A stretch of DNA of 64,000 bases from Planctomycetota bacterium (GCA_015075375.1 JABTUM010000003.1:62001-126000); one strand, 5' to 3'; positions 1 to 64,000 are shown, counted from the stretch's first letter. Made by a program: numbers and translations. Notes: a model not told the origin generated them from the letters alone.

Positions 1-2
1 CC

Positions 3-1934
3 GAACACGCCGCCCGCTTTACCTCCGAACCGCGCAACCTCAGCATCCGCACGGCGCGAGGGCAATTTCAAGCGCTCCCCTTTCGCCGCCCCGTCGCGCT
101 CGATCACGAAACGCGCGAATCGCTCGTTACCGGCACGGCTCACGAAGTATCGCTTGAAATTCCCGCGCGAGCGAACCTCCGCTTCACCGCATTCGTTGCG
201 CTTTATGCAGCCGGCGAACGCGAACAAGTCCGCGCGGGCCTCGTCGAGTTCAGCGCCGAACTGCGCGCCGGAACCTCGATCTTGGCGAGCACCTCGCACG
301 GGGTGAGGGTCGCGGTCGGCGAGACTCTGCCCGCTTGGCTGGCCTTGCCCGAATGGAAGCACTTGGCCGAACCACCCGCCGACGCGAAACATCTGACGAT
401 CATCCTGCGCACGCGCTCCCAGGATGCCGCCGGGAACGACCTCGCTCCGGCGGCCGAAATGCCCGCGCCGCTGGGCGTCCTGGCCGCATGGGGCACACCG
501 CTGCTTTTCGAACCGGAAGCCGAGCCGTCGGGCCCGCTCGTCTTCCTGCTCACCTTCGATACGCTTCGAGCCGATCGCTTGGCTGCATACGGCAGGAAGT
601 TGCATGCACTCACGCCGAATCTCGACGCCCTCGCCGCACGCGGCTACGTCTTCGAACGCTGCTATTCGCCCAGCGGCTGGACGTTGCCTGCGTATCAATC
701 CTTACTTAGCGGCCTGCATCCCGCGCAACTCGGCCATGCCCAGGAAAATTTGCGCGACCCCGCCGGCGAGAAGTTTACCTTTTTGCGCTACGGCCGCGCC
801 GAAAACCTGGGGCATCTCCTGCGCAAGCGATTGAATGCGCAATCCTTTGCCGCCACCGGCGGCGGCATGCTTGAGCCCTGGCAGCATAATTTCCTAAAGG
901 GATTTTCTTATTATTGGTCCAATCCCAGCCTGGATCCGATCCTCACCGATGGGCGCATGCGTACGGAAGCGCAACGCAACGTCGATCGGTTTCTCGCATG
1001 CGTCAACGCACGCTCAAGCGGCCCTTTGTTCGGTTTCTACCATACCTACGAGCCGCATACGCCCTACCGCGATACGCGCTTCGCCCCCGCGCTCCCCGCT
1101 GGGCGCATCCAAGCGCCCTTCGGCGAAGGCGGATATCTGGCCGGGGGCCAGAAAGCCCTGCACGCCGAGTATACGCCCGAAGAGCGCGCCGCGATTGAAG
1201 CCCTGTACAACGGCGACGTAACCGCCGCCGACGAAGCCTTGGGCGAACTGCTCGCCGGCCTCGATCGCGCCGGCCTCCGGGATCGCGCGTGGCTTATTTT
1301 CACTGCCGATCACGGCGAAGAATTCTGGGAGCATGGCGGGTTCAGCCACGGCCATTCGCTGTACGACGAACTCCTCCGCGTCCCACTGCTGATCGTCCCT
1401 CCTTCCGGCCTAAAAAGCTCCGTTCGCCTTGCCGAACCCGTCAGCTTGCTCGACGTCCTTCCCACGGTCTGCGGTATGCTGAAGCTCACGCCGCCGCCAA
1501 ACCTCCTGGGCCGAGACCTCTCGCCTCTGCTCACGCCCGACGCCGATGTGCGCGCACAGGTCAAGCTGCCACAACCACCCGGCCTGTTTGTCCACTGCGC
1601 GACTTACCACGGCCCGACGCGCTGGGCGATCCGGCACGGCGATCTGAAATTCATCCACACGCTGGATGTCGAGACCTGGACGCGCGACGAAGCCAATCGC
1701 CGCATGTTCCGCCTGATTCCTGAAGAGCTTTACGACCTTTCCAAAGACCCGGGCGAACGGACCAACCTCGCCGCCGATCCGGCCTACGCCGCCGCGCGCA
1801 AGACGCTCGCCGATTCGCTCCAATTGCTCCGCACGCGCGTCCTGCAACCGCTCGAACTATCTCCGCAACAGGAATCGCTCCAGCCGCCGCTCGACCCGAC
1901 GTTGCTCGAACAGCTCAAGAAACTCGGCTATTGA
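3..1934 (+). CDS. Alkaline-phosphatase-superfamily (sulfatase-fold) hydrolase, 5' end missing
   Basis: The frame is open from the first bases, so the gene begins upstream of the window; an internal TTG at 282 is not needed as a start. The first ~170 visible residues form a beta-rich region of unknown role, followed by a sulfatase/phosphodiesterase domain. The metal-binding FDTLRADR comes at ~residue 184 of the fragment and ADHGEEFWEHGGFSHGH at ~435, both typical of PF00884. At the nucleophile position the sequence is SGWTLPAYQS (Thr ~227) instead of C/S-x-P-x-R, so no formylglycine can form and a Thr nucleophile is likely. That favours a phosphoester or phosphotransfer reaction over sulfate ester cleavage. 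The C-terminus carries the usual LYDLSKDPGERTNLA motif. The stop overlaps the ribosome binding site of the next gene, suggesting one transcript. Confidence 0.8.
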   Translation, partial: EHAARFTSEPRNLSIRTARGQFQALPFRRPVALDHETRESLVTGTAHEVSLEIPARANLRFTAFVALYAAGEREQVRAGLVEFSAELRAGTSILASTSHGVRVAVGETLPAWLALPEWKHLAEPPADAKHLTIILRTRSQDAAGNDLAPAAEMPAPLGVLAAWGTPLLFEPEAEPSGPLVFLLTFDTLRADRLAAYGRKLHALTPNLDALAARGYVFERCYSPSGWTLPAYQSLLSGLHPAQLGHAQENLRDPAGEKFTFLRYGRAENLGHLLRKRLNAQSFAATGGGMLEPWQHNFLKGFSYYWSNPSLDPILTDGRMRTEAQRNVDRFLACVNARSSGPLFGFYHTYEPHTPYRDTRFAPALPAGRIQAPFGEGGYLAGGQKALHAEYTPEERAAIEALYNGDVTAADEALGELLAGLDRAGLRDRAWLIFTADHGEEFWEHGGFSHGHSLYDELLRVPLLIVPPSGLKSSVRLAEPVSLLDVLPTVCGMLKLTPPPNLLGRDLSPLLTPDADVRAQVKLPQPPGLFVHCATYHGPTRWAIRHGDLKFIHTLDVETWTRDEANRRMFRLIPEELYDLSKDPGERTNLAADPAYAAARKTLADSLQLLRTRVLQPLELSPQQESLQPPLDPTLLEQLKKLGY

Positions 1935-1945
1935 GGAACGCGCAC

Positions 1946-2941
1946 ATGGCCGCCGTATCCCGCGAACCGCTCCATCCCGAACTTTTTCAACATCCGGATG
2001 ACCGGGAAAGCTTTCTCAATCTAAAAGCCATCTCCTGGCTCTCGAAGCTCTCGCAAGCATTCGTGATGGAAGACCTCGAGCGCGATCTGATGCTGCTTAA
2101 TCTCGCGGATAACGTGGTGCTCAGGCGCCAGGATCGTCCCGCGCTGCATGCCGCGCTCGACCGCGCGCTCGAAGCGCTCGACTTTCCGCATCGCCCCGAA
2201 GTCTTTCTCGAATGCAACCCCCTCCCGCACAGCTACAGCTTCGGGGAAGTCAAACCCCTCCTCGTCGTGACCTCAGGCATGCTCGAACTGCTCGACGACG
2301 ACGAACTCGCCTCCGCGATCGCGCACGAGACCGGGCACCTCAAGTGCGGCCACACCTTCTATCAGATGATCGCGCAGAGCTTCACGTCGCTCAGCCAGCT
2401 CGCCGGCGCCGTACCCTTCGTCGGAGCCATCAGCTTCGGCGCGAGAGTCCCGCTCTATGACTGGTACCGCAAAGCCGACCTCAGCGCCGATCGCGCCGCG
2501 CTGCTCGTCATCGGCGACGGCGACCTTATGGTTCGGACCGTCGCCAAGCTGGCCGGAGGCCACGCGCAGTCGGTCAGCGTCGACGGCTTGGCCGAGCAAG
2601 CCGAACGCTTCGACCGCCGTTGCGAAGAACTTCAGACTGGCTCCCTGCGCGACCGTGCTACCTATTACCTTTCCACCGTTTTCCTGCAAAGCTTCCTGCG
2701 TACGCAGCCCTATCCGGCGCTGCGCGTGCGCGAACTCCTCCGTTGGAACGGGACACCCCACTTCCGCGCGCTGCGGCAGCGCGATTTCGAGGCGGCCCGC
2801 CAGCATCAAACGGCCACCCCATCGCCCGCCGCCGGTTCCGAAACACCCGGCTGGGGCGTCGCCAACATGTGGCAGGATTTCGTCAGCTTCTTCGGCAGCG
2901 CCGGTGAAGCTCCGCCGCCGCCCAGTCCACCGCAGGCCTAG
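1946..2941 (+). CDS. M48-family zinc metallopeptidase
   Basis: A 331-residue protein with the zinc motif HETGH at residues 127-131 inside DDELASAIAHETGHLKCGH, characteristic of the M48 (HtpX/Ste24/LoiP-like) clan. In place of the usual E-x-x-AD third-ligand motif it has DLSADRAA (Asp178), so the third zinc ligand may be Asp. I see no signal peptide and only one weakly hydrophobic stretch (~150-165), so it is probably cytoplasmic or peripheral. A GAGGA motif overlapping the upstream stop lies 8 nt before ATG 1946, which makes this start better than the TTG at 1931. Likely co-transcribed with the upstream hydrolase. The substrate is unknown; a role in membrane-protein quality control is family-based inference. 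Confidence 0.85.
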   Translation: MAAVSREPLHPELFQHPDDRESFLNLKAISWLSKLSQAFVMEDLERDLMLLNLADNVVLRRQDRPALHAALDRALEALDFPHRPEVFLECNPLPHSYSFGEVKPLLVVTSGMLELLDDDELASAIAHETGHLKCGHTFYQMIAQSFTSLSQLAGAVPFVGAISFGARVPLYDWYRKADLSADRAALLVIGDGDLMVRTVAKLAGGHAQSVSVDGLAEQAERFDRRCEELQTGSLRDRATYYLSTVFLQSFLRTQPYPALRVRELLRWNGTPHFRALRQRDFEAARQHQTATPSPAAGSETPGWGVANMWQDFVSFFGSAGEAPPPPSPPQA

Positions 2942-3016
2942 CTGCCCAAGAAACTCTGTACTTTCGGCGCGTTTTCTTCTAAAACCTTAATCCGTAAGCA
3001 GTAGAGACAGTAAGGC

Positions 3017-3042
3017 GATTCGATTTCGCACGCGATCGAATC
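3017..3042. promoter_or_regulatory. Inverted repeat upstream of TonB-like gene
   Basis: GATTCGAT and ATCGAATC form a perfect 8-bp inverted repeat separated by 10 nt, in the 165-nt gap between the M48 peptidase and the TonB-like gene. It could be an operator or a hairpin. No T-run follows it and I find no clear promoter hexamers beside it. Confidence 0.3.
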
Positions 3043-3106
3043 CCGTTTTCGTGCGTCTAATGGCGTGATGGCAACTCCATACGCAAGCTTGGAACGCCCC
3101 CTCGTG

Positions 3107-4948
3107 ATGGCGACTTTCCAAAGCTCCATTCCGCACCCGCAAGTACGCCCGGCTCGCTGGCCGCTGGTCTGCGCGCTGGCGGTATTGATTCACGTGCTCT
3201 TCGCGCTCATTCAGTTGCCGTGGGACGACCTTTCCAAGCCCGAGCCGCCGCCGCTGGTGCTCCGCTTCGCCCTGCCCAACGAACTCCCTCCGCTGCCTGG
3301 CGACGAACCCGCCGAGAAGATCGAACCGCGTGCCGAGACCGTTCCGCTCGACGAACCCAAGCCGCCGGAGGCCGCCCAAACGCCGCCGCCGGAGGCGCCT
3401 CAGCCCGATGAAGCCCAGCGCCAGCCGCTCACGCCCGACGCGATGGAAAAGCCCGAGTTGCCCAAGGTCAAAACCGAACCGAAATTCGAGAAGGAGTTTC
3501 CCAAGGAGCCCACGCCCCCGCTGCCCGAAGCTCCGGGCGGCGAGCGCATTACCAAGCCAAGCACCGCTTTTGGCATGGACGAAAACCTAACCTTCCGGCC
3601 CGAAAATCCCGATTACCTCGGCGACGCCAACAGCCGCGCGGCCAATCCGAACCGGCCCGCTCACCTGCCCGAAGGCGATCCGTATAACCCCAAGGGCGAG
3701 ACCGTCGAACTGCGCGAACTGACGCGCCCAGGCGAAGTCGAGACCGATCAAGCCAGCACCGATCCGCAGCGCGGCAGCGTGGCCAAAGAAGGCACCGAAG
3801 TCGCCGGTACGCCGCCGAAGCTCGAAGCTCCGACACCCGAAACAAAGGTCGAGCCCGCGCTTCCGCTCACGCCGCAGCCCGACGAGCCCAAAATCGCCCA
3901 GGTTACTCCGCCACAGCCCCAATTACCCGAGCCCGAACCCGCGCAGCCTAAGTTGCCCGACCCGCCCCAACCCCAACCCGACGAAGCCGCCCCGGTAAAG
4001 ACGCCGGACCCCGCCGAAGCGGCGGCCCAGTCCGAAACGAAGTCCGCTCCCACCACCGCGCCAGCCGAACCGGTCACGCCTGCCGCGCAGCTTGAACCGA
4101 ATCCCATCGAAACCGCCGATCCGGGCCGCAAGACCGAGCACGAAGGCGACGAGTCGGCCGACGGTCTTATGGCCTCGTCCGAATTGGGCACGCCCGGCGG
4201 ACACACCGAAGACCTGGCCGGCTTGGGCGCCGAGGCCAAGGCCGGCGTCAAGCGGCCTCAGCCCAACGCGGTAGAACCGGCTGCGCCCGTTCAGCCGCCC
4301 GCGGCAGATCCTGTGAAGACCGCCAATCCAGAAACCGAATCCAAGCCCACGGCGAAACCGACCGACGGCGAAGACGCCCCGCGCTCACAGCCCCGTCCCG
4401 AAACCGAACGCCCCAAGGAGCCTGAACTCGCGCGCCTCGAAAAACTCTTCGACGATCTGGAGCCGAACACCACGCCCAGCCCGCGCCCCGTGGAAGACAA
4501 GATCGGCATGGCGCAGCGCGAGGGCCAGAAGGGGCACGAGGGCGATGGGCGCACCCAGCACGGCCAAAAGAACGCCGTCAGTGAAATGGTGACGCTCAAT
4601 TCCGATACCGCCGCCAGCCAAATCGGCGAGCTGGCCTTTAACACGGCCCGGGACCCCGAGCTGGTTTACTTGCGCGAATACTTCCGCCGCGTGAACGCCA
4701 AGTGGAAAGCTCACATCATGGCCAGCAACGTGCGCCTCGAAGTGGGCACCGTATCGGTTCAGATCACGTTATTGCGCGACGGGAAGCTGAAGGACGTAAA
4801 GATTCTCGAATCCACCGGCAGCGTCACCGAGCGCGGACTGACCGCCTGCCGCGACGGGCTCAAGCAGGCATCGCCCCATGCCCCATTCCCCGCCGAGATC
4901 GGGGAAAAGGAGGAACTCGTCTTCACCGTCCGATTCTTGTATCGCTGA
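3107..4948 (+). CDS. TonB/TolA-like energy-coupling or envelope-spanning protein
   Basis: About 613 residues: a short cytoplasmic N-terminus, one transmembrane helix (around WPLVCALAVLIHVLFALIQL), a very long Pro/Glu/Lys/Ala-rich periplasmic linker of roughly 470 residues, and a C-terminal ~95-residue domain of the TonB/TolA C-terminal type (VQITLLRDGKLKDVKILES). The architecture fits a protein that crosses the periplasm and touches an outer-membrane partner. The linker is about 4-5 times longer than in typical TonB. ATG 3107 places the membrane helix close to the N-terminus; ATG 3068 and GTG 3065 are in-frame alternatives and none has a strong Shine-Dalgarno. No ExbB/ExbD genes are nearby. 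It converges with the AsmA/SurA-like operon. Confidence 0.75.
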   Translation: MATFQSSIPHPQVRPARWPLVCALAVLIHVLFALIQLPWDDLSKPEPPPLVLRFALPNELPPLPGDEPAEKIEPRAETVPLDEPKPPEAAQTPPPEAPQPDEAQRQPLTPDAMEKPELPKVKTEPKFEKEFPKEPTPPLPEAPGGERITKPSTAFGMDENLTFRPENPDYLGDANSRAANPNRPAHLPEGDPYNPKGETVELRELTRPGEVETDQASTDPQRGSVAKEGTEVAGTPPKLEAPTPETKVEPALPLTPQPDEPKIAQVTPPQPQLPEPEPAQPKLPDPPQPQPDEAAPVKTPDPAEAAAQSETKSAPTTAPAEPVTPAAQLEPNPIETADPGRKTEHEGDESADGLMASSELGTPGGHTEDLAGLGAEAKAGVKRPQPNAVEPAAPVQPPAADPVKTANPETESKPTAKPTDGEDAPRSQPRPETERPKEPELARLEKLFDDLEPNTTPSPRPVEDKIGMAQREGQKGHEGDGRTQHGQKNAVSEMVTLNSDTAASQIGELAFNTARDPELVYLREYFRRVNAKWKAHIMASNVRLEVGTVSVQITLLRDGKLKDVKILESTGSVTERGLTACRDGLKQASPHAPFPAEIGEKEELVFTVRFLYR

Positions 4949-4990
4949 TCGATGGGGGCGGGCATCGGCTTGCGCTCGATCCGGCCGGAT

Positions 4991-6130
4991 TTAAGGCAAC
5001 CACCGCTTCGGCGGATCCTTCGCCAGAATCTCGATATAACTCTCGCGCTTCTGCTTCTCGAAAAACGCCTGCTTTTTCTCCTTCACTTTATCGGCGAAGG
5101 ACAGCACCGCGGCGCGCTCCGCGGCTTCCTCGAACGGCTGCTTCTCGGCCGGTCGGTACGACTCGCGCTTCACGATCACGAAAGCTTCCGCCAATTCCTC
5201 GGGTTCCGAATATTCGCCGTCCTTCAGCTTCCGAGCGATCCCTTCCTCCGCGGGGAAGTTCCCGCTCGGCCAGCCCGACTTGCCGTCCACCAGCAGCGTT
5301 CCGCCGAACGGATCGTGCACCGGATCGTAGCCCAGCTTTAAGGCGAGCTGCCCGAAATCGAATCCTTCCTTCAGCTTCTCGTGCACCATTCGGGCCGCCT
5401 GCAGCGCGCCGTCGCGGTTGGAAAACTTATCCTTCGGAACGCGGATGCGCCGCAGATTCCACCCATCCGGGATGCTGAACTTATCGGGATGAGCGTCGTA
5501 GTATTCCCGCGCGGTTCGAGGCGAAAACGGAATCGGCCCCACGCTCTCGTACAGCACGTAACGCCGGAACAATTCGACGCGCAGGTCGCGCTCCCACTCG
5601 TCGAAGGTGCGTCCCTTGCGCTTCAGCGCCGCGCGCAATTCTTCTTCCCCGCCCGCCTCGGCGATCATCTCACGCTTCAGCCGGCGCAACTCGTCGTCTT
5701 CCAAGCGCTCGAAGCGTTCCACGATCCGGTCCGTGGGCACACCCGGATGCGCACGGTTGACCACCGACGCGATGATCTGCCGGCGCAACTGGCGCCCCAT
5801 CTGGTCCAGCAGCGCATCCTGGATCGACGTTTGCAACGCATCATTCCACGCCTGCTTCACCGCGCCCGGCCAATCGGCCGCCTTCAATTCGCCCTTCTCA
5901 CGCCTCGAGACCAACGTCTCCAGCGCGTCCAGGAACAGGCGCTCGATCTCGCGAACGCTGATCGTTTCGGTGTTCACACGCAGGGCCGGCTGATTGGCGT
6001 ACTCGCCCGGATCCGTGCTTTCAGGCCGCGGCAGCGGCGATTCCGCGCCTGCGCGGGCCGCGCACGAAAGCAGCAGCACGGTCCAGCAGACCGGCCTCAA
6101 CACGATCGGCGCTGGCAGGCGGACGCGCAT
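4991..6130 (-). CDS. SurA/PpiC-like periplasmic peptidyl-prolyl isomerase or chaperone
   Basis: A 379-residue exported protein: a signal peptide with hydrophobic core VCWTVLLLSCAARAGA, a SurA-N-like helical chaperone region (~50-190) and a parvulin-like domain (~195-305, PDGWNLRRIRVPKDK and FGQLALKLG). The parvulin part is divergent, so isomerase activity is uncertain and chaperone function is the safer reading. It starts 2 nt after the stop of the giant FHA-AsmA gene, so the two are translationally linked. SurA proteins escort outer-membrane proteins; here the operon partner suggests a job in assembling or protecting the AsmA-like conduit. Confidence 0.75.
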   Translation of the reverse strand: MRVRLPAPIVLRPVCWTVLLLSCAARAGAESPLPRPESTDPGEYANQPALRVNTETISVREIERLFLDALETLVSRREKGELKAADWPGAVKQAWNDALQTSIQDALLDQMGRQLRRQIIASVVNRAHPGVPTDRIVERFERLEDDELRRLKREMIAEAGGEEELRAALKRKGRTFDEWERDLRVELFRRYVLYESVGPIPFSPRTAREYYDAHPDKFSIPDGWNLRRIRVPKDKFSNRDGALQAARMVHEKLKEGFDFGQLALKLGYDPVHDPFGGTLLVDGKSGWPSGNFPAEEGIARKLKDGEYSEPEELAEAFVIVKRESYRPAEKQPFEEAAERAAVLSFADKVKEKKQAFFEKQKRESYIEILAKDPPKRWLP

Positions 6131-6132
6131 GC

Positions 6133-9100
6133 CTACTCCTTGAGCGTGCGGGCTCGCATCTCATCCAGTTTTTTGAACACGTCCTGGTACGGACCTACGT
6201 CCGGCTCCGGTTCGTCGGCCGGGTCCGCGGGCGCTTCCGGCGGCGCCGCCTCCGTCTTGGACGCTCGGGGCGTATCGGTACCCTTCGAGGCTTCGGTCTT
6301 CGACGCCACGGGTTCGCGCTTCGGCGGCGGCGCGGGCTCTTGCGGCGGAGGAGGCGGCGGTTCCTTCGGTTGCCGCCGAGGCTGCGGATCGGGTTCCTTC
6401 GGAGGAACGGGTTCCTTCGGCGGAACCGGCGGCCGCTCCTGGGGCGGCGGAGGCGGAGGCAATGCTTCCTCCGGCGGCTTCGGCCGCGGCGGAGGCGTCG
6501 TCCCCGGCGGCGCCATCAACTTATCCAACGCTTCTTGCGTACTCAGCCCCTTCGATCCCGATAAGGGCGAAAGGATGCCCGAACTCGATCGCGAGCCGAG
6601 CATCGAGGAGAAGAAATCGCCGCCTTGTTTCTGCGCCGCTTGAGTGCCCGGAAGCGGGAAGCCTACGCGGTTCAGCAACTCGCCCAACGCCACCTGGCCT
6701 TGATCCGTGGCGCCCCAGGTCCGCTTGGCGAACTGCAATCCGTCCTGCAATTCCGCTTCGGTCGTCACGCGGTCCTTGTTCAGGAAGGCTTGGCCGATGT
6801 ACCGCACGATCTTATCCTGCGGATACTTGATCGAAGGCGCATTCGCATTCCCGGTCAGCGTCATGACGAACCCGCCGTCGGCCAGTTCGGCCAGGAAGCG
6901 CGCCTTCACATCCGCCGGCCAACGGTCCACGTGCAGATTGTCTAGCGCGCCCTGCGGCAGTCCGGTCGGCCAGACTTCGAAGCGGTCGTCGAAGTTCCGG
7001 TCGTACAGCCGCAAGCGGCCCTTGAACGCCAATGCCAAACCCGCCGAGGGGCCCTTGCCCACCAGGTTGCTCTGACGCACATCCGCCACGCCCTTGTCGA
7101 TCTGGATCACGATCCGCGTCGGCTCGAATTCCAGCCGGGTCATGTCGAAGCCCAGCCCGCCGAGATACATCTGCATCCCGAACATGCCGTAGTTCAGCCA
7201 GCTCTGGCCTTCGGATGCGAAGGGCAGAGCTTTGGACAGGTCTGCGAACGGAAGCTCCTTGAGTCCGGCAAATTGCTGCACAGCCGGGCCCAGCAGCTTA
7301 TCTTTGAAGATGCCCAGCATACCGCCGCTCGATTTCGGAGCGCTCGCAGCCCCCGGCTGTTCGGCCACCAGATCAGCCAGCGAAACTTCCAACCCGCCCA
7401 TCCAGTCCGGCTGCGGGCTTACATCCGTGCCGCTCACTTGGCCGGCCACGCTGACCTTGCCGCGGACGAGATAGCCCTTCGCTGCTTCAAATTTCCCGTC
7501 GGTTCCAAGCAAGCGCCCCAAGTCCGCGTCCACCAATTCGATTCGCTGCGTATGCTTGATCCGCGTCCCGGTCAGGTCGTAGCGCCCTTCCTTAACCGTC
7601 AGCTTCGCGCCCGCCAGCCCCGCGGTCAGCAACGCCGGCGTGAAAATCTGATCCTTGATCGTGAAAGCGGGAATCTCGAGGTTCTCCAGTACATCCCCGC
7701 CTGTATCGAGGCTAGGCGCTTTCAACGATCCTTCGATAATGAATGGAGCCAGCGCGCTCCCGAGCGGCGCCTCGGCCACAGGCGGAGGTGCGGGGTTTTC
7801 GCCAGGAGCCACGAACAGGCGCTTCGCCGTCTCGGCCACGGCCAACAGGTCGTCCACCTTCACCGGCGTTTCGAACACCACCGGCAGCTTGATGCGCAGA
7901 ACGCCCACCTGATCGCCGAGCAGATTCTGGGCCTGCAGCAGCGCTTCGGGCAAGTTTCCACCGGCCGCCACCGGAGTAACTTCGAACCCGCTCAGCGTCA
8001 GCCGGTGAATGGCGGCCTTGGGTGATTCGCCCGGCTTCGAAGGCGCGGCATGGCGGATGGCCACTGTGAGCGCCGGCGTGTTCAGCCGATGCAAGTCCAG
8101 CAAACACTCGCCGTTCAGGAACAGATCGAGTTGCTCGTTGGCCGCGGGACGTCCGGTCAGCGTGACGTCTTTCAGGTTTCCACGGATGGATAACTTGTCG
8201 CGCCCCGGCGTCAGCGTCAGCCACTGCAATCGCTCCAGCGTCGATGAAACTTCCACCACCGCGCTCTCGATCGTGCCGGAAAACGCCAGCTTCTGCTGCA
8301 ACGGGCTCGGCGGAATGAGTGCCGCCAGCCGGGTCAGATCCAGCGACGGGGCCAGCAGCGTGCCCGCCACCGTCTCCCCTTGGGCGTCGTAGGACAGCTT
8401 TTGAACCGAGCCCGGCCACGGACCGCCCAGCACCGTCGCTTCGCCTGCGCGCAACTCAAGCAGTTCTTCGCCATCCGCTCCTGCGACGGTCTTGATGTGC
8501 AGGTCCGACGCTTCGATCGGCGCCGGTCCGCCTTCGACTTTCAACGCCGCCAGTTGCATCAGGGTCGGCGTGCCCGGGCCGCCCGCCGAACGCGACAAGC
8601 CTTCCAGATTCAGGCGCAGGGGCTTTTGGGGCGCCTTCGCGTAATCGTAGTCGGGGAAAAAGCCCTTCAGACCCACGTCCGCTTCGTCGAAATTCACGCC
8701 CACATCCACGGAGAAACTCTTAAAGTCCTCGCTGAAGGTGATGCCCGCCGCACGCGCTTCGTCGATTCGCCACGGTCCTTCGAAGATCAATTCTGCGGGC
8801 TTCGTTCCGCTCAAGGGCGGCAACGACATGCGCAGATCGTGCCGGAACGCGCCTACCAGGTTCCACGAGCGCTCCTTGTTCTGCGACGGCAGCAAGGCCA
8901 GGTTTTCCACGCTCCACTCGCCCTTGGGTACGAGTTGCTTCGAACGCACCAGCGCTGCGAGCCCCTCCGGTACGTGCCACGCAGACGCTTGCTCGGGCTG
9001 CTTCTCGATCCAGCGCACCAGCGCCGGCATGTCCACGTGCAGCGAGCGCAGCACCAGATGCTGGCCCAAATGGTGAAACGGCAGGAGCTGCCCGTTCTCG

Positions 9101-12100
9101 CCGGTCTCGAACAAGCCGCGAATCTGGCGCAATTCGCCCGTCAGGTTCACGTCTTTCAGCCATGCGCCTTCGCCTTCCGGCGTGGCGTCCTGGAAGACCA
9201 GTTTCTCCAGCTTGATGCGATCCTCGCGCCGCGCGAAGTCGACGTTCAATTCCAGCTTCCCCGCGTAGGCCGGCGCGGGCGGAATCACCTTCAGCGTGCG
9301 CAAAAACTCGAACGCGCCTGGAGCCACCGTTCCCTGGAACTTGAACGCTTCCAGGCCGTCGGTCCAGGTCCGTCCCGCCAGCGCTTTCCCGCCGGAAAGG
9401 AACTGCAACAGCGCCAGATCCACCCCGCGCGCTTCGAGCGCGAAGGCGCCCAGCCGCCCCTTGTCGAAGGCGAAGCGCTCGATCTCCAGCCGCCGCAGAC
9501 CCAACTCTTCCTTGCTGGCCGCGGCCTGCTCTTCGTACGCACCCTTCAGGTGGAACTCGAACTCCGGCTCGCTCCAAGCGAAGATCTCGCCCGCCGCGCC
9601 GCCGGGCCGCGGGCCGCTCAGCTTCAGGGAACGTCCTTTCAAACCCAGATCGAAATTCACGCCGATGCGCGGCGTAGGACGATCCGCCGTACGCGTATCG
9701 CGAACGATATTCAAACTGCCCGTCTGCTTCAGATCGCCCGTAAACGCGTATGTTTTGTGAAAGTCCGAACCCAGCCACGCCGCGAGGCGTTCGATGTAAG
9801 GCTGAAAACGTTCGCGCAGATCTTCCAGATTCGCTTCGACTTCGAAAGCCGGCACATCCAGCCGCAGCCGCGGTCCGTCCTGATAGATCGCCACGTTCTT
9901 CAAATCCACGACGTTGGGCTTGTGCCCGGCCGCTTCCTGTTCCGGCGTCCCCTGCCCTTCCGCACGCAGGCGCAGCTTCAAATACGGCGGCGTCCCGTCG
10001 CCCTTCGGCGCGGTCGCGCTCGCATACGCCGCGAACACTTCCGGGAAATGCTCCACCAAACAGACGACTTCCTGCGGCTTCGGATCTTCCTTCCATTGCC
10101 GGCGCATCGTTCCGCGCGCGCCTAGGCTGATTTTGCGCCGGGCCAGCCCTTCGCCTGCGTCCGCCAGCTCCGACGTCGCCAGCACCTTAAGGTCGAAAAT
10201 CTCCTCGATGGGCTGGTCCAGACTGAGCAGCTTCAGGAGCGGCGAGAACTCGCGCCAGAACTCCCGCCCGTTCAGCTTCAAACTCGAATGCGCGTTGATC
10301 GAAAGTTCGCTGGGCTTATCCAGCGACTTCACCGTCACGTGCGGTTCGAGACTACGCGCCTCGAACGACGGCGCCTTGGCGTTGAAGTTCGCCTGCAGTT
10401 CGGAGATCTGTCCGCTCTCGTTCGGCTTCGCCGTCGCCAGCAGCCCCGCGCTCAGTTTCGCCGATTGCCAGACGCTCAGCGCCGGATCCACCAGCACCTC
10501 GCCGTCCTGCTCCAAATTCGCGTCGATTTCCAGTTGCCCAAGCTGCCCGTTCGCTTCCAGGCGCCGCACGAGGTTGGCGCTACCCTTCAGCCGGCCTTTT
10601 AAGCGGCCCTTCAAGCCCAGCCGTTCGCCCACGTCCGTCGCGCACAGTTCCTGCAGAAGCGTGTCCAATTCGACGAAGTAGCGATAGCCGCCCGCCGGGT
10701 CCTGCTTGCCTTCCATGTGCAGCTTCACGATCTTGAGCGCACCGTCGCCACCGGCCTGCTGGCCCTGCGGTACGCTCACCAGATTCGTAACCACTTCCAC
10801 CGGCCCGCGCTCGGCGTCGAACTCCAGCTTTAAGTCCAGCAGCGACGGCACCTGTCCCAGCGGCGCGCGGCCCTTTTCGAGCACCGAGACCAGACTCTCG
10901 CTGCGCGCCTGCCCCGAGAGCGTAAAGCGCTTCATCGAACTGAACTCGACCTCGAATGCACCGGTCACCGGCTTGCCCGGCACCACTTGCAGCGCTACGC
11001 CTTCGACATTCACGGGGAACGACCATTCCAGATGGCTGAAGAGCCGCGCGAGGTCGAACTCCTGAAGGTCCAAGGCCACCTTTCCCGGCCCCACCTTCTC
11101 GGTATCCAACAGGCCCGGGCCGGAGAAGAGCTTCATATCCCCCTTCAGCCCGATGGAGCCCGGCGACTTCCCGCCGCTCGCCACGGTCTTGGCCGACAGG
11201 GTGTACCCAAGGTTCGAATCGAAGCCCGGCAGCGTCAGGCTGAGCGCCAAGTCTTGCAGCGAGCTTTCGCCCAGTTCGGTGTAGCCGTCGCGCACGCGAA
11301 CCAGTCCGCCTGTCAGATTCACCTCCGCGTCCAGGGCCGTAAGCGGAAGCTGCAGCGGCCCCTCGGAACTCGGACCGCTCAGGAAATGCTTCAGGATGTC
11401 TTCGATGTTGCTGACCGGTTTGCCGTTGCGGCTGGTTCGTTCCAGCAGAATCTCCGGATGCTCGATCGTCACCTTCGCCGCGCGAATCTCGCCGCCCAAG
11501 CTGCGCAACAGCGCCCAAGGTTCCAGCGAAAGATGAATCCGCTCCACGCGAAGCAGGTACTTTTCGTCGCTGAACGCTTCCTTGTTGGGGACCGCGATCT
11601 TGCGAATCTCGACTTCGCCCTTCAGGTAGCTGACGCTGACCTCTCCCACTTCCGCGTCTTCGCGCAACAGACCCGACTCGAGTTGCGCCTGCAAGTGCTC
11701 ACGCCAGAAACTCTCGTTGAACCAGACGTAGCGCAGCACCACCGCCAGCACCACCAGCAGCACCAGCGCACCGCCGACTCCGATCCCGACATTTAAGGCG
11801 CGCCGGTACCACGCCCGCTGCGACATCGGCGCTTCGGCCGACGATCCATTCTCCACCCGCAGCGTCAGCGCACCCAATCCGAGCAACTGCCCCACCTTCA
11901 CCGTCTGCGGACCCGTCACCGGTTTGCCGTCCACCGAAACCGGCGCCTTGTCCGAACTCGGTCGAATCAGCAGCGTCTCGCCGTCGACCTTCAAGTACGC
12001 GTGAACCGGTAAAATCCCCTCGCCCTGCACGCAGACCGGACACGTCGAATCGCTTCCAATCCGGCTCTCGCCGCTGGGGATCGTGAACTTGCCTTGAGGA

Positions 12101-12123
12101 CACGTAAACAGGAACTGCGTCAT
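6133..12123 (-). CDS. Giant FHA-transmembrane-AsmA-like envelope protein
   Basis: 1996 residues. Residues 1-90 are an FHA-like domain (SRIGSDSTCPVC, VHAYLKVDG); 111-134 form one membrane helix (VGIGVGGALVLLVVLAVVL). From ~137 to ~1800 runs an extended beta-rich region of AsmA/DUF748/TamB-like repeats, starting with the typical NESFWREHLQAQLESGL segment. The end (~1850-1996) is Pro/Glu/Lys-rich. AsmA-family proteins are thought to bridge the periplasm as lipid conduits; this one also has a cytoplasmic FHA head. The FHA pocket is degenerate: GS replaces GR and the Ser before the conserved His is gone. ATG 12123 has an upstream GAGTGG, and the in-frame start 14 codons earlier lacks support. Operon with the SurA-like gene; a promoter lies at 12190-12217. 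Confidence 0.75.
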   Translation of the reverse strand: MTQFLFTCPQGKFTIPSGESRIGSDSTCPVCVQGEGILPVHAYLKVDGETLLIRPSSDKAPVSVDGKPVTGPQTVKVGQLLGLGALTLRVENGSSAEAPMSQRAWYRRALNVGIGVGGALVLLVVLAVVLRYVWFNESFWREHLQAQLESGLLREDAEVGEVSVSYLKGEVEIRKIAVPNKEAFSDEKYLLRVERIHLSLEPWALLRSLGGEIRAAKVTIEHPEILLERTSRNGKPVSNIEDILKHFLSGPSSEGPLQLPLTALDAEVNLTGGLVRVRDGYTELGESSLQDLALSLTLPGFDSNLGYTLSAKTVASGGKSPGSIGLKGDMKLFSGPGLLDTEKVGPGKVALDLQEFDLARLFSHLEWSFPVNVEGVALQVVPGKPVTGAFEVEFSSMKRFTLSGQARSESLVSVLEKGRAPLGQVPSLLDLKLEFDAERGPVEVVTNLVSVPQGQQAGGDGALKIVKLHMEGKQDPAGGYRYFVELDTLLQELCATDVGERLGLKGRLKGRLKGSANLVRRLEANGQLGQLEIDANLEQDGEVLVDPALSVWQSAKLSAGLLATAKPNESGQISELQANFNAKAPSFEARSLEPHVTVKSLDKPSELSINAHSSLKLNGREFWREFSPLLKLLSLDQPIEEIFDLKVLATSELADAGEGLARRKISLGARGTMRRQWKEDPKPQEVVCLVEHFPEVFAAYASATAPKGDGTPPYLKLRLRAEGQGTPEQEAAGHKPNVVDLKNVAIYQDGPRLRLDVPAFEVEANLEDLRERFQPYIERLAAWLGSDFHKTYAFTGDLKQTGSLNIVRDTRTADRPTPRIGVNFDLGLKGRSLKLSGPRPGGAAGEIFAWSEPEFEFHLKGAYEEQAAASKEELGLRRLEIERFAFDKGRLGAFALEARGVDLALLQFLSGGKALAGRTWTDGLEAFKFQGTVAPGAFEFLRTLKVIPPAPAYAGKLELNVDFARREDRIKLEKLVFQDATPEGEGAWLKDVNLTGELRQIRGLFETGENGQLLPFHHLGQHLVLRSLHVDMPALVRWIEKQPEQASAWHVPEGLAALVRSKQLVPKGEWSVENLALLPSQNKERSWNLVGAFRHDLRMSLPPLSGTKPAELIFEGPWRIDEARAAGITFSEDFKSFSVDVGVNFDEADVGLKGFFPDYDYAKAPQKPLRLNLEGLSRSAGGPGTPTLMQLAALKVEGGPAPIEASDLHIKTVAGADGEELLELRAGEATVLGGPWPGSVQKLSYDAQGETVAGTLLAPSLDLTRLAALIPPSPLQQKLAFSGTIESAVVEVSSTLERLQWLTLTPGRDKLSIRGNLKDVTLTGRPAANEQLDLFLNGECLLDLHRLNTPALTVAIRHAAPSKPGESPKAAIHRLTLSGFEVTPVAAGGNLPEALLQAQNLLGDQVGVLRIKLPVVFETPVKVDDLLAVAETAKRLFVAPGENPAPPPVAEAPLGSALAPFIIEGSLKAPSLDTGGDVLENLEIPAFTIKDQIFTPALLTAGLAGAKLTVKEGRYDLTGTRIKHTQRIELVDADLGRLLGTDGKFEAAKGYLVRGKVSVAGQVSGTDVSPQPDWMGGLEVSLADLVAEQPGAASAPKSSGGMLGIFKDKLLGPAVQQFAGLKELPFADLSKALPFASEGQSWLNYGMFGMQMYLGGLGFDMTRLEFEPTRIVIQIDKGVADVRQSNLVGKGPSAGLALAFKGRLRLYDRNFDDRFEVWPTGLPQGALDNLHVDRWPADVKARFLAELADGGFVMTLTGNANAPSIKYPQDKIVRYIGQAFLNKDRVTTEAELQDGLQFAKRTWGATDQGQVALGELLNRVGFPLPGTQAAQKQGGDFFSSMLGSRSSSGILSPLSGSKGLSTQEALDKLMAPPGTTPPPRPKPPEEALPPPPPPQERPPVPPKEPVPPKEPDPQPRRQPKEPPPPPPQEPAPPPKREPVASKTEASKGTDTPRASKTEAAPPEAPADPADEPEPDVGPYQDVFKKLDEMRARTLKE

Positions 12124-12189
12124 GGATGCCCGCCACTCAAAAGTCCAACAAGCAGAATCCTGCACCTTGCGAAGGCGATTCGCCCAGCC

Positions 12190-12217
12190 ATTCTAGGTCC
12201 AGAATGCACTTGTTCAA
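12190..12217 (-). promoter_or_regulatory. Sigma70-type promoter for the FHA-AsmA operon
   Basis: On the minus strand TTGAAC (12217-12212) and TAGAAT (12195-12190) are separated by 16 nt, about 65 nt upstream of ATG 12123. The -10 matches consensus at 5 of 6 positions. It would give the FHA-AsmA/SurA pair its own transcript, separate from the HDAC-pseudopilin run upstream. Confidence 0.5.
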
Positions 12218-12305
12218 CCTAAACGTATGCGTGTAGCTCTTCTATACGGACGCACTATTAAGGTAGCAGCTTGAGTCGGCTTGGCCTTCTTTTATCCCAT
12301 TTTTG

Positions 12306-13253
12306 CTATTTCAAATCCAAATCCATCAACGCTTTAACATGAGCCACCACCGATTGCGCCAATCCTTCCAGTGCGTACCCACCTTCCAACACCGAGACGA
12401 CCCCACGCGCGCCACGATTCATGTACTGCTCGCCCAAGGCCCAAGTCATCGTGGCGTAGTCTTCGGATTCTAAACTCAAACCCCCAAGTGGGTCGGTGCG
12501 ATGCATATCGAAGCCCGACGAGATCACCAACCAAGTGGGTTGAAACCGATCTGCGATCGTTTTCAAGCCTGCGGCGAAAGCTTCCCGAATCCGGTCGCGG
12601 CTCGCGCCAGCCTCCAGGGGCACATTCAAGGTGGCTCCAACGCCGGCACCGGTTCCGGTCTCCGTCGCGCTGCCCGTACCGGGCCAGAACGGAAAACGGT
12701 GCATCGAAAAATAGAAGACGTTTGGATCGGCGAAAAAGATATCCTGCGTTCCGTTGCCGTGATGGAGATCCCAATCCACGATCAGCACCCGCGCTTCGGG
12801 ATCGCGCGCACGCAGGTGCGCCGCGGCTACGGCCGCGTGGTTGAAGAGACAGAAGCCCATCGCATACGCGCGGCCTGCGTGATGTCCCGGCGGCCGCACC
12901 GCGCAGAACGCCGTCCGACCCGCGCCGCTCAGCAGATACTCCGCCGCCTGAACGGCCGCGCCCGAAGCGCGCGAAGCTACCTCGAACGATTCCGGGACCG
13001 CATGTGTGTCCGCGTCGAGCATCCCGCCGCCCGCGGCGCAGAACTCGCGCAATCGCGCCACGTACTCCGGCGCATGCACCCGCATCAACTCTTCCGGCGT
13101 CGCCGCGCGCGGAACCTCCGCTCGCACTCGCCTATCGGGTAGTGCGGCGGCGGATAACGCGGCTCGAATGGCGGCCGTCCGCGCGGGGCGCTCCGGATGT
13201 CCCGCCGGCGTGATATGCCGGTCGAAACAGGCGTCTTGGATCAGCAGCAGCAT
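12306..13253 (-). CDS. HDAC-family deacetylase / acetylpolyamine amidohydrolase-like
   Basis: 315 residues with the full zinc hydrolase signature of the arginase/deacetylase fold: RPPGHHAG (His124/His125), DWDLHHGNG (Asp162, His164, His165) and SSGFDMHRTDPLGG (Asp249 as zinc ligand), plus a closing EGGYALEGLA. In bacteria these enzymes deacetylate acetylpolyamines, acetoin-linked substrates or protein lysines; the substrate cannot be told from the sequence. The start codon lies 5 nt downstream of the pseudopilin stop, so the genes are probably one transcript. It is likely cytoplasmic, as no signal peptide is seen. Confidence 0.9.
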   Translation of the reverse strand: MLLLIQDACFDRHITPAGHPERPARTAAIRAALSAAALPDRRVRAEVPRAATPEELMRVHAPEYVARLREFCAAGGGMLDADTHAVPESFEVASRASGAAVQAAEYLLSGAGRTAFCAVRPPGHHAGRAYAMGFCLFNHAAVAAAHLRARDPEARVLIVDWDLHHGNGTQDIFFADPNVFYFSMHRFPFWPGTGSATETGTGAGVGATLNVPLEAGASRDRIREAFAAGLKTIADRFQPTWLVISSGFDMHRTDPLGGLSLESEDYATMTWALGEQYMNRGARGVVSVLEGGYALEGLAQSVVAHVKALMDLDLK

Positions 13254-13258
13254 GCAGC

Positions 13259-14293
13259 CTATTCTTCCCGCGTCAGGAATTCATGCCACTGCGAACCGGG
13301 CAGGACCATCGTATGCGCATAAACGCGGGTGACGCCTTCGCGCGCGTATTCGATCCGGACTTCCACCGCCAACGGCAGGCAGAGGTAGCTCAGCCCTTTG
13401 GGCCGCCGCCCGCCGGCTTCGGTCCGCGGCCAGCGTTCGCCGGTCGAGTCCTCCGCCCACGAAGCTTCGCCCGGCGTCTCCAGATCCTCTTCCGCGTCGA
13501 AGGGCCAGCGGTCGGCGTACTCGAAGCGCGGAACCACCGGAGTCGTCGCATCGCCCGGCCGCTCGCGGCGCGTGAACAGGAAGCGAAACGTCACATCCTC
13601 GAGGCCGTTGACCAGGATCGTGCCGTCGTCTCCGCCGGTCGAGCCCCCCGCGTTGCCGGGATGCCCCGTCAACCACGGCGGACCGGGTTGCAGGGCCGGC
13701 GGCGCGGCGGGAAACGCTTCCGCGCACTCGTCGTATGCCAAGTCGGCGTCCGGTACCCGGCGCAACATCAGCGATCCGGTGTCGTCGACCAGCGCTCCCG
13801 TGCCGCCGGGCTGGTCGCCGTCGTCGTCGAGACGGTTAAACCGCAACGCGAGCGCTTCGCCGGGATTGAAGTAGTACTCCACGCGCTCGATCCGTTCACG
13901 GTCGCCCGAGGTGTAAAAGCCCAGATACCGGCAGCGGCCGTCCTGGTAGCGCCCGTAATCGGGATGATCCGAACGCAAATGCGGTACGGCGCCCGGAGCG
14001 TGCGGCCACTGCAGCCGGAACAGTCCGCCGTCCAGCGCCTTGAAGCCGCCGTCAGGGCGGTAGCCGGCTTTCACCACCGCGCATTCCAGGTCGCGCTGCA
14101 GCGACTCCGTTACCGCGCGTATCCCGCCCATCATGAGGCGGTCTTCTTCCGCGCGCCCGACCGAACGCGTCAGCGCCTGAAACATGTGGTAGGTGGTGAA
14201 GATCAGGATCAGCGCCAAGCTTACGGCCACCAGCACTTCCACCAGCGTCAAGCCGCGCCGCGATGAAAAGGCGCAAAGGGCGCGCGCATGCAT
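13259..14293 (-). CDS. Type II/IV pseudopilin-like protein (GspJ-like)
   Basis: 344 residues starting with a prepilin signal: SSRRG|LTLVE followed by the hydrophobic helix VLVAVSLALILIFTTYHMF, with Gly14 at the cleavage site and Glu at +5 (Glu19). The helix is followed by a mostly beta domain with several acidic Gly/Asp-rich loops (NRLDDDGDQPGGTG). Length and architecture resemble minor pseudopilins such as GspJ. ATG 14293 puts the prepilin peptidase site 13 residues in; a start at 14332 would overlap the upstream gene. It lies between a small membrane protein gene 7 nt upstream and the deacetylase 5 nt downstream. No other secretion genes are adjacent. Confidence 0.75.
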   Translation of the reverse strand: MHARALCAFSSRRGLTLVEVLVAVSLALILIFTTYHMFQALTRSVGRAEEDRLMMGGIRAVTESLQRDLECAVVKAGYRPDGGFKALDGGLFRLQWPHAPGAVPHLRSDHPDYGRYQDGRCRYLGFYTSGDRERIERVEYYFNPGEALALRFNRLDDDGDQPGGTGALVDDTGSLMLRRVPDADLAYDECAEAFPAAPPALQPGPPWLTGHPGNAGGSTGGDDGTILVNGLEDVTFRFLFTRRERPGDATTPVVPRFEYADRWPFDAEEDLETPGEASWAEDSTGERWPRTEAGGRRPKGLSYLCLPLAVEVRIEYAREGVTRVYAHTMVLPGSQWHEFLTREE

Positions 14294-14300
14294 GACTCGG

Positions 14301-14918
14301 TCACTGCCCAAGCTTCTTGCGCGCCTCGGCAATCATCCGTTCGATATTCGCGCGCTGGATCGGATCCTGCGTCTTACCCAGCGCCGCCTCACCCTTCACG
14401 ATCACTTGGTCGTACTTTTTGGCGTGCTTCAAGTCGAACGCCATATCCGCGATAATCGCCGCAACTTCCTGGCTGCGTGTGGTTGGCGGCGCCTGTTTGC
14501 TGCCCGTCCCCCCTGCGCCGTTCGTCGAAGTCGCACCCGCGGCCGGCGTGCCCGTCCCTGGAGCCGCTTCTTCCGGCTTGTTCGGCTGCAGCACCACCAT
14601 CAACACAGCCACTGCCGCGCCGGCGAACAGTACGCCTCCGACACTCAGGAAAAGCACCCGGTTCCTCGACTCCGCGTGCGCTTCGCGGATCGCGGCCACG
14701 TCGTCCGGATGAACGTCCCCATACCCTTCGCAAAAACGGCACGCTCCGCCCCGGCCCGAGCAGATCGGGCAGGAAACGTATTCCCCGTCTTCCTCCTCGC
14801 CTTCTTCGACCTCTTCCTGAAGCTCCTGAATCAGAGCTTCCTCATCCACTTCTTCTTCGTCGTCGAAGACTTCGGGGGCGGGCGCCGGTTCCGCGCGGCG
14901 CGCGGGACGTCGAGCCAT
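14301..14918 (-). CDS. Single-pass membrane protein with DnaJ-type zinc motif
   Basis: 205 residues: an acidic N-terminus (FDDEEEVDEEALIQELQEEV), a Cys-rich motif CPICSGRGGACRFCEGYG resembling half of a DnaJ zinc finger (two CxxCxGxG-like units), one transmembrane helix (VLFLSVGGVLFAGAAVAVLMV), a Pro/Thr/Gly-rich linker and a C-terminal helical TPR-like segment. The Shine-Dalgarno GGGAG lies 8 nt before ATG 14918; the longer frame beyond it is shadow. First gene of the run leading into the pseudopilin and deacetylase. Function unknown. Confidence 0.7.
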   Translation of the reverse strand: MARRPARRAEPAPAPEVFDDEEEVDEEALIQELQEEVEEGEEEDGEYVSCPICSGRGGACRFCEGYGDVHPDDVAAIREAHAESRNRVLFLSVGGVLFAGAAVAVLMVVLQPNKPEEAAPGTGTPAAGATSTNGAGGTGSKQAPPTTRSQEVAAIIADMAFDLKHAKKYDQVIVKGEAALGKTQDPIQRANIERMIAEARKKLGQ

Positions 14919-15026
14919 GTCGAGTTCTCCCATCTCCTTTCCAGCGTCCAAATGATAAAATGTCCTAGGTATTTGCGCCAAGTCCTTACGCAAATTCCGG
15001 CCTACTTGGAGCGCCTCGCTACGCAC

Positions 15027-16388
15027 GTGAGCATAAAAGCCACCTCCAGCCCACGCGCCGAAGCCTTTGCCACTTCGGTCGTTCGCCGACTGGCCGATTC
15101 CGGCCATCGTGCCCTTTTTGCAGGCGGCTGCGTGCGCGATCGGCTCCTCGGGCGTGCCCCCAAGGATTTTGACGTCGCAACCTCCGCGCAACCTGCCGAG
15201 GTCCAACGTGTATTTCCGCGTACCTTCCCGATCGGCGCCGCCTTCGGGGTAATCCTGGTCGTCGAAGACGCTCCGCCCGAGGGCGAGACCCCCGTCCACG
15301 TCGAAGTCGCCACCTTCCGGCGCGAATCCGGCTACGCCGACGGCCGCCACCCTGCCCAAGTCGATTTTACCGACGAACGCGAGGATGTCCTCCGGCGCGA
15401 CTTCACCGTCAATGGCCTGCTCTTCGATCCGCTTAAAGACGAAGTCCTCGATTACGTCGGCGGGCGCGCGGACCTCACGGCGAAGATAGTCCGCGCCATC
15501 GGCGACCCGGTCGAACGATTCTCCGAGGACCGCTTGCGCCTGCTACGCGCCGTACGCTTCGCCGCACAGCTCGATTTCGAACTCGAACCGGCCACACGGG
15601 AAGCCGTCCGCCGCCTCGCGCCGCAAGCCGCCCACCTGGCGGCCGAGCGCGTCCGCGACGAACTATCCAAAATGCTTACCGGCCCCAACCCGCGCCGCGC
15701 CTTCGAAGACCTCAAATCGACCGGCTTGCTTGCCGTGGTGCTCCCCGAAGTCGATGCGCTCGCCGGCGTCGCGCAGCCTCCCGAATTCCACCCCGAAGGC
15801 GACGTCTGGACCCACACACTCATGCTCCTGGGGCAACTGCGCCATGCTCCGCTTACCCTTGCCTGGGGCGCGCTGCTTCACGACATCGGCAAACCGCCCA
15901 CTTTTACGGTGAGTGACCGAATCCGCTTTAACGAACACGAAAAAGTCGGAGCGCGCATGGCGGCCGAACTCCTCCGGCGCCTGCGCTTTCCTAACGAGAC
16001 CGCGGAGCGCATCGTCGAACTCGTCGCGCAGCACATGGTCTTCAAGGACGCTCCCAAGATGCGCCCCGCGCGCCTCAAACGCTTCCTGCGCCAGCCGCAC
16101 TTCGACGAACACCTCGATCTGCACCGCATCGACTGCTCGGCCAGCAGCGGCGACTTGAGCGCACACGCCTACTGCACGCAACAACTGGCCGAACTGCCTC
16201 CCGAAACGCTCCGTCCGGTGCGCCTGCTCACCGGTGACGATCTGCTGGCGCTGGGGGTGCCCAAGGGTCCGCGCATCGGTGCTATTTTGGCAGAAGTCGA
16301 AGACCGCCAGCTCGAAGGCACGCTTACGTCACGTGAAGATGCGCTGGAGTTTGTGCGCAAACAGCACGGCGCGTCCGGCGCGCCGTAG
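15027..16388 (+). CDS. cca: CCA-adding tRNA nucleotidyltransferase / poly(A) polymerase family with HD domain
   Basis: About 453 residues. The nucleotidyltransferase head has FAGGCVRDRLLGRAPKDFDVATSA (cited in two parts: GGCVRDRLLG and DFDVATSA, the DxD metal site), RRDFTVNGLLFD, and the RNA-binding signature RFSEDRLRLLRAVRFAAQL of class II enzymes. The second half contains an HD phosphohydrolase core (LLHDIGKP with an upstream TWxHT-like His). It adds or repairs the 3' CCA of tRNA. Start choice is uncertain: GTG 15027 has a GGAG 15 nt upstream, and ATG 14952 would add 25 residues without a Shine-Dalgarno. Divergent from the zinc-motif membrane gene and convergent, 23 nt apart, with the kinase gene. 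Confidence 0.88.
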   Translation: MSIKATSSPRAEAFATSVVRRLADSGHRALFAGGCVRDRLLGRAPKDFDVATSAQPAEVQRVFPRTFPIGAAFGVILVVEDAPPEGETPVHVEVATFRRESGYADGRHPAQVDFTDEREDVLRRDFTVNGLLFDPLKDEVLDYVGGRADLTAKIVRAIGDPVERFSEDRLRLLRAVRFAAQLDFELEPATREAVRRLAPQAAHLAAERVRDELSKMLTGPNPRRAFEDLKSTGLLAVVLPEVDALAGVAQPPEFHPEGDVWTHTLMLLGQLRHAPLTLAWGALLHDIGKPPTFTVSDRIRFNEHEKVGARMAAELLRRLRFPNETAERIVELVAQHMVFKDAPKMRPARLKRFLRQPHFDEHLDLHRIDCSASSGDLSAHAYCTQQLAELPPETLRPVRLLTGDDLLALGVPKGPRIGAILAEVEDRQLEGTLTSREDALEFVRKQHGASGAP

Positions 16389-16411
16389 GTGCATCCGAGT
16401 GTCTTAGAGCT

Positions 16412-18784
16412 TTAGCGCCGGGGCGGCGGCCGCGTTCCAGCGCCGCCGGGACCTCCACTTGTACCCCCTGGAGGCGGCGGGCGATTCCCGCCGGTGCCGG
16501 TCTGGCCGCCCGGAGGAGGATACGGTGCACCCGGAGGCGGTGGAGGTGGGGCAGGATACCCCGCGCTCCCGGTTGTCCCCTCCTGTTGCTGTGAAGGCGG
16601 ATACGGGCCTTGCGCGGTGGTGCCTTGAGCCGGCTGGCCCTGTGGCGGCGGATTAGGCTGCCCCTGCGCTGCGGGGCCGCTGGGACTTCCCGTCGGACTC
16701 CCCGAAGCCGTGGCACTGGTGGTGATCGCCGTCGTAGCCGGCGGCTTGGGCTTGGGCTCTTCTTCAGGCGGCAGCAGTTTGATCTGCTCCGTGGCCTTGA
16801 TCAATCCGTCCCGCGCGACCTGAATATTCGGTGCTTCAGGCCAAGCGGCGATTGCCGCTTCGAAGGCATTCTTCGCCTTTCGCGGATCATTCCGGCCCAG
16901 GAAGGTATTGCCGTCCCTAAGCTTACTGTTGAACTCGTACTTCTTGTCGTTCAACGCCACGCGTTCTTCGAGCGTCATTTCCCGCTCGACCGGTTCTTTA
17001 GGCTCGGCCGGTTCCGCCGGCGCGGCCTCCGTCTTAGCCGCAGGTTGACTCGTCACCGCATTGGTCTTGGCTTCCGCCGTCTGCTCCGCCGCCAGCATCG
17101 CTTGATGCGCTTCGCGCTTCGCTTCAATCCGTTCGGCGATCCGTTCGCGCGGCAGCTTCGGGCGTTCGGCTTCGAGCGCGGCCGGTTCCTGCGCAACCGG
17201 CGATTCCTTCTGCCCGCCGCGCAGCAACAGCCAGCCCGCGCCGCCCAGCAGCACGACGCCGCCGGCCAGCGCCACCAGCCCCATTGAGGCTCCCGTTTTC
17301 GACGGCGGGGCGCGGCGCGGTTCGGGGCGTCCTTTCGGCGATGCGCCCGCGCCCAACTGCGCCAGCGTGGGTCCGCCGGCAGGTCCCTGATTCGGCGTCG
17401 CTTGCGCGCCCGACCGGCGCAGGCCGCGAGGCGCCTGACCCGGCGCCGGCGTGAGCGGCAAGTCCGGCTGCGGATGCACCGGACGCGCACCCGAGGGACC
17501 GGCCATGAGCGTCGGCTCAAAGCCCGTCGCCGCCGAGACCGCGCCCGGCACAATCGTCGCCAAGCCTTCACGGCACGAGCGCAACGCCTTCAGCAGCGCC
17601 TGAGCATCGGGGTAGCGCTGGTGCGGATCCTTCGCCAGGCACTTCTCCATCAACGCCAGCGTCGAAGCAGACACGTCGGGCCGCAGGTTGCGAACCGGAT
17701 AATGGGCTTCCTGCGCCGTCGCCATCAGAATCTGCATCAACGTCGTCCCGCCGAACGGAGCTTGCCCCACCAGCAGCGCATACAGCGTGGCGCCCATACT
17801 GAAGATGTCCGAGGGCTTTCCGGCGGTCTTGGCATCCATGCTCTGTTCGGGCGACATGTAGCCCGGAGTTCCCATGCAGGCTTGCTGGCCCGTCAGCGTG
17901 CTCCCGCCTGTCTGGTCGCTCGACGCCAAGCCCAGATCGGAGAGTTTCGCCGCTTTGATATCGGGCTGGCCATCTTCTTTGCGCAGCGGGATCAGGATGT
18001 TGTCAGGCTTCACGTCACGGTGGATCACGTTCTCCGCATGCGCCGCGGCCAAGCCTTCCGTCGCCGCGAGCACCAGGTCCAGCGCCATACTTTCGGCCAG
18101 ACCCACCGCGCCTTGCGCCATGCACTCCTTCAAGTATCCGCCCGCCGACTTCGCGCGCACGTACTCCATCACCAGATAGGTCAGTTCCGCGTCTTCGTTT
18201 ACGTCCGTGACCATGACCAGATGCGGCGAACGAATCTTCGCCGCCAGCCGAGCTTCGCGGAAAAAGCGCTGAATCATCAACGGGTCGCGCTGCGCCAAAT
18301 GGAACGGCAGCACTTTGACAGCGACTTCGCATTCCAGCCGCGGATGAATCCCGTAATAGACGGCGCCCATCCCGCCTTGCCCCAGCTTAGAAAGCAGGGG
18401 GATGCCGCCCAAGCTCGGCACCGGTTTGTTCTGGTACACCACGCGCGGCGCGTTGGAAATCAGCGGGTCGCGCGTTAAATCCTGAACCTCGGGGCCCGAA
18501 GTGCTCAACGCCACCGCGTCCGCGCCGCTGGCGGGAACTCCGGCGATCGTCATCTGCGCGCCGCGCGGCAATTCCACCTTTGTTGAAGGCGCATGCGGTT
18601 CCCCGCGTGCAACCGTCGGCGGCAGCGGCGCTTCGGGCCGATTCGTGACCGTGGGAGGCAACGGCGGAGGCGGAACCGCCGGCCGAGTCGGCGGCTGCGG
18701 ACCTCCCGATCCGGGCACTATCGTGGGCGGCAGCCAAGCCGTCGGCAGTTGCGGACCCTTGGGACGGGTCGGTTCGTCACTCAT
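16412..18784 (-). CDS. Transmembrane Hanks-type Ser/Thr protein kinase
   Basis: 790 residues: a Pro-rich N-terminus (~1-110), a kinase domain (~125-405) with GQGGMGAVY, HRDVKPDN and DLG in place of DFG, then a Pro/Ala-rich stretch, one membrane helix near residue 500 (GLVALAGGVVLLGGAGWLLL), an Ala/Glu/Lys coiled or TPR-like segment, and a Pro/Gly-rich extracytoplasmic tail. The catalytic residues look intact, with the APE-like MSPEQ. ATG 18784 is preceded by GAGGAG at 8 nt, better than the GTG at 18793. This planctomycete-style kinase could phosphorylate FHA partners in this region, such as the 21.6-kb activator; that link is inference. Confidence 0.88.
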   Translation of the reverse strand: MSDEPTRPKGPQLPTAWLPPTIVPGSGGPQPPTRPAVPPPPLPPTVTNRPEAPLPPTVARGEPHAPSTKVELPRGAQMTIAGVPASGADAVALSTSGPEVQDLTRDPLISNAPRVVYQNKPVPSLGGIPLLSKLGQGGMGAVYYGIHPRLECEVAVKVLPFHLAQRDPLMIQRFFREARLAAKIRSPHLVMVTDVNEDAELTYLVMEYVRAKSAGGYLKECMAQGAVGLAESMALDLVLAATEGLAAAHAENVIHRDVKPDNILIPLRKEDGQPDIKAAKLSDLGLASSDQTGGSTLTGQQACMGTPGYMSPEQSMDAKTAGKPSDIFSMGATLYALLVGQAPFGGTTLMQILMATAQEAHYPVRNLRPDVSASTLALMEKCLAKDPHQRYPDAQALLKALRSCREGLATIVPGAVSAATGFEPTLMAGPSGARPVHPQPDLPLTPAPGQAPRGLRRSGAQATPNQGPAGGPTLAQLGAGASPKGRPEPRRAPPSKTGASMGLVALAGGVVLLGGAGWLLLRGGQKESPVAQEPAALEAERPKLPRERIAERIEAKREAHQAMLAAEQTAEAKTNAVTSQPAAKTEAAPAEPAEPKEPVEREMTLEERVALNDKKYEFNSKLRDGNTFLGRNDPRKAKNAFEAAIAAWPEAPNIQVARDGLIKATEQIKLLPPEEEPKPKPPATTAITTSATASGSPTGSPSGPAAQGQPNPPPQGQPAQGTTAQGPYPPSQQQEGTTGSAGYPAPPPPPPGAPYPPPGGQTGTGGNRPPPPGGTSGGPGGAGTRPPPRR

Positions 18785-19436
18785 GCCCCGCACTCCTCAA
18801 AGCTATAGCCATACTGCTGTAAGACGACCATACTCAATGATTCCTGCACCATATGCAATAGTCAGGCCCAGGGCAGCTGAAATTAGGAACCTCAGACCCT
18901 TAATTCCTGCGCATGTGCAGCTCAAAGTTGAATGGCGCATGGTTACCCACGCGCCCTTTCCTCCTCATCTTTTAATAGGGGGCCGGTCGAAGAATCCCAC
19001 GCTGTCCTCGACTAGCCACTTGGAGTTTCCCAACTCGATCGCGTGCACCGTCGTCGGGCCCAGCGAGACCAGACTCGTACATTCGAAATGGGTCGCGTTC
19101 TTTAGCGCGTGGAAAGACTTCGGCGCAGGATGCCTTTCTCGGCGTTGCCGCATCCAACGCATACACACCGCTGTCGAAAGAGCCCACAGTCCAAGCATGA
19201 CCTTGTGCAAAATGGACCGACGCCATCGAGCGCGGGCAGGTTTCGGACAACCCACCGATTTTCGGTCGCTTGCGCGGGCTGGTGTCAACCCCGCCGGATT
19301 GCGGCTTACCACTGACACGCCAACCGCTTAGCAGAACGTTTTGCGCTTGGCCCCGACCTTGCCTCGAACCTCTTCGACAGTGCTCGATGCTTGGCAGCAC
19401 CTTTTGAAGTGGGACCCGAGTAAAGGAGATGCCCAA
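18785..19436. other. 652-bp gene-poor region
   Basis: No intact gene is convincing here. It contains the likely kinase promoter area at its left end, a frameshifted relic on the minus strand (18965-19226) and the leader of the DUF6600 gene at the right, ending in AAAGGAG (19422-19428). Base composition in the first 200 bp is more AT-rich than the flanking genes. Confidence 0.5.
18965..19226 (-). pseudogene. Frameshifted fragment, beta-propeller-like
   Basis: Reading the minus strand, one frame gives GHAWTVGSFDSGVYALDAAT (19200-19140 area), which looks like a WD40/PQQ-type repeat. The next frame then gives a plausible C-terminus, NATHFECTSLVSLG... ending IKR and a stop at 18965. The two pieces read as one protein if a single base was lost or gained near 19115-19131. 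No ribosome binding site or full-length frame exists. I take it as the 3' end of a decayed gene; chance similarity cannot be excluded. Confidence 0.4.
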
Positions 19437-21104
19437 ATGCATAGATCAACCCCTTGGGCTTGGCCCTTGTTGCTGATCGTCGGCGCGGGAAGCGCGTTCG
19501 CTTCCGAAGGCGTCGACGACATCGTGAAACTCGAGGAGGCCGGCGTCAGCGACGACGTGCAGCTCGCATACGTCCAGAACTCCTCCATTGCCTACGATCC
19601 AACCTCCGAAGAGATCGAAAGGCTCGAACAGGCCGGCGTTTCGGCCTCGGTGATCGTCGCCATGATCGAACGCGGCGAGAAGGCGGACGCGCGAGCGGCC
19701 GCCGGAAGCCAAGGCGAACTCCGAGCCGCGGCTTCCAGTCCGGAAGAAACGGTCATGACCCGTGGCGCCGAACCGCAGCCGCAGGTTCCGCCGCCGGTTT
19801 ACAATGACGATGTCTCCGTATCCGCCGCCGTCTCGTACGTACCGCCGGGCGGCGAGATGGACGTCAGCTTCTTTTACGGCTCGCTAGCGCCGTACGGGAG
19901 CTGGCATCGTATCGACGGCTACGGCTATGCGTGGCGGCCCAACGTCACAATCACCGTCACCGACTGGCAGCCTTACTGCAACGACGGCCATTGGGTCTGG
20001 ACCGACCATGGCTGGTACTGGGAAAGCAGTTACCCGTGGGGCTGGGCTGCGTTCCATTACGGCCGCTGGCACCATCACCATCACCACGGCTGGGTCTGGA
20101 TCCCGGGTACGACCTGGGGCCCGGCGTGGGTCGACTGGCGGCATTCCGACGAATACTACGGCTGGGCGCCACTCCCGCCGGAAGCACACTTCCGCGCCGG
20201 GGTGGGAATCACCTTCGGCAGCGGCGACGTCCGCGTCGGGCTCGGTTTCGGTTTGGCTGCCGACGCCTACACCTTCGTGCCGGTCGGAGCCTTCCTGGAA
20301 CGCGACTACCACCGCCATCGCGTGCCGCGGCGAAACGTAACCAACGTCTACAACCGCACTACGGTGGTGAACAACACCTATGTCTACAACGACAACCGCG
20401 TGATCAATCGCGGCATCCCCGTCGATAACGTGCGCCGCAGAACGCGGGCCAACATCGAGACCGTGCAAGTCACCAGCATGAGCGCTTCCGAAGGCCAGGC
20501 CCTGACGCGGGCAGAACGGCGCGAGCAGAATCGCATCGAAGTTTTCAGGCCGGCGGTCCGCGAAGGCGCCCGGCAGGAACCGGCCGCCGCCGCGGCTACG
20601 TACCGTACCCGTGCCGCCGAACGGCGTGAAGCCCGAGCGGCTCAACGCCTGGAAGCCTCGAAGGAACGCCGCGAGCGTATTCAGGATCGCCGCGAAGACG
20701 CCCGCGAGCGCCAGCAAGAAGCGGCGCAAGACCGCCGTGAGAATGCCGCCGAGCGCCGCGAGGATGCGTCCGAACGGCGTCAGGAAGCCGCGCAGGAACG
20801 CCGCGAAGATGCGGCACAGCGCGAAAGCGCGCAACAAGAACGCCTGGAACAGCTCAAGCGCCAACGCGAAGAAAAGCGCGAGGGCGTCCAGGAGCGCCGC
20901 GAGGACGCGTCCGAGCGGCGTCAGGAAGCCACGCAAGAACGCCGGCAGGAGGCCGCACGGCGTCAGAGTGAACGCCAAGGGGCGCAGCAGCAGCGCCAGC
21001 AGCAGGCCGAACGGCGCCGCCAGGAAGCCGCCCAAAAAGCGCAAGAACGGGAAGCAGACGGCATACAAGGCAAGCCGGTCCAGAAGAAAGGCCGACGGCG
21101 CTAA
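19437..21104 (+). CDS. Secreted DUF6600-type protein with long Arg/Glu/Ala helix
   Basis: 555 residues with a clear signal peptide (WPLLLIVGAGSAFAS). Residues ~25-80 hold two copies of a short helical unit (VDDIVKLEEAGVSDDV and EEIERLEQAGVSASVIVAMI). A Trp/Tyr/His-rich DUF6600-like domain (~135-290) follows, with YGSWHRIDGYGYAWRP and a natural run of six His. The last ~170 residues are Arg/Glu/Gln/Ala-rich repeats (ERREDASERRQEAAQ type), probably a long charged helix. AAAGGAG sits 8 nt before ATG 19437. It is followed by a small gene whose product shares the N-terminal unit. The biochemical role is unknown; the DUF6600 label is from memory of its aromatic motif. Confidence 0.75.
   Translation: MHRSTPWAWPLLLIVGAGSAFASEGVDDIVKLEEAGVSDDVQLAYVQNSSIAYDPTSEEIERLEQAGVSASVIVAMIERGEKADARAAAGSQGELRAAASSPEETVMTRGAEPQPQVPPPVYNDDVSVSAAVSYVPPGGEMDVSFFYGSLAPYGSWHRIDGYGYAWRPNVTITVTDWQPYCNDGHWVWTDHGWYWESSYPWGWAAFHYGRWHHHHHHGWVWIPGTTWGPAWVDWRHSDEYYGWAPLPPEAHFRAGVGITFGSGDVRVGLGFGLAADAYTFVPVGAFLERDYHRHRVPRRNVTNVYNRTTVVNNTYVYNDNRVINRGIPVDNVRRRTRANIETVQVTSMSASEGQALTRAERREQNRIEVFRPAVREGARQEPAAAAATYRTRAAERREARAAQRLEASKERRERIQDRREDARERQQEAAQDRRENAAERREDASERRQEAAQERREDAAQRESAQQERLEQLKRQREEKREGVQERREDASERRQEATQERRQEAARRQSERQGAQQQRQQQAERRRQEAAQKAQEREADGIQGKPVQKKGRRR
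20759..20945 (+). repeat. Internal direct repeat coding the charged helix
   Basis: Two ~44-bp stretches beginning near 20759 and 20899 (sharing cgtccga-cggcgtcaggaag) are nearly identical and 140 bp apart, each coding a DASERRQEA-type unit. They point to expansion of the helix by duplication inside the gene. Confidence 0.6.
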
Positions 21105-21113
21105 CTCCACCAT

Positions 21114-21142
21114 GCGCCGGGCGGGAAAAGCCCGCCCGGCGC
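21114..21142 (+). promoter_or_regulatory. Perfect 12-bp stem-loop between paired genes
   Basis: gcgccgggcggg (21114-21125) and cccgcccggcgc (21131-21142) pair perfectly around an aaaag loop. It lies 10 nt after the DUF6600 stop and 12 nt before the next AAGGAG. No T-run follows, so a processing or mRNA-stability hairpin is more likely than a standard intrinsic terminator. Confidence 0.6.
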
Positions 21143-21167
21143 CGGAACGAGCATAAGGAGAACTCGA

Positions 21168-21488
21168 ATGAAACGCGGCATGCAAGCGCTCCTGCTCGCC
21201 GGAGCGATCCTGATGGCGGGCCTCACCTTCTTAGTATGGACCAGCCAGGCCGCCGACCCGCAAGCCGTAGCCACCATGGCACAGAAGGGGGCAAGCGAAA
21301 ACGAGATGCTGGAAGCCGTCCTGAAAACCCCCGGCACCTTTGCACTCAGCGCCGACGACATCATCCGTCTCAAACAGGCCGAGGTGCCTGACACGGTGGT
21401 GATCGCGATGCTCGAGAAGAAGGACCGCTCCGAATCCGATGCCGCGCCGGGGGCCGGAGCGGAGGTATCCGAACAGCCGGCGCCGTAA
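21168..21488 (+). CDS. Small exported or membrane-anchored protein sharing the DUF6600 partner's helical module
   Basis: 106 residues: an N-terminal hydrophobic segment (MQALLLAGAILMAGLTFLVW), then ADPQAVATMAQKGASENEML and ADDIIRLKQAEVPDTVVIAM. This is the same repeated helical unit seen near the N-terminus of the preceding protein (D-I-x-x-L-x-x-A-x-V-x-x-x-V-I-x-A-M). AAGGAG at 21154-21159 is well placed before ATG 21168. The shared module and spacing suggest the two products act in one complex or respond to the same partner. No known function. Confidence 0.75.
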   Translation: MKRGMQALLLAGAILMAGLTFLVWTSQAADPQAVATMAQKGASENEMLEAVLKTPGTFALSADDIIRLKQAEVPDTVVIAMLEKKDRSESDAAPGAGAEVSEQPAP

Positions 21489-21621
21489 CCTATCGAAACG
21501 AGGCGCGAGAGCCTTATCTCTGCAAGGCGCCTTCCCGAGCGCTTCCGCTCACCCCGGAAGCGCCGTACTATTTTCCGGCCGCCGTTCGCTAGCGTTTAAT
21601 CCCGTTCGGCATAGGATGCGT

Positions 21622-23553
21622 ATGCCGCCATTGCGGATTGTAATGGCCGGGGCCGCTGCTTATATGTTTGCACTCCATATACTCAAGGACGGTATCAGCA
21701 CGTCCTACGCGCTTAAGGACGGCAACCGCTGGAGGATCGGCCGCCATCCTCCGTGCGAAATTCTGGTTGCCGATAAGCGTATCTCCGGCGAGCACGCCGA
21801 GATCCTGCTCGAAAACGGGTCCTTGCGCCTGCGCCGAACCAAAGGGCGCATGGCCATCAGCCTTGACGGACAAGTCGTCGACGACGCCGAACTCGCCGAC
21901 GGCTCCAGCTTCGACATCGGCGAAACCAATTTCACCGTCGTGCGCACCCACGAGGGGATGAACCTCTTCGACGCCCGCTCCATGCTGAAAGGATACGGAA
22001 CGCCGGCCCCCGCCGCACCGGCCGCCGCGGCCGGCGGGCTCACCGAAGAAGAGACCCACCAACTCGCGTCGCGCAGCAGCGCGATGATCGACTCGCCCTC
22101 GCGCCTGCTCGCCCAGCTCGTCTCGCTCCTGCACCGCGCCGAAGACCTGGAGAGCCTCACGCGCATGGTCCTCGAGATGGCCTGCCAGCGCTTGGGCGCT
22201 CAGCGCGGACTGATCGCGCGCTTCGAAGACGCGGATAACCTCGTCGTCGTCGGCACCCAGGGCATGGACGCCCAGGCCCCCATCGCCGAACTGATCTCCA
22301 CCTCCGTGCTCAAACAGATCGTCGACGGGCGACGGGCCGTTTCCATCGGCCGCAAGAGCGACGCCGATTCCAAGATCATGCTCAGCAAGAGCATCGCGAA
22401 GAACAGGATCACCGCCATCGCCTGCACCCCCGTATTCGACAGCGGCGGCGAATTGCGCCATCTGCTCTACGTCGACAACCAGGAACGCGAGTCCGAGTTC
22501 TCTGTGCGCGACACCGAACTGCTCGTTTGGCTCGGGCAGACCTACAGTCTGCTTTACGAGAACATCGAGATGGGCCGGCGCCTGCAGATGGAGGTCGCCG
22601 AACTCAAGCGCTCCGCCGTACGCGACGCCGAAGTGATTGCCGAATCGCCGCCCATGGTCCTGCTGCTCGAACGCGTCCGCAAGGCCGCCGCCAGCGAGGC
22701 CAACGTCCTCATCCTCGGCGAAAGCGGTTCCGGCAAGGAACACATCGCCCGTCTCATCCACAAGCAGTCGCCGCGCGAGGCCAAACCCGTCGTTGCCCGG
22801 AATTGCGCCGCGATCCCCGAGAATCTCTTCGAATCCGAGATGTTCGGGCACAAGAAAGGCTCGTTCTCCGGCGCAAACACCGACCGCAGCGGCGCCTTCC
22901 TGGAAGCCGACGGCGGCACCCTTTTCCTCGACGAGATCGGCGACCTCGATTACGCGCTCCAGACCAAACTGCTCCGAGCGATTCAGGAAAAGAAGATCCG
23001 GCCCGTCGGCAGCGACACTGAAATTCCCGTCAGCGTTCGGCTCGTCACCGCCACCAACAAGGATCTCCGCGAGGCGTGCAAGGAGAAGACCTTCCGCGAG
23101 GACCTCTTCTTCCGCATCTCCACCGTGATCCTCGACGTCCCCCCGCTGCGCGAACGCCCCGAAGACATCCGCGCGCTGGCGCGCCATTTCATGCAGACGC
23201 TCGGCGGCGGCCGGCGTACGCTCTCACCCGCGGCTGAAGCCAAATTGCTCTCCTATGCCTGGCCCGGAAACGTCCGCGAACTGCTGGGCATCCTCGAACA
23301 GGCCATCATTTTTTCCGCCGGCACCGAGATCACTCCCGACGATCTCAGCCTCCCCGTCTCCGAAGCCGATACCATTCCGCTCGGGGACGATTCCCTCGCC
23401 GAAGTCGAACGCCGTCACATCCTCCAGGTGCTCCAGCGCTGTCACGGTAACAAAACCGAAGCCGCGCGCATGTTGGGCATCGCCCGAAGCACCCTCGTCC
23501 TTAAACTCAAAGCGTATGACGGCTCCTCCGCCATGAAACGCGCCAACGGCTGA
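21622..23553 (+). CDS. FHA-GAF-AAA+ sigma54-type transcription activator
   Basis: 643 residues. FHA domain at ~15-105 with canonical RIGRHPPC and ISGEHAEI; GAF-like domain at ~165-315; AAA+ domain with Walker A GESGSGKEH (~364-372), Walker B GGTLFLDEIGDL (~430) and the arginine-finger region REDLFFRI; Fis-type HTH at ~591-631 (GNKTEAARMLGIARSTLVLK). The sigma54-contact loop reads GSFSGA instead of GAFTGA. ATG 21622 has AGGA 5 nt upstream; ATG 21616 and 21664 are alternatives. The FHA head suggests control by Thr phosphorylation, for example by a kinase in this window (inference). The downstream gap carries a -24/-12-like element and a dyad, so the FAS1 genes are the likely targets. Confidence 0.85.
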   Translation: MPPLRIVMAGAAAYMFALHILKDGISTSYALKDGNRWRIGRHPPCEILVADKRISGEHAEILLENGSLRLRRTKGRMAISLDGQVVDDAELADGSSFDIGETNFTVVRTHEGMNLFDARSMLKGYGTPAPAAPAAAAGGLTEEETHQLASRSSAMIDSPSRLLAQLVSLLHRAEDLESLTRMVLEMACQRLGAQRGLIARFEDADNLVVVGTQGMDAQAPIAELISTSVLKQIVDGRRAVSIGRKSDADSKIMLSKSIAKNRITAIACTPVFDSGGELRHLLYVDNQERESEFSVRDTELLVWLGQTYSLLYENIEMGRRLQMEVAELKRSAVRDAEVIAESPPMVLLLERVRKAAASEANVLILGESGSGKEHIARLIHKQSPREAKPVVARNCAAIPENLFESEMFGHKKGSFSGANTDRSGAFLEADGGTLFLDEIGDLDYALQTKLLRAIQEKKIRPVGSDTEIPVSVRLVTATNKDLREACKEKTFREDLFFRISTVILDVPPLRERPEDIRALARHFMQTLGGGRRTLSPAAEAKLLSYAWPGNVRELLGILEQAIIFSAGTEITPDDLSLPVSEADTIPLGDDSLAEVERRHILQVLQRCHGNKTEAARMLGIARSTLVLKLKAYDGSSAMKRANG

Positions 23554-23567
23554 ATCTCGTCGCCCCC

Positions 23568-23580
23568 TCCGATTATCGGA
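23568..23580. promoter_or_regulatory. Candidate activator-binding dyad
   Basis: TCCGAT-T-ATCGGA is a perfect 6-1-6 inverted repeat lying ~107 bp upstream of the -24 element, within the usual distance for enhancer sites of sigma54 activators. Assignment to the adjacent activator is inference from position. Confidence 0.45.
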
Positions 23581-23679
23581 CGCCGGACACTTTTCCGTAC
23601 CGCTTCCCCGATTCTTCGTCGTTCGCGCATCTCCTTGCGCTTCTTTCCATTGTGGTTTGATCGCCGAGGAACGGCCGGT

Positions 23680-23695
23680 TGGCACCGCGCTCGCT
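23680..23695 (+). promoter_or_regulatory. Candidate sigma54 (-24/-12) promoter for FAS1 genes
   Basis: TGGCACC-GCGC-TCGCT matches the consensus TGGCACG-N4-TTGCW with the invariant GG and GC exactly 10 bp apart; mismatches are one base in each half. It lies ~165 nt upstream of ATG 23859 and directly follows a sigma54-type activator gene. Confidence 0.5.
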
Positions 23696-23858
23696 TGGTG
23701 AACTACCGCCTGTATCGCCAACGCCGTAATAGTTCGTATCCGAACGGCATGGCGAAGGCGCGCGGAGCATGGCGCTTATGCCAAGCCAGGCGCTGGATGT
23801 ATCCAGTCGGCCGAGCGCGCGCCTTCGACTTATTTGAAACTCGAACGGAGGACTTGAC

Positions 23859-24530
23859 ATGAAGATCGCCATCGTTGTCCTGACCGTACTCCTCGTCGCC
23901 GGCGGGATCTGGACCATGCGCGCACAGGAAGGGCAGTCCCAGCCGCCCGCCGAACCCGCCGCTCAGCCCGACCGGTCCATGCTGGAGATGCTCCAGAAAG
24001 ACGGGCACTACAAGATTCTCCTCGCCGCGCTTAACGGCACCGAACTGGAAAAAACGCTCGCCGGCAAAGGGCGCTACACCTTCTTTGCGCCCCGCGACGA
24101 AGCCTTCGAACGCGTCCCCGATCTGAGCAAACTGCTGGACGACGCGCCGCGCCTCCAGGCCGTGCTCAACCGCCACCTGCTCGACGGGCTGGCGCTCGAA
24201 ACCAAGGCGCTGCGCGATCTGCGCAGGCTCACCCCCAAGCAGGGCGAAGAACTGGAAGTCAGCGGCGGTAAGGAAGGGAAGCCCATCGAGATCAATGACG
24301 CCAAGATCCTGGCCCCCGACGGGAAGGCCAGCAACGGGATCCTTCACGGCATCGACCACGTGCTGATGAAGAACAACGACTCCATGCTCCGTGAAGCCGG
24401 CGCCGCCGTCGAGCGCGGCATCAAGAAGGGCGTCGAGGACGTCAAGAATGCCTTCAAGACCGACGAACAGGAGAAGGAAGCACCGGCCGCGGACGAAAAG
24501 ACCGCTCCGGCGGAACAGCCCGCCGAATAG
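23859..24530 (+). CDS. Secreted fasciclin (FAS1) domain protein
   Basis: 223 residues: an N-terminal signal or anchor (AIVVLTVLLVAGGIW), a FAS1 domain (~45-165) with YTFFAPRDEAFERVP and the closing ASNGILHGIDHVLM, then a charged helical C-terminus rich in Glu/Lys/Ala. FAS1 domains mediate adhesion or matrix binding. GGAGG precedes the ATG. The next gene encodes a second FAS1 protein, so this is a tandem pair, probably transcribed from the -24/-12 element upstream. Confidence 0.88.
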   Translation: MKIAIVVLTVLLVAGGIWTMRAQEGQSQPPAEPAAQPDRSMLEMLQKDGHYKILLAALNGTELEKTLAGKGRYTFFAPRDEAFERVPDLSKLLDDAPRLQAVLNRHLLDGLALETKALRDLRRLTPKQGEELEVSGGKEGKPIEINDAKILAPDGKASNGILHGIDHVLMKNNDSMLREAGAAVERGIKKGVEDVKNAFKTDEQEKEAPAADEKTAPAEQPAE

Positions 24531-24577
24531 CGCAGCTTGAAAGCCCGCCACCCACCCCCCGGAGTGGTGGCCGGACG

Positions 24578-24613
24578 GCTCCGGACCGCGTCGCCCACTA
24601 CGCGGTCCGGAGC
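24578..24613 (+). promoter_or_regulatory. Perfect 13-bp stem-loop between the FAS1 genes
   Basis: gctccggaccgcg (24578-24590) and cgcggtccggagc (24601-24613) pair perfectly around a 10-nt loop. It sits between the two FAS1 genes, 37 nt before the AAGGAG of the second. There is no T-run, so an mRNA-processing or stability element is favoured over a terminator. Confidence 0.6.
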
Positions 24614-24662
24614 GTCCGATTCGCGATCCGAGCCACGGACGACGGAATCAAGGAGAATGGAC

Positions 24663-25265
24663 ATGAGCCGCATGATGCTGCACGAGATCCTCAATCTCTG
24701 CGACGGCCGCCCGGCCAAGAACGGTTGGAACCCTTCCGAATCGGCCACCCGCGCCGGGAATTTGGTCGAAGTCCTCCGCGCCGGTGGACGCTTCCGGCTC
24801 TTCGAGATCGCCCTGCGCGAGACCGAACTCGAGGCCCGCTTGCGCGAAGCCGGACCCTACACCGTCTTCGCGCCCACCGACCGTGCCTTCCAGCGTTTCC
24901 CCAACTTGGCCGAACTGCTCTGCGACGCGCAGGCCCTGCGCGAGGTCGTCAGCCGGCACATCGTCTGGGGCTATTTCGATACGCAGGCGCTCAAGGCCAT
25001 TCCGCTCGTCGCGCCCATCCGCGGAGCGGCGCTGCGGCTCGATGGTGTTCGCGTGGACGGCACGCGCATCGCCGCCCCTGATCTCAAGGCCGCCAACGGC
25101 ATCGTCCACGGTCTCGACCGCGTGCTGACGCCGCAAAGCGTCCCCGCGTGGGAAATAACCCGCGATCGCGTCTCTGCCGCCGTACGCAACGGCGCGCTCG
25201 CTATGACCCAACGGCTGCGGGTCGGTGTCGAACGCCTCGAAGGGGCGCTCCAGGGACACCGGTAG
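24663..25265 (+). CDS. FAS1 domain protein lacking a signal peptide
   Basis: 200 residues covering one FAS1 domain: YTVFAPTDRAFQRFPNLAEL and AANGIVHGLDRVLTP are the classic H1/H2-type boxes. Unlike its upstream paralogue it has no hydrophobic N-terminus, so it is probably cytoplasmic or uses another route. AAGGAG (24650-24655) is 7 nt before ATG 24663, which rules out the longer frame. Both FAS1 proteins end in a similar amphipathic helix (RDRVSAAVRNGALAMTQRL here). Role unknown. Confidence 0.83.
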   Translation: MSRMMLHEILNLCDGRPAKNGWNPSESATRAGNLVEVLRAGGRFRLFEIALRETELEARLREAGPYTVFAPTDRAFQRFPNLAELLCDAQALREVVSRHIVWGYFDTQALKAIPLVAPIRGAALRLDGVRVDGTRIAAPDLKAANGIVHGLDRVLTPQSVPAWEITRDRVSAAVRNGALAMTQRLRVGVERLEGALQGHR

Positions 25266-25268
25266 TCC

Positions 25269-25302
25269 CCGCAACTCCGTTGCGGTCGACGCCGCGGCGT
25301 CG
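25269..25302. terminator. Hairpin pair downstream of the FAS1 operon
   Basis: CCGCAA-ctccg-TTGCGG is followed at once by the 16-bp palindrome CGACGCCGCGGCGTCG (25287-25302). They begin 4 nt after the FAS1 stop and probably end that transcript, although no T-run follows. Confidence 0.4.
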
Positions 25303-25449
25303 GACGCCCTCTCGGTGGCGTGAGGTCGTCCGGCGCCGCGGTCTTCCCCTTCCGCCTGCGTATTCCTGCCAGACCCCGCTTTTGTCCCAGCCATACCGCG
25401 CACTCCACTTTTGTGATAAGGTAAAGAAGTGGTACCGCGGAGTGCGCGC

Positions 25450-25929
25450 ATGAAGGCAATGCAACGCAAGGTGGATGCCCGGGAGTTGGCGGCGCGGCTG
25501 GAACGCTTCGACGAGGCGTGCCGTCAGGCAGGCTTGAAGCTGACGCATCAGCGGACGGAAGTTTTTCGCGCGGTGGCCAGTGCGGATGGGCATCCGGACA
25601 CGGACGAAATTTACCGCCGCGTGCGCCGGCGGCTTCCGGCCATCTCGCTGGACACGATATATCGGACCTTGTGGACCCTGAAAGACCTGGGCCTGATCGC
25701 GACGCTGGGCACGCCCAGCGAGCGCGTTCGCTTCGACGCGAACTCCGTTCCGCATCATCATTTCGAATGCACGATCTGCGGCGCGACGCACGACTTATGC
25801 GATCCCGAGTTGGACGGCCTTACGCGCCGGAAGTCGGTCCGCGCGCTGGGCAAAGCGGCTTCTTGCCATGTCGAACTGCGCGGGACGTGCGCCGCGTGTC
25901 TGAAGTCTCCGCGAAAAAAGCCCCGCTAA
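25450..25929 (+). CDS. Fur-family metalloregulator, PerR-like
   Basis: 159 residues with winged-helix DNA-binding and dimerisation domains. All five regulatory metal ligands of PerR align: His in GHPDTDEIY, Asp in RFDAN, two His in VPHHHFEC, Asp in THDLCDP. Both structural zinc CxxC pairs are present (CTIC and CAAC). GGAG lies 7 nt before ATG 25450. The next gene is a cytochrome c peroxidase preceded by a PerR-like box, so a peroxide-sensing repressor is the best reading. Fur or Zur function cannot be excluded from sequence alone. Confidence 0.85.
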   Translation: MKAMQRKVDARELAARLERFDEACRQAGLKLTHQRTEVFRAVASADGHPDTDEIYRRVRRRLPAISLDTIYRTLWTLKDLGLIATLGTPSERVRFDANSVPHHHFECTICGATHDLCDPELDGLTRRKSVRALGKAASCHVELRGTCAACLKSPRKKPR

Positions 25930-25942
25930 ATCCACTTACGCG

Positions 25943-25971
25943 TTGACATTCAAATAAGAATGATTACTAAT
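25943..25971 (+). promoter_or_regulatory. Promoter with overlapping PerR/Fur-type box
   Basis: TTGACA (25943-25948, perfect -35) and TACTAA or ACTAAT (from 25965/25966) are spaced 16-17 bp. The 7-1-7 dyad TAAGAAT-G-ATTACTA (25955-25969, 5 of 7 pairs) lies across the spacer and -10. It sits 40-55 nt before the peroxidase start. This arrangement is typical of repression by a PerR/Fur-family protein encoded next door. Confidence 0.65.
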
Positions 25972-26009
25972 TAGAGCCGTACTGCCATGCGGCTCTTCGG
26001 AGGGTGGTC

Positions 26010-27158
26010 ATGAAAGGCGTCGTTTTAATGCTGGCCGGATTACTCGTGGGCGTTGCCATAGGCGCTCTTGCCTTTTCCTTTGCCTCAAAAAAAGCCTTAC
26101 CGGATGCGTCCCCATCGCCTGCTGCGGCGCCGATGGCATCGGAGCAGCAGGTTGCGAAGTCCGGTCCCGCCGAAAAGCCGGCGGAGGTCGACGAGAGCAA
26201 GTGGAAAGAGCTTCCAGGCTTCATCGGCCCGTTGCGACCGGTTAAGGCGCCGGCCGATAATCCGACGACGGACGAGAAGATCGAACTGGGCCGGATGCTG
26301 TACTTCGATCCGCGGCTTTCGGGGAACGGCGCGCTCTCCTGCGCGAGCTGTCACAATCCGGGACTGGGCTGGTCGGACGGATTAGCCAAGGGGATCGGGT
26401 TCCAGCACGGCGAACTTCCGCGCAGCAGCCCGACGGTGCTGAATGCGGCGTACTACAAGTCGCAATTCTGGGACGGCCGCGAACCGACCCTGGAGATGCA
26501 GGCCAAGGGCCCGATGACCGCCGCGAAGGAGATGAACAGCACGGCCGAGAAGGTCACCGCGGTGGTGAATTCGATCCCGAAGTATAAAGAGATGCTGACG
26601 AAGATTTACGGCGAAGCGAATTTCGAGAGCGTGGCTAAGGCCATCGCCGCATTCGAGCGGATCGTGGTGGACCAGGACAGCCCGTTCGACCGGTACGTAC
26701 GCGGGGACGAGAACGCCATTGGTGAATCGGCCAAGCGCGGTTTGGATATCTTCACCGTTAAGGGCAAGTGCACCTCATGCCACAATGGGCCGAACTTCTC
26801 GGATGACAAGTTCCACAATATCGGCGTGGGCGACGCCGACCGCGGTCGGATCGAGATCACCAAGAAGGACGAAGACCTCAAAGCATTCCGAACGCCTACG
26901 TTGCGCAATATCGCGTTGACGGCGCCCTACATGCACGACGGTTCCCAGAAAACGCTTCGGGAGACCATCGAGCACTACGAGCGCATCCCGAAGGAAAAGG
27001 AAAAGCATCCGAATCTTTCGGCGTTGATGCTCGACTTCACGCTCACGGAACAGGAGAAGCAGGATCTCGAAGCATTCCTGCATACGCTTACTGGCGACAA
27101 GCGCGATCCGCGCATCAACGTGATTCCCGATCTGCCTCCGGTCGCACCAGCTAAATAG
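26010..27158 (+). CDS. Dihaem cytochrome c peroxidase
   Basis: 382 residues with an N-terminal membrane anchor or signal (VVLMLAGLLVGVAIGALAF), an Ala/Pro linker, and two c-type haem sites: CASCH (residues 111-115) and CTSCH (254-258), the normal arrangement of bacterial MauG/CcpA-type peroxidases. The conserved DPRLSGNGALSCASCHNP and FRTPTLRN...YMHDG segments are present. It reduces H2O2 in the periplasm with electrons from small redox proteins. ATG 26010 has GGAGGG 5 nt upstream. Regulated by the PerR-like box; the cupredoxin-like lipoprotein 49 nt downstream could be its electron partner (inference). Confidence 0.93.
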   Translation: MKGVVLMLAGLLVGVAIGALAFSFASKKALPDASPSPAAAPMASEQQVAKSGPAEKPAEVDESKWKELPGFIGPLRPVKAPADNPTTDEKIELGRMLYFDPRLSGNGALSCASCHNPGLGWSDGLAKGIGFQHGELPRSSPTVLNAAYYKSQFWDGREPTLEMQAKGPMTAAKEMNSTAEKVTAVVNSIPKYKEMLTKIYGEANFESVAKAIAAFERIVVDQDSPFDRYVRGDENAIGESAKRGLDIFTVKGKCTSCHNGPNFSDDKFHNIGVGDADRGRIEITKKDEDLKAFRTPTLRNIALTAPYMHDGSQKTLRETIEHYERIPKEKEKHPNLSALMLDFTLTEQEKQDLEAFLHTLTGDKRDPRINVIPDLPPVAPAK

Positions 27159-27207
27159 TTCCACTCAAGCGGCATGCGGCCTGCATCCCAAGGATAGGAA
27201 TACCTGC

Positions 27208-28038
27208 GTGATTAGAGCGAGCGTGGTCCCGACGGTGCTGATCCTTTTGGCCGGTTGCGGCGGCGCGGATAAATCGCTTCCGCCGGCCGGAGCCACCAAG
27301 CCGGCGTCTTCCGCACCGGCTCCACAACAGGCGGCCGCCGCCAAACCAGCCGAAGCCGCGAAACCCGTCCCCTACCCCAAAGACCAAGGCACGGCCGTGG
27401 TGGCCGGCAAGATCACCTTCACAGGCAAGGGCGAGCCCGAGTGGTCGCAGCCGATCGATATGAGTACGCACCAGGATTGCGCAAAGCTGCATGGCGACAA
27501 GAAAGTGAACGAAGAACGCCTCGTGGTCGGCGCGAACGGTGAACTGGCCAACGTGCTGGTCTTCGTCAGCCAAGGTGCAGAGCGCTACACGTTCCAGCCG
27601 GCCAAGGAGCCGGTGGCGTTGAACCAGACCGGCTGCCGCTACGAGCCGCACGTCTTCGGCGTGATGGTCGATCAGCCCATCAAGATCACGAACAGCGACG
27701 CGACGGTGCACAGCATCCACGCTTGGCCCAAAAAGAATGCCGATTTTAACTTTACGCAGGCCAAGCAAGGCCAGGTGGATGAAAAGTCATTCGATACCGC
27801 CGAGTTGCCGGTCCCGATTCGCTGCGATGTGCATCCGTGGATGCAATGCTATGCCGCGGTCTTCGAGCACCCGTGGTTTGCGGTAACGAAGGCAGATGGG
27901 AGCTTCGAGATCGGCGGCTTGGTGCCTGGGCCGTACACGCTCACGTTCTGGCATGAGAAGCTGGGGCAGCAGACCCAAACCTTCGAAGCGAGCGCTGGTC
28001 AAAAGGCACAACTGAGCATCGTTTTTGCGGGCAAGTAG
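27208..28038 (+). CDS. Cupredoxin-like lipoprotein with carboxypeptidase-regulatory-like end
   Basis: 276 residues beginning with a lipobox (VPTVLILLAGC, acylated Cys17) and an Ala/Pro/Lys linker. The central domain has a His in TVHSIHAW and a cluster CDVHPWMQC that could bind copper. The C-terminal FAVTKADGSFEIGGLVPGPY is typical of the carboxypeptidase-regulatory-like beta domain often fused to such proteins. GTG start with AGGA upstream. Its place directly after the peroxidase suggests electron supply or copper handling in peroxide defence, but no biochemical role is proven by the sequence. Confidence 0.75.
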   Translation: MIRASVVPTVLILLAGCGGADKSLPPAGATKPASSAPAPQQAAAAKPAEAAKPVPYPKDQGTAVVAGKITFTGKGEPEWSQPIDMSTHQDCAKLHGDKKVNEERLVVGANGELANVLVFVSQGAERYTFQPAKEPVALNQTGCRYEPHVFGVMVDQPIKITNSDATVHSIHAWPKKNADFNFTQAKQGQVDEKSFDTAELPVPIRCDVHPWMQCYAAVFEHPWFAVTKADGSFEIGGLVPGPYTLTFWHEKLGQQTQTFEASAGQKAQLSIVFAGK

Positions 28039-28071
28039 CGTATCAAGGGTGCACACCTCAGCTTCGGTCTT

Positions 28072-28090
28072 GGGGCGCTTTATGCGCCCC
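28072..28090 (+). terminator. Likely terminator after peroxidase operon
   Basis: GGGGCGC-tttat-GCGCCCC is a perfect 7-bp stem followed by tgttt, 33 nt after the lipoprotein stop. The T-run is short, so termination strength is uncertain. Confidence 0.5.
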
Positions 28091-28165
28091 TGTTTCCACG
28101 TAACCCATTCTTAAATATACAGTTATATCTTAACCTGATTAAAGCCGAAAAAGTGGGTACTCTTT

Positions 28166-28195
28166 TTGCACTGGTGCAAGATTAGGGTGTATACT
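28166..28195 (+). promoter_or_regulatory. Promoter with palindromic -35 upstream of kinase
   Basis: TTGCAC (28166-28171) and TATACT (28190-28195) form a sigma70-type promoter with an 18-bp spacer. The -35 is the left arm of the perfect dyad TTGCAC-TG-GTGCAA (28166-28179), so a repressor or activator dimer could bind there. The start codon lies 33 nt downstream. Confidence 0.55.
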
Positions 28196-28228
28196 GGGTT
28201 ATAGGTTCGATTCATTAAGGTGGGCGAC

Positions 28229-29149
28229 GTGGGCACACTGGAAGGCGTCCAACTCGGTCCGTATGTCATCGGCCGCCGTCTCGGCAAGGGGACGACCGGG
28301 ACGGTGCATTACGCCTTCGACGGACAGTCGAATCAGCCCGTAGCGGTGAAGTTCCTGGCCGAGCATTACCTGTCGGACGCTTCGATGCTGGCGCTGTTCG
28401 TGGACGAAGCGCGCGCCTGCGCGACGCTGGACCATCCGCATATCGTCCGCGCGCTGCGCACGGGCAAATACGAAGGCCGCCCGTTTATCATCTTCGAATA
28501 CGTGCAGGGACATACGCTGCAAAACCTGCTGCAAAGCGGCGCGCAGTCGGAAGGCGCGTGCGTCTGGATTCTCCGGCAGATGACGCAAGCGCTGCGAGAA
28601 CTGGCCCGCAAAGAGATTGTGCACCAGGACTTGAAGCCCTCGAACATCATCGTGGAGCCGGGCGGGAACTGCCGGTTGGTGGACCTGGGTTTCGCCCGGC
28701 AACACGGCGGCATGGATTGGGAAGGGCTCGCGGCGGGCACGGCGTTGTACATGTCGCCGGAGCAATGCCGGGGCGGGCGTGGCGTGAAGATCGACGCGCG
28801 ATCGGATCAGTACTCATTGGGCGCGACGATGTACTACGCGGCGACGGGCGCTCCGCCCTTCGACGGTGAAAACGATAAAGCGGTGATGTGGGCGCACCTG
28901 CAGACGCCGCTGGAACCGCCGGTGCAGCGCAATGCGCGCTTGAGCCTCCCATTCAGCATGATTCTTTCGAAGATGCTGGCGAAGGATCCCGCGCACCGGT
29001 ACGCGACGCCGGAAGCGCTGCTGATGGACTTGCGCAAGCTGAACGTCGAAGCCAAACCGCCGATCGTGACGGGCTCGCGTATCCTGACCCACGAGACCGT
29101 TCCGGTGAGCAGTCGGCGCAAGATCAGCCGCCTGCTGGGTCTGAGCTGA
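28229..29149 (+). CDS. Soluble Ser/Thr kinase with non-RD catalytic loop
   Basis: 306 residues, essentially only a kinase domain: glycine loop GKGTTGTV (19-26), VAVK with Lys41, catalytic loop HQDLKPSN (Asp134, Asn139) and DLG (152-154), then ALYMSPEQC. The Arg of HRD is Gln, so activation-loop phosphorylation may not control it. There is no membrane helix. GTG 28229 has AAGGTGGG just upstream and is preferred to GTG 28220. It has its own palindromic promoter and no obvious operon partner, so its targets are unknown. Confidence 0.85.
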   Translation: MGTLEGVQLGPYVIGRRLGKGTTGTVHYAFDGQSNQPVAVKFLAEHYLSDASMLALFVDEARACATLDHPHIVRALRTGKYEGRPFIIFEYVQGHTLQNLLQSGAQSEGACVWILRQMTQALRELARKEIVHQDLKPSNIIVEPGGNCRLVDLGFARQHGGMDWEGLAAGTALYMSPEQCRGGRGVKIDARSDQYSLGATMYYAATGAPPFDGENDKAVMWAHLQTPLEPPVQRNARLSLPFSMILSKMLAKDPAHRYATPEALLMDLRKLNVEAKPPIVTGSRILTHETVPVSSRRKISRLLGLS

Positions 29150-29182
29150 TCGCGGCCTGCGGCGCCGCAAGTCGATTCCATT

Positions 29183-29932
29183 TCAACTCACGGCACATTC
29201 GGCCCGTTCCACCAGTCCGCGAAACAGGGGCAGCGCATCCTTGTAGCCTTGCAACGCTTCGCCGTCGAAGCCGTTGTCTTCGCGGTGCGGCGTGGGGTTG
29301 TTCCAACCCTGGTAATGCCCGCCAAAGAGGTGGCGAAAGCCCGCCGCGCGCGCCGGCCGCGCGGCATGCCATACGCTCTGTTCGAAAATCACGACCGACC
29401 CCGGCGGGCAATAGACGACCTTCTGCCCCGGCCAGTCGCCGGTGCGGTGCGCGTGGGGCGGCGCCAGCACCTCGTCGACGCGCCGGGGATAAAGCAGCAG
29501 CGGCCCGCGCTCGTCGTTCGAACCGTCGATGTAGCTGTTCGCCAGAACGCGCTCGATGCCCGCAGGACGGTCGGTGCGATTGGGGTCCCATGCGGCGGGA
29601 TGGCCGATGTCCGAGCGGTGGTAATGCCAGTCCGTGAAGGGCCGCGCGCCGTCGCTCATCAGACCGCCGGAGTGCGCCAAGCGCGGGGCGTCGCCCAGGA
29701 TTTCGCGCAGCGCTTCGATGACTTGGGAACGGGCGTAAAAGCGCGCGAGTTCGGGGGCGTACTTCAGGACCGGATGCATGACGAACCCAAACCGGCCGCT
29801 CGCATGAGGCCGCCCCGCACGCTGCCAGGCATCTTGAAAGATCGACCGGATCTCGCGGCACTCGCGCTCGTCGTACACGCGCTCCAAGACCACAAAGCCT
29901 TGTTCCAAGATGATCTCGCGCGGTCCGCGCAT
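29183..29932 (-). CDS. PhyH-type Fe(II)/2-oxoglutarate dioxygenase (1)
   Basis: 249 residues of the phytanoyl-CoA dioxygenase fold. The first iron-ligand region is WHYHRSDIGH, a variant of the usual HxD, and the distal His is in QSVWHAARPARA. PhyH enzymes hydroxylate small molecules; many in planctomycetes have no known substrate. AAGGAG 7 nt before ATG 29932 sets the start; the longer frame would run into the divergent regulator. Divergent from an AraC-family gene 113 nt away, which probably controls it. Ends 33 nt from the kinase gene (convergent). Confidence 0.8.
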   Translation of the reverse strand: MRGPREIILEQGFVVLERVYDERECREIRSIFQDAWQRAGRPHASGRFGFVMHPVLKYAPELARFYARSQVIEALREILGDAPRLAHSGGLMSDGARPFTDWHYHRSDIGHPAAWDPNRTDRPAGIERVLANSYIDGSNDERGPLLLYPRRVDEVLAPPHAHRTGDWPGQKVVYCPPGSVVIFEQSVWHAARPARAAGFRHLFGGHYQGWNNPTPHREDNGFDGEALQGYKDALPLFRGLVERAECAVS

Positions 29933-30012
29933 AGGGTGGCTCCTTGCAGCTAAGGACGGTCGTCCGCATCGGCTTGGGCGAAAGGCCCATGGACCCGATC
30001 GATTTTGCATAG

Positions 30013-30018
30013 TATAGT
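30013..30018 (+). promoter_or_regulatory. -10 element for AraC-family gene
   Basis: TATAGT lies 27 nt upstream of ATG 30046 in the divergent PhyH-AraC gap. No strong -35 stands at the right distance (TGGACC at 17 bp), as expected for a promoter that may need an activator. Confidence 0.35.
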
Positions 30019-30045
30019 CCTCGCGCACCCCAAGGAGCTACGTCG

Positions 30046-30963
30046 ATGCGCTCCAAAAGTATGCAGAAACGCTCATCCGAGCGGCGCGTCCATTTCGAGC
30101 CGTGGAACCTGGACCCGGCCTTCCCTTTGCATATCGTCGATTACACGCACCGGCCCCGCGGCCCCGGACCGTTCCACGTTCACGAAGTCCTCGAGGTCGG
30201 CTGGTGCCGCTCGGGCACGGGGATGTTCATGGTCGAGGACAAGGCCTATACGTTCCGGCAAGACGACGTGTACGTAATCAGCAGCCTGGAAGCGCACTAC
30301 GCGTATCCAACGGCAGGTTCGACGAGCGAATGGACGTTCGTCTTTCTCGATCCGCTGCGCCTGTTGGGCGCGGCTGCCGATCCCGGTCTGCTCGATTTGA
30401 GCCGTTGCTGCGGTCCGCGATTCGATAATCGCTTCCGGCCGGAGGATTCCCCCCGCATTTGCGCCGCTGTCCGAGAACTGGTCGGCGAGTTCCGCGAGCG
30501 CGGGCCGCACTTCCGCGATGCGATCCACGCGCAAGCGCTTCGCATATTGGTGGAATTGAACCGGCGCTCGCGCGGACAAGAACCCGTCCCGGATGACCTC
30601 GCAGGTGCGCCGCCGAACCGTTCCTTGGAGCGGATGCGTTCGATCGAGCCGGCGTTGAACCTCATCGCACGGGAATACGCCAAACCGTTGTCGATCAACC
30701 GTCTGGCGCGGGCATGCTTCATGAGCAGCAGCCACTTTCGGCGCGTCTTCGCGTCGCAGTTGGGCGCCAGTCCGCGCGATTACGTCCTGGGGTACCGCGT
30801 GGCCATGGCCGCTTGCCTGCTGGCCGGCACCAAGAAGCCGGTGACGCAGATCTCCGCAGACGCGGGCTTTCAGACCCTTTCTTCCTTCAACCGGCAGTTC
30901 CTCAAGCGCAAGGGCTGCTCGCCTCGGAGCTGGCGCGAAAACCGATCGCGGGACGCAGGCTGA
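30046..30963 (+). CDS. AraC-family regulator with cupin-like sensor (1)
   Basis: 305 residues. The N-terminal half has a cupin-like ligand domain (PFHVHEVLEVGW, then RQDDVYVISSLEAHYAYP). The C-terminal ~100 residues are two AraC helix-turn-helix motifs (SINRLARACFMSSSHFRRVF and VTQISADAGFQTLSSFNRQF). AAGGAG is 8 nt before the ATG. Divergent from PhyH 1, giving a regulator-enzyme pair that recurs at 45.7-47.5 kb. It probably senses a small molecule such as a sugar. Confidence 0.88.
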   Translation: MRSKSMQKRSSERRVHFEPWNLDPAFPLHIVDYTHRPRGPGPFHVHEVLEVGWCRSGTGMFMVEDKAYTFRQDDVYVISSLEAHYAYPTAGSTSEWTFVFLDPLRLLGAAADPGLLDLSRCCGPRFDNRFRPEDSPRICAAVRELVGEFRERGPHFRDAIHAQALRILVELNRRSRGQEPVPDDLAGAPPNRSLERMRSIEPALNLIAREYAKPLSINRLARACFMSSSHFRRVFASQLGASPRDYVLGYRVAMAACLLAGTKKPVTQISADAGFQTLSSFNRQFLKRKGCSPRSWRENRSRDAG

Positions 30964-31053
30964 AGGCGCGACGCGCGGCCGTCCTTTCCTTGACAGGGAG
31001 CCGCTTCCCGAGTCCCCTATCCACCTTGGTTTCACTCGAACCGCGATTTCCCA

Positions 31054-31075
31054 CGAACCGGCGCAAGCCGGTTCG
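31054..31075 (+). promoter_or_regulatory. GNRA-tetraloop hairpin in symporter leader
   Basis: CGAACCGGC-gcaa-GCCGGTTCG is a perfect 9-bp stem capped by a GCAA tetraloop, ending 3 nt before the GAGGG ribosome binding site of the symporter small subunit. It may shape translation initiation or mark an RNA end. Confidence 0.6.
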
Positions 31076-31089
31076 AACGAGGGCGCACT

Positions 31090-31407
31090 ATGGCCGGACC
31101 TGAGAACACCGAGCAATCCGCGATTCGCGAAGAACACCGGCGCTATTGGCGGACCAATCTGCGCATCTTGGCGGTACTGCTGACGATCTGGTTCGCAGTC
31201 TCCTGCGGGTTGGGCATCTTCTTCGTCGAGAGCCTGAATACGATTCATTTCATGGGCTTCCCCCTGGGCTTCTGGTTCGCACAGCAGGGCGCGATCTACG
31301 TCTTCATCGTGCTGATTCTGATTTACGCGCTTCTGATGGACCGCGAGGACCGCCAGTTCCACGTGGAAGAAGGCGCCCAAGCGGACGACGTGGAAAAGGA
31401 TGCGTGA
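31090..31407 (+). CDS. Sodium/solute symporter small subunit (DUF4212-type)
   Basis: 105 residues with two transmembrane helices (RILAVLLTIWFAVSCGLGIF and AIYVFIVLILIYALLM) and the N-terminal HRRYWRTNLRI motif typical of the small subunits paired with VC_2705-type symporters. The stop codon overlaps the start of the large subunit (TGATG), so the two are translated together. GAGGG precedes the ATG. Confidence 0.88.
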   Translation: MAGPENTEQSAIREEHRRYWRTNLRILAVLLTIWFAVSCGLGIFFVESLNTIHFMGFPLGFWFAQQGAIYVFIVLILIYALLMDREDRQFHVEEGAQADDVEKDA

Positions 31408-33146
31408 TGGATCCGACCAAACTTTGGACCTTCGTCATCGTCGGCATCACCTTCGCCATGTACATCTGGATCGCGGTGGTGACGCGCGCACGCACGACCG
31501 GCGGATTTTATGTCGCCGGACATAATGTGCCGGCGATCTTTAACGGCATGGCAACGGGCGCAGACTGGATGAGCGCCGCGTCGTTCATCTCCATGGCCGG
31601 CCTGATCTCGTTCATGGGCTACGACGGCTGCGTGTACCTGATGGGCTGGACGGGCGGCTACGTACTCCTGGCGCTTTTGCTGGCGCCGTACCTGCGCAAA
31701 TTCGGAAAGTTCACGGTGCCCGACTTCGTCGGCGACCGGTATTACTCCAACACGGCGCGGCTGGTGGCGGTCTTCTGCGCCATCTTCGTGAGCTTCACTT
31801 ATGTGGCGGGGCAGATGCGCGGCGTGGGCGTCGTATTCAGCCGCTTCTTGGGTGTAGGCGTGGATTACGGCGTGGTGATCGGAACCGTGATCGTTTTCTT
31901 CTACGCGACACTGGGCGGGATGAAAGGCATCACTTGGACGCAGGTCTCGCAGTACGTAGTGCTGATCTTCGCGTTCCTGATCCCTGCGTTTGCGATCAGC
32001 CACCAGTTGACGGGAAATCCGATTCCTCAGATCGGCTTTGGCAGCACCTTAGTTGAAGGTCCGCATGCCGGAGAGACGCTGCTGCGAGCGCTGGACCAGA
32101 TCAATACCGACTTGGGGCTTCCGGAGTACACGGCGGCGTTCGTCAAAGGCAAGAAGAGCATGATCGACGTCTTCGCCATCGCGTTCGCACTGATGGTGGG
32201 GACAGCCGGGTTGCCGCACGTGATCATCCGCTTCTACACGGTGCCGACGGTGCGGGCGGCGCGTTGGAGCGCATTCTGGGCGCTGCTGTTCATCGGTGCG
32301 CTGTACACCACGGCGCCGGCGGTGGGCGCCTTCGCGCGCGTGAACCTAATCCAGACCTTGCACGGCCAGCCCTACGAGACGCGCCCCGAGTGGGTCAAGA
32401 AGTGGGAAGACACAGGCCTGATTGTCTACAAGGACACCAACGGGAACGGTTTGATCGATGGCGTGGTGCGCAGCACCGAAACTGATCCGGCGAAGGAAAT
32501 GAAGGTCGACGTGGACATCATGGTGCTGGCGAATCCCGAGATCGCGAAGCTGCCGCCTTGGGTAGTGGCGCTGGTCGCTGCGGGAGGCTTGGCCGCCGCG
32601 CTTTCGACCGCGGCGGGGCTGCTTCTGGTTATCTCGTCAGCCATCAGCCACGACCTTATGAAGCGCGTGGTGAAACCGGACATGACCGATGTAGAGGAGC
32701 TCTTCTTTGCGCGCGTCGCGGCGGGCCTGGCGGTGATCGCGGCGGGCCTGTTGGGAATCTTCCCGCCGGGCTTCGTGGGCCAGGTGGTGGCGTTCGCGTT
32801 TGGACTCGCGGCGAGCAGCTTCTTCCCGGTGATCGTGCTGGGTATTTTCAGCAAGCGAACCACGAAAGAAGGCGCCATCGCGGGCATGCTTTCGGGGATC
32901 GGCTTCACGACCGCGTATATCGTCTACTTCAAGTTCATCGTGGATCAGCAGTACAACAACGCCGACCATTGGCTGCTGGGCATCTCGCCCGAAGGCATCG
33001 GTACGGTGGGCATGCTGGTGAACTTCGCTGTGACCTTGGGCGTGACGGCGTTCACGCCGCCGCCGCCGCAAGACGTGCAGGAGACGGTGGAGATGATCCG
33101 ATACCCGCGCGAAGAACAGCATCCGGAAAAAGCCGCGGGAATCTGA
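31407..33146 (+). CDS. Sodium/solute symporter large subunit (VC_2705/ActP-like)
   Basis: 579 residues with about 13 membrane helices. The family signature GGFYVAGHNVPAIFNGMATG, ADWMSAASFISMAGLI and the long insert around residues 320-385 (YETRPEWVKKWED, then DTNGNGLIDG) are typical of the solute:sodium symporter branch that works with a DUF4212 subunit. Likely carries acetate or another small carboxylate, but the substrate is inferred only from the family. The long frame upstream of 31407 is shadow of the small subunit. Confidence 0.9.
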   Translation: MDPTKLWTFVIVGITFAMYIWIAVVTRARTTGGFYVAGHNVPAIFNGMATGADWMSAASFISMAGLISFMGYDGCVYLMGWTGGYVLLALLLAPYLRKFGKFTVPDFVGDRYYSNTARLVAVFCAIFVSFTYVAGQMRGVGVVFSRFLGVGVDYGVVIGTVIVFFYATLGGMKGITWTQVSQYVVLIFAFLIPAFAISHQLTGNPIPQIGFGSTLVEGPHAGETLLRALDQINTDLGLPEYTAAFVKGKKSMIDVFAIAFALMVGTAGLPHVIIRFYTVPTVRAARWSAFWALLFIGALYTTAPAVGAFARVNLIQTLHGQPYETRPEWVKKWEDTGLIVYKDTNGNGLIDGVVRSTETDPAKEMKVDVDIMVLANPEIAKLPPWVVALVAAGGLAAALSTAAGLLLVISSAISHDLMKRVVKPDMTDVEELFFARVAAGLAVIAAGLLGIFPPGFVGQVVAFAFGLAASSFFPVIVLGIFSKRTTKEGAIAGMLSGIGFTTAYIVYFKFIVDQQYNNADHWLLGISPEGIGTVGMLVNFAVTLGVTAFTPPPPQDVQETVEMIRYPREEQHPEKAAGI

Positions 33147-33150
33147 GGAC

Positions 33151-33183
33151 CGGCCTTAACCGAGCGATCGGACGGCCTTAACC
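33151..33183 (+). repeat. 11-bp direct repeat CGGCCTTAACC
   Basis: Identical copies at 33151-33161 and 33173-33183, 22 bp (two helical turns) apart, just upstream of a sigma70-like promoter. They could be a tandem regulator site. Confidence 0.4.
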
Positions 33184-33188
33184 TGCCC

Positions 33189-33217
33189 TTGCGCGTGGCG
33201 TTTGCGCGTACTATATC
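33189..33217 (+). promoter_or_regulatory. Promoter of the EF-G-like gene
   Basis: TTGCGC (33189-33194) and TATATC (33212-33217) with a 17-bp spacer. The resulting ~200-nt leader contains two perfect hairpins, AGACGC-n6-GCGTCT (33251-33268) and GGGCGCC-n6-GGCGCCC (33283-33302). Confidence 0.4.
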
Positions 33218-33426
33218 GCAGTTGGACGTGCGGACTATGCGGCCAAGGCCAGACGCCCGGGAGCGTCTTGCGCCAGGGCGAGGGGCGCCGTGGGGGGCGC
33301 CCTTCCACTATCAGCCCATCCCCCACTCACACCGGCCGCACACACGAATCGCCGCACGCCTCCATGACCTCGGAGAGCCGAACCGCCGCCTATCGACTTC
33401 ATTTCACGAATCGGGAGGAATCTACC

Positions 33427-35466
33427 GTGGCCCACGCCCCCATACGCAATGTCGCGCTCGTCGGACACTACGGAACCGGGAAAACCGCGCTCGCGGAAGC
33501 CCTCCTCTTCAAAGCCGGCGCGATTAAACGCAAGGGCACGATCAAAGACAAGAACACGGTCAGCGACTTCGATGCCGACGAAAAAGAACGCGGCGGGAGC
33601 ATCGAGACGTCCATCCTGCACCTCGACCACGGCGGAACCCGGATCAACCTGCTCGATACGCCGGGCACCCCGGACTTCGTGGCAGGCGTGGTCGAAGCGC
33701 TGGCGGCCGTGGAAACCGCGCTGTTGACGGTCAGCGCCGCGGCAGGCGTGGAAGTGATGACGCGCAAGCTCTGGGGGCAGCTCGAGAACCGCGGCCTGGC
33801 GCGCATCTTGGTGCTGACCAAAATGGACCATGAGCGCGCGGACTTCGAGAGCACGGTCGCCAAGCTGCAGGACATCTTCGGGCCATCGGTGGCGCCGATG
33901 TTTCTGCCCCTGGGGCACGGTGCGGAATTCAAGGGCGTTTGGAATCTGATGAACGATCCCTCGCAAGCGCCGGGGGAAATGGCCGCTCGGGCGAAAGACC
34001 TCTCTGCCAAGCTCAAGGAGTCAATTATCAGCGCTGACGAAGCGCTGATGGAACGCTACCTGATGGACGAAGCCATCCCCGACGACGAGCTCGCCGTGTG
34101 CTTTCGTAAAGCGCTGCTCGCTGGCGCGGTAACGCCGGTGCTGTGCTGCGCGGCGGAAAACGACTTGGGCTGCGCCGAAATTCTGGACACGCTTAACCGC
34201 TACGCCCCGCCCGCCGAAGCGTTGAAGCGATCGGCGCTGCGTAAACGCGGGGAGAAGACCGAAACCCTGGAGCTAAGTGGATTGCCCGAGGGCGCTTTTT
34301 ACGCGCAGGTTTTCAAAACCAAGCGCGATCCGTTCATCGGCAAGATAAGCTACCTGCGTTGCTTTCAGGGCACGCTCCCGTCCGGCTCGAGCGCGCACAG
34401 CAGCAGCGCGGGGAAAGCCGAGCGCTTCGCGCACTTCCTCAGCGTTCAGGGCAAGGACTCGAAAGAGATCGATCACGTCGCCGCCGGCGATATTTTCGCG
34501 ATCGCCAAGCACGAACACCTGGGCACGGGCGACACGCTGAGCACCGACGACCAGAGCTTCGCGCTGCCCAGGCTGGAATTCCCCAATCCCATGTCGGCGC
34601 TGGCGGTCAACGCGAAGAACCGCAAAGACGAAGGCAAGATCAGTGAGCAGCTCCGGCATCTTGCCGAGAGCGATCCGACCTTCCGCGTCGACGTCGATGC
34701 GGAGACCAAGGAACTGGTTGTCCACGGGATCGGCCAGTTGCATCTCGACTTGCAGATGCACCGTCTCAAGCGCTTTGGCGTGGAAGTGGAAACGCACCTG
34801 CCCAAGATCCCCTATCGCAGCACCGTGGCGGGGACGGCGGAAGTCCGCTACCGGCACAAGAAGCAGTCCGGCGGCGCGGGGCAGTTCGGCGAGGTGCAAA
34901 TCCTGCTCGAGCCCAACCAAGGCAAAGGCTATGAGTTCGTCGACGAAATCGTCGGCGGCGTGATCCCGAACAACCTGATCCCGTCCGTGGACAAAGGCAT
35001 TCAAAAGAAGCTCGTGGACGGCGTCTGGCCGGGAATTCACGTGGTGGACGTGCGCGTGCGGCTGAACGACGGGAAACACCATCCGGTGGATTCGAAGGAT
35101 ATCGCTTTCCAGATCGCCGGGCGGCAGGCCTTCGCGCAGGCATTCGAACAGGCCAAACCGGTACTGATCGAGCCGATCGTCCACCTGGAAATCATGATTC
35201 CGGGTAAGTTCATGGGCGATATCACTGGGCTGGTCAGCGGCAAGCGCGGCCGCGTGCAAGGCATGGACCAGATGGGCGAGATGCTGGTCGTCAAGGCCCA
35301 GGCACCGGCCAGCGAAGTACAGAACTTCGCGAGCGAGTTGAAGTCGATCACCGCCGGAGAAGGTTTCTTCTCGATGGAATTCAGCCATTACGAAAACGTG
35401 CCCACGCATATCGCGGCCCCAGTGATCGCGGCGGCGAAGGCGCGGCAGAAGGGCGAGGACGAGTAA
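33427..35466 (+). CDS. EF-G-like translational GTPase (divergent paralogue)
   Basis: 679 residues with the EF-G domain order: GTPase (G1 GHYGTGKT at 13-20, DTPGTPDF at 77-84, TKMD at 131-134), domain II, and domains III-V, including the typical HHPVDSKDIAFQIAGRQAF and MGDITGLVSGKRGRVQGMD. The catalytic His after DTPG is replaced by Thr81, so GTP hydrolysis must be different or slow. Canonical EF-G is probably elsewhere; this type is often a ribosome-recycling or stress variant (inference). Start GTG 33427 after GGGAGGAA; the longer frame upstream is leader. Confidence 0.85.
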   Translation: MAHAPIRNVALVGHYGTGKTALAEALLFKAGAIKRKGTIKDKNTVSDFDADEKERGGSIETSILHLDHGGTRINLLDTPGTPDFVAGVVEALAAVETALLTVSAAAGVEVMTRKLWGQLENRGLARILVLTKMDHERADFESTVAKLQDIFGPSVAPMFLPLGHGAEFKGVWNLMNDPSQAPGEMAARAKDLSAKLKESIISADEALMERYLMDEAIPDDELAVCFRKALLAGAVTPVLCCAAENDLGCAEILDTLNRYAPPAEALKRSALRKRGEKTETLELSGLPEGAFYAQVFKTKRDPFIGKISYLRCFQGTLPSGSSAHSSSAGKAERFAHFLSVQGKDSKEIDHVAAGDIFAIAKHEHLGTGDTLSTDDQSFALPRLEFPNPMSALAVNAKNRKDEGKISEQLRHLAESDPTFRVDVDAETKELVVHGIGQLHLDLQMHRLKRFGVEVETHLPKIPYRSTVAGTAEVRYRHKKQSGGAGQFGEVQILLEPNQGKGYEFVDEIVGGVIPNNLIPSVDKGIQKKLVDGVWPGIHVVDVRVRLNDGKHHPVDSKDIAFQIAGRQAFAQAFEQAKPVLIEPIVHLEIMIPGKFMGDITGLVSGKRGRVQGMDQMGEMLVVKAQAPASEVQNFASELKSITAGEGFFSMEFSHYENVPTHIAAPVIAAAKARQKGEDE

Positions 35467-35474
35467 CGCGAGGA

Positions 35475-35490
35475 ACGGGACCGGTCCCGT
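35475..35490. promoter_or_regulatory. 16-bp perfect palindrome
   Basis: ACGGGACCGGTCCCGT lies between the EF-G-like gene and the sulfatase, 33 nt before the sulfatase start. With no loop it is better as a dimer operator than as a terminator hairpin. Confidence 0.45.
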
Positions 35491-35522
35491 ACCTCACGGT
35501 ATCTCAGAAGTCTGGAGCGTTC

Positions 35523-36869
35523 ATGCCCAAGCGACCGAATGTCCTCTTTGTACTTTCCGACGATCAAGGCCCGTGGGCGATGGGCCGCCGCAACCCGGAA
35601 ATCCAGACGCCGCACCTCGACCGGCTCGCGCGCGAAGGCTTGGCGCTCGACAACTTCTTCGTCGCGACCCCGGTTTGCAGTCCGAGCCGTGCGACGTTCC
35701 TCACCGGCCGGATCCCGTCGCAGCACGGCGTTTTCGATTATCTTGAAGGACGCCAAGTGGGCCCCGACGCGCACGCCTACCTGCAGGACGAGATTTGCTA
35801 CACCGACCTGTTGGCGCGAAACGGCTGGTCGTGCGGGCTGAGCGGCAAATGGCACCTTGGCGCCTGCCAGATCCCGCAACACGGATTCCGCGACTGGTAC
35901 TGCCACCAAGGCGGAGGGAGTACGTACCAGAACGCGCCGATGGTACGCGACGGGCAACTCGTCAAAGAACCCGGATACATCACCGAGCGTATTACAGACG
36001 AAGCGCTGGTTATGCTGGAGCGCTACGCCGAGGCGCCGAATCCGTTTTACCTGAGCGTGCATTACACCGCACCGCACAGCCCGTGGATCGGGCAGCACCC
36101 GCAGGCATACGTCGATCGCTACGCCGATTGCCCCTTCGATAGCTGCCCGCAGGAGCCGAAGCATCCCTGGGCGGGCCGCCTGACCGACGGCAACCTGGGG
36201 AACCGCGAAGCGCTCAAGGGATACTTCGCTGCCGTGACCGCGATGGACGATCAGATCGGCCGGCTGCTGGCGTTTCTGGATGCGCGCGGCCTCCGCGAGA
36301 ATACGCTGGTTTGCTTTTTCAGCGATAACGGCTTCTCGTGCGGGCACCACGGCTTCTGGGGCAAAGGCAACGGCACGATGCCGCGGAACATGTATGAAAA
36401 CTCGATCCGCGTACCGGCGCTGCTCAGCCTGCCCGGCCGCATTCCGCAAGGCGTAGGCTGCGAGGAACTGCTCAGTGCGTACGACTTCTGCCCCACCCTG
36501 CTCGACTACCTGGAACTTCCGGCGATCGAGGGTCGCAACCTGCCGGGGCGCAGCTTCGCGCCGCTGCTGCGAGGCGAGGCGCTCGATGCGCGCGACGAGG
36601 TGGTGATCTTCGACGAGTACGGACCGGTCCGGATGATCCGGACGCGTGAGTGGAAATTCGTGTACCGGCATGCGCACGGGGAGCACGAACTCTTCGATCT
36701 CGCACACGATCCCGGCGAGCGCACGAACCTGGCGCGGGAACCCGGACAGCAGGAGCGCATCCGGGAACTGAAAACGCGTATGGACGGTTGGTTTGCGCGC
36801 TACGCCGTGCCGCAGCGGGACGGATTGAAAACCGACGGCTCCGTCTACGGGCAGAAGAATCCGCTATAG
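35523..36869 (+). CDS. Type I sulfatase (formylglycine-dependent)
   Basis: 448 residues with the sulfatase core. CSPSRATFLTGR (Cys52) is the formylglycine site, LSDDQG supplies metal-binding Asp, GKWHLG is the Lys/His motif and FFSDNGFSCGHHGFWGKG completes the active site. The C-terminal LFDLAHDPGERTNLA is standard. There is no signal peptide, so it would act in the cytoplasm unless exported otherwise. No sulfatase-maturase gene is in the window. Probably acts on sulfated carbohydrates or steroids, substrate unknown. Confidence 0.9.
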   Translation: MPKRPNVLFVLSDDQGPWAMGRRNPEIQTPHLDRLAREGLALDNFFVATPVCSPSRATFLTGRIPSQHGVFDYLEGRQVGPDAHAYLQDEICYTDLLARNGWSCGLSGKWHLGACQIPQHGFRDWYCHQGGGSTYQNAPMVRDGQLVKEPGYITERITDEALVMLERYAEAPNPFYLSVHYTAPHSPWIGQHPQAYVDRYADCPFDSCPQEPKHPWAGRLTDGNLGNREALKGYFAAVTAMDDQIGRLLAFLDARGLRENTLVCFFSDNGFSCGHHGFWGKGNGTMPRNMYENSIRVPALLSLPGRIPQGVGCEELLSAYDFCPTLLDYLELPAIEGRNLPGRSFAPLLRGEALDARDEVVIFDEYGPVRMIRTREWKFVYRHAHGEHELFDLAHDPGERTNLAREPGQQERIRELKTRMDGWFARYAVPQRDGLKTDGSVYGQKNPL

Positions 36870-36907
36870 CTCTAGGAACACGAGGCAGGAGGAGTGGACG
36901 GGCTGCG

Positions 36908-36925
36908 GCCGCGCTTGCGCGCGGC
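36908..36925. terminator. GC-rich hairpin between convergent genes
   Basis: GCCGCGC-ttgc-GCGCGGC forms a 7-bp stem between the sulfatase stop and the gltD stop, which converge. It may end both transcripts, though no T-run is present. Confidence 0.4.
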
Positions 36926-36989
36926 GGCAACCGGTCCTCGCTGCCAAACCGCGCGGCGCCGCTCACCCAGAGCGCCACGGCGGCAGGCT

Positions 36990-38429
36990 TTAAATCGGGC
37001 GGGGCAGCTGCGTCTCGCCCATCAGGAACTTGTCCACGCCGTGCGCGGCGGTGCGCCCTTCGGCGATGGCCCAGACGATCAGCGACTGCCCGCGGGTCAT
37101 GTCGCCGGCGGTGAAAACGCCCGGCACGCTGGTCATTTTGTCCGCGTTGGCTTTCACGTTGCCGCGCGGATCGAATTCGACGCCCAGCTTTTCGAGCATG
37201 CCCGGCTTTTCGGAACCCACGAAGCCCATGGCCAACAGCAGCAGATCGCAGCGGACCGTGAAATCGCTGCCCGGAATCGGCTCAGGCTTGAACTGCCCGT
37301 TCACGTTCACCCAATTGAGGCGGCGGGCGTGGAGGAACTTTAGCTTGCCGTCTTCGCCTTCGAGGCGCGTGGTCTCGATGTTGTAGTCGCGCGCTTCGCA
37401 TTCCTCGTGTGCCGATTCGACGCGCAGCGTGCGCGGCCATTCGGGCCAAGGGTTGTTGGCGGCGCGCTCCAGCGGCGGCTTGGGCAGCAGTTCGTACTGG
37501 TGAATCTCCTTTGCGCCTTGGCGGATGACCGTGCCCAGGCAATCGGCGCCGGTGTCGCCGCCGCCTAAGATGACGACGTGTTTGTCCTTCGCGGTCACCT
37601 GGCTGGAAAGCTTATCGCCGTAGGCCACCTTGTTGGCCTGCGTGAGGAACTGGACGGCCGGGTACGTGCCTTCAAGCTCGCGGCCGGGAACCTTCAGATC
37701 GCGCGGCGAAGACGCGCCGCCGCAGAGCACCAGCGCATCGTGCTTGGACTTCAGCTCCAGCACGTCTACGTTCACGCCGATGTGCGCGTTGACGATGAAG
37801 ACGACGCCCTCCTCTTCCATCTGCTTCATGCGCCGGTCGATGTACTTCTTTTCCATCTTGAATTCGGGGATCCCGTAGCGGAGCAATCCGCCGATGCGGT
37901 CGGAGCGTTCGTAAAGCGTGACCTTGTGACCGACGCGGCGAAGCTGCTGCGCGCAAGCCATTCCGGCCGGACCGCTGCCGATGACACCTACCGACTTGCC
38001 CGTTTCCTTCGTCGGCGGCTGCGGCTTGATCCAGCCGTTCTTCCACGCGTGCTCGACGATGGTCTTCTCGATCTGCTTGATCGTCACTGCCGGCTCGTTA
38101 ATGCCCAGCACGCAAGATGCTTCGCACGGAGCCGGGCACAAGCGGCCGGTGAACTCCGGGAAGTTGTTAGTCAGGTGCAGCCGGTCCATGGCCTCGCGCC
38201 AGCGGTCGCGATAGACGAGATCGTTCCAGTCCGGCACGATGTTGCCCAGCGGACAGCCTTGGTGGCAGAACGGCACGCCGCAGTCCATGCACCGGCTGGC
38301 CTGGCGCTGGAGCGTCTCCTGGGCGAAAGGCAGATACACCTCCTGCCAATCCCTGATGCGCTCTTCCACAGGGCGGCGCGTCGGCAATTCGCGCTGCTTG
38401 ATTTCCATAAATCCCGTTGGCTTACCCAT
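36990..38429 (-). CDS. gltD: Glutamate synthase, small subunit
   Basis: 479 residues. The N-terminal ferredoxin-like part has the two Cys clusters CMDCGVPFCHQGCPLGN and CPAPCEASC; the FAD-binding (GVIGSGPAGMACAQQL) and NADPH-binding (VVILGGGDTGADCLG) nucleotide sites follow. It supplies electrons from NADPH to GltB for 2-oxoglutarate amidation. It starts 33 nt after the gltB stop, in the normal gltB-gltD order. Confidence 0.96.
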   Translation of the reverse strand: MGKPTGFMEIKQRELPTRRPVEERIRDWQEVYLPFAQETLQRQASRCMDCGVPFCHQGCPLGNIVPDWNDLVYRDRWREAMDRLHLTNNFPEFTGRLCPAPCEASCVLGINEPAVTIKQIEKTIVEHAWKNGWIKPQPPTKETGKSVGVIGSGPAGMACAQQLRRVGHKVTLYERSDRIGGLLRYGIPEFKMEKKYIDRRMKQMEEEGVVFIVNAHIGVNVDVLELKSKHDALVLCGGASSPRDLKVPGRELEGTYPAVQFLTQANKVAYGDKLSSQVTAKDKHVVILGGGDTGADCLGTVIRQGAKEIHQYELLPKPPLERAANNPWPEWPRTLRVESAHEECEARDYNIETTRLEGEDGKLKFLHARRLNWVNVNGQFKPEPIPGSDFTVRCDLLLLAMGFVGSEKPGMLEKLGVEFDPRGNVKANADKMTSVPGVFTAGDMTRGQSLIVWAIAEGRTAAHGVDKFLMGETQLPRPI

Positions 38430-38462
38430 GGCTGGTGCGGCTCCCCTGATCGTTGACTCGAG

Positions 38463-41400
38463 TTAATCGGCGCCCGCGGCGGCCATCGGCTCGCCGTTCT
38501 TCAACTGTTCCAGCGCGCGCTTGTAATCGGTCGGCATCACCTTCACAAACTTCGGCAACAGCGCGTTCCAATCGTCGAGCACGCGCTTGGCCTGGAGGCT
38601 ACCGGTGAGCTTGTAGTGCTTTTCGACGAGCGTCTTCACCTGTACTAGGTCTTCGCTCTCCTCGAGCTTTTCGAGGCCCACCATTTCCTTGTTGCAGCGC
38701 TGCACGAAATCGCCGTCTTCATCGAGCACGTAGGCGATCCCGCCGCTCATCCCGGCCGCGAAGTTCCGGCCCGTCCGCCCCAGCACCACAACCCGCCCGC
38801 CGGTCATGTACTCGCAGCCGTGGTCGCCCACCCCTTCGACGACCGCACTCAACCCGCTGTTGCGGACGCAGAAGCGCTCGCCCGCCATGCCGCGCGCGAA
38901 GAGTTCCCCGGCGGTCGCCCCGTAGCCGACCACATTGCCGATGATAATGTTCTCGTTGGCCTTAAAGGTGGCCTGCTTGGGCGGGTAGACGATCACCCGG
39001 CCGCCGGAAAGACCCTTGCCGAAGTAGTCGTTCGCGTCGCCTTCCAGTTCGAGCGTGATGCCCTGCGGCACGAACGCGCCGAAGGACTGCCCGGCGGAGC
39101 CCGTAAACTTAAGGTGGATCGTGCCGTCCGGCAAACCGTCCGGATGGCGCAGCGTGACCTCATGGCCCAGCATGGTGCCCACCACGCGGTTGACGTTACG
39201 CACCGGCAGTTCGTGCTTCACCGCCTTGCCCTTCTCGATGGCCGGCTTGCACAGCTCGATAAGCTGGTGGTCCAGCGCTTTCTCGAGACCGTGGTCCTGC
39301 GGAACGCTGCAATAGAGCGTGGCTTCGTCGCGGCGCGGAACGGGCTTGGCGAAGATCTTGGAGAAGTCGAGCCCCTTCGCCTTCCAATGCGCCACCGCGG
39401 CGTTGCTGTCGAGCAGTTCGCTGTGGCCGACCATATCGGTCAACTTGCGGAAGCCCAGCTGCGCCATGATTTCGCGCAGCTCTTCGGCCATGAACATCAT
39501 GAAGTTGACGACATGCTCGGGCTTGCCCATGAACTTTTTGCGCAGCTCGGGATTCTGCGTCGCCACGCCGACCGGACAGGTGTCCAGGTGGCAGACGCGC
39601 ATCATGATGCAACCGCTGGCGACCAGAGCCGAGGTTGCGAACCCGAATTCCTCGGCGCCCAGCAGTGCGGCGATGGCTACGTCGCGGCCGGTCTTGAGCT
39701 GGCCGTCGGTCTGCACGACGATGCGGTCGCGCAGATCGTTCTGCACCAGCACTTGATGCGTCTCGGCGAGGCCCAGTTCCCAAGGCACGCCGGCGTGTTT
39801 GATGCTGGTGAGCGGCGAGGCGCCCGTGCCGCCGTCGTGACCGGCGATCAGCACCACGTCGGCGTGCGCCTTGCAAACACCGGCGGCCACCGTGCCGACG
39901 CCGACTTCGGCGACGAGCTTGACCGCGACCCGCGCTTTCGGGTTGCTGTTCTTCAGGTCATGGATGAGCTGCGCCAAGTCCTCGATGGAGTAAATGTCGT
40001 GGTGCGGCGGCGGGCTGATCAACCCCACAAACGGCGTGCTGTGCCGCGTCTTCGCGATCCAGGGATAAACCTTATGCGCCGGAAGCTGCCCGCCTTCGCC
40101 GGGCTTGGCGCCCTGCGCCATCTTGATCTGGAGTTCCCGGGCGCTGGACAGGTAGCGGCTCGTGACGCCGAAGCGCGCGCTGGCAACCTGCTTGATCGCA
40201 CTGTTGCGCCAATCGCCGTTGGGATCGCGGTCGAAGCGGTCTTCGTCCTCGCCGCCTTCACCGGTGTTGGACATCCCGCCGATGCGGTTCATCGCGATGG
40301 CAAGGTTCTCGTGCGCTTCCTTGCTGATGCTGCCGTAAGACATCGCGCCGGTGGCGAAGCGCTTCACGATCTCGGACGCCGGTTCGACCTCCTCGATCGG
40401 CACCGGCTTGCGCCCCTCGGCGTTGAACTTGAAGAGTCCGCGGAGCGTACAGAGCTTCTTCGAAGTATCGTTCACCGCGGCGCTGTATTCCTTGAACTTC
40501 TTATAGTCGTTGGCGCGCACCGCGTATTGCAGCTTGTGCACGGTATCGGGATTAAAGAGGTGGTGCTCGCCGTCGCGGCGCCACTGGTACTGGCCGCCTG
40601 CGTCGAGCTGTTCGACGGGCACGTCGCGGGCCGGGAAAGCGCGGCGGTGGCGCGCGAGCTGCTCTTCGGCGATTTCGGGGAGGCCCACACCCTCCACCCG
40701 CGTGGCCGTGAAGGTGAAGTAGGTGTCCACGAGCTTCTTGTTCAGCCCCAGCGCTTCGAAGATCTGCGCGCCGCGGTACGAACCGACGGTGCTGATGCCC
40801 ATCTTCGACATCACCTTCACGACGCCCTTCTTGACGGCCTTGATGAAGTTCTTGACCGCGGTCTTGTGGTCGATCTCCTTCGGCAGCACCTTGTCGCGAA
40901 TCATGTCGTCGAGGCTTTCGAAGGCCAGGTACGGATTGATGGCCCCGATGCCGTAGGCCAAGAGCAGCGCGAAATGGTGCACCTCGCGCGGCTCGCCGCT
41001 TTCGAGCAACAGGCCGGTGCGCGCGCGCAGGCCGGTCCGGACCAGATGGTGGTACAAGCCGGAGGTGGCCAGGAGCGCCGGAATCGGCGCGCGCTTCTCG
41101 TCCACGCCGCGGTCGGAGAGGATCAGGATCTTCCCGCCGCCGTGGATTGCGCGCTCGGCATCCTCGTACAGATCCTGCATGGCGCGCTCCAGCGCTTCGG
41201 CGCCTTTTGACGGGTCTTCGGGCACGTCGAAGAGAATCGGGATCGTCACCGCTTTGAACTTCGGATCGGGGTTGTGCCGGATCTTCGCCAAGTCGTAGTT
41301 GTCGAGCACGAACATCGGCACTTTGATCTGCCGGCAGACTGCCTCGGGGTTGGGCTCCAGGATATTGCCCGCGCCGCCGATGCAGGTGCCGACGTCGGTG

Positions 41401-43031
41401 ACGAGTTCCTCACGGATCGCGTCGAGCGGCGGGTTCGTCACCTGCGCGAAGAGCTGCTTGAAGTAGGCGTACAGCATCTGCGGGCGGTCGGAGAGCACGG
41501 CCAGCGGCGCATCGTTGCCCATGCTGCCGATGGCTTCCTCACCCTTCACCGCCATCGGCTGCATCAGGATTTTGAGGTCTTCGGTCGTGTATCCGAAAGC
41601 CTGCTGGCGCACGAAAACCGTGTCGTGATCCGGCTCGTGCACTTCCGGCGGCTCCGGCAGATCGGCCAGCGAGATCATGTGTTGCTTGAGATACTCGCCG
41701 TACGGTTCGGCCGAGGCGAGCTTATGCTTCAACTCCTCGTCGCCGATGATGCGGCGCTCCGCCAGGTCGATCAGGAACATGCGTCCGGGCTGTAGGCGGC
41801 CCTTATGCAGGATATTCTCGGGCGGAATATCCAGCACGCCGACTTCGCTGGCCATGATGACCTTGTCGTCTTTGGTCACGTAGTAGCGGCTGGGCCGCAG
41901 GCCGTTGCGGTCGAGCACCGCGCCGATGCAGGTCCCGTCCGTGAAGGCGACGCTGGCCGGGCCGTCCCACGGCTCCATCAGGCAGCCATGGAAATCGTAA
42001 AAGTCCTTCTTCTCCTGGCTCATCGTCTCGTGGCCCGAATGCGCCTCGGGGATGAGCATCATCATGCTGTGGGCGAGCGAACGGCCGCACATCACGAGCA
42101 TTTCGAGTGCGTTGTCGAGAATCGCGCTGTCGCTGCCGTGCTCGAAAATGACCGGCAGCATCCGCTCCATCTCGGCCTTGGTGAAGTAGCGGCTCTCGAA
42201 GAGACGCTCGCGCGCGCGCATCCAGTTGATGTTTCCGCGCAGCGTGTTGATCTCGCCGTTGTGGCTCAGGAAGCGGAACGGGTGAGCAAGATCCCAGGTA
42301 GGAAAAGTGTTGGTGCTGAAGCGCGAATGGACCATCGCCAGCGCGCTCTCGACATCCGGCTCGCGCAGGTCGGGAAAATACTGGCTCACCTGCTCGGACA
42401 GGAGCATGCCCTTATAGACGAAGGTACGCATGGAGAGACTGGGGAAGTAAAAGAGCTTCTCTTCCTCGATGTTCTTCGCTCGGACCAGGTGCTCGGCGCG
42501 CTTGCGGATCAGGAACAGTTTGCGCTCGAACGCCTGCGGGTCGTCCTTTCGAACGGTGCCCTGCCCGATAAAAACCTGTCGCATCACGGGCTCGGATTCT
42601 TTGGCCGACTGCCCGAGCATGCTGTTGTCCACCGGCACATCGCGCCAGCCAAGCACGTGCTGGCCTTCTTCGATGACCACCCGCTCGATCACCTTCCCGC
42701 AGATGGCGCGGTCCTTCTTGTTCTGAGGCAGGAAGACCAAACCGGTGCCGTACTGCCCCGCCGGCGGCAAGTCGATTCGCAGCTTTTTGGAGATGCGCCG
42801 GAAAAACGTGTCGGGGGTCTGGATCAAGATCCCCGCGCCGTCGCCGGTGTTCGTTTCGCAGCCGCAAGCGCCACGATGCGTAAGATGCTCCAATATAAGG
42901 AGAGCATCGCTGACGGTCTGGTGCGACTTGCGCCCCTTCATATCGACAAGGAACCCTACGCCGCAGGCGTCGTGCTCGAACTGCGGATCGTAGAGTCCGT
43001 TTGCAGGGGGCACGCCAATCTGTCTGGCCAT
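38463..43031 (-). CDS. gltB: Glutamate synthase, large subunit
   Basis: 1522 residues, the usual length of bacterial GltB. Glutamine amidotransferase domain with catalytic Cys23 in EHDACGVGF (exposed after propeptide removal), central and FMN-binding synthase domains ([19 protein letters not shown]), the 3Fe-4S cysteines in [16 protein letters not shown], and the GXGXG-type C-terminal beta-helix ([21 protein letters not shown]). Makes two glutamates from glutamine and 2-oxoglutarate. Divergent from a LysR regulator, with two inverted repeats in the 288-bp gap. A leader stem GTCGTT-acg-AACGAC (43118-43132) lies upstream of the start. Confidence 0.97.
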
Positions 43032-43217
43032 CGCATCTACCTCGTATTAAAGGAACCCTTACTTACTGGTGCATCCGAAGCCTATTCGCCTTCGACTTTC
43101 ACGCAGAAGCCTTACCGGTCGTTACGAACGACGGGCAAGGACAAGCACTGCCGAATTGTTAGAAGCCCGGCGGGCGGACTGCCTTAAACCCGCAGCCAAA
43201 TTATGCCCAAGCCAAAT

Positions 43218-43235
43218 ATAATCAAGACGGATTAT
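43218..43235. promoter_or_regulatory. Inverted repeat ATAATC-n6-GATTAT
   Basis: A perfect 6-6-6 dyad centred 30 bp from the other dyad, about three helical turns. It lies where a LysR activation site would meet the gltB -35. Confidence 0.55.
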
Positions 43236-43249
43236 CAAATATACTTTAC

Positions 43250-43264
43250 ATAAGTAACACTTAT
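43250..43264. promoter_or_regulatory. LysR-type box ATAAGT-n3-ACTTAT
   Basis: A perfect dyad containing the LysR signature T-N11-A (T43251, A43263). It is in the divergent gltB-LysR gap, ~55 nt before the regulator start, the usual position of the recognition site for autoregulation. Confidence 0.6.
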
Positions 43265-43319
43265 ACTAATCTCTAGCTTGGTCGCCGCTTTCCGCGGACA
43301 GATTAAACCCAAGGCTGCC

Positions 43320-44207
43320 ATGAATCTAGAAACCCTGCGCCTCTTTTGCGAAGTCGTCCGCCTGCACAGCTTCTCCAAAGGAGCGCGCGCCATGAGCGTA
43401 AGCCAGGCTGCGGCCAGCCAGGCCGTCTCGCACCTCGAGGCCGACCTCGACGTACTCTTGATCGACCGGAGCAAACGCCCGTTCGTGCTAACTCCGGAAG
43501 GGCAGCAATACTACGAGAGCGTGCGAGGGTTATTGAAAGGATACGATGAAATCGCGGCGAAAATCCGGTCTACGCGCAGTCAGGTAGCGGGCACGGTGCG
43601 AGTTGCCGCCATCTATTCGGTGGGCTTGCACGTCATGAGCCGCCACATGCAGCAGTTTATGACCACCTATCCGGAAGCGCGCATTCGGCTCGAATACCTG
43701 CACCCCGCCAAGGTGCTGGACGCCGTCCTCGACGAAGAGGCCGATCTGGGCATCGTGAGCTACCCGCTGGCGAACCGTGAATTGCGCGTAGTGCCGCTGC
43801 GCAGCGAGCCCATGGTCTTCGTCTGCCGCCCTGATCACCGGCTGGCGCAGCGCAAGCGCATCGAGCCGCGCGATCTGGACGGGGAAGCGTTCGTGGCCTT
43901 CGAAGGCGATCTGGCGATCCGCAAGGCCATCGACCGCTGCCTGCGCAAGTACCGCGCGGCGCCAAACGTGGTCATGGAATTCGACAACATCGAGACGATC
44001 AAGCAAGCGCTGGAGATCGGCGCCGGGGTCTCGATCCTGCCGGAGCCGACGGTGCTGCGCGAAGCCGCTCGCGGCAGCCTCGTCGCGCGGCCCACGGCGA
44101 TGGGGGAACTGACCCGTCCGATTGGGATCATCCATCGCCGCCGCAAGCGCTTCACGCCCGCGCTGAGCCGATTCATGGAATTGCTTAAAGAGCCGGTCAC
44201 GGTCTGA
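43320..44207 (+). CDS. LysR-family regulator, probable control of gltBD
   Basis: 295 residues: N-terminal winged HTH (MNLETLRLFCEVVRLHSFSK, then MSVSQAAASQAVSHLEADL) and a periplasmic-binding-protein-like effector domain. Divergent from gltB, as GltC is in Bacillus, with two dyads between them, one of them a T-N11-A box. Likely activates or modulates glutamate synthase in response to nitrogen or carbon status; the effector is not known. ATG 43320 fits the HTH onset. Confidence 0.88.
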   Translation: MNLETLRLFCEVVRLHSFSKGARAMSVSQAAASQAVSHLEADLDVLLIDRSKRPFVLTPEGQQYYESVRGLLKGYDEIAAKIRSTRSQVAGTVRVAAIYSVGLHVMSRHMQQFMTTYPEARIRLEYLHPAKVLDAVLDEEADLGIVSYPLANRELRVVPLRSEPMVFVCRPDHRLAQRKRIEPRDLDGEAFVAFEGDLAIRKAIDRCLRKYRAAPNVVMEFDNIETIKQALEIGAGVSILPEPTVLREAARGSLVARPTAMGELTRPIGIIHRRRKRFTPALSRFMELLKEPVTV

Positions 44208-44235
44208 CGTCTTCGAAAAGGCCGCTTGGAGCTTA

Positions 44236-44263
44236 TTGCGGCTCGGTGAATATTCCTTATAGT
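44236..44263 (+). promoter_or_regulatory. Promoter of NPCBM gene
   Basis: TTGCGG (44236-44241) and TATAGT (44258-44263) separated by 16 bp, 30 nt before ATG 44294. Confidence 0.5.
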
Positions 44264-44293
44264 TGTTTCGTCTCTGCGCCATAGGAGCCGGTC

Positions 44294-45727
44294 ATGCCAA
44301 GCTGCTCGAATCTGCGCGATCGAACCCGAGCCTGCGCGTGGGCCTTGGGACTCGCGCTGCTGGCGTGGAACGTGGCCGGCGAGGAAGCCGAACCGGCCCC
44401 CGAACGCGTGGCCCCGCCGGACGCCGCCGCTCAGGCCGAGGCCAAAAAGACGATTCGCGAAGTCTTCGCCGATCAGTTTGCCAAACGCCTGCCCGAAGAA
44501 CTGGCTACCTTTTCCAGAACGCTGCTCGGACAGGCCGTCGAGACGCGCGGCGATCCCATCTCGCGTTTCGTGCTGCTGCAAGAAGCCAAGGATCTGGCGC
44601 TGGCGAACGGCGCGCCCGACGTGGCGCTCGATGCCGTCACGACCATGGGCAAGTTCTACACGGTGGACACGGTGACGCTGAAGATGGAGGTGCTCAACAA
44701 AGCCTCCACCGGGGCACGCAGCGTCGAAGGCGCCGTCCTGCTCACCGAGATGTACCTCAAGGTCATCGACGAAGCGGTGGACGCCGACGATTACCTGAAT
44801 GCTTCGAAGCTCGTGACGCTCGCACAGGGCACCTCGCGGCAGGCGCAGAGCATCCCGCTGGTGACGCGGGTCAAGAACATCGACACGCTGGTGCGCGAAA
44901 AGCAGCGCCACTACCTGAACGCAAAGCAGGCGTTCAAGACGCTGGAAGCGACACCCGACGACGCCAAGGCGAACGGCGCGGCCGGCGGTTACTACTGCGT
45001 GATCAAGGGCGATTGGAAGAAGGGCATCCCGCTGTTGGCCAAGGGCGAAGACTTGACCCTGCGCGCGGCGGCGGAACTGGACCTCACCGATCCGGCCAGT
45101 CCGGACGATCAGGCCAAACTGGGCGACACGTGGTGGAACCTGGCCGGCAAGCGCCAGCGCGCCGAAGAGAAGGAAGCTTTCTTCACGCGCGCGGAGCACT
45201 GGTATCGCAAGGCGCTACCGCACATGCAGGGGCTCAATCAGGCCCGCATCCGCAAGAACCTCGTGGACCGCGCGCTCGCGGAAGGGCCGCCTAAGGTCTA
45301 CTTGGCCGATCTGGAGCCGCTGGATACGAGCATGGGGTTTGGTGAACTGGGCTTGAACACCGAACTGGGCCACGGCGAACAGAAGCTCTTGATCAACGCG
45401 GTGCGCATCCAGCATGGCCTGGGCATGCACCCGCCGGCGAACGGTCGCGCGAGCGCCACGTACAGCCTGAAGTGGCGCTACAAGCTGTTGAGCGGACAGG
45501 CCGCGATCAACGATACCGCGCCCAAAGGTCCCAAGACTCCGCTCGTCTTCATCATCGAAGGCGACGGCAAAGAACTCTGGCGCTCCAAGCCGCTCGAGAA
45601 GCCCAAGCTGCCCGAGAACTTCAAAGTGGACGTCACCGGCGTGGACAAACTGGTCCTGTACGTCGAATGCAAGGGCGAGATGGAACACGCGCACGCGGCA
45701 TGGGGCGACCCGCAGTTGAGCAAGTAG
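44294..45727 (+). CDS. Secreted protein with helical domain and NPCBM/NEW2-like carbohydrate-binding end
   Basis: 477 residues with a signal peptide (ACAWALGLALLAWNVAGE). Residues ~45-330 are alpha-helical, TPR-like; the last ~140 residues resemble the NPCBM/NEW2 fold (LGLNTELGHGEQKLLINAVR, GLGMHPPANGRAS, LVLYVECKG). Such domains bind glycans on surface proteins. TAGGAG is 6 nt before the ATG. No enzyme domain is visible, so it may be a structural or binding protein. Confidence 0.75.
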   Translation: MPSCSNLRDRTRACAWALGLALLAWNVAGEEAEPAPERVAPPDAAAQAEAKKTIREVFADQFAKRLPEELATFSRTLLGQAVETRGDPISRFVLLQEAKDLALANGAPDVALDAVTTMGKFYTVDTVTLKMEVLNKASTGARSVEGAVLLTEMYLKVIDEAVDADDYLNASKLVTLAQGTSRQAQSIPLVTRVKNIDTLVREKQRHYLNAKQAFKTLEATPDDAKANGAAGGYYCVIKGDWKKGIPLLAKGEDLTLRAAAELDLTDPASPDDQAKLGDTWWNLAGKRQRAEEKEAFFTRAEHWYRKALPHMQGLNQARIRKNLVDRALAEGPPKVYLADLEPLDTSMGFGELGLNTELGHGEQKLLINAVRIQHGLGMHPPANGRASATYSLKWRYKLLSGQAAINDTAPKGPKTPLVFIIEGDGKELWRSKPLEKPKLPENFKVDVTGVDKLVLYVECKGEMEHAHAAWGDPQLSK

Positions 45728-45737
45728 CCGCCGCCGT

Positions 45738-46502
45738 TCACGCTCGCGTCACCACTTCCCCGCCCTTCAAGAATACGTCGCCCATGCTCTTGATCTCGCC
45801 GTTCGGGCGCCGGATCGGTTCGGTGGCGTACTGGGTCAGGTACAGGCGGCGCAGGTCCGGTGAGAAATTCGGTCCGCTGCGGTGGAACGTATAGCAACTG
45901 AAGACGATCAGGCTCCCGGCAGGCGCGATCATCGGGATGCCCGGATCGTCGCCGAAGTAGCCGATCCAGTCGTTGCTCCCGGCTTCGACCTTATGGTCGG
46001 TCTTGGTGCGCGTCCCTGCGCGGTCGTAAGGCAGCACAAATAGCGTCCCGTTGGTTTCGGTTAAGTCGTCGAGCGCACAGAGCACCGTGACGAAGTCCGG
46101 ATTGTCGTGCTTGATGTAGCCGGCGTCCTGGTGCCAGCCGAACTTCATGCCGCCGCCCCCGCCTTTCACGACGAACTGTTCCAGGCTCAGGCACGCTTCG
46201 CCGCCCACCGTGGCGCGGCAGACGTCGGCCAGCAGCGGACTGAAGATGTAGTCGCGCATCGCCGCGCGCTCACGCGAACGGTACGGAATGAAGTAGCGCC
46301 GGTCGCGGTGGTTCAGCTCGCAGACCGTCGGATCCTTCCCGTCGATGCGCCGGTTCATGTGCTCGATGGAAAGCGCGCACTCCTCGCGGAGCATCGCGAC
46401 GTGTTCTTCCGGCACGGCGCGCTCGAGCAGAAACCAGCCTTGTTCGCGGTATTGGCGCGCATGGTCGGGGGTGACGCGGGCGGGGCAGGCAAGCGTGGAC
46501 AT
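45738..46502 (-). CDS. PhyH-type Fe(II)/2-oxoglutarate dioxygenase (2)
   Basis: 254 residues with the canonical iron triad: WHQDAGY (His124, Asp126) and distal His207 in CYTFHRSGPN. RLYLTQY supplies the usual 2-oxoglutarate-binding Arg. Unlike PhyH 1, the HxD motif is intact. GGAG precedes ATG 46502. Divergent from a second AraC-family gene 108 bp away. Substrate unknown. Confidence 0.88.
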   Translation of the reverse strand: MSTLACPARVTPDHARQYREQGWFLLERAVPEEHVAMLREECALSIEHMNRRIDGKDPTVCELNHRDRRYFIPYRSRERAAMRDYIFSPLLADVCRATVGGEACLSLEQFVVKGGGGGMKFGWHQDAGYIKHDNPDFVTVLCALDDLTETNGTLFVLPYDRAGTRTKTDHKVEAGSNDWIGYFGDDPGIPMIAPAGSLIVFSCYTFHRSGPNFSPDLRRLYLTQYATEPIRRPNGEIKSMGDVFLKGGEVVTRA

Positions 46503-46610
46503 GGTCTCGATCTCCAGGCGTAGCGTTATTTGTCGCTTCGCCGGTTACCCTACCTCGATTCTCAAACCGATGCTTCTCAAGAGCGATGCGAATAGTTATC
46601 ATTTTTTGTC

Positions 46611-47456
46611 ATGCGCTTCGTCACCCTCCCCCTCCCCGCCGAGCTGGACGGCGACCTGTGGCTGCGGCCTCGGGAACACAATTACGTGCCGCCCGAACGC
46701 CGCCGCGGGCATCGCCACGCCGAGTTGGAATTCAACCTCGTCACGCGCGGCAGCGCCGTCTACTTGATCGGCGGCCGGCGCGTGGAACTGCGCCCGCGCA
46801 TGCTCCTATGGCTCTTTCCCGCCCAGCCGCATCTGCAACTGGGGGAAAGCCCGGACTACGCGGCCTGGATCGCGGTCTTCCGGCCCCGGCTGTTGAAACG
46901 CGTTTGCCGAACGGAAGCGACTCGTACGCTACGCCGCAGCCAGCCCCCGGATCTGCTGCTGCGCCGGTTGAATGCGAACGCCGCCGATGCGCTGGATCGG
47001 TTGTTCGCGCCGCTGGCGCCGGCGCGCGACCAGGTGGAACTCTTCAACGCCGGGCTCGCGCATGTACTCCTGGCCACGTGGCATGCTTTCGCCGCGACCG
47101 AAGACGCGCGGCCGGGCCTGGACGTGCACCCGGCCGTAGAACGTGCGGCGATGCTGTTGCGTGAAGAGCGCCTGGAACTGGCGCTGCCCGAACTGGCCGA
47201 GCGCGCGGGACTGAGCCCCGCGCGGCTCTCGCGGCTCTTCAAGCAACAAGCCGGCGTCTCGCTCGCACAATACCGTAATCGTTGCCGCGTGGACCGCTTT
47301 CGCGAATGCTTCGGCTCCGGCCGGCGCCTATCGCTCCTGCAAGCGGCGCTGGAAGCCGGATTCGGCAGCTACGCGCAGTTCCACCGCGTATTCAAGGCTC
47401 AGATGGGGATCGGTCCGCAGGCTTACCGGCGAAAGGTGCAGCAAGAGCATGCGTAG
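46611..47456 (+). CDS. AraC-family regulator with cupin-like sensor (2)
   Basis: 281 residues. A cupin-like N-terminus (RGHRHAELEFNLVTRGSAVY) and a C-terminal pair of AraC HTH motifs (ALPELAERAGLSPARLSRLF and LLQAALEAGFGSYAQFHRVF). The start has no clear Shine-Dalgarno and follows an AT-rich run. Divergent from PhyH 2. Its 3' end overlaps the convergent membrane gene by 65 bp. Confidence 0.85.
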   Translation: MRFVTLPLPAELDGDLWLRPREHNYVPPERRRGHRHAELEFNLVTRGSAVYLIGGRRVELRPRMLLWLFPAQPHLQLGESPDYAAWIAVFRPRLLKRVCRTEATRTLRRSQPPDLLLRRLNANAADALDRLFAPLAPARDQVELFNAGLAHVLLATWHAFAATEDARPGLDVHPAVERAAMLLREERLELALPELAERAGLSPARLSRLFKQQAGVSLAQYRNRCRVDRFRECFGSGRRLSLLQAALEAGFGSYAQFHRVFKAQMGIGPQAYRRKVQQEHA

Positions 47457-47991
47457 CTTGCGCGGCATGGAGGCGGGCCTCGCGCGCCGCACGCCGTTCT
47501 TCCACCCGGCGGCGGAATTCGGATTCCTGAACGAGAGCCCACGGATCGGGCAGATGTTCGGTGCGCCGATGGAGCCGGTACAACACGATCCAAAGCGGGC
47601 AAAGGAAGGGAACCGTAATCAATGGCGCGGCGGCGACCATGGAGGGAAAGAGCATCAAGCCGCCCAGCAGATAAAGCAGCCTGGTTTTCCGATGCCGTTC
47701 GTTCAGGCGATTCAAGCGCCGCACCACCCATACCGCGCCGCCGGCCATGAACATGCCCACCACCGCGCCGACCATCGCGACATGCAAGGTCAGGTAATCA
47801 TTATCGAGGTAGGCGTCCCGGCTCTCCTCGGCCCAAGCGATGGGCAGCGCCACCGCATGGCCGACGGCCGCAAACATCGTCAGCGCTTCGAGCATGTCCC
47901 ACGGCGTGCGCTTCAGTTCTCGGTAAAAGGTAACGGCAAATCCGTAAGCTAGGACCGCGAGCACCAAACCGGAAACAATCGCGCCTTCCAT
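47392..47991 (-). CDS. Small integral membrane protein of unknown function
   Basis: 199 residues with about four hydrophobic helices (IVSGLVLAVLAYGFAVTFY, MLEALTMFAAVGHAVALPI, VAMVGAVVGMFMAGGAVWVV and MLFPSMVAAAPLITVPFLC) and a charged C-terminal tail (RRRVEERRAAREARLHAA). No family recognised. It overlaps the AraC gene end on the opposite strand by 65 bp; the membrane pattern is too regular to be shadow. Confidence 0.65.
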   Translation of the reverse strand: MEGAIVSGLVLAVLAYGFAVTFYRELKRTPWDMLEALTMFAAVGHAVALPIAWAEESRDAYLDNDYLTLHVAMVGAVVGMFMAGGAVWVVRRLNRLNERHRKTRLLYLLGGLMLFPSMVAAAPLITVPFLCPLWIVLYRLHRRTEHLPDPWALVQESEFRRRVEERRAAREARLHAAQATHALAAPFAGKPADRSPSEP

Positions 47992-48068
47992 CGGTTACCT
48001 CCAGCCTTACAGTAGGAACAGCATATGCTTCGGCCGTACGGCTTCCGAGGCATTAACGTGTAAAAATC

Positions 48069-48097
48069 TTCCGCTACCCGTCTATTCCACTTATAAT
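48069..48097 (+). promoter_or_regulatory. Promoter of DNRLRE gene
   Basis: A perfect -10 TATAAT (48092-48097) with TTCCGC 17 bp upstream, 52 nt before ATG 48149. Confidence 0.55.
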
Positions 48098-48148
48098 GTC
48101 TATATCTTTCGAGGTGCGTTCGAGATTCCGAGCCTAGTGGAGAGCACG

Positions 48149-49276
48149 ATGCAACGGCTATCTTCATATACTCTCAACCGTTATGCACGGTTCTCGGGAG
48201 CGCTCCTTTTCGCCCTGACTTCGGCGCTTTACGCCGCGGACGAGCCTTTCGCGCTGGAAGCGACCGACGATACCTTTCTTTCCTCCGAGCATACCGGCAA
48301 GCCTGCAGGACGCGGCGAGAAGGACGAATTGCAGCTTTACGGCCGCACCGACCATACCTTCTACCGCGCGCTGGTGAAGTTCGATCTGCGCCAAGCGCCG
48401 CCGGGATTTCGATCGGCGATCCTGCGCCTGACCTGCTGGAACTCGCACTGGACCGAAACCAAGGTGGGGCTCCTGCGCGCCTACCCGCTCACCAGCGCAT
48501 GGAACGAAGCGAACGCCTCGTGGGACCAGGCAACGGGCGCGTCGAACTGGAAGCGCCCCGGCGGCGATTGGAGTCCCCAGGGCCTTGCCGCAACGCGGAT
48601 GTACGGTCCGTTCGGGGGCGAGATCAAGCGGGCCATCGATCTCGATCTTTCCGCCGCGGCGCGCATGTGGCAGGCGAATCCCGCCCAGAACCACGGTGTA
48701 GCGTTAATGCTCGAAAAGGGCTGCTTGGCGGAATTGCGCTTTCGCAGCAAGCAGTACAACGACGCGTCCGCGCGACCGCGGCTGCTCCTGTACTACCGCG
48801 GTACCCCGCCCAAAGATTTCGGCTGGCTGGAAGGTAAGGACTGCCCGCCCTGCGAACCTTACGATCCCGACGCGCCGGCGGTGACGCTGGCCCGCCTTCC
48901 CGGCGAGTTGAAGCTGAATGAGCCTTTCGAATTCAAACTGGGTTCCACCGGCGGTAAACCGCCCCACGCGTTCGGGCCGGCGGGCGCGCTTCCGCCGGGA
49001 TTGAGCCTCGCTGCGGACGGAACCATTAAGGGGAAGCCTTCGCGGGCAGGAACCTTCATCTTCGGCGCAAGCTGCGCGGGGTCCGACGGAAAGCGGACGA
49101 CAGAGTGGCTGCGCTGGAGCGTGACCGACCCTAACGCTCCGCCGCCCAAGCGCCCCGATCCGCCGGCCGTTCCGGCAGCCAAATCCGCCGCGCCCGCCGG
49201 CGAAGATGCGCCCAAAACCCCCGCCGCGGCCAAGACCGAAGCGAAGAGTCCGGCGGTGGAAGAAGAGGAAGATTAA
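48149..49276 (+). CDS. Secreted DNRLRE-domain protein with Ig-like end
   Basis: 375 residues: a signal peptide (FSGALLFALTSALYAAD), a DNRLRE-like beta domain (~25-215; ATDDTFLSS, YRALVKFDL, AYPLTSAWNEANASWD), a putative-Ig-like domain (~235-325; ALPPGLSLAADGTIKGKPSR) and a Pro/Ala/Lys tail. Common planctomycete secreted architecture, probably a structural or binding protein. GGAGAG precedes ATG 48149. Its stop codon shares TTAA with the stop of the convergent ATP-grasp gene. Confidence 0.82.
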   Translation: MQRLSSYTLNRYARFSGALLFALTSALYAADEPFALEATDDTFLSSEHTGKPAGRGEKDELQLYGRTDHTFYRALVKFDLRQAPPGFRSAILRLTCWNSHWTETKVGLLRAYPLTSAWNEANASWDQATGASNWKRPGGDWSPQGLAATRMYGPFGGEIKRAIDLDLSAAARMWQANPAQNHGVALMLEKGCLAELRFRSKQYNDASARPRLLLYYRGTPPKDFGWLEGKDCPPCEPYDPDAPAVTLARLPGELKLNEPFEFKLGSTGGKPPHAFGPAGALPPGLSLAADGTIKGKPSRAGTFIFGASCAGSDGKRTTEWLRWSVTDPNAPPPKRPDPPAVPAAKSAAPAGEDAPKTPAAAKTEAKSPAVEEEED

Positions 49277-50142
49277 CGGGCGGGCGGCGGTTCCGGCAGC
49301 TTCCACTGCGCGCCCAGCCAGGCGTTAAACTTGGGGCAGGCCGTCGGCGTATTGGGCAGCCCCGCTTGGGGATACACGGTCAATTCGCCGGCCACGATGC
49401 CGCGGTCGGTCTCGTACAGATCGACGCGCACGAAATCGATGCCGCGCCCGAGCGCCTCGGCGGCGCGCAGCAGGCCCGCCAGATCGGCGGGGCGCGTGGG
49501 CAGCGGATCGGGCACCGCTTCTGCGTAGCGCGTCAGTTCGATGGGATTCCAGTCCGGATCGAAAAAGATGTTCTCGCCCCGCTCACGCAGCCGCGGCGAG
49601 CCAACGTTGATCGCCGCGACGCGGCCGTCGAAGACGTAGCAGCGGTAATCTTTCAGGTCGCAGCTGTCGCGTGCGCGGAGCCACTCCTCGATTACGATGC
49701 GCGGCGGGATATGCTGATACGCCCACTCCCCTTTGTTGTGCCGGATGCTCAGCCAGTAATCGCACTGGCGCTGCCACATCTCGCGATCGAGACGGTACAG
49801 CGCGGGTGCGGCCAAGTTGAGCGACCCGTCGGGGTGCAGCAACCCTTCGCCGTTGCCGAACCGGTAAAGTCCGCCGTGCCAGCCGATCAGGTTCCAGCCG
49901 CACCCGTGGGCCGCCTTGATGATGAATCGATCGCCCAACCGCCGAAACGGGATCCCGCCGGGACGGTTGGAATGCCAGAGCAGACGTGCCGTCGCCACGC
50001 CGCGCGCTTCCACGTAGGCGCGCACGGCGTATTTGTCTTGGAGCGTGACCAATAACGGGTTACGGTCGTGCTCGATCCGCCAGCGGACCTTGGCGGCAAA
50101 ATCCATGAGTTCGGAAGCGGATGCGTTCACGAGACGTTCCAT
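49273..50142 (-). CDS. TupA-like ATP-grasp protein
   Basis: 289 residues. DKYAVRAYVEARG near the start, FIIKAAHGCGWN as the nucleotide-binding Lys segment, and FVRVDLYETDRGIVAGELT as the metal-binding D-x-E part are typical of TupA-like ATP-grasp ligases, many of which modify cell-surface polysaccharides. No glycosyltransferase genes are adjacent. Divergent from the transglutaminase gene across an AT-rich gap. Confidence 0.75.
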   Translation of the reverse strand: MERLVNASASELMDFAAKVRWRIEHDRNPLLVTLQDKYAVRAYVEARGVATARLLWHSNRPGGIPFRRLGDRFIIKAAHGCGWNLIGWHGGLYRFGNGEGLLHPDGSLNLAAPALYRLDREMWQRQCDYWLSIRHNKGEWAYQHIPPRIVIEEWLRARDSCDLKDYRCYVFDGRVAAINVGSPRLRERGENIFFDPDWNPIELTRYAEAVPDPLPTRPADLAGLLRAAEALGRGIDFVRVDLYETDRGIVAGELTVYPQAGLPNTPTACPKFNAWLGAQWKLPEPPPAR

Positions 50143-50225
50143 GCCTATAGCGAGCTTTGCGTCTGAGGCGGCAAAGTCAAGAATCGAGCATCCAACGGGC
50201 TCCTGACCTTCTTCCTACTCACCGA

Positions 50226-50264
50226 CCTATTTTATAAACATAAATAGGACAGTAGGTTATAAAT
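50226..50264. promoter_or_regulatory. AT-rich dyad and imperfect direct repeat in divergent gap
   Basis: CCTATTT-n9-AAATAGG (50226-50248) is a perfect 7-bp dyad; the core TATTTTATAAA recurs as TAGGTTATAAA (~50253-50263). They lie between the divergent ATP-grasp and transglutaminase genes, in the most AT-rich stretch nearby, and could be a regulator site. Confidence 0.35.
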
Positions 50265-50339
50265 TCACAAAATTGATTCATAAATCTAGACCACCGGTTG
50301 TATATATCACTAGAGCATGCGGTCTCCAGGAGCCTCCCA

Positions 50340-51821
50340 ATGCACTCTCCATCCTTTAAGTACGCGGCGACCATCGGCCTGATGGCGGCGCTGGCGTGGA
50401 CGACCTCCACGCAAGCCGCGGTCGAGGCCTACAAGGTCACGACCGACCGAACCGTGGACGCCAGTTCGCTGGAGACGCTGGTGGCCGACGTGATTCGGCT
50501 TTCCGGCGCGAAGACGAACGACGAGAAAGCGATCGCCCTGTACGACTACCTGCACCTGGCGCTCTTCCATAATGCGTATCCCAAGGAAGCGGCGCCGCAG
50601 TCCACCGGGCCGCTGAAGGTGATCAACGTGTACGGCTGGGGTCTCTGCGGCGGGCAGCATACGGTCATGAAGGCCGTCTTCGAAACGGCCGGCTGGCCGG
50701 TCCGCTACCGCGGCTGGAGCAGCCCCGGACATACCACCGTGGAAGTGCAGTACGACGGCAAATGGCACTACTTCGACGTCTTCCTGAAGAGCTACTTCTG
50801 GATGAAGGACAAGTCCACGATCGCGGGGCAGGACGACATCGTGGCCGATCCGAGCATCGTGCTGGCCGCCAAAGACGAAGGCCGCGTGCCGCCGCACGGA
50901 TTCCTCTGCTGCGGCGACACGGCCGACGGGATCGTGCAGGGCTGCAAGAACTCCAAGGCGAACGGCGTCTCGAAGCACACGGACGGCTGGGCCTCGGTGA
51001 CGGGACGCGACCAGGGCTACACGCCGCTCTTGAGCCTTCCGTCCGGCGCGGCGTTACGCCTGGAATGGCAGGGCAAAGAAGGCCAGATGGTCGCGAACGG
51101 CACCAAGGGCGTGCATACCTGCGGTACGAAGGACTTTCGCTACGACGCCGTCCTGGGGCCGATCTTTATGCACTACGGCCCGCGCAATTTCTCGAACGGA
51201 ACCTTCACCTACGCTCCGGATTTCGCCAAGCCGGCCGATCTCGCCGAAGTGACGCTCGCCAATGCGCAGGCGCAGGGCGGCAAGCTCGCCGCGAGTGGCG
51301 CCGGTTCCGCGATTTTCAAGCTTCCGTTGAGCTACCCCTACTCGTCGGCGACGGTGGAAGCGGCCTTCGAGGGCGCGGGCAAGCTCTTCGTTTCGGTGGA
51401 CGGCGGCAAGACGTGGGCCGAGGCCGCGCCGGGCGACGTTTCGGCGCAGGTGCGTCAGAAATACAACGTCTGGTTCAAGGCCGAATTCGGCGGCGCGCTG
51501 ACGAAGTTCGCGGTCAACGCGATCGTCGAGCACAACCGCGGCGCGCAGCCGTTCCTCTACAACGGCAAGAACGAGATCACCGTCTCGACGAAGGACAATA
51601 AGCTGCCCGAAGGGACGGTCCTGAAGGTCACCTATGCGTTCCAGGAGACGACCGCGCCCGGCAAACTGGACCGCTTCGACCAGCCGCAACGCGTGACCTA
51701 CGCCGAAGCGAAGACCGTGACGGAGACGATCGAGAAGCTCCCGCATACCTTCACGCTCGAAGCGGGCGGCAACTTGCCGCCGAAGATGCTTTACATCGAG
51801 CGCGCGGTGGCTGCAAAATAG
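50340..51821 (+). CDS. Secreted transglutaminase-like protein
   Basis: 493 residues with a signal peptide (ATIGLMAALAWTTSTQA). The transglutaminase-like catalytic triad is complete: GLCGGQH (Cys103), SSPGHTTVEV (His131) and WHYFDVF (Asp146). A C-terminal beta-rich half (~250-490) follows. Such domains act as cysteine proteases or amidases more often than crosslinkers. AGGAG lies 8 nt before ATG 50340. The next gene, 5 nt after the stop, has a second transglutaminase-like domain. Confidence 0.82.
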   Translation: MHSPSFKYAATIGLMAALAWTTSTQAAVEAYKVTTDRTVDASSLETLVADVIRLSGAKTNDEKAIALYDYLHLALFHNAYPKEAAPQSTGPLKVINVYGWGLCGGQHTVMKAVFETAGWPVRYRGWSSPGHTTVEVQYDGKWHYFDVFLKSYFWMKDKSTIAGQDDIVADPSIVLAAKDEGRVPPHGFLCCGDTADGIVQGCKNSKANGVSKHTDGWASVTGRDQGYTPLLSLPSGAALRLEWQGKEGQMVANGTKGVHTCGTKDFRYDAVLGPIFMHYGPRNFSNGTFTYAPDFAKPADLAEVTLANAQAQGGKLAASGAGSAIFKLPLSYPYSSATVEAAFEGAGKLFVSVDGGKTWAEAAPGDVSAQVRQKYNVWFKAEFGGALTKFAVNAIVEHNRGAQPFLYNGKNEITVSTKDNKLPEGTVLKVTYAFQETTAPGKLDRFDQPQRVTYAEAKTVTETIEKLPHTFTLEAGGNLPPKMLYIERAVAAK

Positions 51822-51826
51822 TCTTC

Positions 51827-53497
51827 ATGCGCTGGAGCCTCGATCTCGCATCGCCGGCCGTATTCGCCTCTTCGGGCGATGCGCCGCTGCTTCCCGAAAG
51901 TCTGGCCTCCACGGCGGCTCTGGCTTTGGGCCCCGATGCCGCGGGCCGGCGCGCGCAAGTGGGCCTGCGCTGCGGCGCGGAAGGCATGGAACTCGCCGTT
52001 CTGGCCCACGGACCGGCCTCGCTGCGCCCGCCCTTCCCCGAATGGTATCTGCGCGACCACGCGGTCTTCTTTCTGGATCCGGCCCACGATCACGCCACGC
52101 GCTGGATGTACGCCGTGGACGATACCGGCGCGGTGCACGCCGCCGCGGAGTGGATCGCGCCGGGCGAAGCCCCGGGCGATAAGCCATCCAAAAAGCTGCC
52201 CGACCCGCCGCCTGCGCAAGGCTCGTTCAAACGGTTGCCCGATGGGGGCTGGTGGGCCTCCCTGCGCCTGCCGCCAAGCGCATGGAGCGCCTCTGCGCGG
52301 CCCGTCGGCTTCGCGGTGAAAGCGGGCTTCCACGAGGAGGTGGTCCCGGACCCGCTCACGTGGCCGGCGATGCCCGCTTGGGCAGCGGACACGCCTCTCG
52401 CCTTCGGTGATCTGCATCTCCAAAGCGCGCCGCTCGTGCTGGAGCGCCTGGAGATTCCCGAACCGGCCTGGGATCGGCCCTGCGTGCTGGCGCTGAGCGG
52501 GCGCAAACCAGGCACCGCCCCAAGTGGCGGCTTCATTCGCGCGAAGCTCGTCCTGCCCGGCGATTCCGAGCAGACCCTCGAACCCGTACACTGGCATGCG
52601 GCCGGCGACGGCTGGCGCGCGGAGTATCCGGCTGCATTCCCGGCGCGCGCGAAATGGTCGAACGATCTCCTGCTGACGGCCCGGCTGGAACTGCGCATCG
52701 AAGACGAGGCGGGGACGCCGCTGTGGTCCGGCGCGTATCCGTTCGGCTTCGATCTGGGCATCATCGCGCGGGAGCGCTTCGGGCGCGCGGGGCGTGCGCG
52801 GCTTCCGGAACGCCCGTCGAAGGACGACGCGGCCTATATCGAGAAGATGCGCGCATACTTGCTCGCCCGGCTTCCGGCCTACGAGCACCGCACCACTCGG
52901 GACGGCGCGCCGAGCGACTTCTGGCTCGCCGACCCCGAAGGCGAAGCACACCTGGACCTGATGCGTGAAGACGCTTTCGATCGCGTGGCCGACCTGTTGG
53001 CGGAACGCTTGCCGGATTGGCGCGAAGCGCTGGCCGCCGCGGCGCTGTGGATCTTTCACCCCTGCGTGACCCGGCATTCGGCAAGCTGGTCGCGCGTGAG
53101 TTCGCAGTCCGAGGTGCGCACGGTGGTGCGGCTGGCGGGGTGCTTCTGCAGCGATACGTCGCGCATCGGGGCATGCCTGGCCGAACGGATCGGCACGCGC
53201 CTGGGCGTGCCGATCAAGGGGTATACGCTGGGCTTGCGCGGGCACTTGGCAACGCTGCTCGACAGCCCCGACGGGCGCATTGTCATCGACGGCATGATGG
53301 GGCACTGGTACCCGACGCTGGACCATACCCGTCTGGCGACGCTGGAAGAGATGCGCGCCGACGCCCGAATCGTCTCGCGCGTCTGGTACTGCCCGCGCGC
53401 GCACGGACACGAATTCTATTTCGGCATCGACAATCAGGTTATTCGGCCGTGGCGCGAAGGCGCGCTGGCGTGGCCGGCCGAAGGCCCGCCGCGGTAA
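51827..53497 (+). CDS. Cytosolic protein with C-terminal transglutaminase-like domain
   Basis: 556 residues. The first ~330 are beta-rich and unrecognised. Near residue 438 begins CFCSDTSRIGACLAERIG followed by GVPIKGYTLGLRGHLATLL and GRIVIDGMMGHWYP, which give the Cys, His and Asp of a transglutaminase-like fold. There is no signal peptide, unlike its partner. It starts 5 nt after the upstream stop without its own Shine-Dalgarno, so translation is probably coupled. Confidence 0.65.
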   Translation: MRWSLDLASPAVFASSGDAPLLPESLASTAALALGPDAAGRRAQVGLRCGAEGMELAVLAHGPASLRPPFPEWYLRDHAVFFLDPAHDHATRWMYAVDDTGAVHAAAEWIAPGEAPGDKPSKKLPDPPPAQGSFKRLPDGGWWASLRLPPSAWSASARPVGFAVKAGFHEEVVPDPLTWPAMPAWAADTPLAFGDLHLQSAPLVLERLEIPEPAWDRPCVLALSGRKPGTAPSGGFIRAKLVLPGDSEQTLEPVHWHAAGDGWRAEYPAAFPARAKWSNDLLLTARLELRIEDEAGTPLWSGAYPFGFDLGIIARERFGRAGRARLPERPSKDDAAYIEKMRAYLLARLPAYEHRTTRDGAPSDFWLADPEGEAHLDLMREDAFDRVADLLAERLPDWREALAAAALWIFHPCVTRHSASWSRVSSQSEVRTVVRLAGCFCSDTSRIGACLAERIGTRLGVPIKGYTLGLRGHLATLLDSPDGRIVIDGMMGHWYPTLDHTRLATLEEMRADARIVSRVWYCPRAHGHEFYFGIDNQVIRPWREGALAWPAEGPPR

Positions 53498-53520
53498 TTC
53501 GCGCTCAGCAGAAAAGAAGC

Positions 53521-54573
53521 TTATTTGCTTTCGAGACGCCCGCGGATGAACTCCGCGCGGCGGATGTCGCGCTGGTGGGCTTCGAGCGCCTTCCCGGCCA
53601 GCTTCTGCAAGTGCGCCGGCTGCGAGAAGAGAAAGAGTTCGTTGACGGTGCCGATGTCCAGCCCCGGCAGAATGCCGAGGTGCACGCCCATGCGCACGGC
53701 GCTGAGCAGCATCATCGATTCGTCGCTGGTCATCACCCGCACATGCTTGAGCAACCCGTACGCGCGCCAGACGCGGTCTTCGAGGCGCACACGGTCCTTC
53801 TTCAGCAGCTCTTCGCGCGCTTTGCGTTCGTAGTTCACGATCGTCGGGATCACCTGCTCGACGTTCGCGACGATATCGGCCTCGGTCTTGCCCAGCGTGA
53901 CTTGGTTGCTGATCTGGTAGAAGTGCCCGCTGGCCTCGGTCCCTTCGCCGTACAGGCCGCGGACCGCGAGGTTGATCTTGCTGACCGCCTGGAAGACCTT
54001 CTCGATATGCCGCGTGATCACCAGCGCGGGCAGGTGCAGCATCACGGATACGCGCATCCCGGTGCCGACGTTGGTGGGACAGGCGGTCAGGTAGCCCAAG
54101 TCGGCGGAGAAGGCGAAATCGAGGTCTTCGTCGAGCTTCGCATCCACGCCCTGCGCCTGGACGAACGTCTCCTGCAAACGCATCCCGCTCTTGAGCACCT
54201 GCAGGCGGATATGGTCTTCCTCATTGAACATCACCGAAACGGCTTCGCCGTCGCCGATGGCGACGCCGCGCGGATGCGGAGCCTCTTCGTGCTCCTTGCT
54301 GATCAGATGGCGTTCGACAAGCAGCTTGCAGTCGAGCTTGGGCACCTGCTGGAGCTCGAAAATACGGTCGGCGGGCGCGACGCCGCGGGCGATCAGGCAG
54401 CTTTTTACAAGATCGACGACGGCTTGGCGTTCGGCCGTGTCCATGCGCGAGATGAAGCGGTACTTGGCCAGATTGCGGGCCATGCGCACGCGGCCGGAAA
54501 TGACAATGTCGGCTTGAGGGCCGGCGCCGCCCAGCCATTCGCCGGGGCTTTTAAGCAGATCGTCCAGAAGCAT
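53521..54573 (-). CDS. mcsB: Protein arginine kinase McsB
   Basis: 350 residues, the normal McsB length. Phosphagen-kinase fold with SGRVRMARN, NEEDHIRLQ (catalytic Glu), ACPTNVGTGMRVSVMLHLP and GEGTEASGHFYQISNQ. The allosteric phosphoarginine motif RDxxRA is present (RDIRRA, 335-340), which argues for a true protein arginine kinase and against an arginine or creatine kinase. In Bacillus it tags proteins for ClpCP with McsA, CtsR and ClpC; none of these is adjacent here. Last gene of the minus-strand run. Confidence 0.93.
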   Translation of the reverse strand: MLLDDLLKSPGEWLGGAGPQADIVISGRVRMARNLAKYRFISRMDTAERQAVVDLVKSCLIARGVAPADRIFELQQVPKLDCKLLVERHLISKEHEEAPHPRGVAIGDGEAVSVMFNEEDHIRLQVLKSGMRLQETFVQAQGVDAKLDEDLDFAFSADLGYLTACPTNVGTGMRVSVMLHLPALVITRHIEKVFQAVSKINLAVRGLYGEGTEASGHFYQISNQVTLGKTEADIVANVEQVIPTIVNYERKAREELLKKDRVRLEDRVWRAYGLLKHVRVMTSDESMMLLSAVRMGVHLGILPGLDIGTVNELFLFSQPAHLQKLAGKALEAHQRDIRRAEFIRGRLESK

Positions 54574-54612
54574 CGGGGCGCGGCCTGCGGCCGCCTCCTG
54601 GTCAAGCGCGGC

Positions 54613-55350
54613 CTATTTTTTCGCGCCGGCGAGCAGTTCCTGGAGCCGCTCGGGCCGGCCGGTCACGATGCCGTCCACCTTCATCTCGATCAACTCGGCC
54701 ATCTCGTCCGCTTCGTCGGCGAAGTGGGCGTACACCTTGAGCTTCTTGCCGTGCGCATTGCCGACGAGCTTGGCGTTAAGCTGCCGCGTGTGCGGGCGGA
54801 TGAAGTTGAGCTTCAAGCTGCGCGCCTTTTCGATGTGCAGCCACCCGTCCACCTTTTCGTCCAGCGCGAGCACGTACTCGAAATCGGGCGCCTTGTCGCG
54901 CAACGCCTTCAACGTCCCGGAATCCGGGCAGACCAGCAGGTCGCCCGAGCCCGCGCGGCCCTTGAGCTGCGCGAGCAGGTTCCCGCCGAACGCGGAAGCC
55001 GCGTCCACCTGCGGCAGGATGAACATACCGCGCGTCTTCTTCCCCAGCGCCGCCAGCCCGTCTTCCAGCGTCGCGACGGACGTGCCTTTGTACTTGGCGT
55101 CGAACCAGCTCCCCGCGTCGAGCGCCTGGATCTCCTTCAGCGCGAGCTGCGTCACCTTGCCTTGGCCGTTGGTGACGCGGTCGACCCGCGTGTCGCCGAT
55201 CAGGATCGGCACGTGGTCGGAGGTGGGCTGCACGTCCAGCGCCACGATATCGACTCCCGCCTTCACGGCTTCCTTGATCGCGGGAACGGTGTTCTCCGGC
55301 GCCGTATGCAGCGCGCCGCGCAGAGCGATGACAGTCACGGACTCAGCCAC
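54613..55350 (-). CDS. GDPD-fold protein lacking the catalytic residues
   Basis: 245 residues with the overall glycerophosphodiester phosphodiesterase pattern (APENTVPAIKEAVKAGVDIV, RVTNGQGKV, ending DGIVTGRPERL). But the key residues are changed: HRG is LRG (Leu10), the E-x-D metal pair is A-L-D (Ala37), and HD is GD (Gly52). Metal binding and catalysis should be lost, so a binding or scaffold role is likelier. GTG start after GGAGAG. It sits 39 nt upstream of mcsB. Confidence 0.75.
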   Translation of the reverse strand: MAESVTVIALRGALHTAPENTVPAIKEAVKAGVDIVALDVQPTSDHVPILIGDTRVDRVTNGQGKVTQLALKEIQALDAGSWFDAKYKGTSVATLEDGLAALGKKTRGMFILPQVDAASAFGGNLLAQLKGRAGSGDLLVCPDSGTLKALRDKAPDFEYVLALDEKVDGWLHIEKARSLKLNFIRPHTRQLNAKLVGNAHGKKLKVYAHFADEADEMAELIEMKVDGIVTGRPERLQELLAGAKK

Positions 55351-55475
55351 GTGGAAGGGCTCTCCTGCCGGTTGCGACGTAAACTCGTGGGCACGTTGGC
55401 GTGCGAACCAAGGTTGAAGGCATACCCTAACGGGCGCGAAAGACCAAGCGCAAATGGGCTATCCGCCGACCTTCA

Positions 55476-55859
55476 TCAACGTTCGCGGTACGTCGCGGAG
55501 CACCCGGGGGACTCGTACACCTGCACGCTGCCCATGCGCACCGGCTTGGGCAGGCGCTTTTTGAGGCGCGTGAACAACACGCGGGCGATGTTCTCCGCGC
55601 TGGGGCTGAGCTTCCGCGCCCCGAATTCGGGCACGTCGGTATTCAGGTTGCCGTAGTGCAGCCGCCCGACCTCCTCGTCGATGAGCGGCTTGAGATCGAG
55701 AAAATCGATCGCCATGCCCGCCTTATCGACCGTGCGCCCGGTGACGGTGACGAAAACCTTGAAATTGTGCCCGTGGACGGGTTCGGTGGCGCCCTTGTAA
55801 TCGCGCAGCGCGTGCGCGGCGCAGAAGTGCGTCTCGATGGTGACGTCGTAGTAGGGCAC
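55476..55859 (-). CDS. 6-pyruvoyltetrahydropterin synthase-like enzyme, PTPS-III type
   Basis: 127 residues with zinc ligands His16 (CAAHAL), His29 and His31 (VHGHNF). In place of the CxxxHGH of QueD it has T-E-P-V-HGH: no Cys at 25 and Glu26 three before the HGH. That is the pattern of PTPS-III, which replaces FolB in folate synthesis in some bacteria. QueD function (queuosine) is therefore less likely. Between the Nfu-like and GDPD-like genes, on the same strand. Confidence 0.75.
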   Translation of the reverse strand: MPYYDVTIETHFCAAHALRDYKGATEPVHGHNFKVFVTVTGRTVDKAGMAIDFLDLKPLIDEEVGRLHYGNLNTDVPEFGARKLSPSAENIARVLFTRLKKRLPKPVRMGSVQVYESPGCSATYRER

Positions 55860-55902
55860 CGAGCAATCTCCTAGCAGCCTGCCCCGGAACGAGACCGCTT
55901 GT

Positions 55903-56487
55903 TCACGGCACAGCCTGGACCGATTCGACTTCCGGGAACTGCGCCTTCAGCCGGCTCTCGATTCCCATGCGCAGCGTCATCATGCTGCTGGGGCAACCGT
56001 TGCAGGAACCCTTGAGCTTCAGCATCACCACGCCGTTGTCGAACCCGGCGAAGACGATGTCGCCGCCGTCCATGGCCACGGCCGGACGAATCTCGCGGTC
56101 CAGCACTTCGACGATGCGCTTATCGAGTTCGGTGGCGGCCTCGGCGCTGTGCGCGCCGGGCTTCATCTCGGGCGGCGGCGCGCCCACCGGCGCTTCGCCG
56201 CGCTCCACGAAATCGGCGACCAGCTCGCGGATCAGGCCCTTCACGTTGCCCCAAGCCGAACCTTCCTGCATCGTGACGGTCACGAAGTCAGGGCCCACGA
56301 AGACGCCGGCCACGCCGGGCATCTTGAAAAGTTCCTCGGGCAGAGGGGAACCGAGCGCCGCGCCGCGATGCGGAAAGTCGCGCCCGGGGCCCTCGAGCAC
56401 CTTGCGGTTCACGGCAAAACGGTGGCTGTTCGGATTCGGCGTCGCTTCGATCTGCACCTGCACCGGCGCTTCGTTCGTGGCGCTCAT
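55903..56487 (-). CDS. Nfu/NifU-type Fe-S cluster carrier
   Basis: 194 residues: an Nfu N-terminal domain (ATPNPNSHRFAVNRKVL, LFKMPGVAGVFVGPDFVTVT) and a NifU C-terminal domain (IRPAVAMDGGDIVF, CNGCPSS). The CxxC binds a [4Fe-4S] cluster at the dimer interface for delivery to apoproteins such as GltB/GltD. GAGGG is 7 nt before ATG 56487, preferred to the start eight codons earlier. Confidence 0.92.
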   Translation of the reverse strand: MSATNEAPVQVQIEATPNPNSHRFAVNRKVLEGPGRDFPHRGAALGSPLPEELFKMPGVAGVFVGPDFVTVTMQEGSAWGNVKGLIRELVADFVERGEAPVGAPPPEMKPGAHSAEAATELDKRIVEVLDREIRPAVAMDGGDIVFAGFDNGVVMLKLKGSCNGCPSSMMTLRMGIESRLKAQFPEVESVQAVP

Positions 56488-56548
56488 GGCGATACCCTCT
56501 GCGCGGAGCATACATACCCGCTAAGGTTCAGTATACTCCGCCGCTCGC

Positions 56549-57172
56549 TTACGAACCGACCAGTTCTTTCCAATGCGTCTTGGGCCGGACGGCTTGCGAG
56601 CCCAGCTTGCAGAGCGGGCATGCCGCGGCGTCCCATGTGTTGATCTTCAATTCCAGCAGCGGCGTGATCGCGTGCCCATCCAGATCGGCGCGCCCGCTGC
56701 GATTCACCAGGCATAGAATCTGCGGCAGCACCGTGACCTTGCCCGCGCCGGCCTGCCGGATCCCTTCCAGCGTCTTCAGCGTGCTGCCGCCCGTGGAGAT
56801 CACGTCCTCGACCACCAGGATCGTCTCGCCGGGCGCGAGTTCGAAGCGCTTGAGCGCCATCGCGTCGCCGTCTTTTTCGGTGAAGCCCGCGCGCGCTTCG
56901 AGCCGTTCGGCCACCGCGTGCGCGAAGGTGATCGCGCCAAAGGCCGAGCCGATCACCCAATCGATCTTGGTCTTCGGCAGCTTCGGCGCCAATCCTTGCG
57001 CATCGCGCAGGAGCCGCGACACGAGCGCGGGACGCTGCGTGACGTACGTGCAGTTCACGAAGCCGTCCGAATGCAGCCCGCTGGTAAGCAGCGCGTGCGG
57101 CCGCTGCGCCGTTCCGTCGTGCAGCCAGACCGCGCCGGCACGTTTGAATTCGTCGAGCCAGGAGTTGGACAT
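56549..57172 (-). CDS. pyrE: Orotate phosphoribosyltransferase
   Basis: 207 residues. The PRPP-binding loop is ILVVEDVISTGGST, and HALLTSGLHSDGFVN matches the orotate-binding N-terminus. It makes OMP from orotate and PRPP. The C-terminus has an extra CPLCKLGSQAVRPKTHW segment, with a CxxC as found in a subset of bacterial PyrE-like proteins. Other pyrimidine genes are not nearby. Confidence 0.85.
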   Translation of the reverse strand: MSNSWLDEFKRAGAVWLHDGTAQRPHALLTSGLHSDGFVNCTYVTQRPALVSRLLRDAQGLAPKLPKTKIDWVIGSAFGAITFAHAVAERLEARAGFTEKDGDAMALKRFELAPGETILVVEDVISTGGSTLKTLEGIRQAGAGKVTVLPQILCLVNRSGRADLDGHAITPLLELKINTWDAAACPLCKLGSQAVRPKTHWKELVGS

Positions 57173-57255
57173 GAACGCTTCCTCGCATGTGGGCGAGCGG
57201 TTTTAAGCGCAGCCCGACGACGCCGCAAGGTTGGAGAAATCCGGGCGGCTCGGCA

Positions 57256-59079
57256 TCAGTTCGCGAAGCGAATCCGGAAGAGCGCCAGCGGTTCCGAGAA
57301 GCCTTTGACCGTCGCGCTGAACGCCTCGACCGAAGCCCCAAGCTGTTCCAGCCGCGCGCGCACCCCCGCGCGTTCGAGCATGGCCTGGCTCAGGACCAGA
57401 TCGCCGCCCTCGCTTTGAGCCTGGACGCGCTGCGCCAGATTGACGGTGGTCCCGAAGTAATCCAAATGCTCGTCGGTGCCCACCGCGATGCAGGCCCCGG
57501 CGTGCAGGCCCAGCTTGATCGCCACCTTCGCCGCGCCGCCGCCCGCGCGCTGCTGCGCCTGAATCTCGCGCTGGATATCGAGCGCCGCCTCCAGCGCATC
57601 GAGCGGCGAAAGGAAAACCGCCATCACGGCATCGCCCATCGTCTTGACCACCGTGCCGTGCCGGTCCTTGATGTGCTTGCGCAACACCTTGAAGTGATCG
57701 CGCACGAGCACGTAAGCGCTGGCGTCGCCCACCTGTTCGTAGAGCGCGGTGCTGCCTCTCAGGTCGGTGAACATGAACGTAAGGCTGCGCACGGCGAGTT
57801 CCTCGCCCGGCGCGAGAAACTCGCGGCTGAAAAGATCGCGGAAATCCTGCAGCGTCGTGACGAGCGCGGCGCTGGCCGCCTGATCGGTCCAGGCCTGCTC
57901 CTCCAAACGCACCACGCGTTCGGCGGCGCTGGCATTCTCCAATTCCACGGTTAAGCGTCCGGCGCGCGCGTCTTCCATGTTGAGCTTAAGCTGGCCGTCG
58001 GCCAGCCGCGCGGAAAGCCTTCCGGCTTCGCCCGCGGCGCCTGCGGCAAGGTCCACATCCTGCGCCCAATCGGTCTGTAGCACGCGCAGCGTGTAGCGCG
58101 CCGGCGGCAGCGCCAGTTCGAGCGTGCGCCGTTCGCCGGGCTTCAGCCGCTGCTGCGCCCAGACGTGCGGCGAATTGAGCGGGCCGCCCATGCAGAAGAC
58201 CTGGCCTTTGGTTTCGCGAATCGACGGGTGCACGGTGAAGCGGATCTCGACGAGCCGGTCGAGATCGGCGTCGAAGTTGATCCCGCAGTAATCGCAATGG
58301 CAGCCGCGGTGAACCTCCTGCAGCTTCCCGTGCTCGTGCTTGGACACGCGGCAGCAGGGGCAAAGCACGTTCCAGGTCATGTCCACGAGCCCCGCGCGCG
58401 TGGCCTGCAAAAACAGAACCAGCACACCCAGGCGCTCCGACTTCCAGCGGTCGGCGAGTTCGAAGGCGCGCATCCGGACGACTTCTTCCTCGGGCGCCGT
58501 GCGCAGGTGTTCGTACAAGAGCGAGCACAATCCGGGGTCGCCGCCGAGCTTCAGCAGCCGCTGCGCCGCGGCCTCCAGCGCCGGAGTATCGCATTTGATC
58601 TTCCCCGCGCGGCGCGGATAGGGCGTATTCAGTTCCTGATTGAGGTACTTGGCGAACGAGTCTGCGGCGTTGCGGACCTGTTCCACGTTGCGCGTCAGCC
58701 CCAGCGACGCGCCGAGGTGCCCGAAGACGCCGCGCGCGGCGACTTCGGCGAACACCGTCACCCGTGTAAGCTCCGCATCGGCCGGATCGCGCGCGATGCG
58801 CACGCCGGCGCGGATGCGGTCGAACGGACCTTTGCGGAACTCGCGCTCCACTACGTACTCACGCGGCGCGGCCCACTCGAACGGATGCTCGATCCATTCG
58901 AGCGACGCGCCGAGCGCGCTGGCTTTGGCGATGACTTGCGTACGGCCTTCGGACTCCCGTTGCAGCGCATAGGCCACCGACGGCAGCCCGATCTCGCGGT
59001 TGAGGCTGTCGGTGTTCGCGATCAGCGCCCAGATCTGCTCGGGCTTCGCGCGGACGGCGATCTCTCGTTCGATCTTCAT
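57256..59079 (-). CDS. Class III adenylate/guanylate cyclase with SRPBCC and zinc-ribbon-like domains
   Basis: 607 residues. N-terminal SRPBCC/START-like lipid- or ligand-binding domain (~1-165), a middle region of DUF5939 type with Cys pairs CPCC and CHCDYC (~240-270), and a C-terminal class III cyclase (~430-600): FMFTDLRGST (first metal Asp), KTMGDAVMAVF and TVNLAQRVQ with the transition-state Arg. Lys in VVKTMGD suggests ATP as substrate. No membrane segment. Probably signals in the cytoplasm after ligand binding by the front domain. Divergent from lpxA. Confidence 0.87.
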   Translation of the reverse strand: MKIEREIAVRAKPEQIWALIANTDSLNREIGLPSVAYALQRESEGRTQVIAKASALGASLEWIEHPFEWAAPREYVVEREFRKGPFDRIRAGVRIARDPADAELTRVTVFAEVAARGVFGHLGASLGLTRNVEQVRNAADSFAKYLNQELNTPYPRRAGKIKCDTPALEAAAQRLLKLGGDPGLCSLLYEHLRTAPEEEVVRMRAFELADRWKSERLGVLVLFLQATRAGLVDMTWNVLCPCCRVSKHEHGKLQEVHRGCHCDYCGINFDADLDRLVEIRFTVHPSIRETKGQVFCMGGPLNSPHVWAQQRLKPGERRTLELALPPARYTLRVLQTDWAQDVDLAAGAAGEAGRLSARLADGQLKLNMEDARAGRLTVELENASAAERVVRLEEQAWTDQAASAALVTTLQDFRDLFSREFLAPGEELAVRSLTFMFTDLRGSTALYEQVGDASAYVLVRDHFKVLRKHIKDRHGTVVKTMGDAVMAVFLSPLDALEAALDIQREIQAQQRAGGGAAKVAIKLGLHAGACIAVGTDEHLDYFGTTVNLAQRVQAQSEGGDLVLSQAMLERAGVRARLEQLGASVEAFSATVKGFSEPLALFRIRFAN

Positions 59080-59170
59080 GCGCCCACCATCCTAGCGGTC
59101 AAGGGCGTCCCCGCGAGCGCGGCTTGCGGGCCTTCAAGTTTCGACAGGTGCAAGCCCGCCTTCGAAATTC

Positions 59171-59186
59171 CCGGCACTTGCCGGGC
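59171..59186. promoter_or_regulatory. Near-perfect inverted repeat upstream of lpxA
   Basis: CCCGGCA-ct-TGCCGGG lies 29 nt before the lpxA start in the divergent cyclase-lpxA gap. The two-base centre is too short for a hairpin loop, so an operator is possible. Confidence 0.3.
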
Positions 59187-59214
59187 GCGGCCAAGGTGCG
59201 AAACTCGCCCGTAC

Positions 59215-60021
59215 ATGAGCACACGCATTCATTCGTCCGCGCTGGTCGACCCGCGCGCCGAACTGGGCGACGAGGTCGAAGTCGGCCCGTTCGCGGTCGT
59301 CGAAGCCGGCGCCAAGATCGGCGCGGGCACGCGGCTGATGGCGCACACCTACGTCTGCGGGCAAGCCGAATTGGGCCCCGCCTGCGTCGTTCACATGGGC
59401 GCCGTCCTGGGGCACACGCCGCAGGACCGTTCCTATAAGGATGAGCCCACGCGGGCGACCATCGGCGCGCGGACGGTCGTGCGCGAAAACGTCACCATCC
59501 ACCGCTCGACCGGCGAGGGTACCGCGACGCGCGTCGGCGACGACTGCTTCCTGATGGCCGGGAGCCACGTGGCTCACAATTGCGTGCTCGGCGACCGCGT
59601 GATGCTCGCCAACGGCGCGCAACTGGCCGGACACGTCCAGATCGGCGACGGCGCGATCGTGAGCGGAAACGTGGTGATCCACCAGTTCGTCCGCGTGGGC
59701 CGGCTCGCGATACTCTCGGGCGGCTCGCGCTTCGGGATGGACGTGCCGCCCTACCTGATCGGCGACGGAACCAACAGCGTGACGAGCCTGAACAGCGTCG
59801 GCCTGCGCCGCAGTCCGGTCCTGACGCCGGAAGACCGCACGCAATTAAAAGACGCGTACCGCATTCTGTACCGCAGCGGCCTGGACCTGCCCGGAGCCTT
59901 GGAACGACTGCGGGCGGAATTCAGTTCGCCGGCCGTGGCGCATTGGGTCGATTTTCTGTCCCAGCCCAGCCCGCGGGGGTTCTGCCGCTATAAGCCTTCG
60001 CGAAGGCACGGCCCCGAATAG
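59215..60021 (+). CDS. lpxA: UDP-N-acetylglucosamine acyltransferase LpxA
   Basis: 268 residues of left-handed beta-helix hexapeptide repeats (VDPRAELGDEVEVGPFAVVE onward) and the LpxA helical end (LNSVGLRRSPVLTPEDR). Catalytic His121 is in GSHVAHNCVLGD. Transfers a 3-hydroxyacyl chain to UDP-GlcNAc, the first step of lipid A synthesis, so the organism probably has an LPS outer membrane. ATG 59215 fits the repeat onset; no strong Shine-Dalgarno. Other lpx genes are not nearby. Confidence 0.92.
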   Translation: MSTRIHSSALVDPRAELGDEVEVGPFAVVEAGAKIGAGTRLMAHTYVCGQAELGPACVVHMGAVLGHTPQDRSYKDEPTRATIGARTVVRENVTIHRSTGEGTATRVGDDCFLMAGSHVAHNCVLGDRVMLANGAQLAGHVQIGDGAIVSGNVVIHQFVRVGRLAILSGGSRFGMDVPPYLIGDGTNSVTSLNSVGLRRSPVLTPEDRTQLKDAYRILYRSGLDLPGALERLRAEFSSPAVAHWVDFLSQPSPRGFCRYKPSRRHGPE

Positions 60022-60119
60022 CAAGAATCGAAAGGTCGCCGGGCAAAAGCGTAAGACGCATTCATTCCATGCCCTTGCGTATGAATCGCTTTGCACTCGC
60101 CTGAACAGGAGCTTGACCC

Positions 60120-63047
60120 ATGTTCGCACGATCGGTACTGGGCGCGTTGGCCGTCCTGGCGTTCGCCGGCGCAAGCCTGCGCGGCGCGGACGATTTCAAG
60201 CCGGAAGCCCTGCTCCCGGAATCGACCGTCTTTGCGGTGCTGGCGCCCGATCTGGCCACCGCGCGCGGGCAGCTTGCGCAGACCAAACTGGGCCAGATGT
60301 TCGCTCAGCCCGAGATGCAGGCCTTCTGTGCGCCCGCCTGCGCCGAAATGCGCGCGATGTACGAGGAATTCGCCGCCAAACAGCCGATCTTACCCAAGCT
60401 CCACGATATCGACGCGGGCCTGTTGAGCGGCGGGCTCTTGGTGGGGCTCTACACGCGCGACGACCCGCGCATTCCGGCGGGCATGCTGATCGCCCTGAAG
60501 CCCAAGGATTTGGAAGCCTTTAAGCGCCTGCTGCCGCCGCCCATGCAGGAAGCGCTGCTGGGCGGCAACCCGATGCCCTTGGGCCTGGAGCCGGATGCGC
60601 CGGCCGTGGTCTTCAGCGCGGGCCAATTGATGCTGGTCGTGCCTCAGGAAGATCTGCCGCTCGTACAGCAACGCGCCACCGATCCGGCAGCGCGCCAAGC
60701 CGGCACGCTCGCGCAGTCGCCGGCATTCGTCTCGGTGCAGCAAAGTCTGGATTCGCCGCAGGCCTGGAGCTACCTGGCGCCCGCGCGGATCATGGACTTT
60801 GTCTTCCAGCAGACCCCGCTGGGCGCAGACCGGGATGCGCGCATGGTCGCGCAGGCGCTGAATGCGCTGGGCATGGACTCGTGGCAAGCCTTGGGCACGG
60901 GCCTGGGCTTCAAGAACGAGCGCGTCGAAATCCGCGGCGCCATGAAGCTGGGCGCGCCCGGCGCGGGCTTTTGCGCGCTCTGGCCCGCGGGAACGCCCGT
61001 GGCCGCCGAGAGCCTGAAGATCGCGGAGAAAAACGCGCCCTACGTGGCCGTCTCGCACTTCGACGCGTCCAAGTTGATCCCGCTGCTCCGCTCGGTCACG
61101 CTCGCGGTCGAACCGAAACTCGAACAGCACTTCGATGCCGGCCTCGCGATGATTCAGAATCTGCTGGGCATCGACGTGCAAGCCGACCTGCTCGCGAATT
61201 TCGATACCGAAATCGTAACCGCCCAGACCGAAGTGGACACTTCCGCCCCGATCAGCCTCGTGCCGGGGCTGGTCTTGGCGGTGAAGCTGAAGGACCCGGC
61301 GCGCGTGGACGCGGCGCTCCAAAAAGCGGTCGGCGCGCTGGCCCAAATCACGCAAGGCCAGCTCTCGCAATTCTCGCTCAAACCGGTGCCCTACAAAGAC
61401 AAGACCATGCACTACATCAGCGACGGCCTCGTCGGGGCAGGTCCCGGAGCGTTCATCGTGCTGGGCGACCGGTTGTACTACGGCACGACGGTGAACGCGC
61501 TGCGGCGCGGACTCGAACAGCTCGAGCGCAAGGAATCGATCGTCGATCAGGCCGGCTTCCAGGAGACCATCGCGCGCCTGACCGGCCAGCCCTTCGATCC
61601 CGCGAAGCTTCCCGCGCAGTTCGCCTTCGCCGCCGACCGGGGCAAGGGAACCGGCAGCCTGATCCTCAGCGGCCTGGGCCTGCTCGGAGCAGGCGGCGCG
61701 CTCGCCGCGCTCTCCGAATGGCCGGGACTCGCCGAGGCGCCGGCCGGGGATGCCGCCACGAACGAAAGAGCGGCCACGGCGGCCTGCATGACGTACGCCG
61801 AAGCGCAGGACATCTATCGGCGCACCGATTACGACGGCGACGGCGTGCTCGAATACGCGCAAGCCCTGCGCGGTGCGAACAGCCTGTTGGAAATCACGCC
61901 CGGTGCGGCCGACCTCATGCTGATCGAGCAGAAAATGGCCGTAGCCGACGGCAAACCCGGCGAGACCGGCGCGTTCCACGGCTACCGCTTCAAGGTGCTC
62001 AAAGGCCAGGCCGGCGAACAGGTCCCCGGCGGGCCGAAGCCGTACCTCGTCGGCGAGAACATGACCCTCGGGTACGCCCTCTTCGCCTATCCGGCGGAGT
62101 ACGGGAAGTCGGGCACGCGCAGCTACCAGATCAACAACACGGGCACCCTGTACGCCAAAGACTTGGGTGAAAAGACAGCCGAACTGGCTGCGAAATGGGA
62201 CGCCTACAACCTCGACGGGGAATGGAAAGAAGCCGACCTGCCGAATGAAGAGCATGGGCTTGAAATGGAGCCGGTGAATCCGCTCAATCCGTTCAGCGGC
62301 ATGGAACGCGAAGCCGCGGGGCGCACGGCGCTGCGCTTGATGCGTACGGTAGACTTGGGCCTGTGGCCCGACGAAGGCTTCTTCCGCGCGTGGCAGTTGC
62401 CGTCCGGCGCGCTGCTACAAATGAACGAGCAGGGCTGGGTCTGGCGCAGCGAGTTGCCCGCGCCCAGCCCCGAGTATCCCGGCAGCATCTCGCCGGCCTT
62501 GCTCACCGCCGGCGTCGCGGTCATCGCCGCCATCGCCATTCCGAACCTCCTGCGCAGCCGCATGGCCGCCAACGAAAGCGCCGCCATCGCCGGATGCAAA
62601 ATGTACGCCGAAGCGCAGGACATCTACCGCCGCACCGATTACGACCAGGACGGCGTGCTCGAATACGCGCAAACCGTCACCGGGAAGCACAGCCTGTACG
62701 AGATCGAAGCCGGCCAAGGCGACCTGACTCTGGTCGATAACGCCTTCGCGCAGGCTTCGACCGACGCGGGGCCCGCCGCGCCGAAGGCCGGGTACTACTT
62801 TAAGGTGCTCAAGGGCCAAGGCCCGCAGGCGCCGGGCGGCCAGCGCCCCTATATCGTCAACGGGAACATGACGATCGGCTACGCGCTAGTGGCATGGCCA
62901 GCCACGTGGGACAACTCGGGGCGCAACACGTTCCTCATCAACAACACCGGCACCGTGTACCAGAAGGATTGGGGCGCTCAGACCGACGAGATCTGCCGCG
63001 CGATGACCGAGTACAACCCGGACAAGACTTGGGTAGTCGCGGAGTAA
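60120..63047 (+). CDS. Secreted protein: DUF3352-like region, two DUF2950-like domains and an internal pilin-like helix
   Basis: 975 residues. Signal peptide (SVLGALAVLAFAGASLRGA); a ~530-residue N-terminal region like DUF3352 (PESTVFAVLAPDLATARGQL). Then two similar domains begin at ~555 (TYAEAQDIYRRTDYDGDGVL) and ~825 (MYAEAQDIYRRTDYDQDGVL), each ending with a DUF2950-like FKVLKGQ, GYAL and INNTGT pattern. Between them at ~795-825 is AVIAAIAIPNLLRSRMAAN, which looks like a type IV pilin helix without its leader. CAGGAG precedes the ATG. Function unknown; the DUF labels are by motif memory. Confidence 0.7.
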   Translation: MFARSVLGALAVLAFAGASLRGADDFKPEALLPESTVFAVLAPDLATARGQLAQTKLGQMFAQPEMQAFCAPACAEMRAMYEEFAAKQPILPKLHDIDAGLLSGGLLVGLYTRDDPRIPAGMLIALKPKDLEAFKRLLPPPMQEALLGGNPMPLGLEPDAPAVVFSAGQLMLVVPQEDLPLVQQRATDPAARQAGTLAQSPAFVSVQQSLDSPQAWSYLAPARIMDFVFQQTPLGADRDARMVAQALNALGMDSWQALGTGLGFKNERVEIRGAMKLGAPGAGFCALWPAGTPVAAESLKIAEKNAPYVAVSHFDASKLIPLLRSVTLAVEPKLEQHFDAGLAMIQNLLGIDVQADLLANFDTEIVTAQTEVDTSAPISLVPGLVLAVKLKDPARVDAALQKAVGALAQITQGQLSQFSLKPVPYKDKTMHYISDGLVGAGPGAFIVLGDRLYYGTTVNALRRGLEQLERKESIVDQAGFQETIARLTGQPFDPAKLPAQFAFAADRGKGTGSLILSGLGLLGAGGALAALSEWPGLAEAPAGDAATNERAATAACMTYAEAQDIYRRTDYDGDGVLEYAQALRGANSLLEITPGAADLMLIEQKMAVADGKPGETGAFHGYRFKVLKGQAGEQVPGGPKPYLVGENMTLGYALFAYPAEYGKSGTRSYQINNTGTLYAKDLGEKTAELAAKWDAYNLDGEWKEADLPNEEHGLEMEPVNPLNPFSGMEREAAGRTALRLMRTVDLGLWPDEGFFRAWQLPSGALLQMNEQGWVWRSELPAPSPEYPGSISPALLTAGVAVIAAIAIPNLLRSRMAANESAAIAGCKMYAEAQDIYRRTDYDQDGVLEYAQTVTGKHSLYEIEAGQGDLTLVDNAFAQASTDAGPAAPKAGYYFKVLKGQGPQAPGGQRPYIVNGNMTIGYALVAWPATWDNSGRNTFLINNTGTVYQKDWGAQTDEICRAMTEYNPDKTWVVAE
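61793..62671 (+). repeat. Internal ~69-bp direct repeat, 810 bp apart
   Basis: The stretches at 61793-61861 and 62603-62671 differ at only a few bases and code the same YAEAQDIYRRTDYD...DGVLEYAQ segment. The spacing is exactly 270 codons, which points to recent domain duplication or gene conversion. Confidence 0.75.
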
Positions 63048-63119
63048 GCCACGCGGCTTGGCGTGGAAAGCGGCACGGAACGCTTTAAGCTTACCCTTCC
63101 ATTGCGCATCTTCGGCCTG

Positions 63120-63147
63120 CGCGCTTCCGGGCGTCCGGAAAAGCGCG
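63120..63147 (+). promoter_or_regulatory. Hairpin upstream of the oxidoreductase gene
   Basis: CGCGCTTCCGG (63120-63130) can pair with CCGGAAAAGCGCG (63135-63147) around a 4-nt loop with a two-A bulge. It is 73 nt after the stop of the DUF2950-like gene and 14 nt before AGGAGG, so it may end one transcript or shape the next leader. Confidence 0.4.
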
Positions 63148-63175
63148 GGCGTTCACCTTCAGGAGGCCAGCATCC

Positions 63176-64000
63176 GTGGGCAAGATCGGCATCGCGGTGA
63201 TCGGAATCAGCGGCGTAGGCCGCTCGCATCTTCAAGCGGCGAAGGATACCCCCGGCTTCGAACTGCGCGCGGTCTGCGACGTCAACGCGCAGGCCGCCGA
63301 GGCGTGCGGGAAAGAACTCGGCGTGGCAGCCTACACCGACCACAAGGCCATGTTTAAGGCCGACCCTCAAATCAAGGCCGTCTCCATCGCCACGCCGCAC
63401 TGGTTTCACCCGCCCATTGCCATCGACGCCGCGAAGGCCGGTGTGCACGTGCTGAGCGAAAAGCCGATCGCGGTCACCGTCAGCGACGCCGACCGCATGA
63501 TCGCGGCCCACAAGAAAGCGAAGACTACGCTGGCCGTGGTCTATCAGCAGCGCTTTCGCCCGGCGCTCGCCAAAGCCCGCGAACTCGTCGCCTCCGGCGC
63601 GCTGGGCCGCGTGAACCGCACGCTCCTCGTCGCCGCCGACTACCGCACCAACGCCTACTACGCCTCCGCCGGCTGGCGCGCCACCTGGAAGGGTGAGGGC
63701 GGCGGCGTGCTGCTCAACCAGGCGCCTCACGACCTCGACCTGTTCCAGTGGATCTGCGGAGCCATGCCCAGAGAGATCTACGCCAAGACCGAGACGAAGA
63801 TGCACCCCATCGAAGTCGAAGACTGCGCCAACGCGCTGCTCTGGTACGCCAACGGCGCCATCGGCTACCTGTACGCGTCCACATGCGAAATCCCGCGCGA
63901 CCAGCGCATCGAGATCGCCGGCGACAAGGGCAAGCTGATCCTCGAAGGCGACAAGCTCCGCTTCGCCCGCCTGAAAGAAGACCTGCGCCACTTCACCGCC
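63176..64000 (+). CDS. Gfo/Idh/MocA-family NAD(P)-dependent oxidoreductase, 3' end missing
   Basis: The frame runs open from GTG 63176 to the end of the window (275 codons seen). Rossmann motif IAVIGISGVGRSHL, the SEKPIAVT signature (catalytic Lys) and the GGGVLLNQAPHDLDLFQW His segment are all present. These enzymes oxidise or reduce sugar-like substrates with NAD(P). AGGAGG at 63161-63166 is 9 nt upstream of the GTG, so the start is well supported. Its operon context is cut off. Confidence 0.9.
   Translation, partial: MGKIGIAVIGISGVGRSHLQAAKDTPGFELRAVCDVNAQAAEACGKELGVAAYTDHKAMFKADPQIKAVSIATPHWFHPPIAIDAAKAGVHVLSEKPIAVTVSDADRMIAAHKKAKTTLAVVYQQRFRPALAKARELVASGALGRVNRTLLVAADYRTNAYYASAGWRATWKGEGGGVLLNQAPHDLDLFQWICGAMPREIYAKTETKMHPIEVEDCANALLWYANGAIGYLYASTCEIPRDQRIEIAGDKGKLILEGDKLRFARLKEDLRHFTA

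Follow-up and report, generated by a model that had tools for sequence, protein, structure and literature searches.

FHA-domain enhancer-binding proteins were reportedly described in Myxococcus xanthus by Jelsbak, Givskov and Kaiser in 2005. FHA domains are known as readers of Ser/Thr phosphorylation. Planctomycetota have many Ser/Thr kinases and enhancer-binding proteins, and few of their regulons are known. Sigma54-dependent promoters as a rule have their enhancer (UAS) about 100 bp away (PMC4641369), and a promoter of this type has been suggested for a thioredoxin gene of Rhodopirellula baltica (PMC2754498). FHA-type sigma54 activators and a UAS at about 100 bp are already known; the UAS and the target set described here are new. 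In the portions of articles that were searchable, fasciclin and sigma 54 are mentioned together in an Azospirillum genome paper alone, once each.

Here we analyse a window of 64,000 nucleotides (the whole stretch of DNA under study) from the genome of an uncultured member of the Planctomycetota, 7.24 Mb in 8 contigs (G000), which we compared with a relative of the same genus (G001), a relative of the same family and another genus (G002) and further genomes. A sequence-only reading had proposed a sigma54 circuit controlling tandem FAS1 genes. On comparative evidence we consider it highly probable that the activator encoded here, acting at conserved UAS and RpoN promoters, switches on two predicted units, FAS1a-FAS1b and a DUF6600 unit. 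Control of the FAS1 genes is retained from the earlier proposal, but their being the only targets is not, since the DUF6600 unit and others also appear to belong to the circuit.

Genes and regulatory elements in the window

The activator gene (21664..23553, + strand) encodes an FHA-GAF-AAA+(sigma54 activator)-HTH_8 enhancer-binding protein, as judged by Pfam, alignment with relatives and PDB matches. Pfam recovered the FHA and GAF domains that had been read from the sequence, together with Sigma54_activat (E 2.8e-65), an AAA lid and HTH_8 (E 8.2e-16). The alignment with relatives contains the AAA+ motifs GESGSGKE (Walker A), LFLDEIGD and FREDLF (arginine-finger region) and a Fis-type HTH, and the best structural matches of the AAA+ domain in the PDB are ZraR (1ojl) and NtrC1 (4l4u). 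AAA+ motifs, a GAFTGA-type loop, an arginine finger and a C-terminal HTH, as expected of a sigma54 enhancer-binding protein, are all present. The loop itself is the variant GSFSGA in place of the GAFTGA found in the aligned G001 orthologue, a departure that counts against the mechanism proposed below. The coordinates of the sequence-only reading are all correct except for the start of this gene, which was put at 21622 and is probably the ATG at 21664, where close relatives align; both are in frame. The own genome encodes a single copy of RpoN with an intact RpoN box (ARRTVAKYRE).

Fifteen bp past the activator stop codon lies the candidate enhancer TCCGATTATCGGA, a perfect 6-1-6 dyad at 23568..23580 (centre 23574; no strand assigned). 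It is followed by a predicted -24/-12 sigma54 promoter, TGGCACCGCGCTCGCT (23680..23695, + strand), in which GG at 23681-82 and GC at 23693-94 are separated by 10 bp and 107 bp lie between the UAS centre and the first G. Both the 13-bp dyad and the element TGGCACC-N4-TCGCT with its GG/GC spacing agree to the base with the sequence-only reading. The two genes that follow, FAS1a (23859..24530, + strand) and FAS1b (24663..25265, + strand), were likewise correctly read, each carrying a Fasciclin/FAS1 domain by Pfam; judged by eye, FAS1a has an N-terminal segment resembling a signal peptide or anchor and FAS1b has no visible signal peptide.

Furthermore, we found a second UAS, CCGATTTTCGG (19255..19265, centre 19260; no strand assigned), which was absent from the earlier reading and lies upstream of a DUF6600 gene, with a predicted -24/-12 promoter, TTGGCCCCGACCTTGCC (19347..19363, + strand), 89 bp from the UAS centre. 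The DUF6600 protein (19437..21104, + strand; Pfam) has a signal-peptide-like N terminus and is a predicted regulon member, and the small exported protein of the same unit (21168..21488, + strand) has homologues after DUF6600 in both relatives. A terminator-like hairpin (21539..21563, + strand), of a kind that occurs at chance frequency, stands between this unit and the activator gene. Divergent from the DUF6600 unit is a gene for a transmembrane Ser/Thr protein kinase (16412..18793, - strand), a candidate upstream kinase with homologues near activators in G002 and G006.

Conservation of the predicted enhancer and promoter

The order activator, dyad CCGATAATCGGACG, -24/-12 element TTGGCATGTGGTTCGCC, FAS1a, FAS1b is found in G001, with 107 bp separating the dyad centre from the leading G of GG, exactly as in the window. 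In G002 no activator adjoins the FAS1 pair, which comes after DUF6600 and the small gene, and the locus keeps TCCGAAAATCGAACG and TTGGCATTCCGCTCGCC, 87 bp apart. The GG-N10-GC element upstream of FAS1a is kept in the window, G001 and G002. The sequence-only reading had named a lack of conservation in relatives as evidence against itself; conservation was found in both G001 and G002. With RpoN encoded, the gene order and 107-bp spacing kept in G001 and both elements kept in G002, the proposed sigma54/enhancer circuit is well supported. In all, a UAS and a sigma54 promoter recur at similar spacing in the window genome and three related genomes. A search for related loci outside the family returned mostly activators similar only in the AAA+ part.

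The position of the dyad just past the activator stop codon would also suit a terminator that ends transcription of this gene, rather than a protein site. We rejected this reading, which is scarcely credible, on several grounds: the dyad has a single-base spacer and no T-run, its right arms are non-complementary in G002 and G003, yet the left half and the distance to the -24/-12 element are retained there, and a UAS also occurs upstream of DUF6600, where no activator ends.

A wider set of candidate targets

The sequence-only reading had suggested a genome search for more TCCGAT-n-ATCGGA sites next to -24/-12 elements. The exact form has no further copy in the 7.24-Mb genome, the 13-bp dyad being unique, and a candidate regulon emerges only with a degenerate UAS. 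In four genomes, the near-palindromic consensus CCCHCCGAWWWTCRNACG is followed by TTGGCAY-N5-TYGC at 83-91 or 107-109 bp, distances inside the span of about 80-200 bp expected for a UAS; helical phasing of this spacing is suggestive only, because the short class spans 8 bp. Upstream of DUF6600 the spacing is 89 bp in the window, 91 bp in G002 and 87 bp in G001, where the unit is divergent. One G002 pair (107 bp) follows the activator stop codon and precedes a TerB-like gene, and another, found with the site model (33.3 bits, 83 bp), precedes a PLDc_N ORF and a repeat-rich secreted protein. G003 has a pair downstream of its activator (109 bp), one before an alpha/beta-hydrolase gene (108 bp) beside an orphan ORF with the same HTH, and, from the site-model scan, a further one behind the orphan HTH (109 bp). 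At C3:324055 of the own genome, a pair spaced 107 bp, with two UAS copies 19 bp apart, precedes a homologous repeat protein. In G001 the orthologue of this repeat protein (74%) follows DUF6600 and the small gene, and together with the activator they form a single cluster, repeat-small-DUF6600 <-> activator-FAS1a-FAS1b-TerB. Genes that are scattered in G000 and G002 thus stand together in G001, and those that stand apart mostly have their own predicted UAS and promoter.

Several candidates were set aside. Sites matching CCGATAATCGGACG in G004 (L063, L065) have no convincing promoter close by, and an activator fragment at a contig edge of G004 has another HTH and no UAS. Elsewhere in the family, paralogues of DUF6600 and TerB have no UAS.

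Together, these sites outline a small predicted sigma54 regulon of mostly exported or envelope-directed proteins. By eye, signal-peptide-like N termini are visible in FAS1a, DUF6600, the small protein and the repeat protein, and not in FAS1b or the TerB-like protein. The targets had been labelled adhesion-type, a description that we do not adopt: no signal peptide is visible in FAS1b, and DUF6600, TerB-like, PLDc_N and repeat proteins are in the regulon as well. Envelope maintenance or stress would suit this gene set better than adhesion.

Statistical support for the paired sites

Taken singly, the dyad and the promoter are unremarkable and occur at chance frequency: a perfect 6-1-6 dyad occurs 26 times in the 64-kb window, and TGGCACN5TYGCW is not enriched in the 7.24-Mb genome (6 matches, against 14 for the reversed control). 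The case therefore rests on conservation. Such counts are what one would expect if the dyad and the -24/-12 element were chance matches and the FAS1 genes were under a housekeeping-type sigma factor; we regard this as very improbable, because in four genomes the two elements are conserved together with their spacing, at a level far above that of shuffles. Furthermore, no sigma70-type promoter was found in the region, by a scan that may not suit the phylum.

For the sigma54 sites, we built leave-one-genome-out models with the own genome excluded from training and used ten dinucleotide shuffles of the 64 kb as controls. The two window pairs scored 40.1 and 28.7 bits, whereas the best shuffle reached 21.0 and the next-best place in the window 20.5. 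The same approach gave 35.1 bits for the G001 FAS1 site (best shuffle 19.7) and 34.4 bits for the G002 FAS1 site (best shuffle 21.5), while the G001 DUF6600 site, at 19.2 against a shuffle value of 19.7, is at noise level and not significant alone. In the complete site-model scan, which covered contig C3 (995 kb), the window pairs ranked first and second with 46.8 and 38.9 bits. The third-ranked pair, the own-genome repeat-protein site (23.7 bits), scores no higher than column-permuted models can reach (up to 24.3), and only what its gene encodes lends it support. The sites of the first model were chosen by eye and by pattern. Descent or duplication links some of the sites, which are not independent.

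Across seven family genomes, the gapped pattern gave 14 matches, several of them probably chance, versus 0 in the reversed control. Three matches in G000 (L179, L185, L188) were taken as chance, being at or below shuffle level or missed by the site model.

Proposed mechanism

The elements, their spacing, their conservation, the gene linkage and the presence of RpoN are supported by these comparisons. Under the mechanism that we propose, the activator would use its Fis-type HTH to bind the UAS (consensus CCCHCCGAWWWTCRNACG), which precedes by 83-91 or 107-109 bp the -24/-12 promoters that RpoN-RNA polymerase would read. DNA looping and ATP hydrolysis by the activator would then open both window promoters, one serving FAS1a-FAS1b (UAS 23568-23580, promoter 23680-23695) and the other serving DUF6600 and the small exported protein (UAS 19255-19265, promoter 19347-19363). 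Elsewhere in the family, the UAS would serve TerB-like, PLDc_N and VPAK/IPAK-repeat secreted proteins.

We infer that this activator is the UAS binder because the UAS lies directly after its stop codon in several genomes, and because the UAS adjoins an orphan copy of the HTH and is absent from paralogues with another helix. The same genome could supply a different enhancer-binding protein for the UAS, leaving the adjacent activator to act elsewhere: G000 has 25 sigma54-activator domain matches, and the FAS1 and DUF6600 loci of G002 have a UAS without an adjacent activator. We consider this unlikely, as the UAS directly follows the activator stop in the window, G002 and G003 and in G003 also stands beside the orphan ORF with this HTH, and paralogues with another recognition helix (STLNLKLQ or STLVVKLK) have no such UAS past their stop. 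At the G002 FAS1 locus another regulator could act, which counts against the proposed mechanism. We further infer that the two units depend on sigma54 for their transcription, and that the switch would be a signal sensed by the FHA domain, the GAF domain or both, for which the kinase at 16412-18793 is a possible source.

Signal input

Tentatively, and leaning slightly against it ourselves, we add the plausible hypothesis that phosphorylation by this Ser/Thr kinase controls the activator via the FHA domain, rather than ligand binding by the GAF domain, which offers an alternative sensor input; Ser/Thr phosphorylation as the control had been suggested in the sequence-only reading. The FHA domain is related to that of GarA, FHA-type enhancer-binding proteins are reportedly known in Myxococcus, the kinase gene is divergent from the DUF6600 unit, and homologues of the kinase adjoin the activator (G002, 48%) or an activator paralogue (G006, 54%). 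Against this, no kinase homologue was found within the ~36 kb around the G001 activator that we searched. Furthermore, the window FHA domain keeps GR and S-x-x-H (R and S) but has Met where G001, G002 and G003 have Asn, so that the Asn of the SxNG loop is replaced (TKGRMAI).

Discussion

The circuit predicted here is specific and testable, as its enhancer sequence, promoter, spacing and targets are all defined. FAS1 and DUF6600 genes gain regulatory company, and the locus offers a route to ask whether bacterial FHA-type activators receive Ser/Thr kinase input. A broader picture, which we hold to be quite possible without calling it probable, is a new Planctomycetota regulon of FAS1, DUF6600, TerB-like, PLDc_N and VPAK-repeat envelope proteins, which a transmembrane Ser/Thr kinase would switch on, through the FHA domain of the activator, as an envelope-stress response; paralogous activators, each with its own dyad and promoter right after the stop codon, would thus gain new targets.

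Compared with known systems, the window activator resembles NtrC/ZraR/PspF-type proteins in its AAA+ domain (ZraR 1ojl, NtrC1 4l4u) and in a UAS about 100 bp upstream of the -24/-12 promoter, but its input is FHA-GAF rather than a receiver domain and its loop is GSFSGA. By sequence (E about 1e-5), its FHA fold is that of GarA and other bacterial FHA proteins, with GR and S-x-x-H kept, whereas the SxNG loop is replaced and the FHA domain is fused to a transcription activator. As in the Desulfovibrio vulgaris sigma54 regulons defined by comparative genomics (PMC4641369), the activator stands beside its predicted target operon and conservation serves to predict the palindromic UAS; the phylum, the UAS sequence and the target genes are different. 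The FHA activators of Myxococcus xanthus are alike in combining FHA, AAA+ and a Fis HTH and in a proposed Ser/Thr kinase link, while the present case differs in belonging to Planctomycetota, in its extra GAF domain, in its predicted FAS1, DUF6600, TerB-like and PLDc_N targets and in a defined UAS, with no developmental role claimed here.

FAS1 genes and their surroundings

The 150-nt leader of FAS1a, the first gene of the FAS1 unit downstream of the activator, contains an upstream ORF of 37 codons (window 23748-23862) whose TGA overlaps the FAS1a ATG. At the equivalent position in G002, a genome of the same family but another genus, we found a 92-aa ORF that is weakly HTH_31-like (locus L031). 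The FAS1 unit is directly followed by a Fur-family regulator gene and then a MauG/cytochrome c peroxidase gene (window 25450-27158), and no UAS was found at these two genes.

Elsewhere in the window's own genome, three strict -24/-12 matches are grouped within 19 kb of contig C1 (G000:C1:3140863-3159888), with two activator-domain genes ~7-14 kb further along. This region is possibly another sigma54 locus.

Paralogous and apparently truncated activators

An orphan ORF of 119 aa (L178 2237-2596, minus strand) consists of an HTH_8 of the window activator's family and no other part, and is flanked on either side by a predicted pair of UAS and sigma54 promoter. This ORF appears to be a duplicated and truncated copy of the activator of G003, a further family genome.

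G002 has a further activator paralogue (L056 8639-9760, reverse-complement orientation), with a kinase-like gene upstream and, after it, a gene whose product by eye resembles an HpnH-type radical-SAM protein.

The HTH differs in the paralogous FHA-GAF activators of L058 and L055 (STLNLKLQ / STLKLKLQ), behind whose stop codons a site is located (8075-8093 in the reverse-complement orientation of L058; after 8926 in L055). Immediately 3′ of the stop codon, the paralogue of G006, another family genome, has a perfect dyad, CTGGCCGAAGATCGGCCAG, and that of G002 has GGCCAG copies, both differing from the UAS. A GG-N10-GC element follows ~100-113 bp beyond these motifs, and the genes after it are related and similar in sequence. 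Comparison of these sequences suggests that the paralogous activators may follow the same plan as the window activator with a new specificity.
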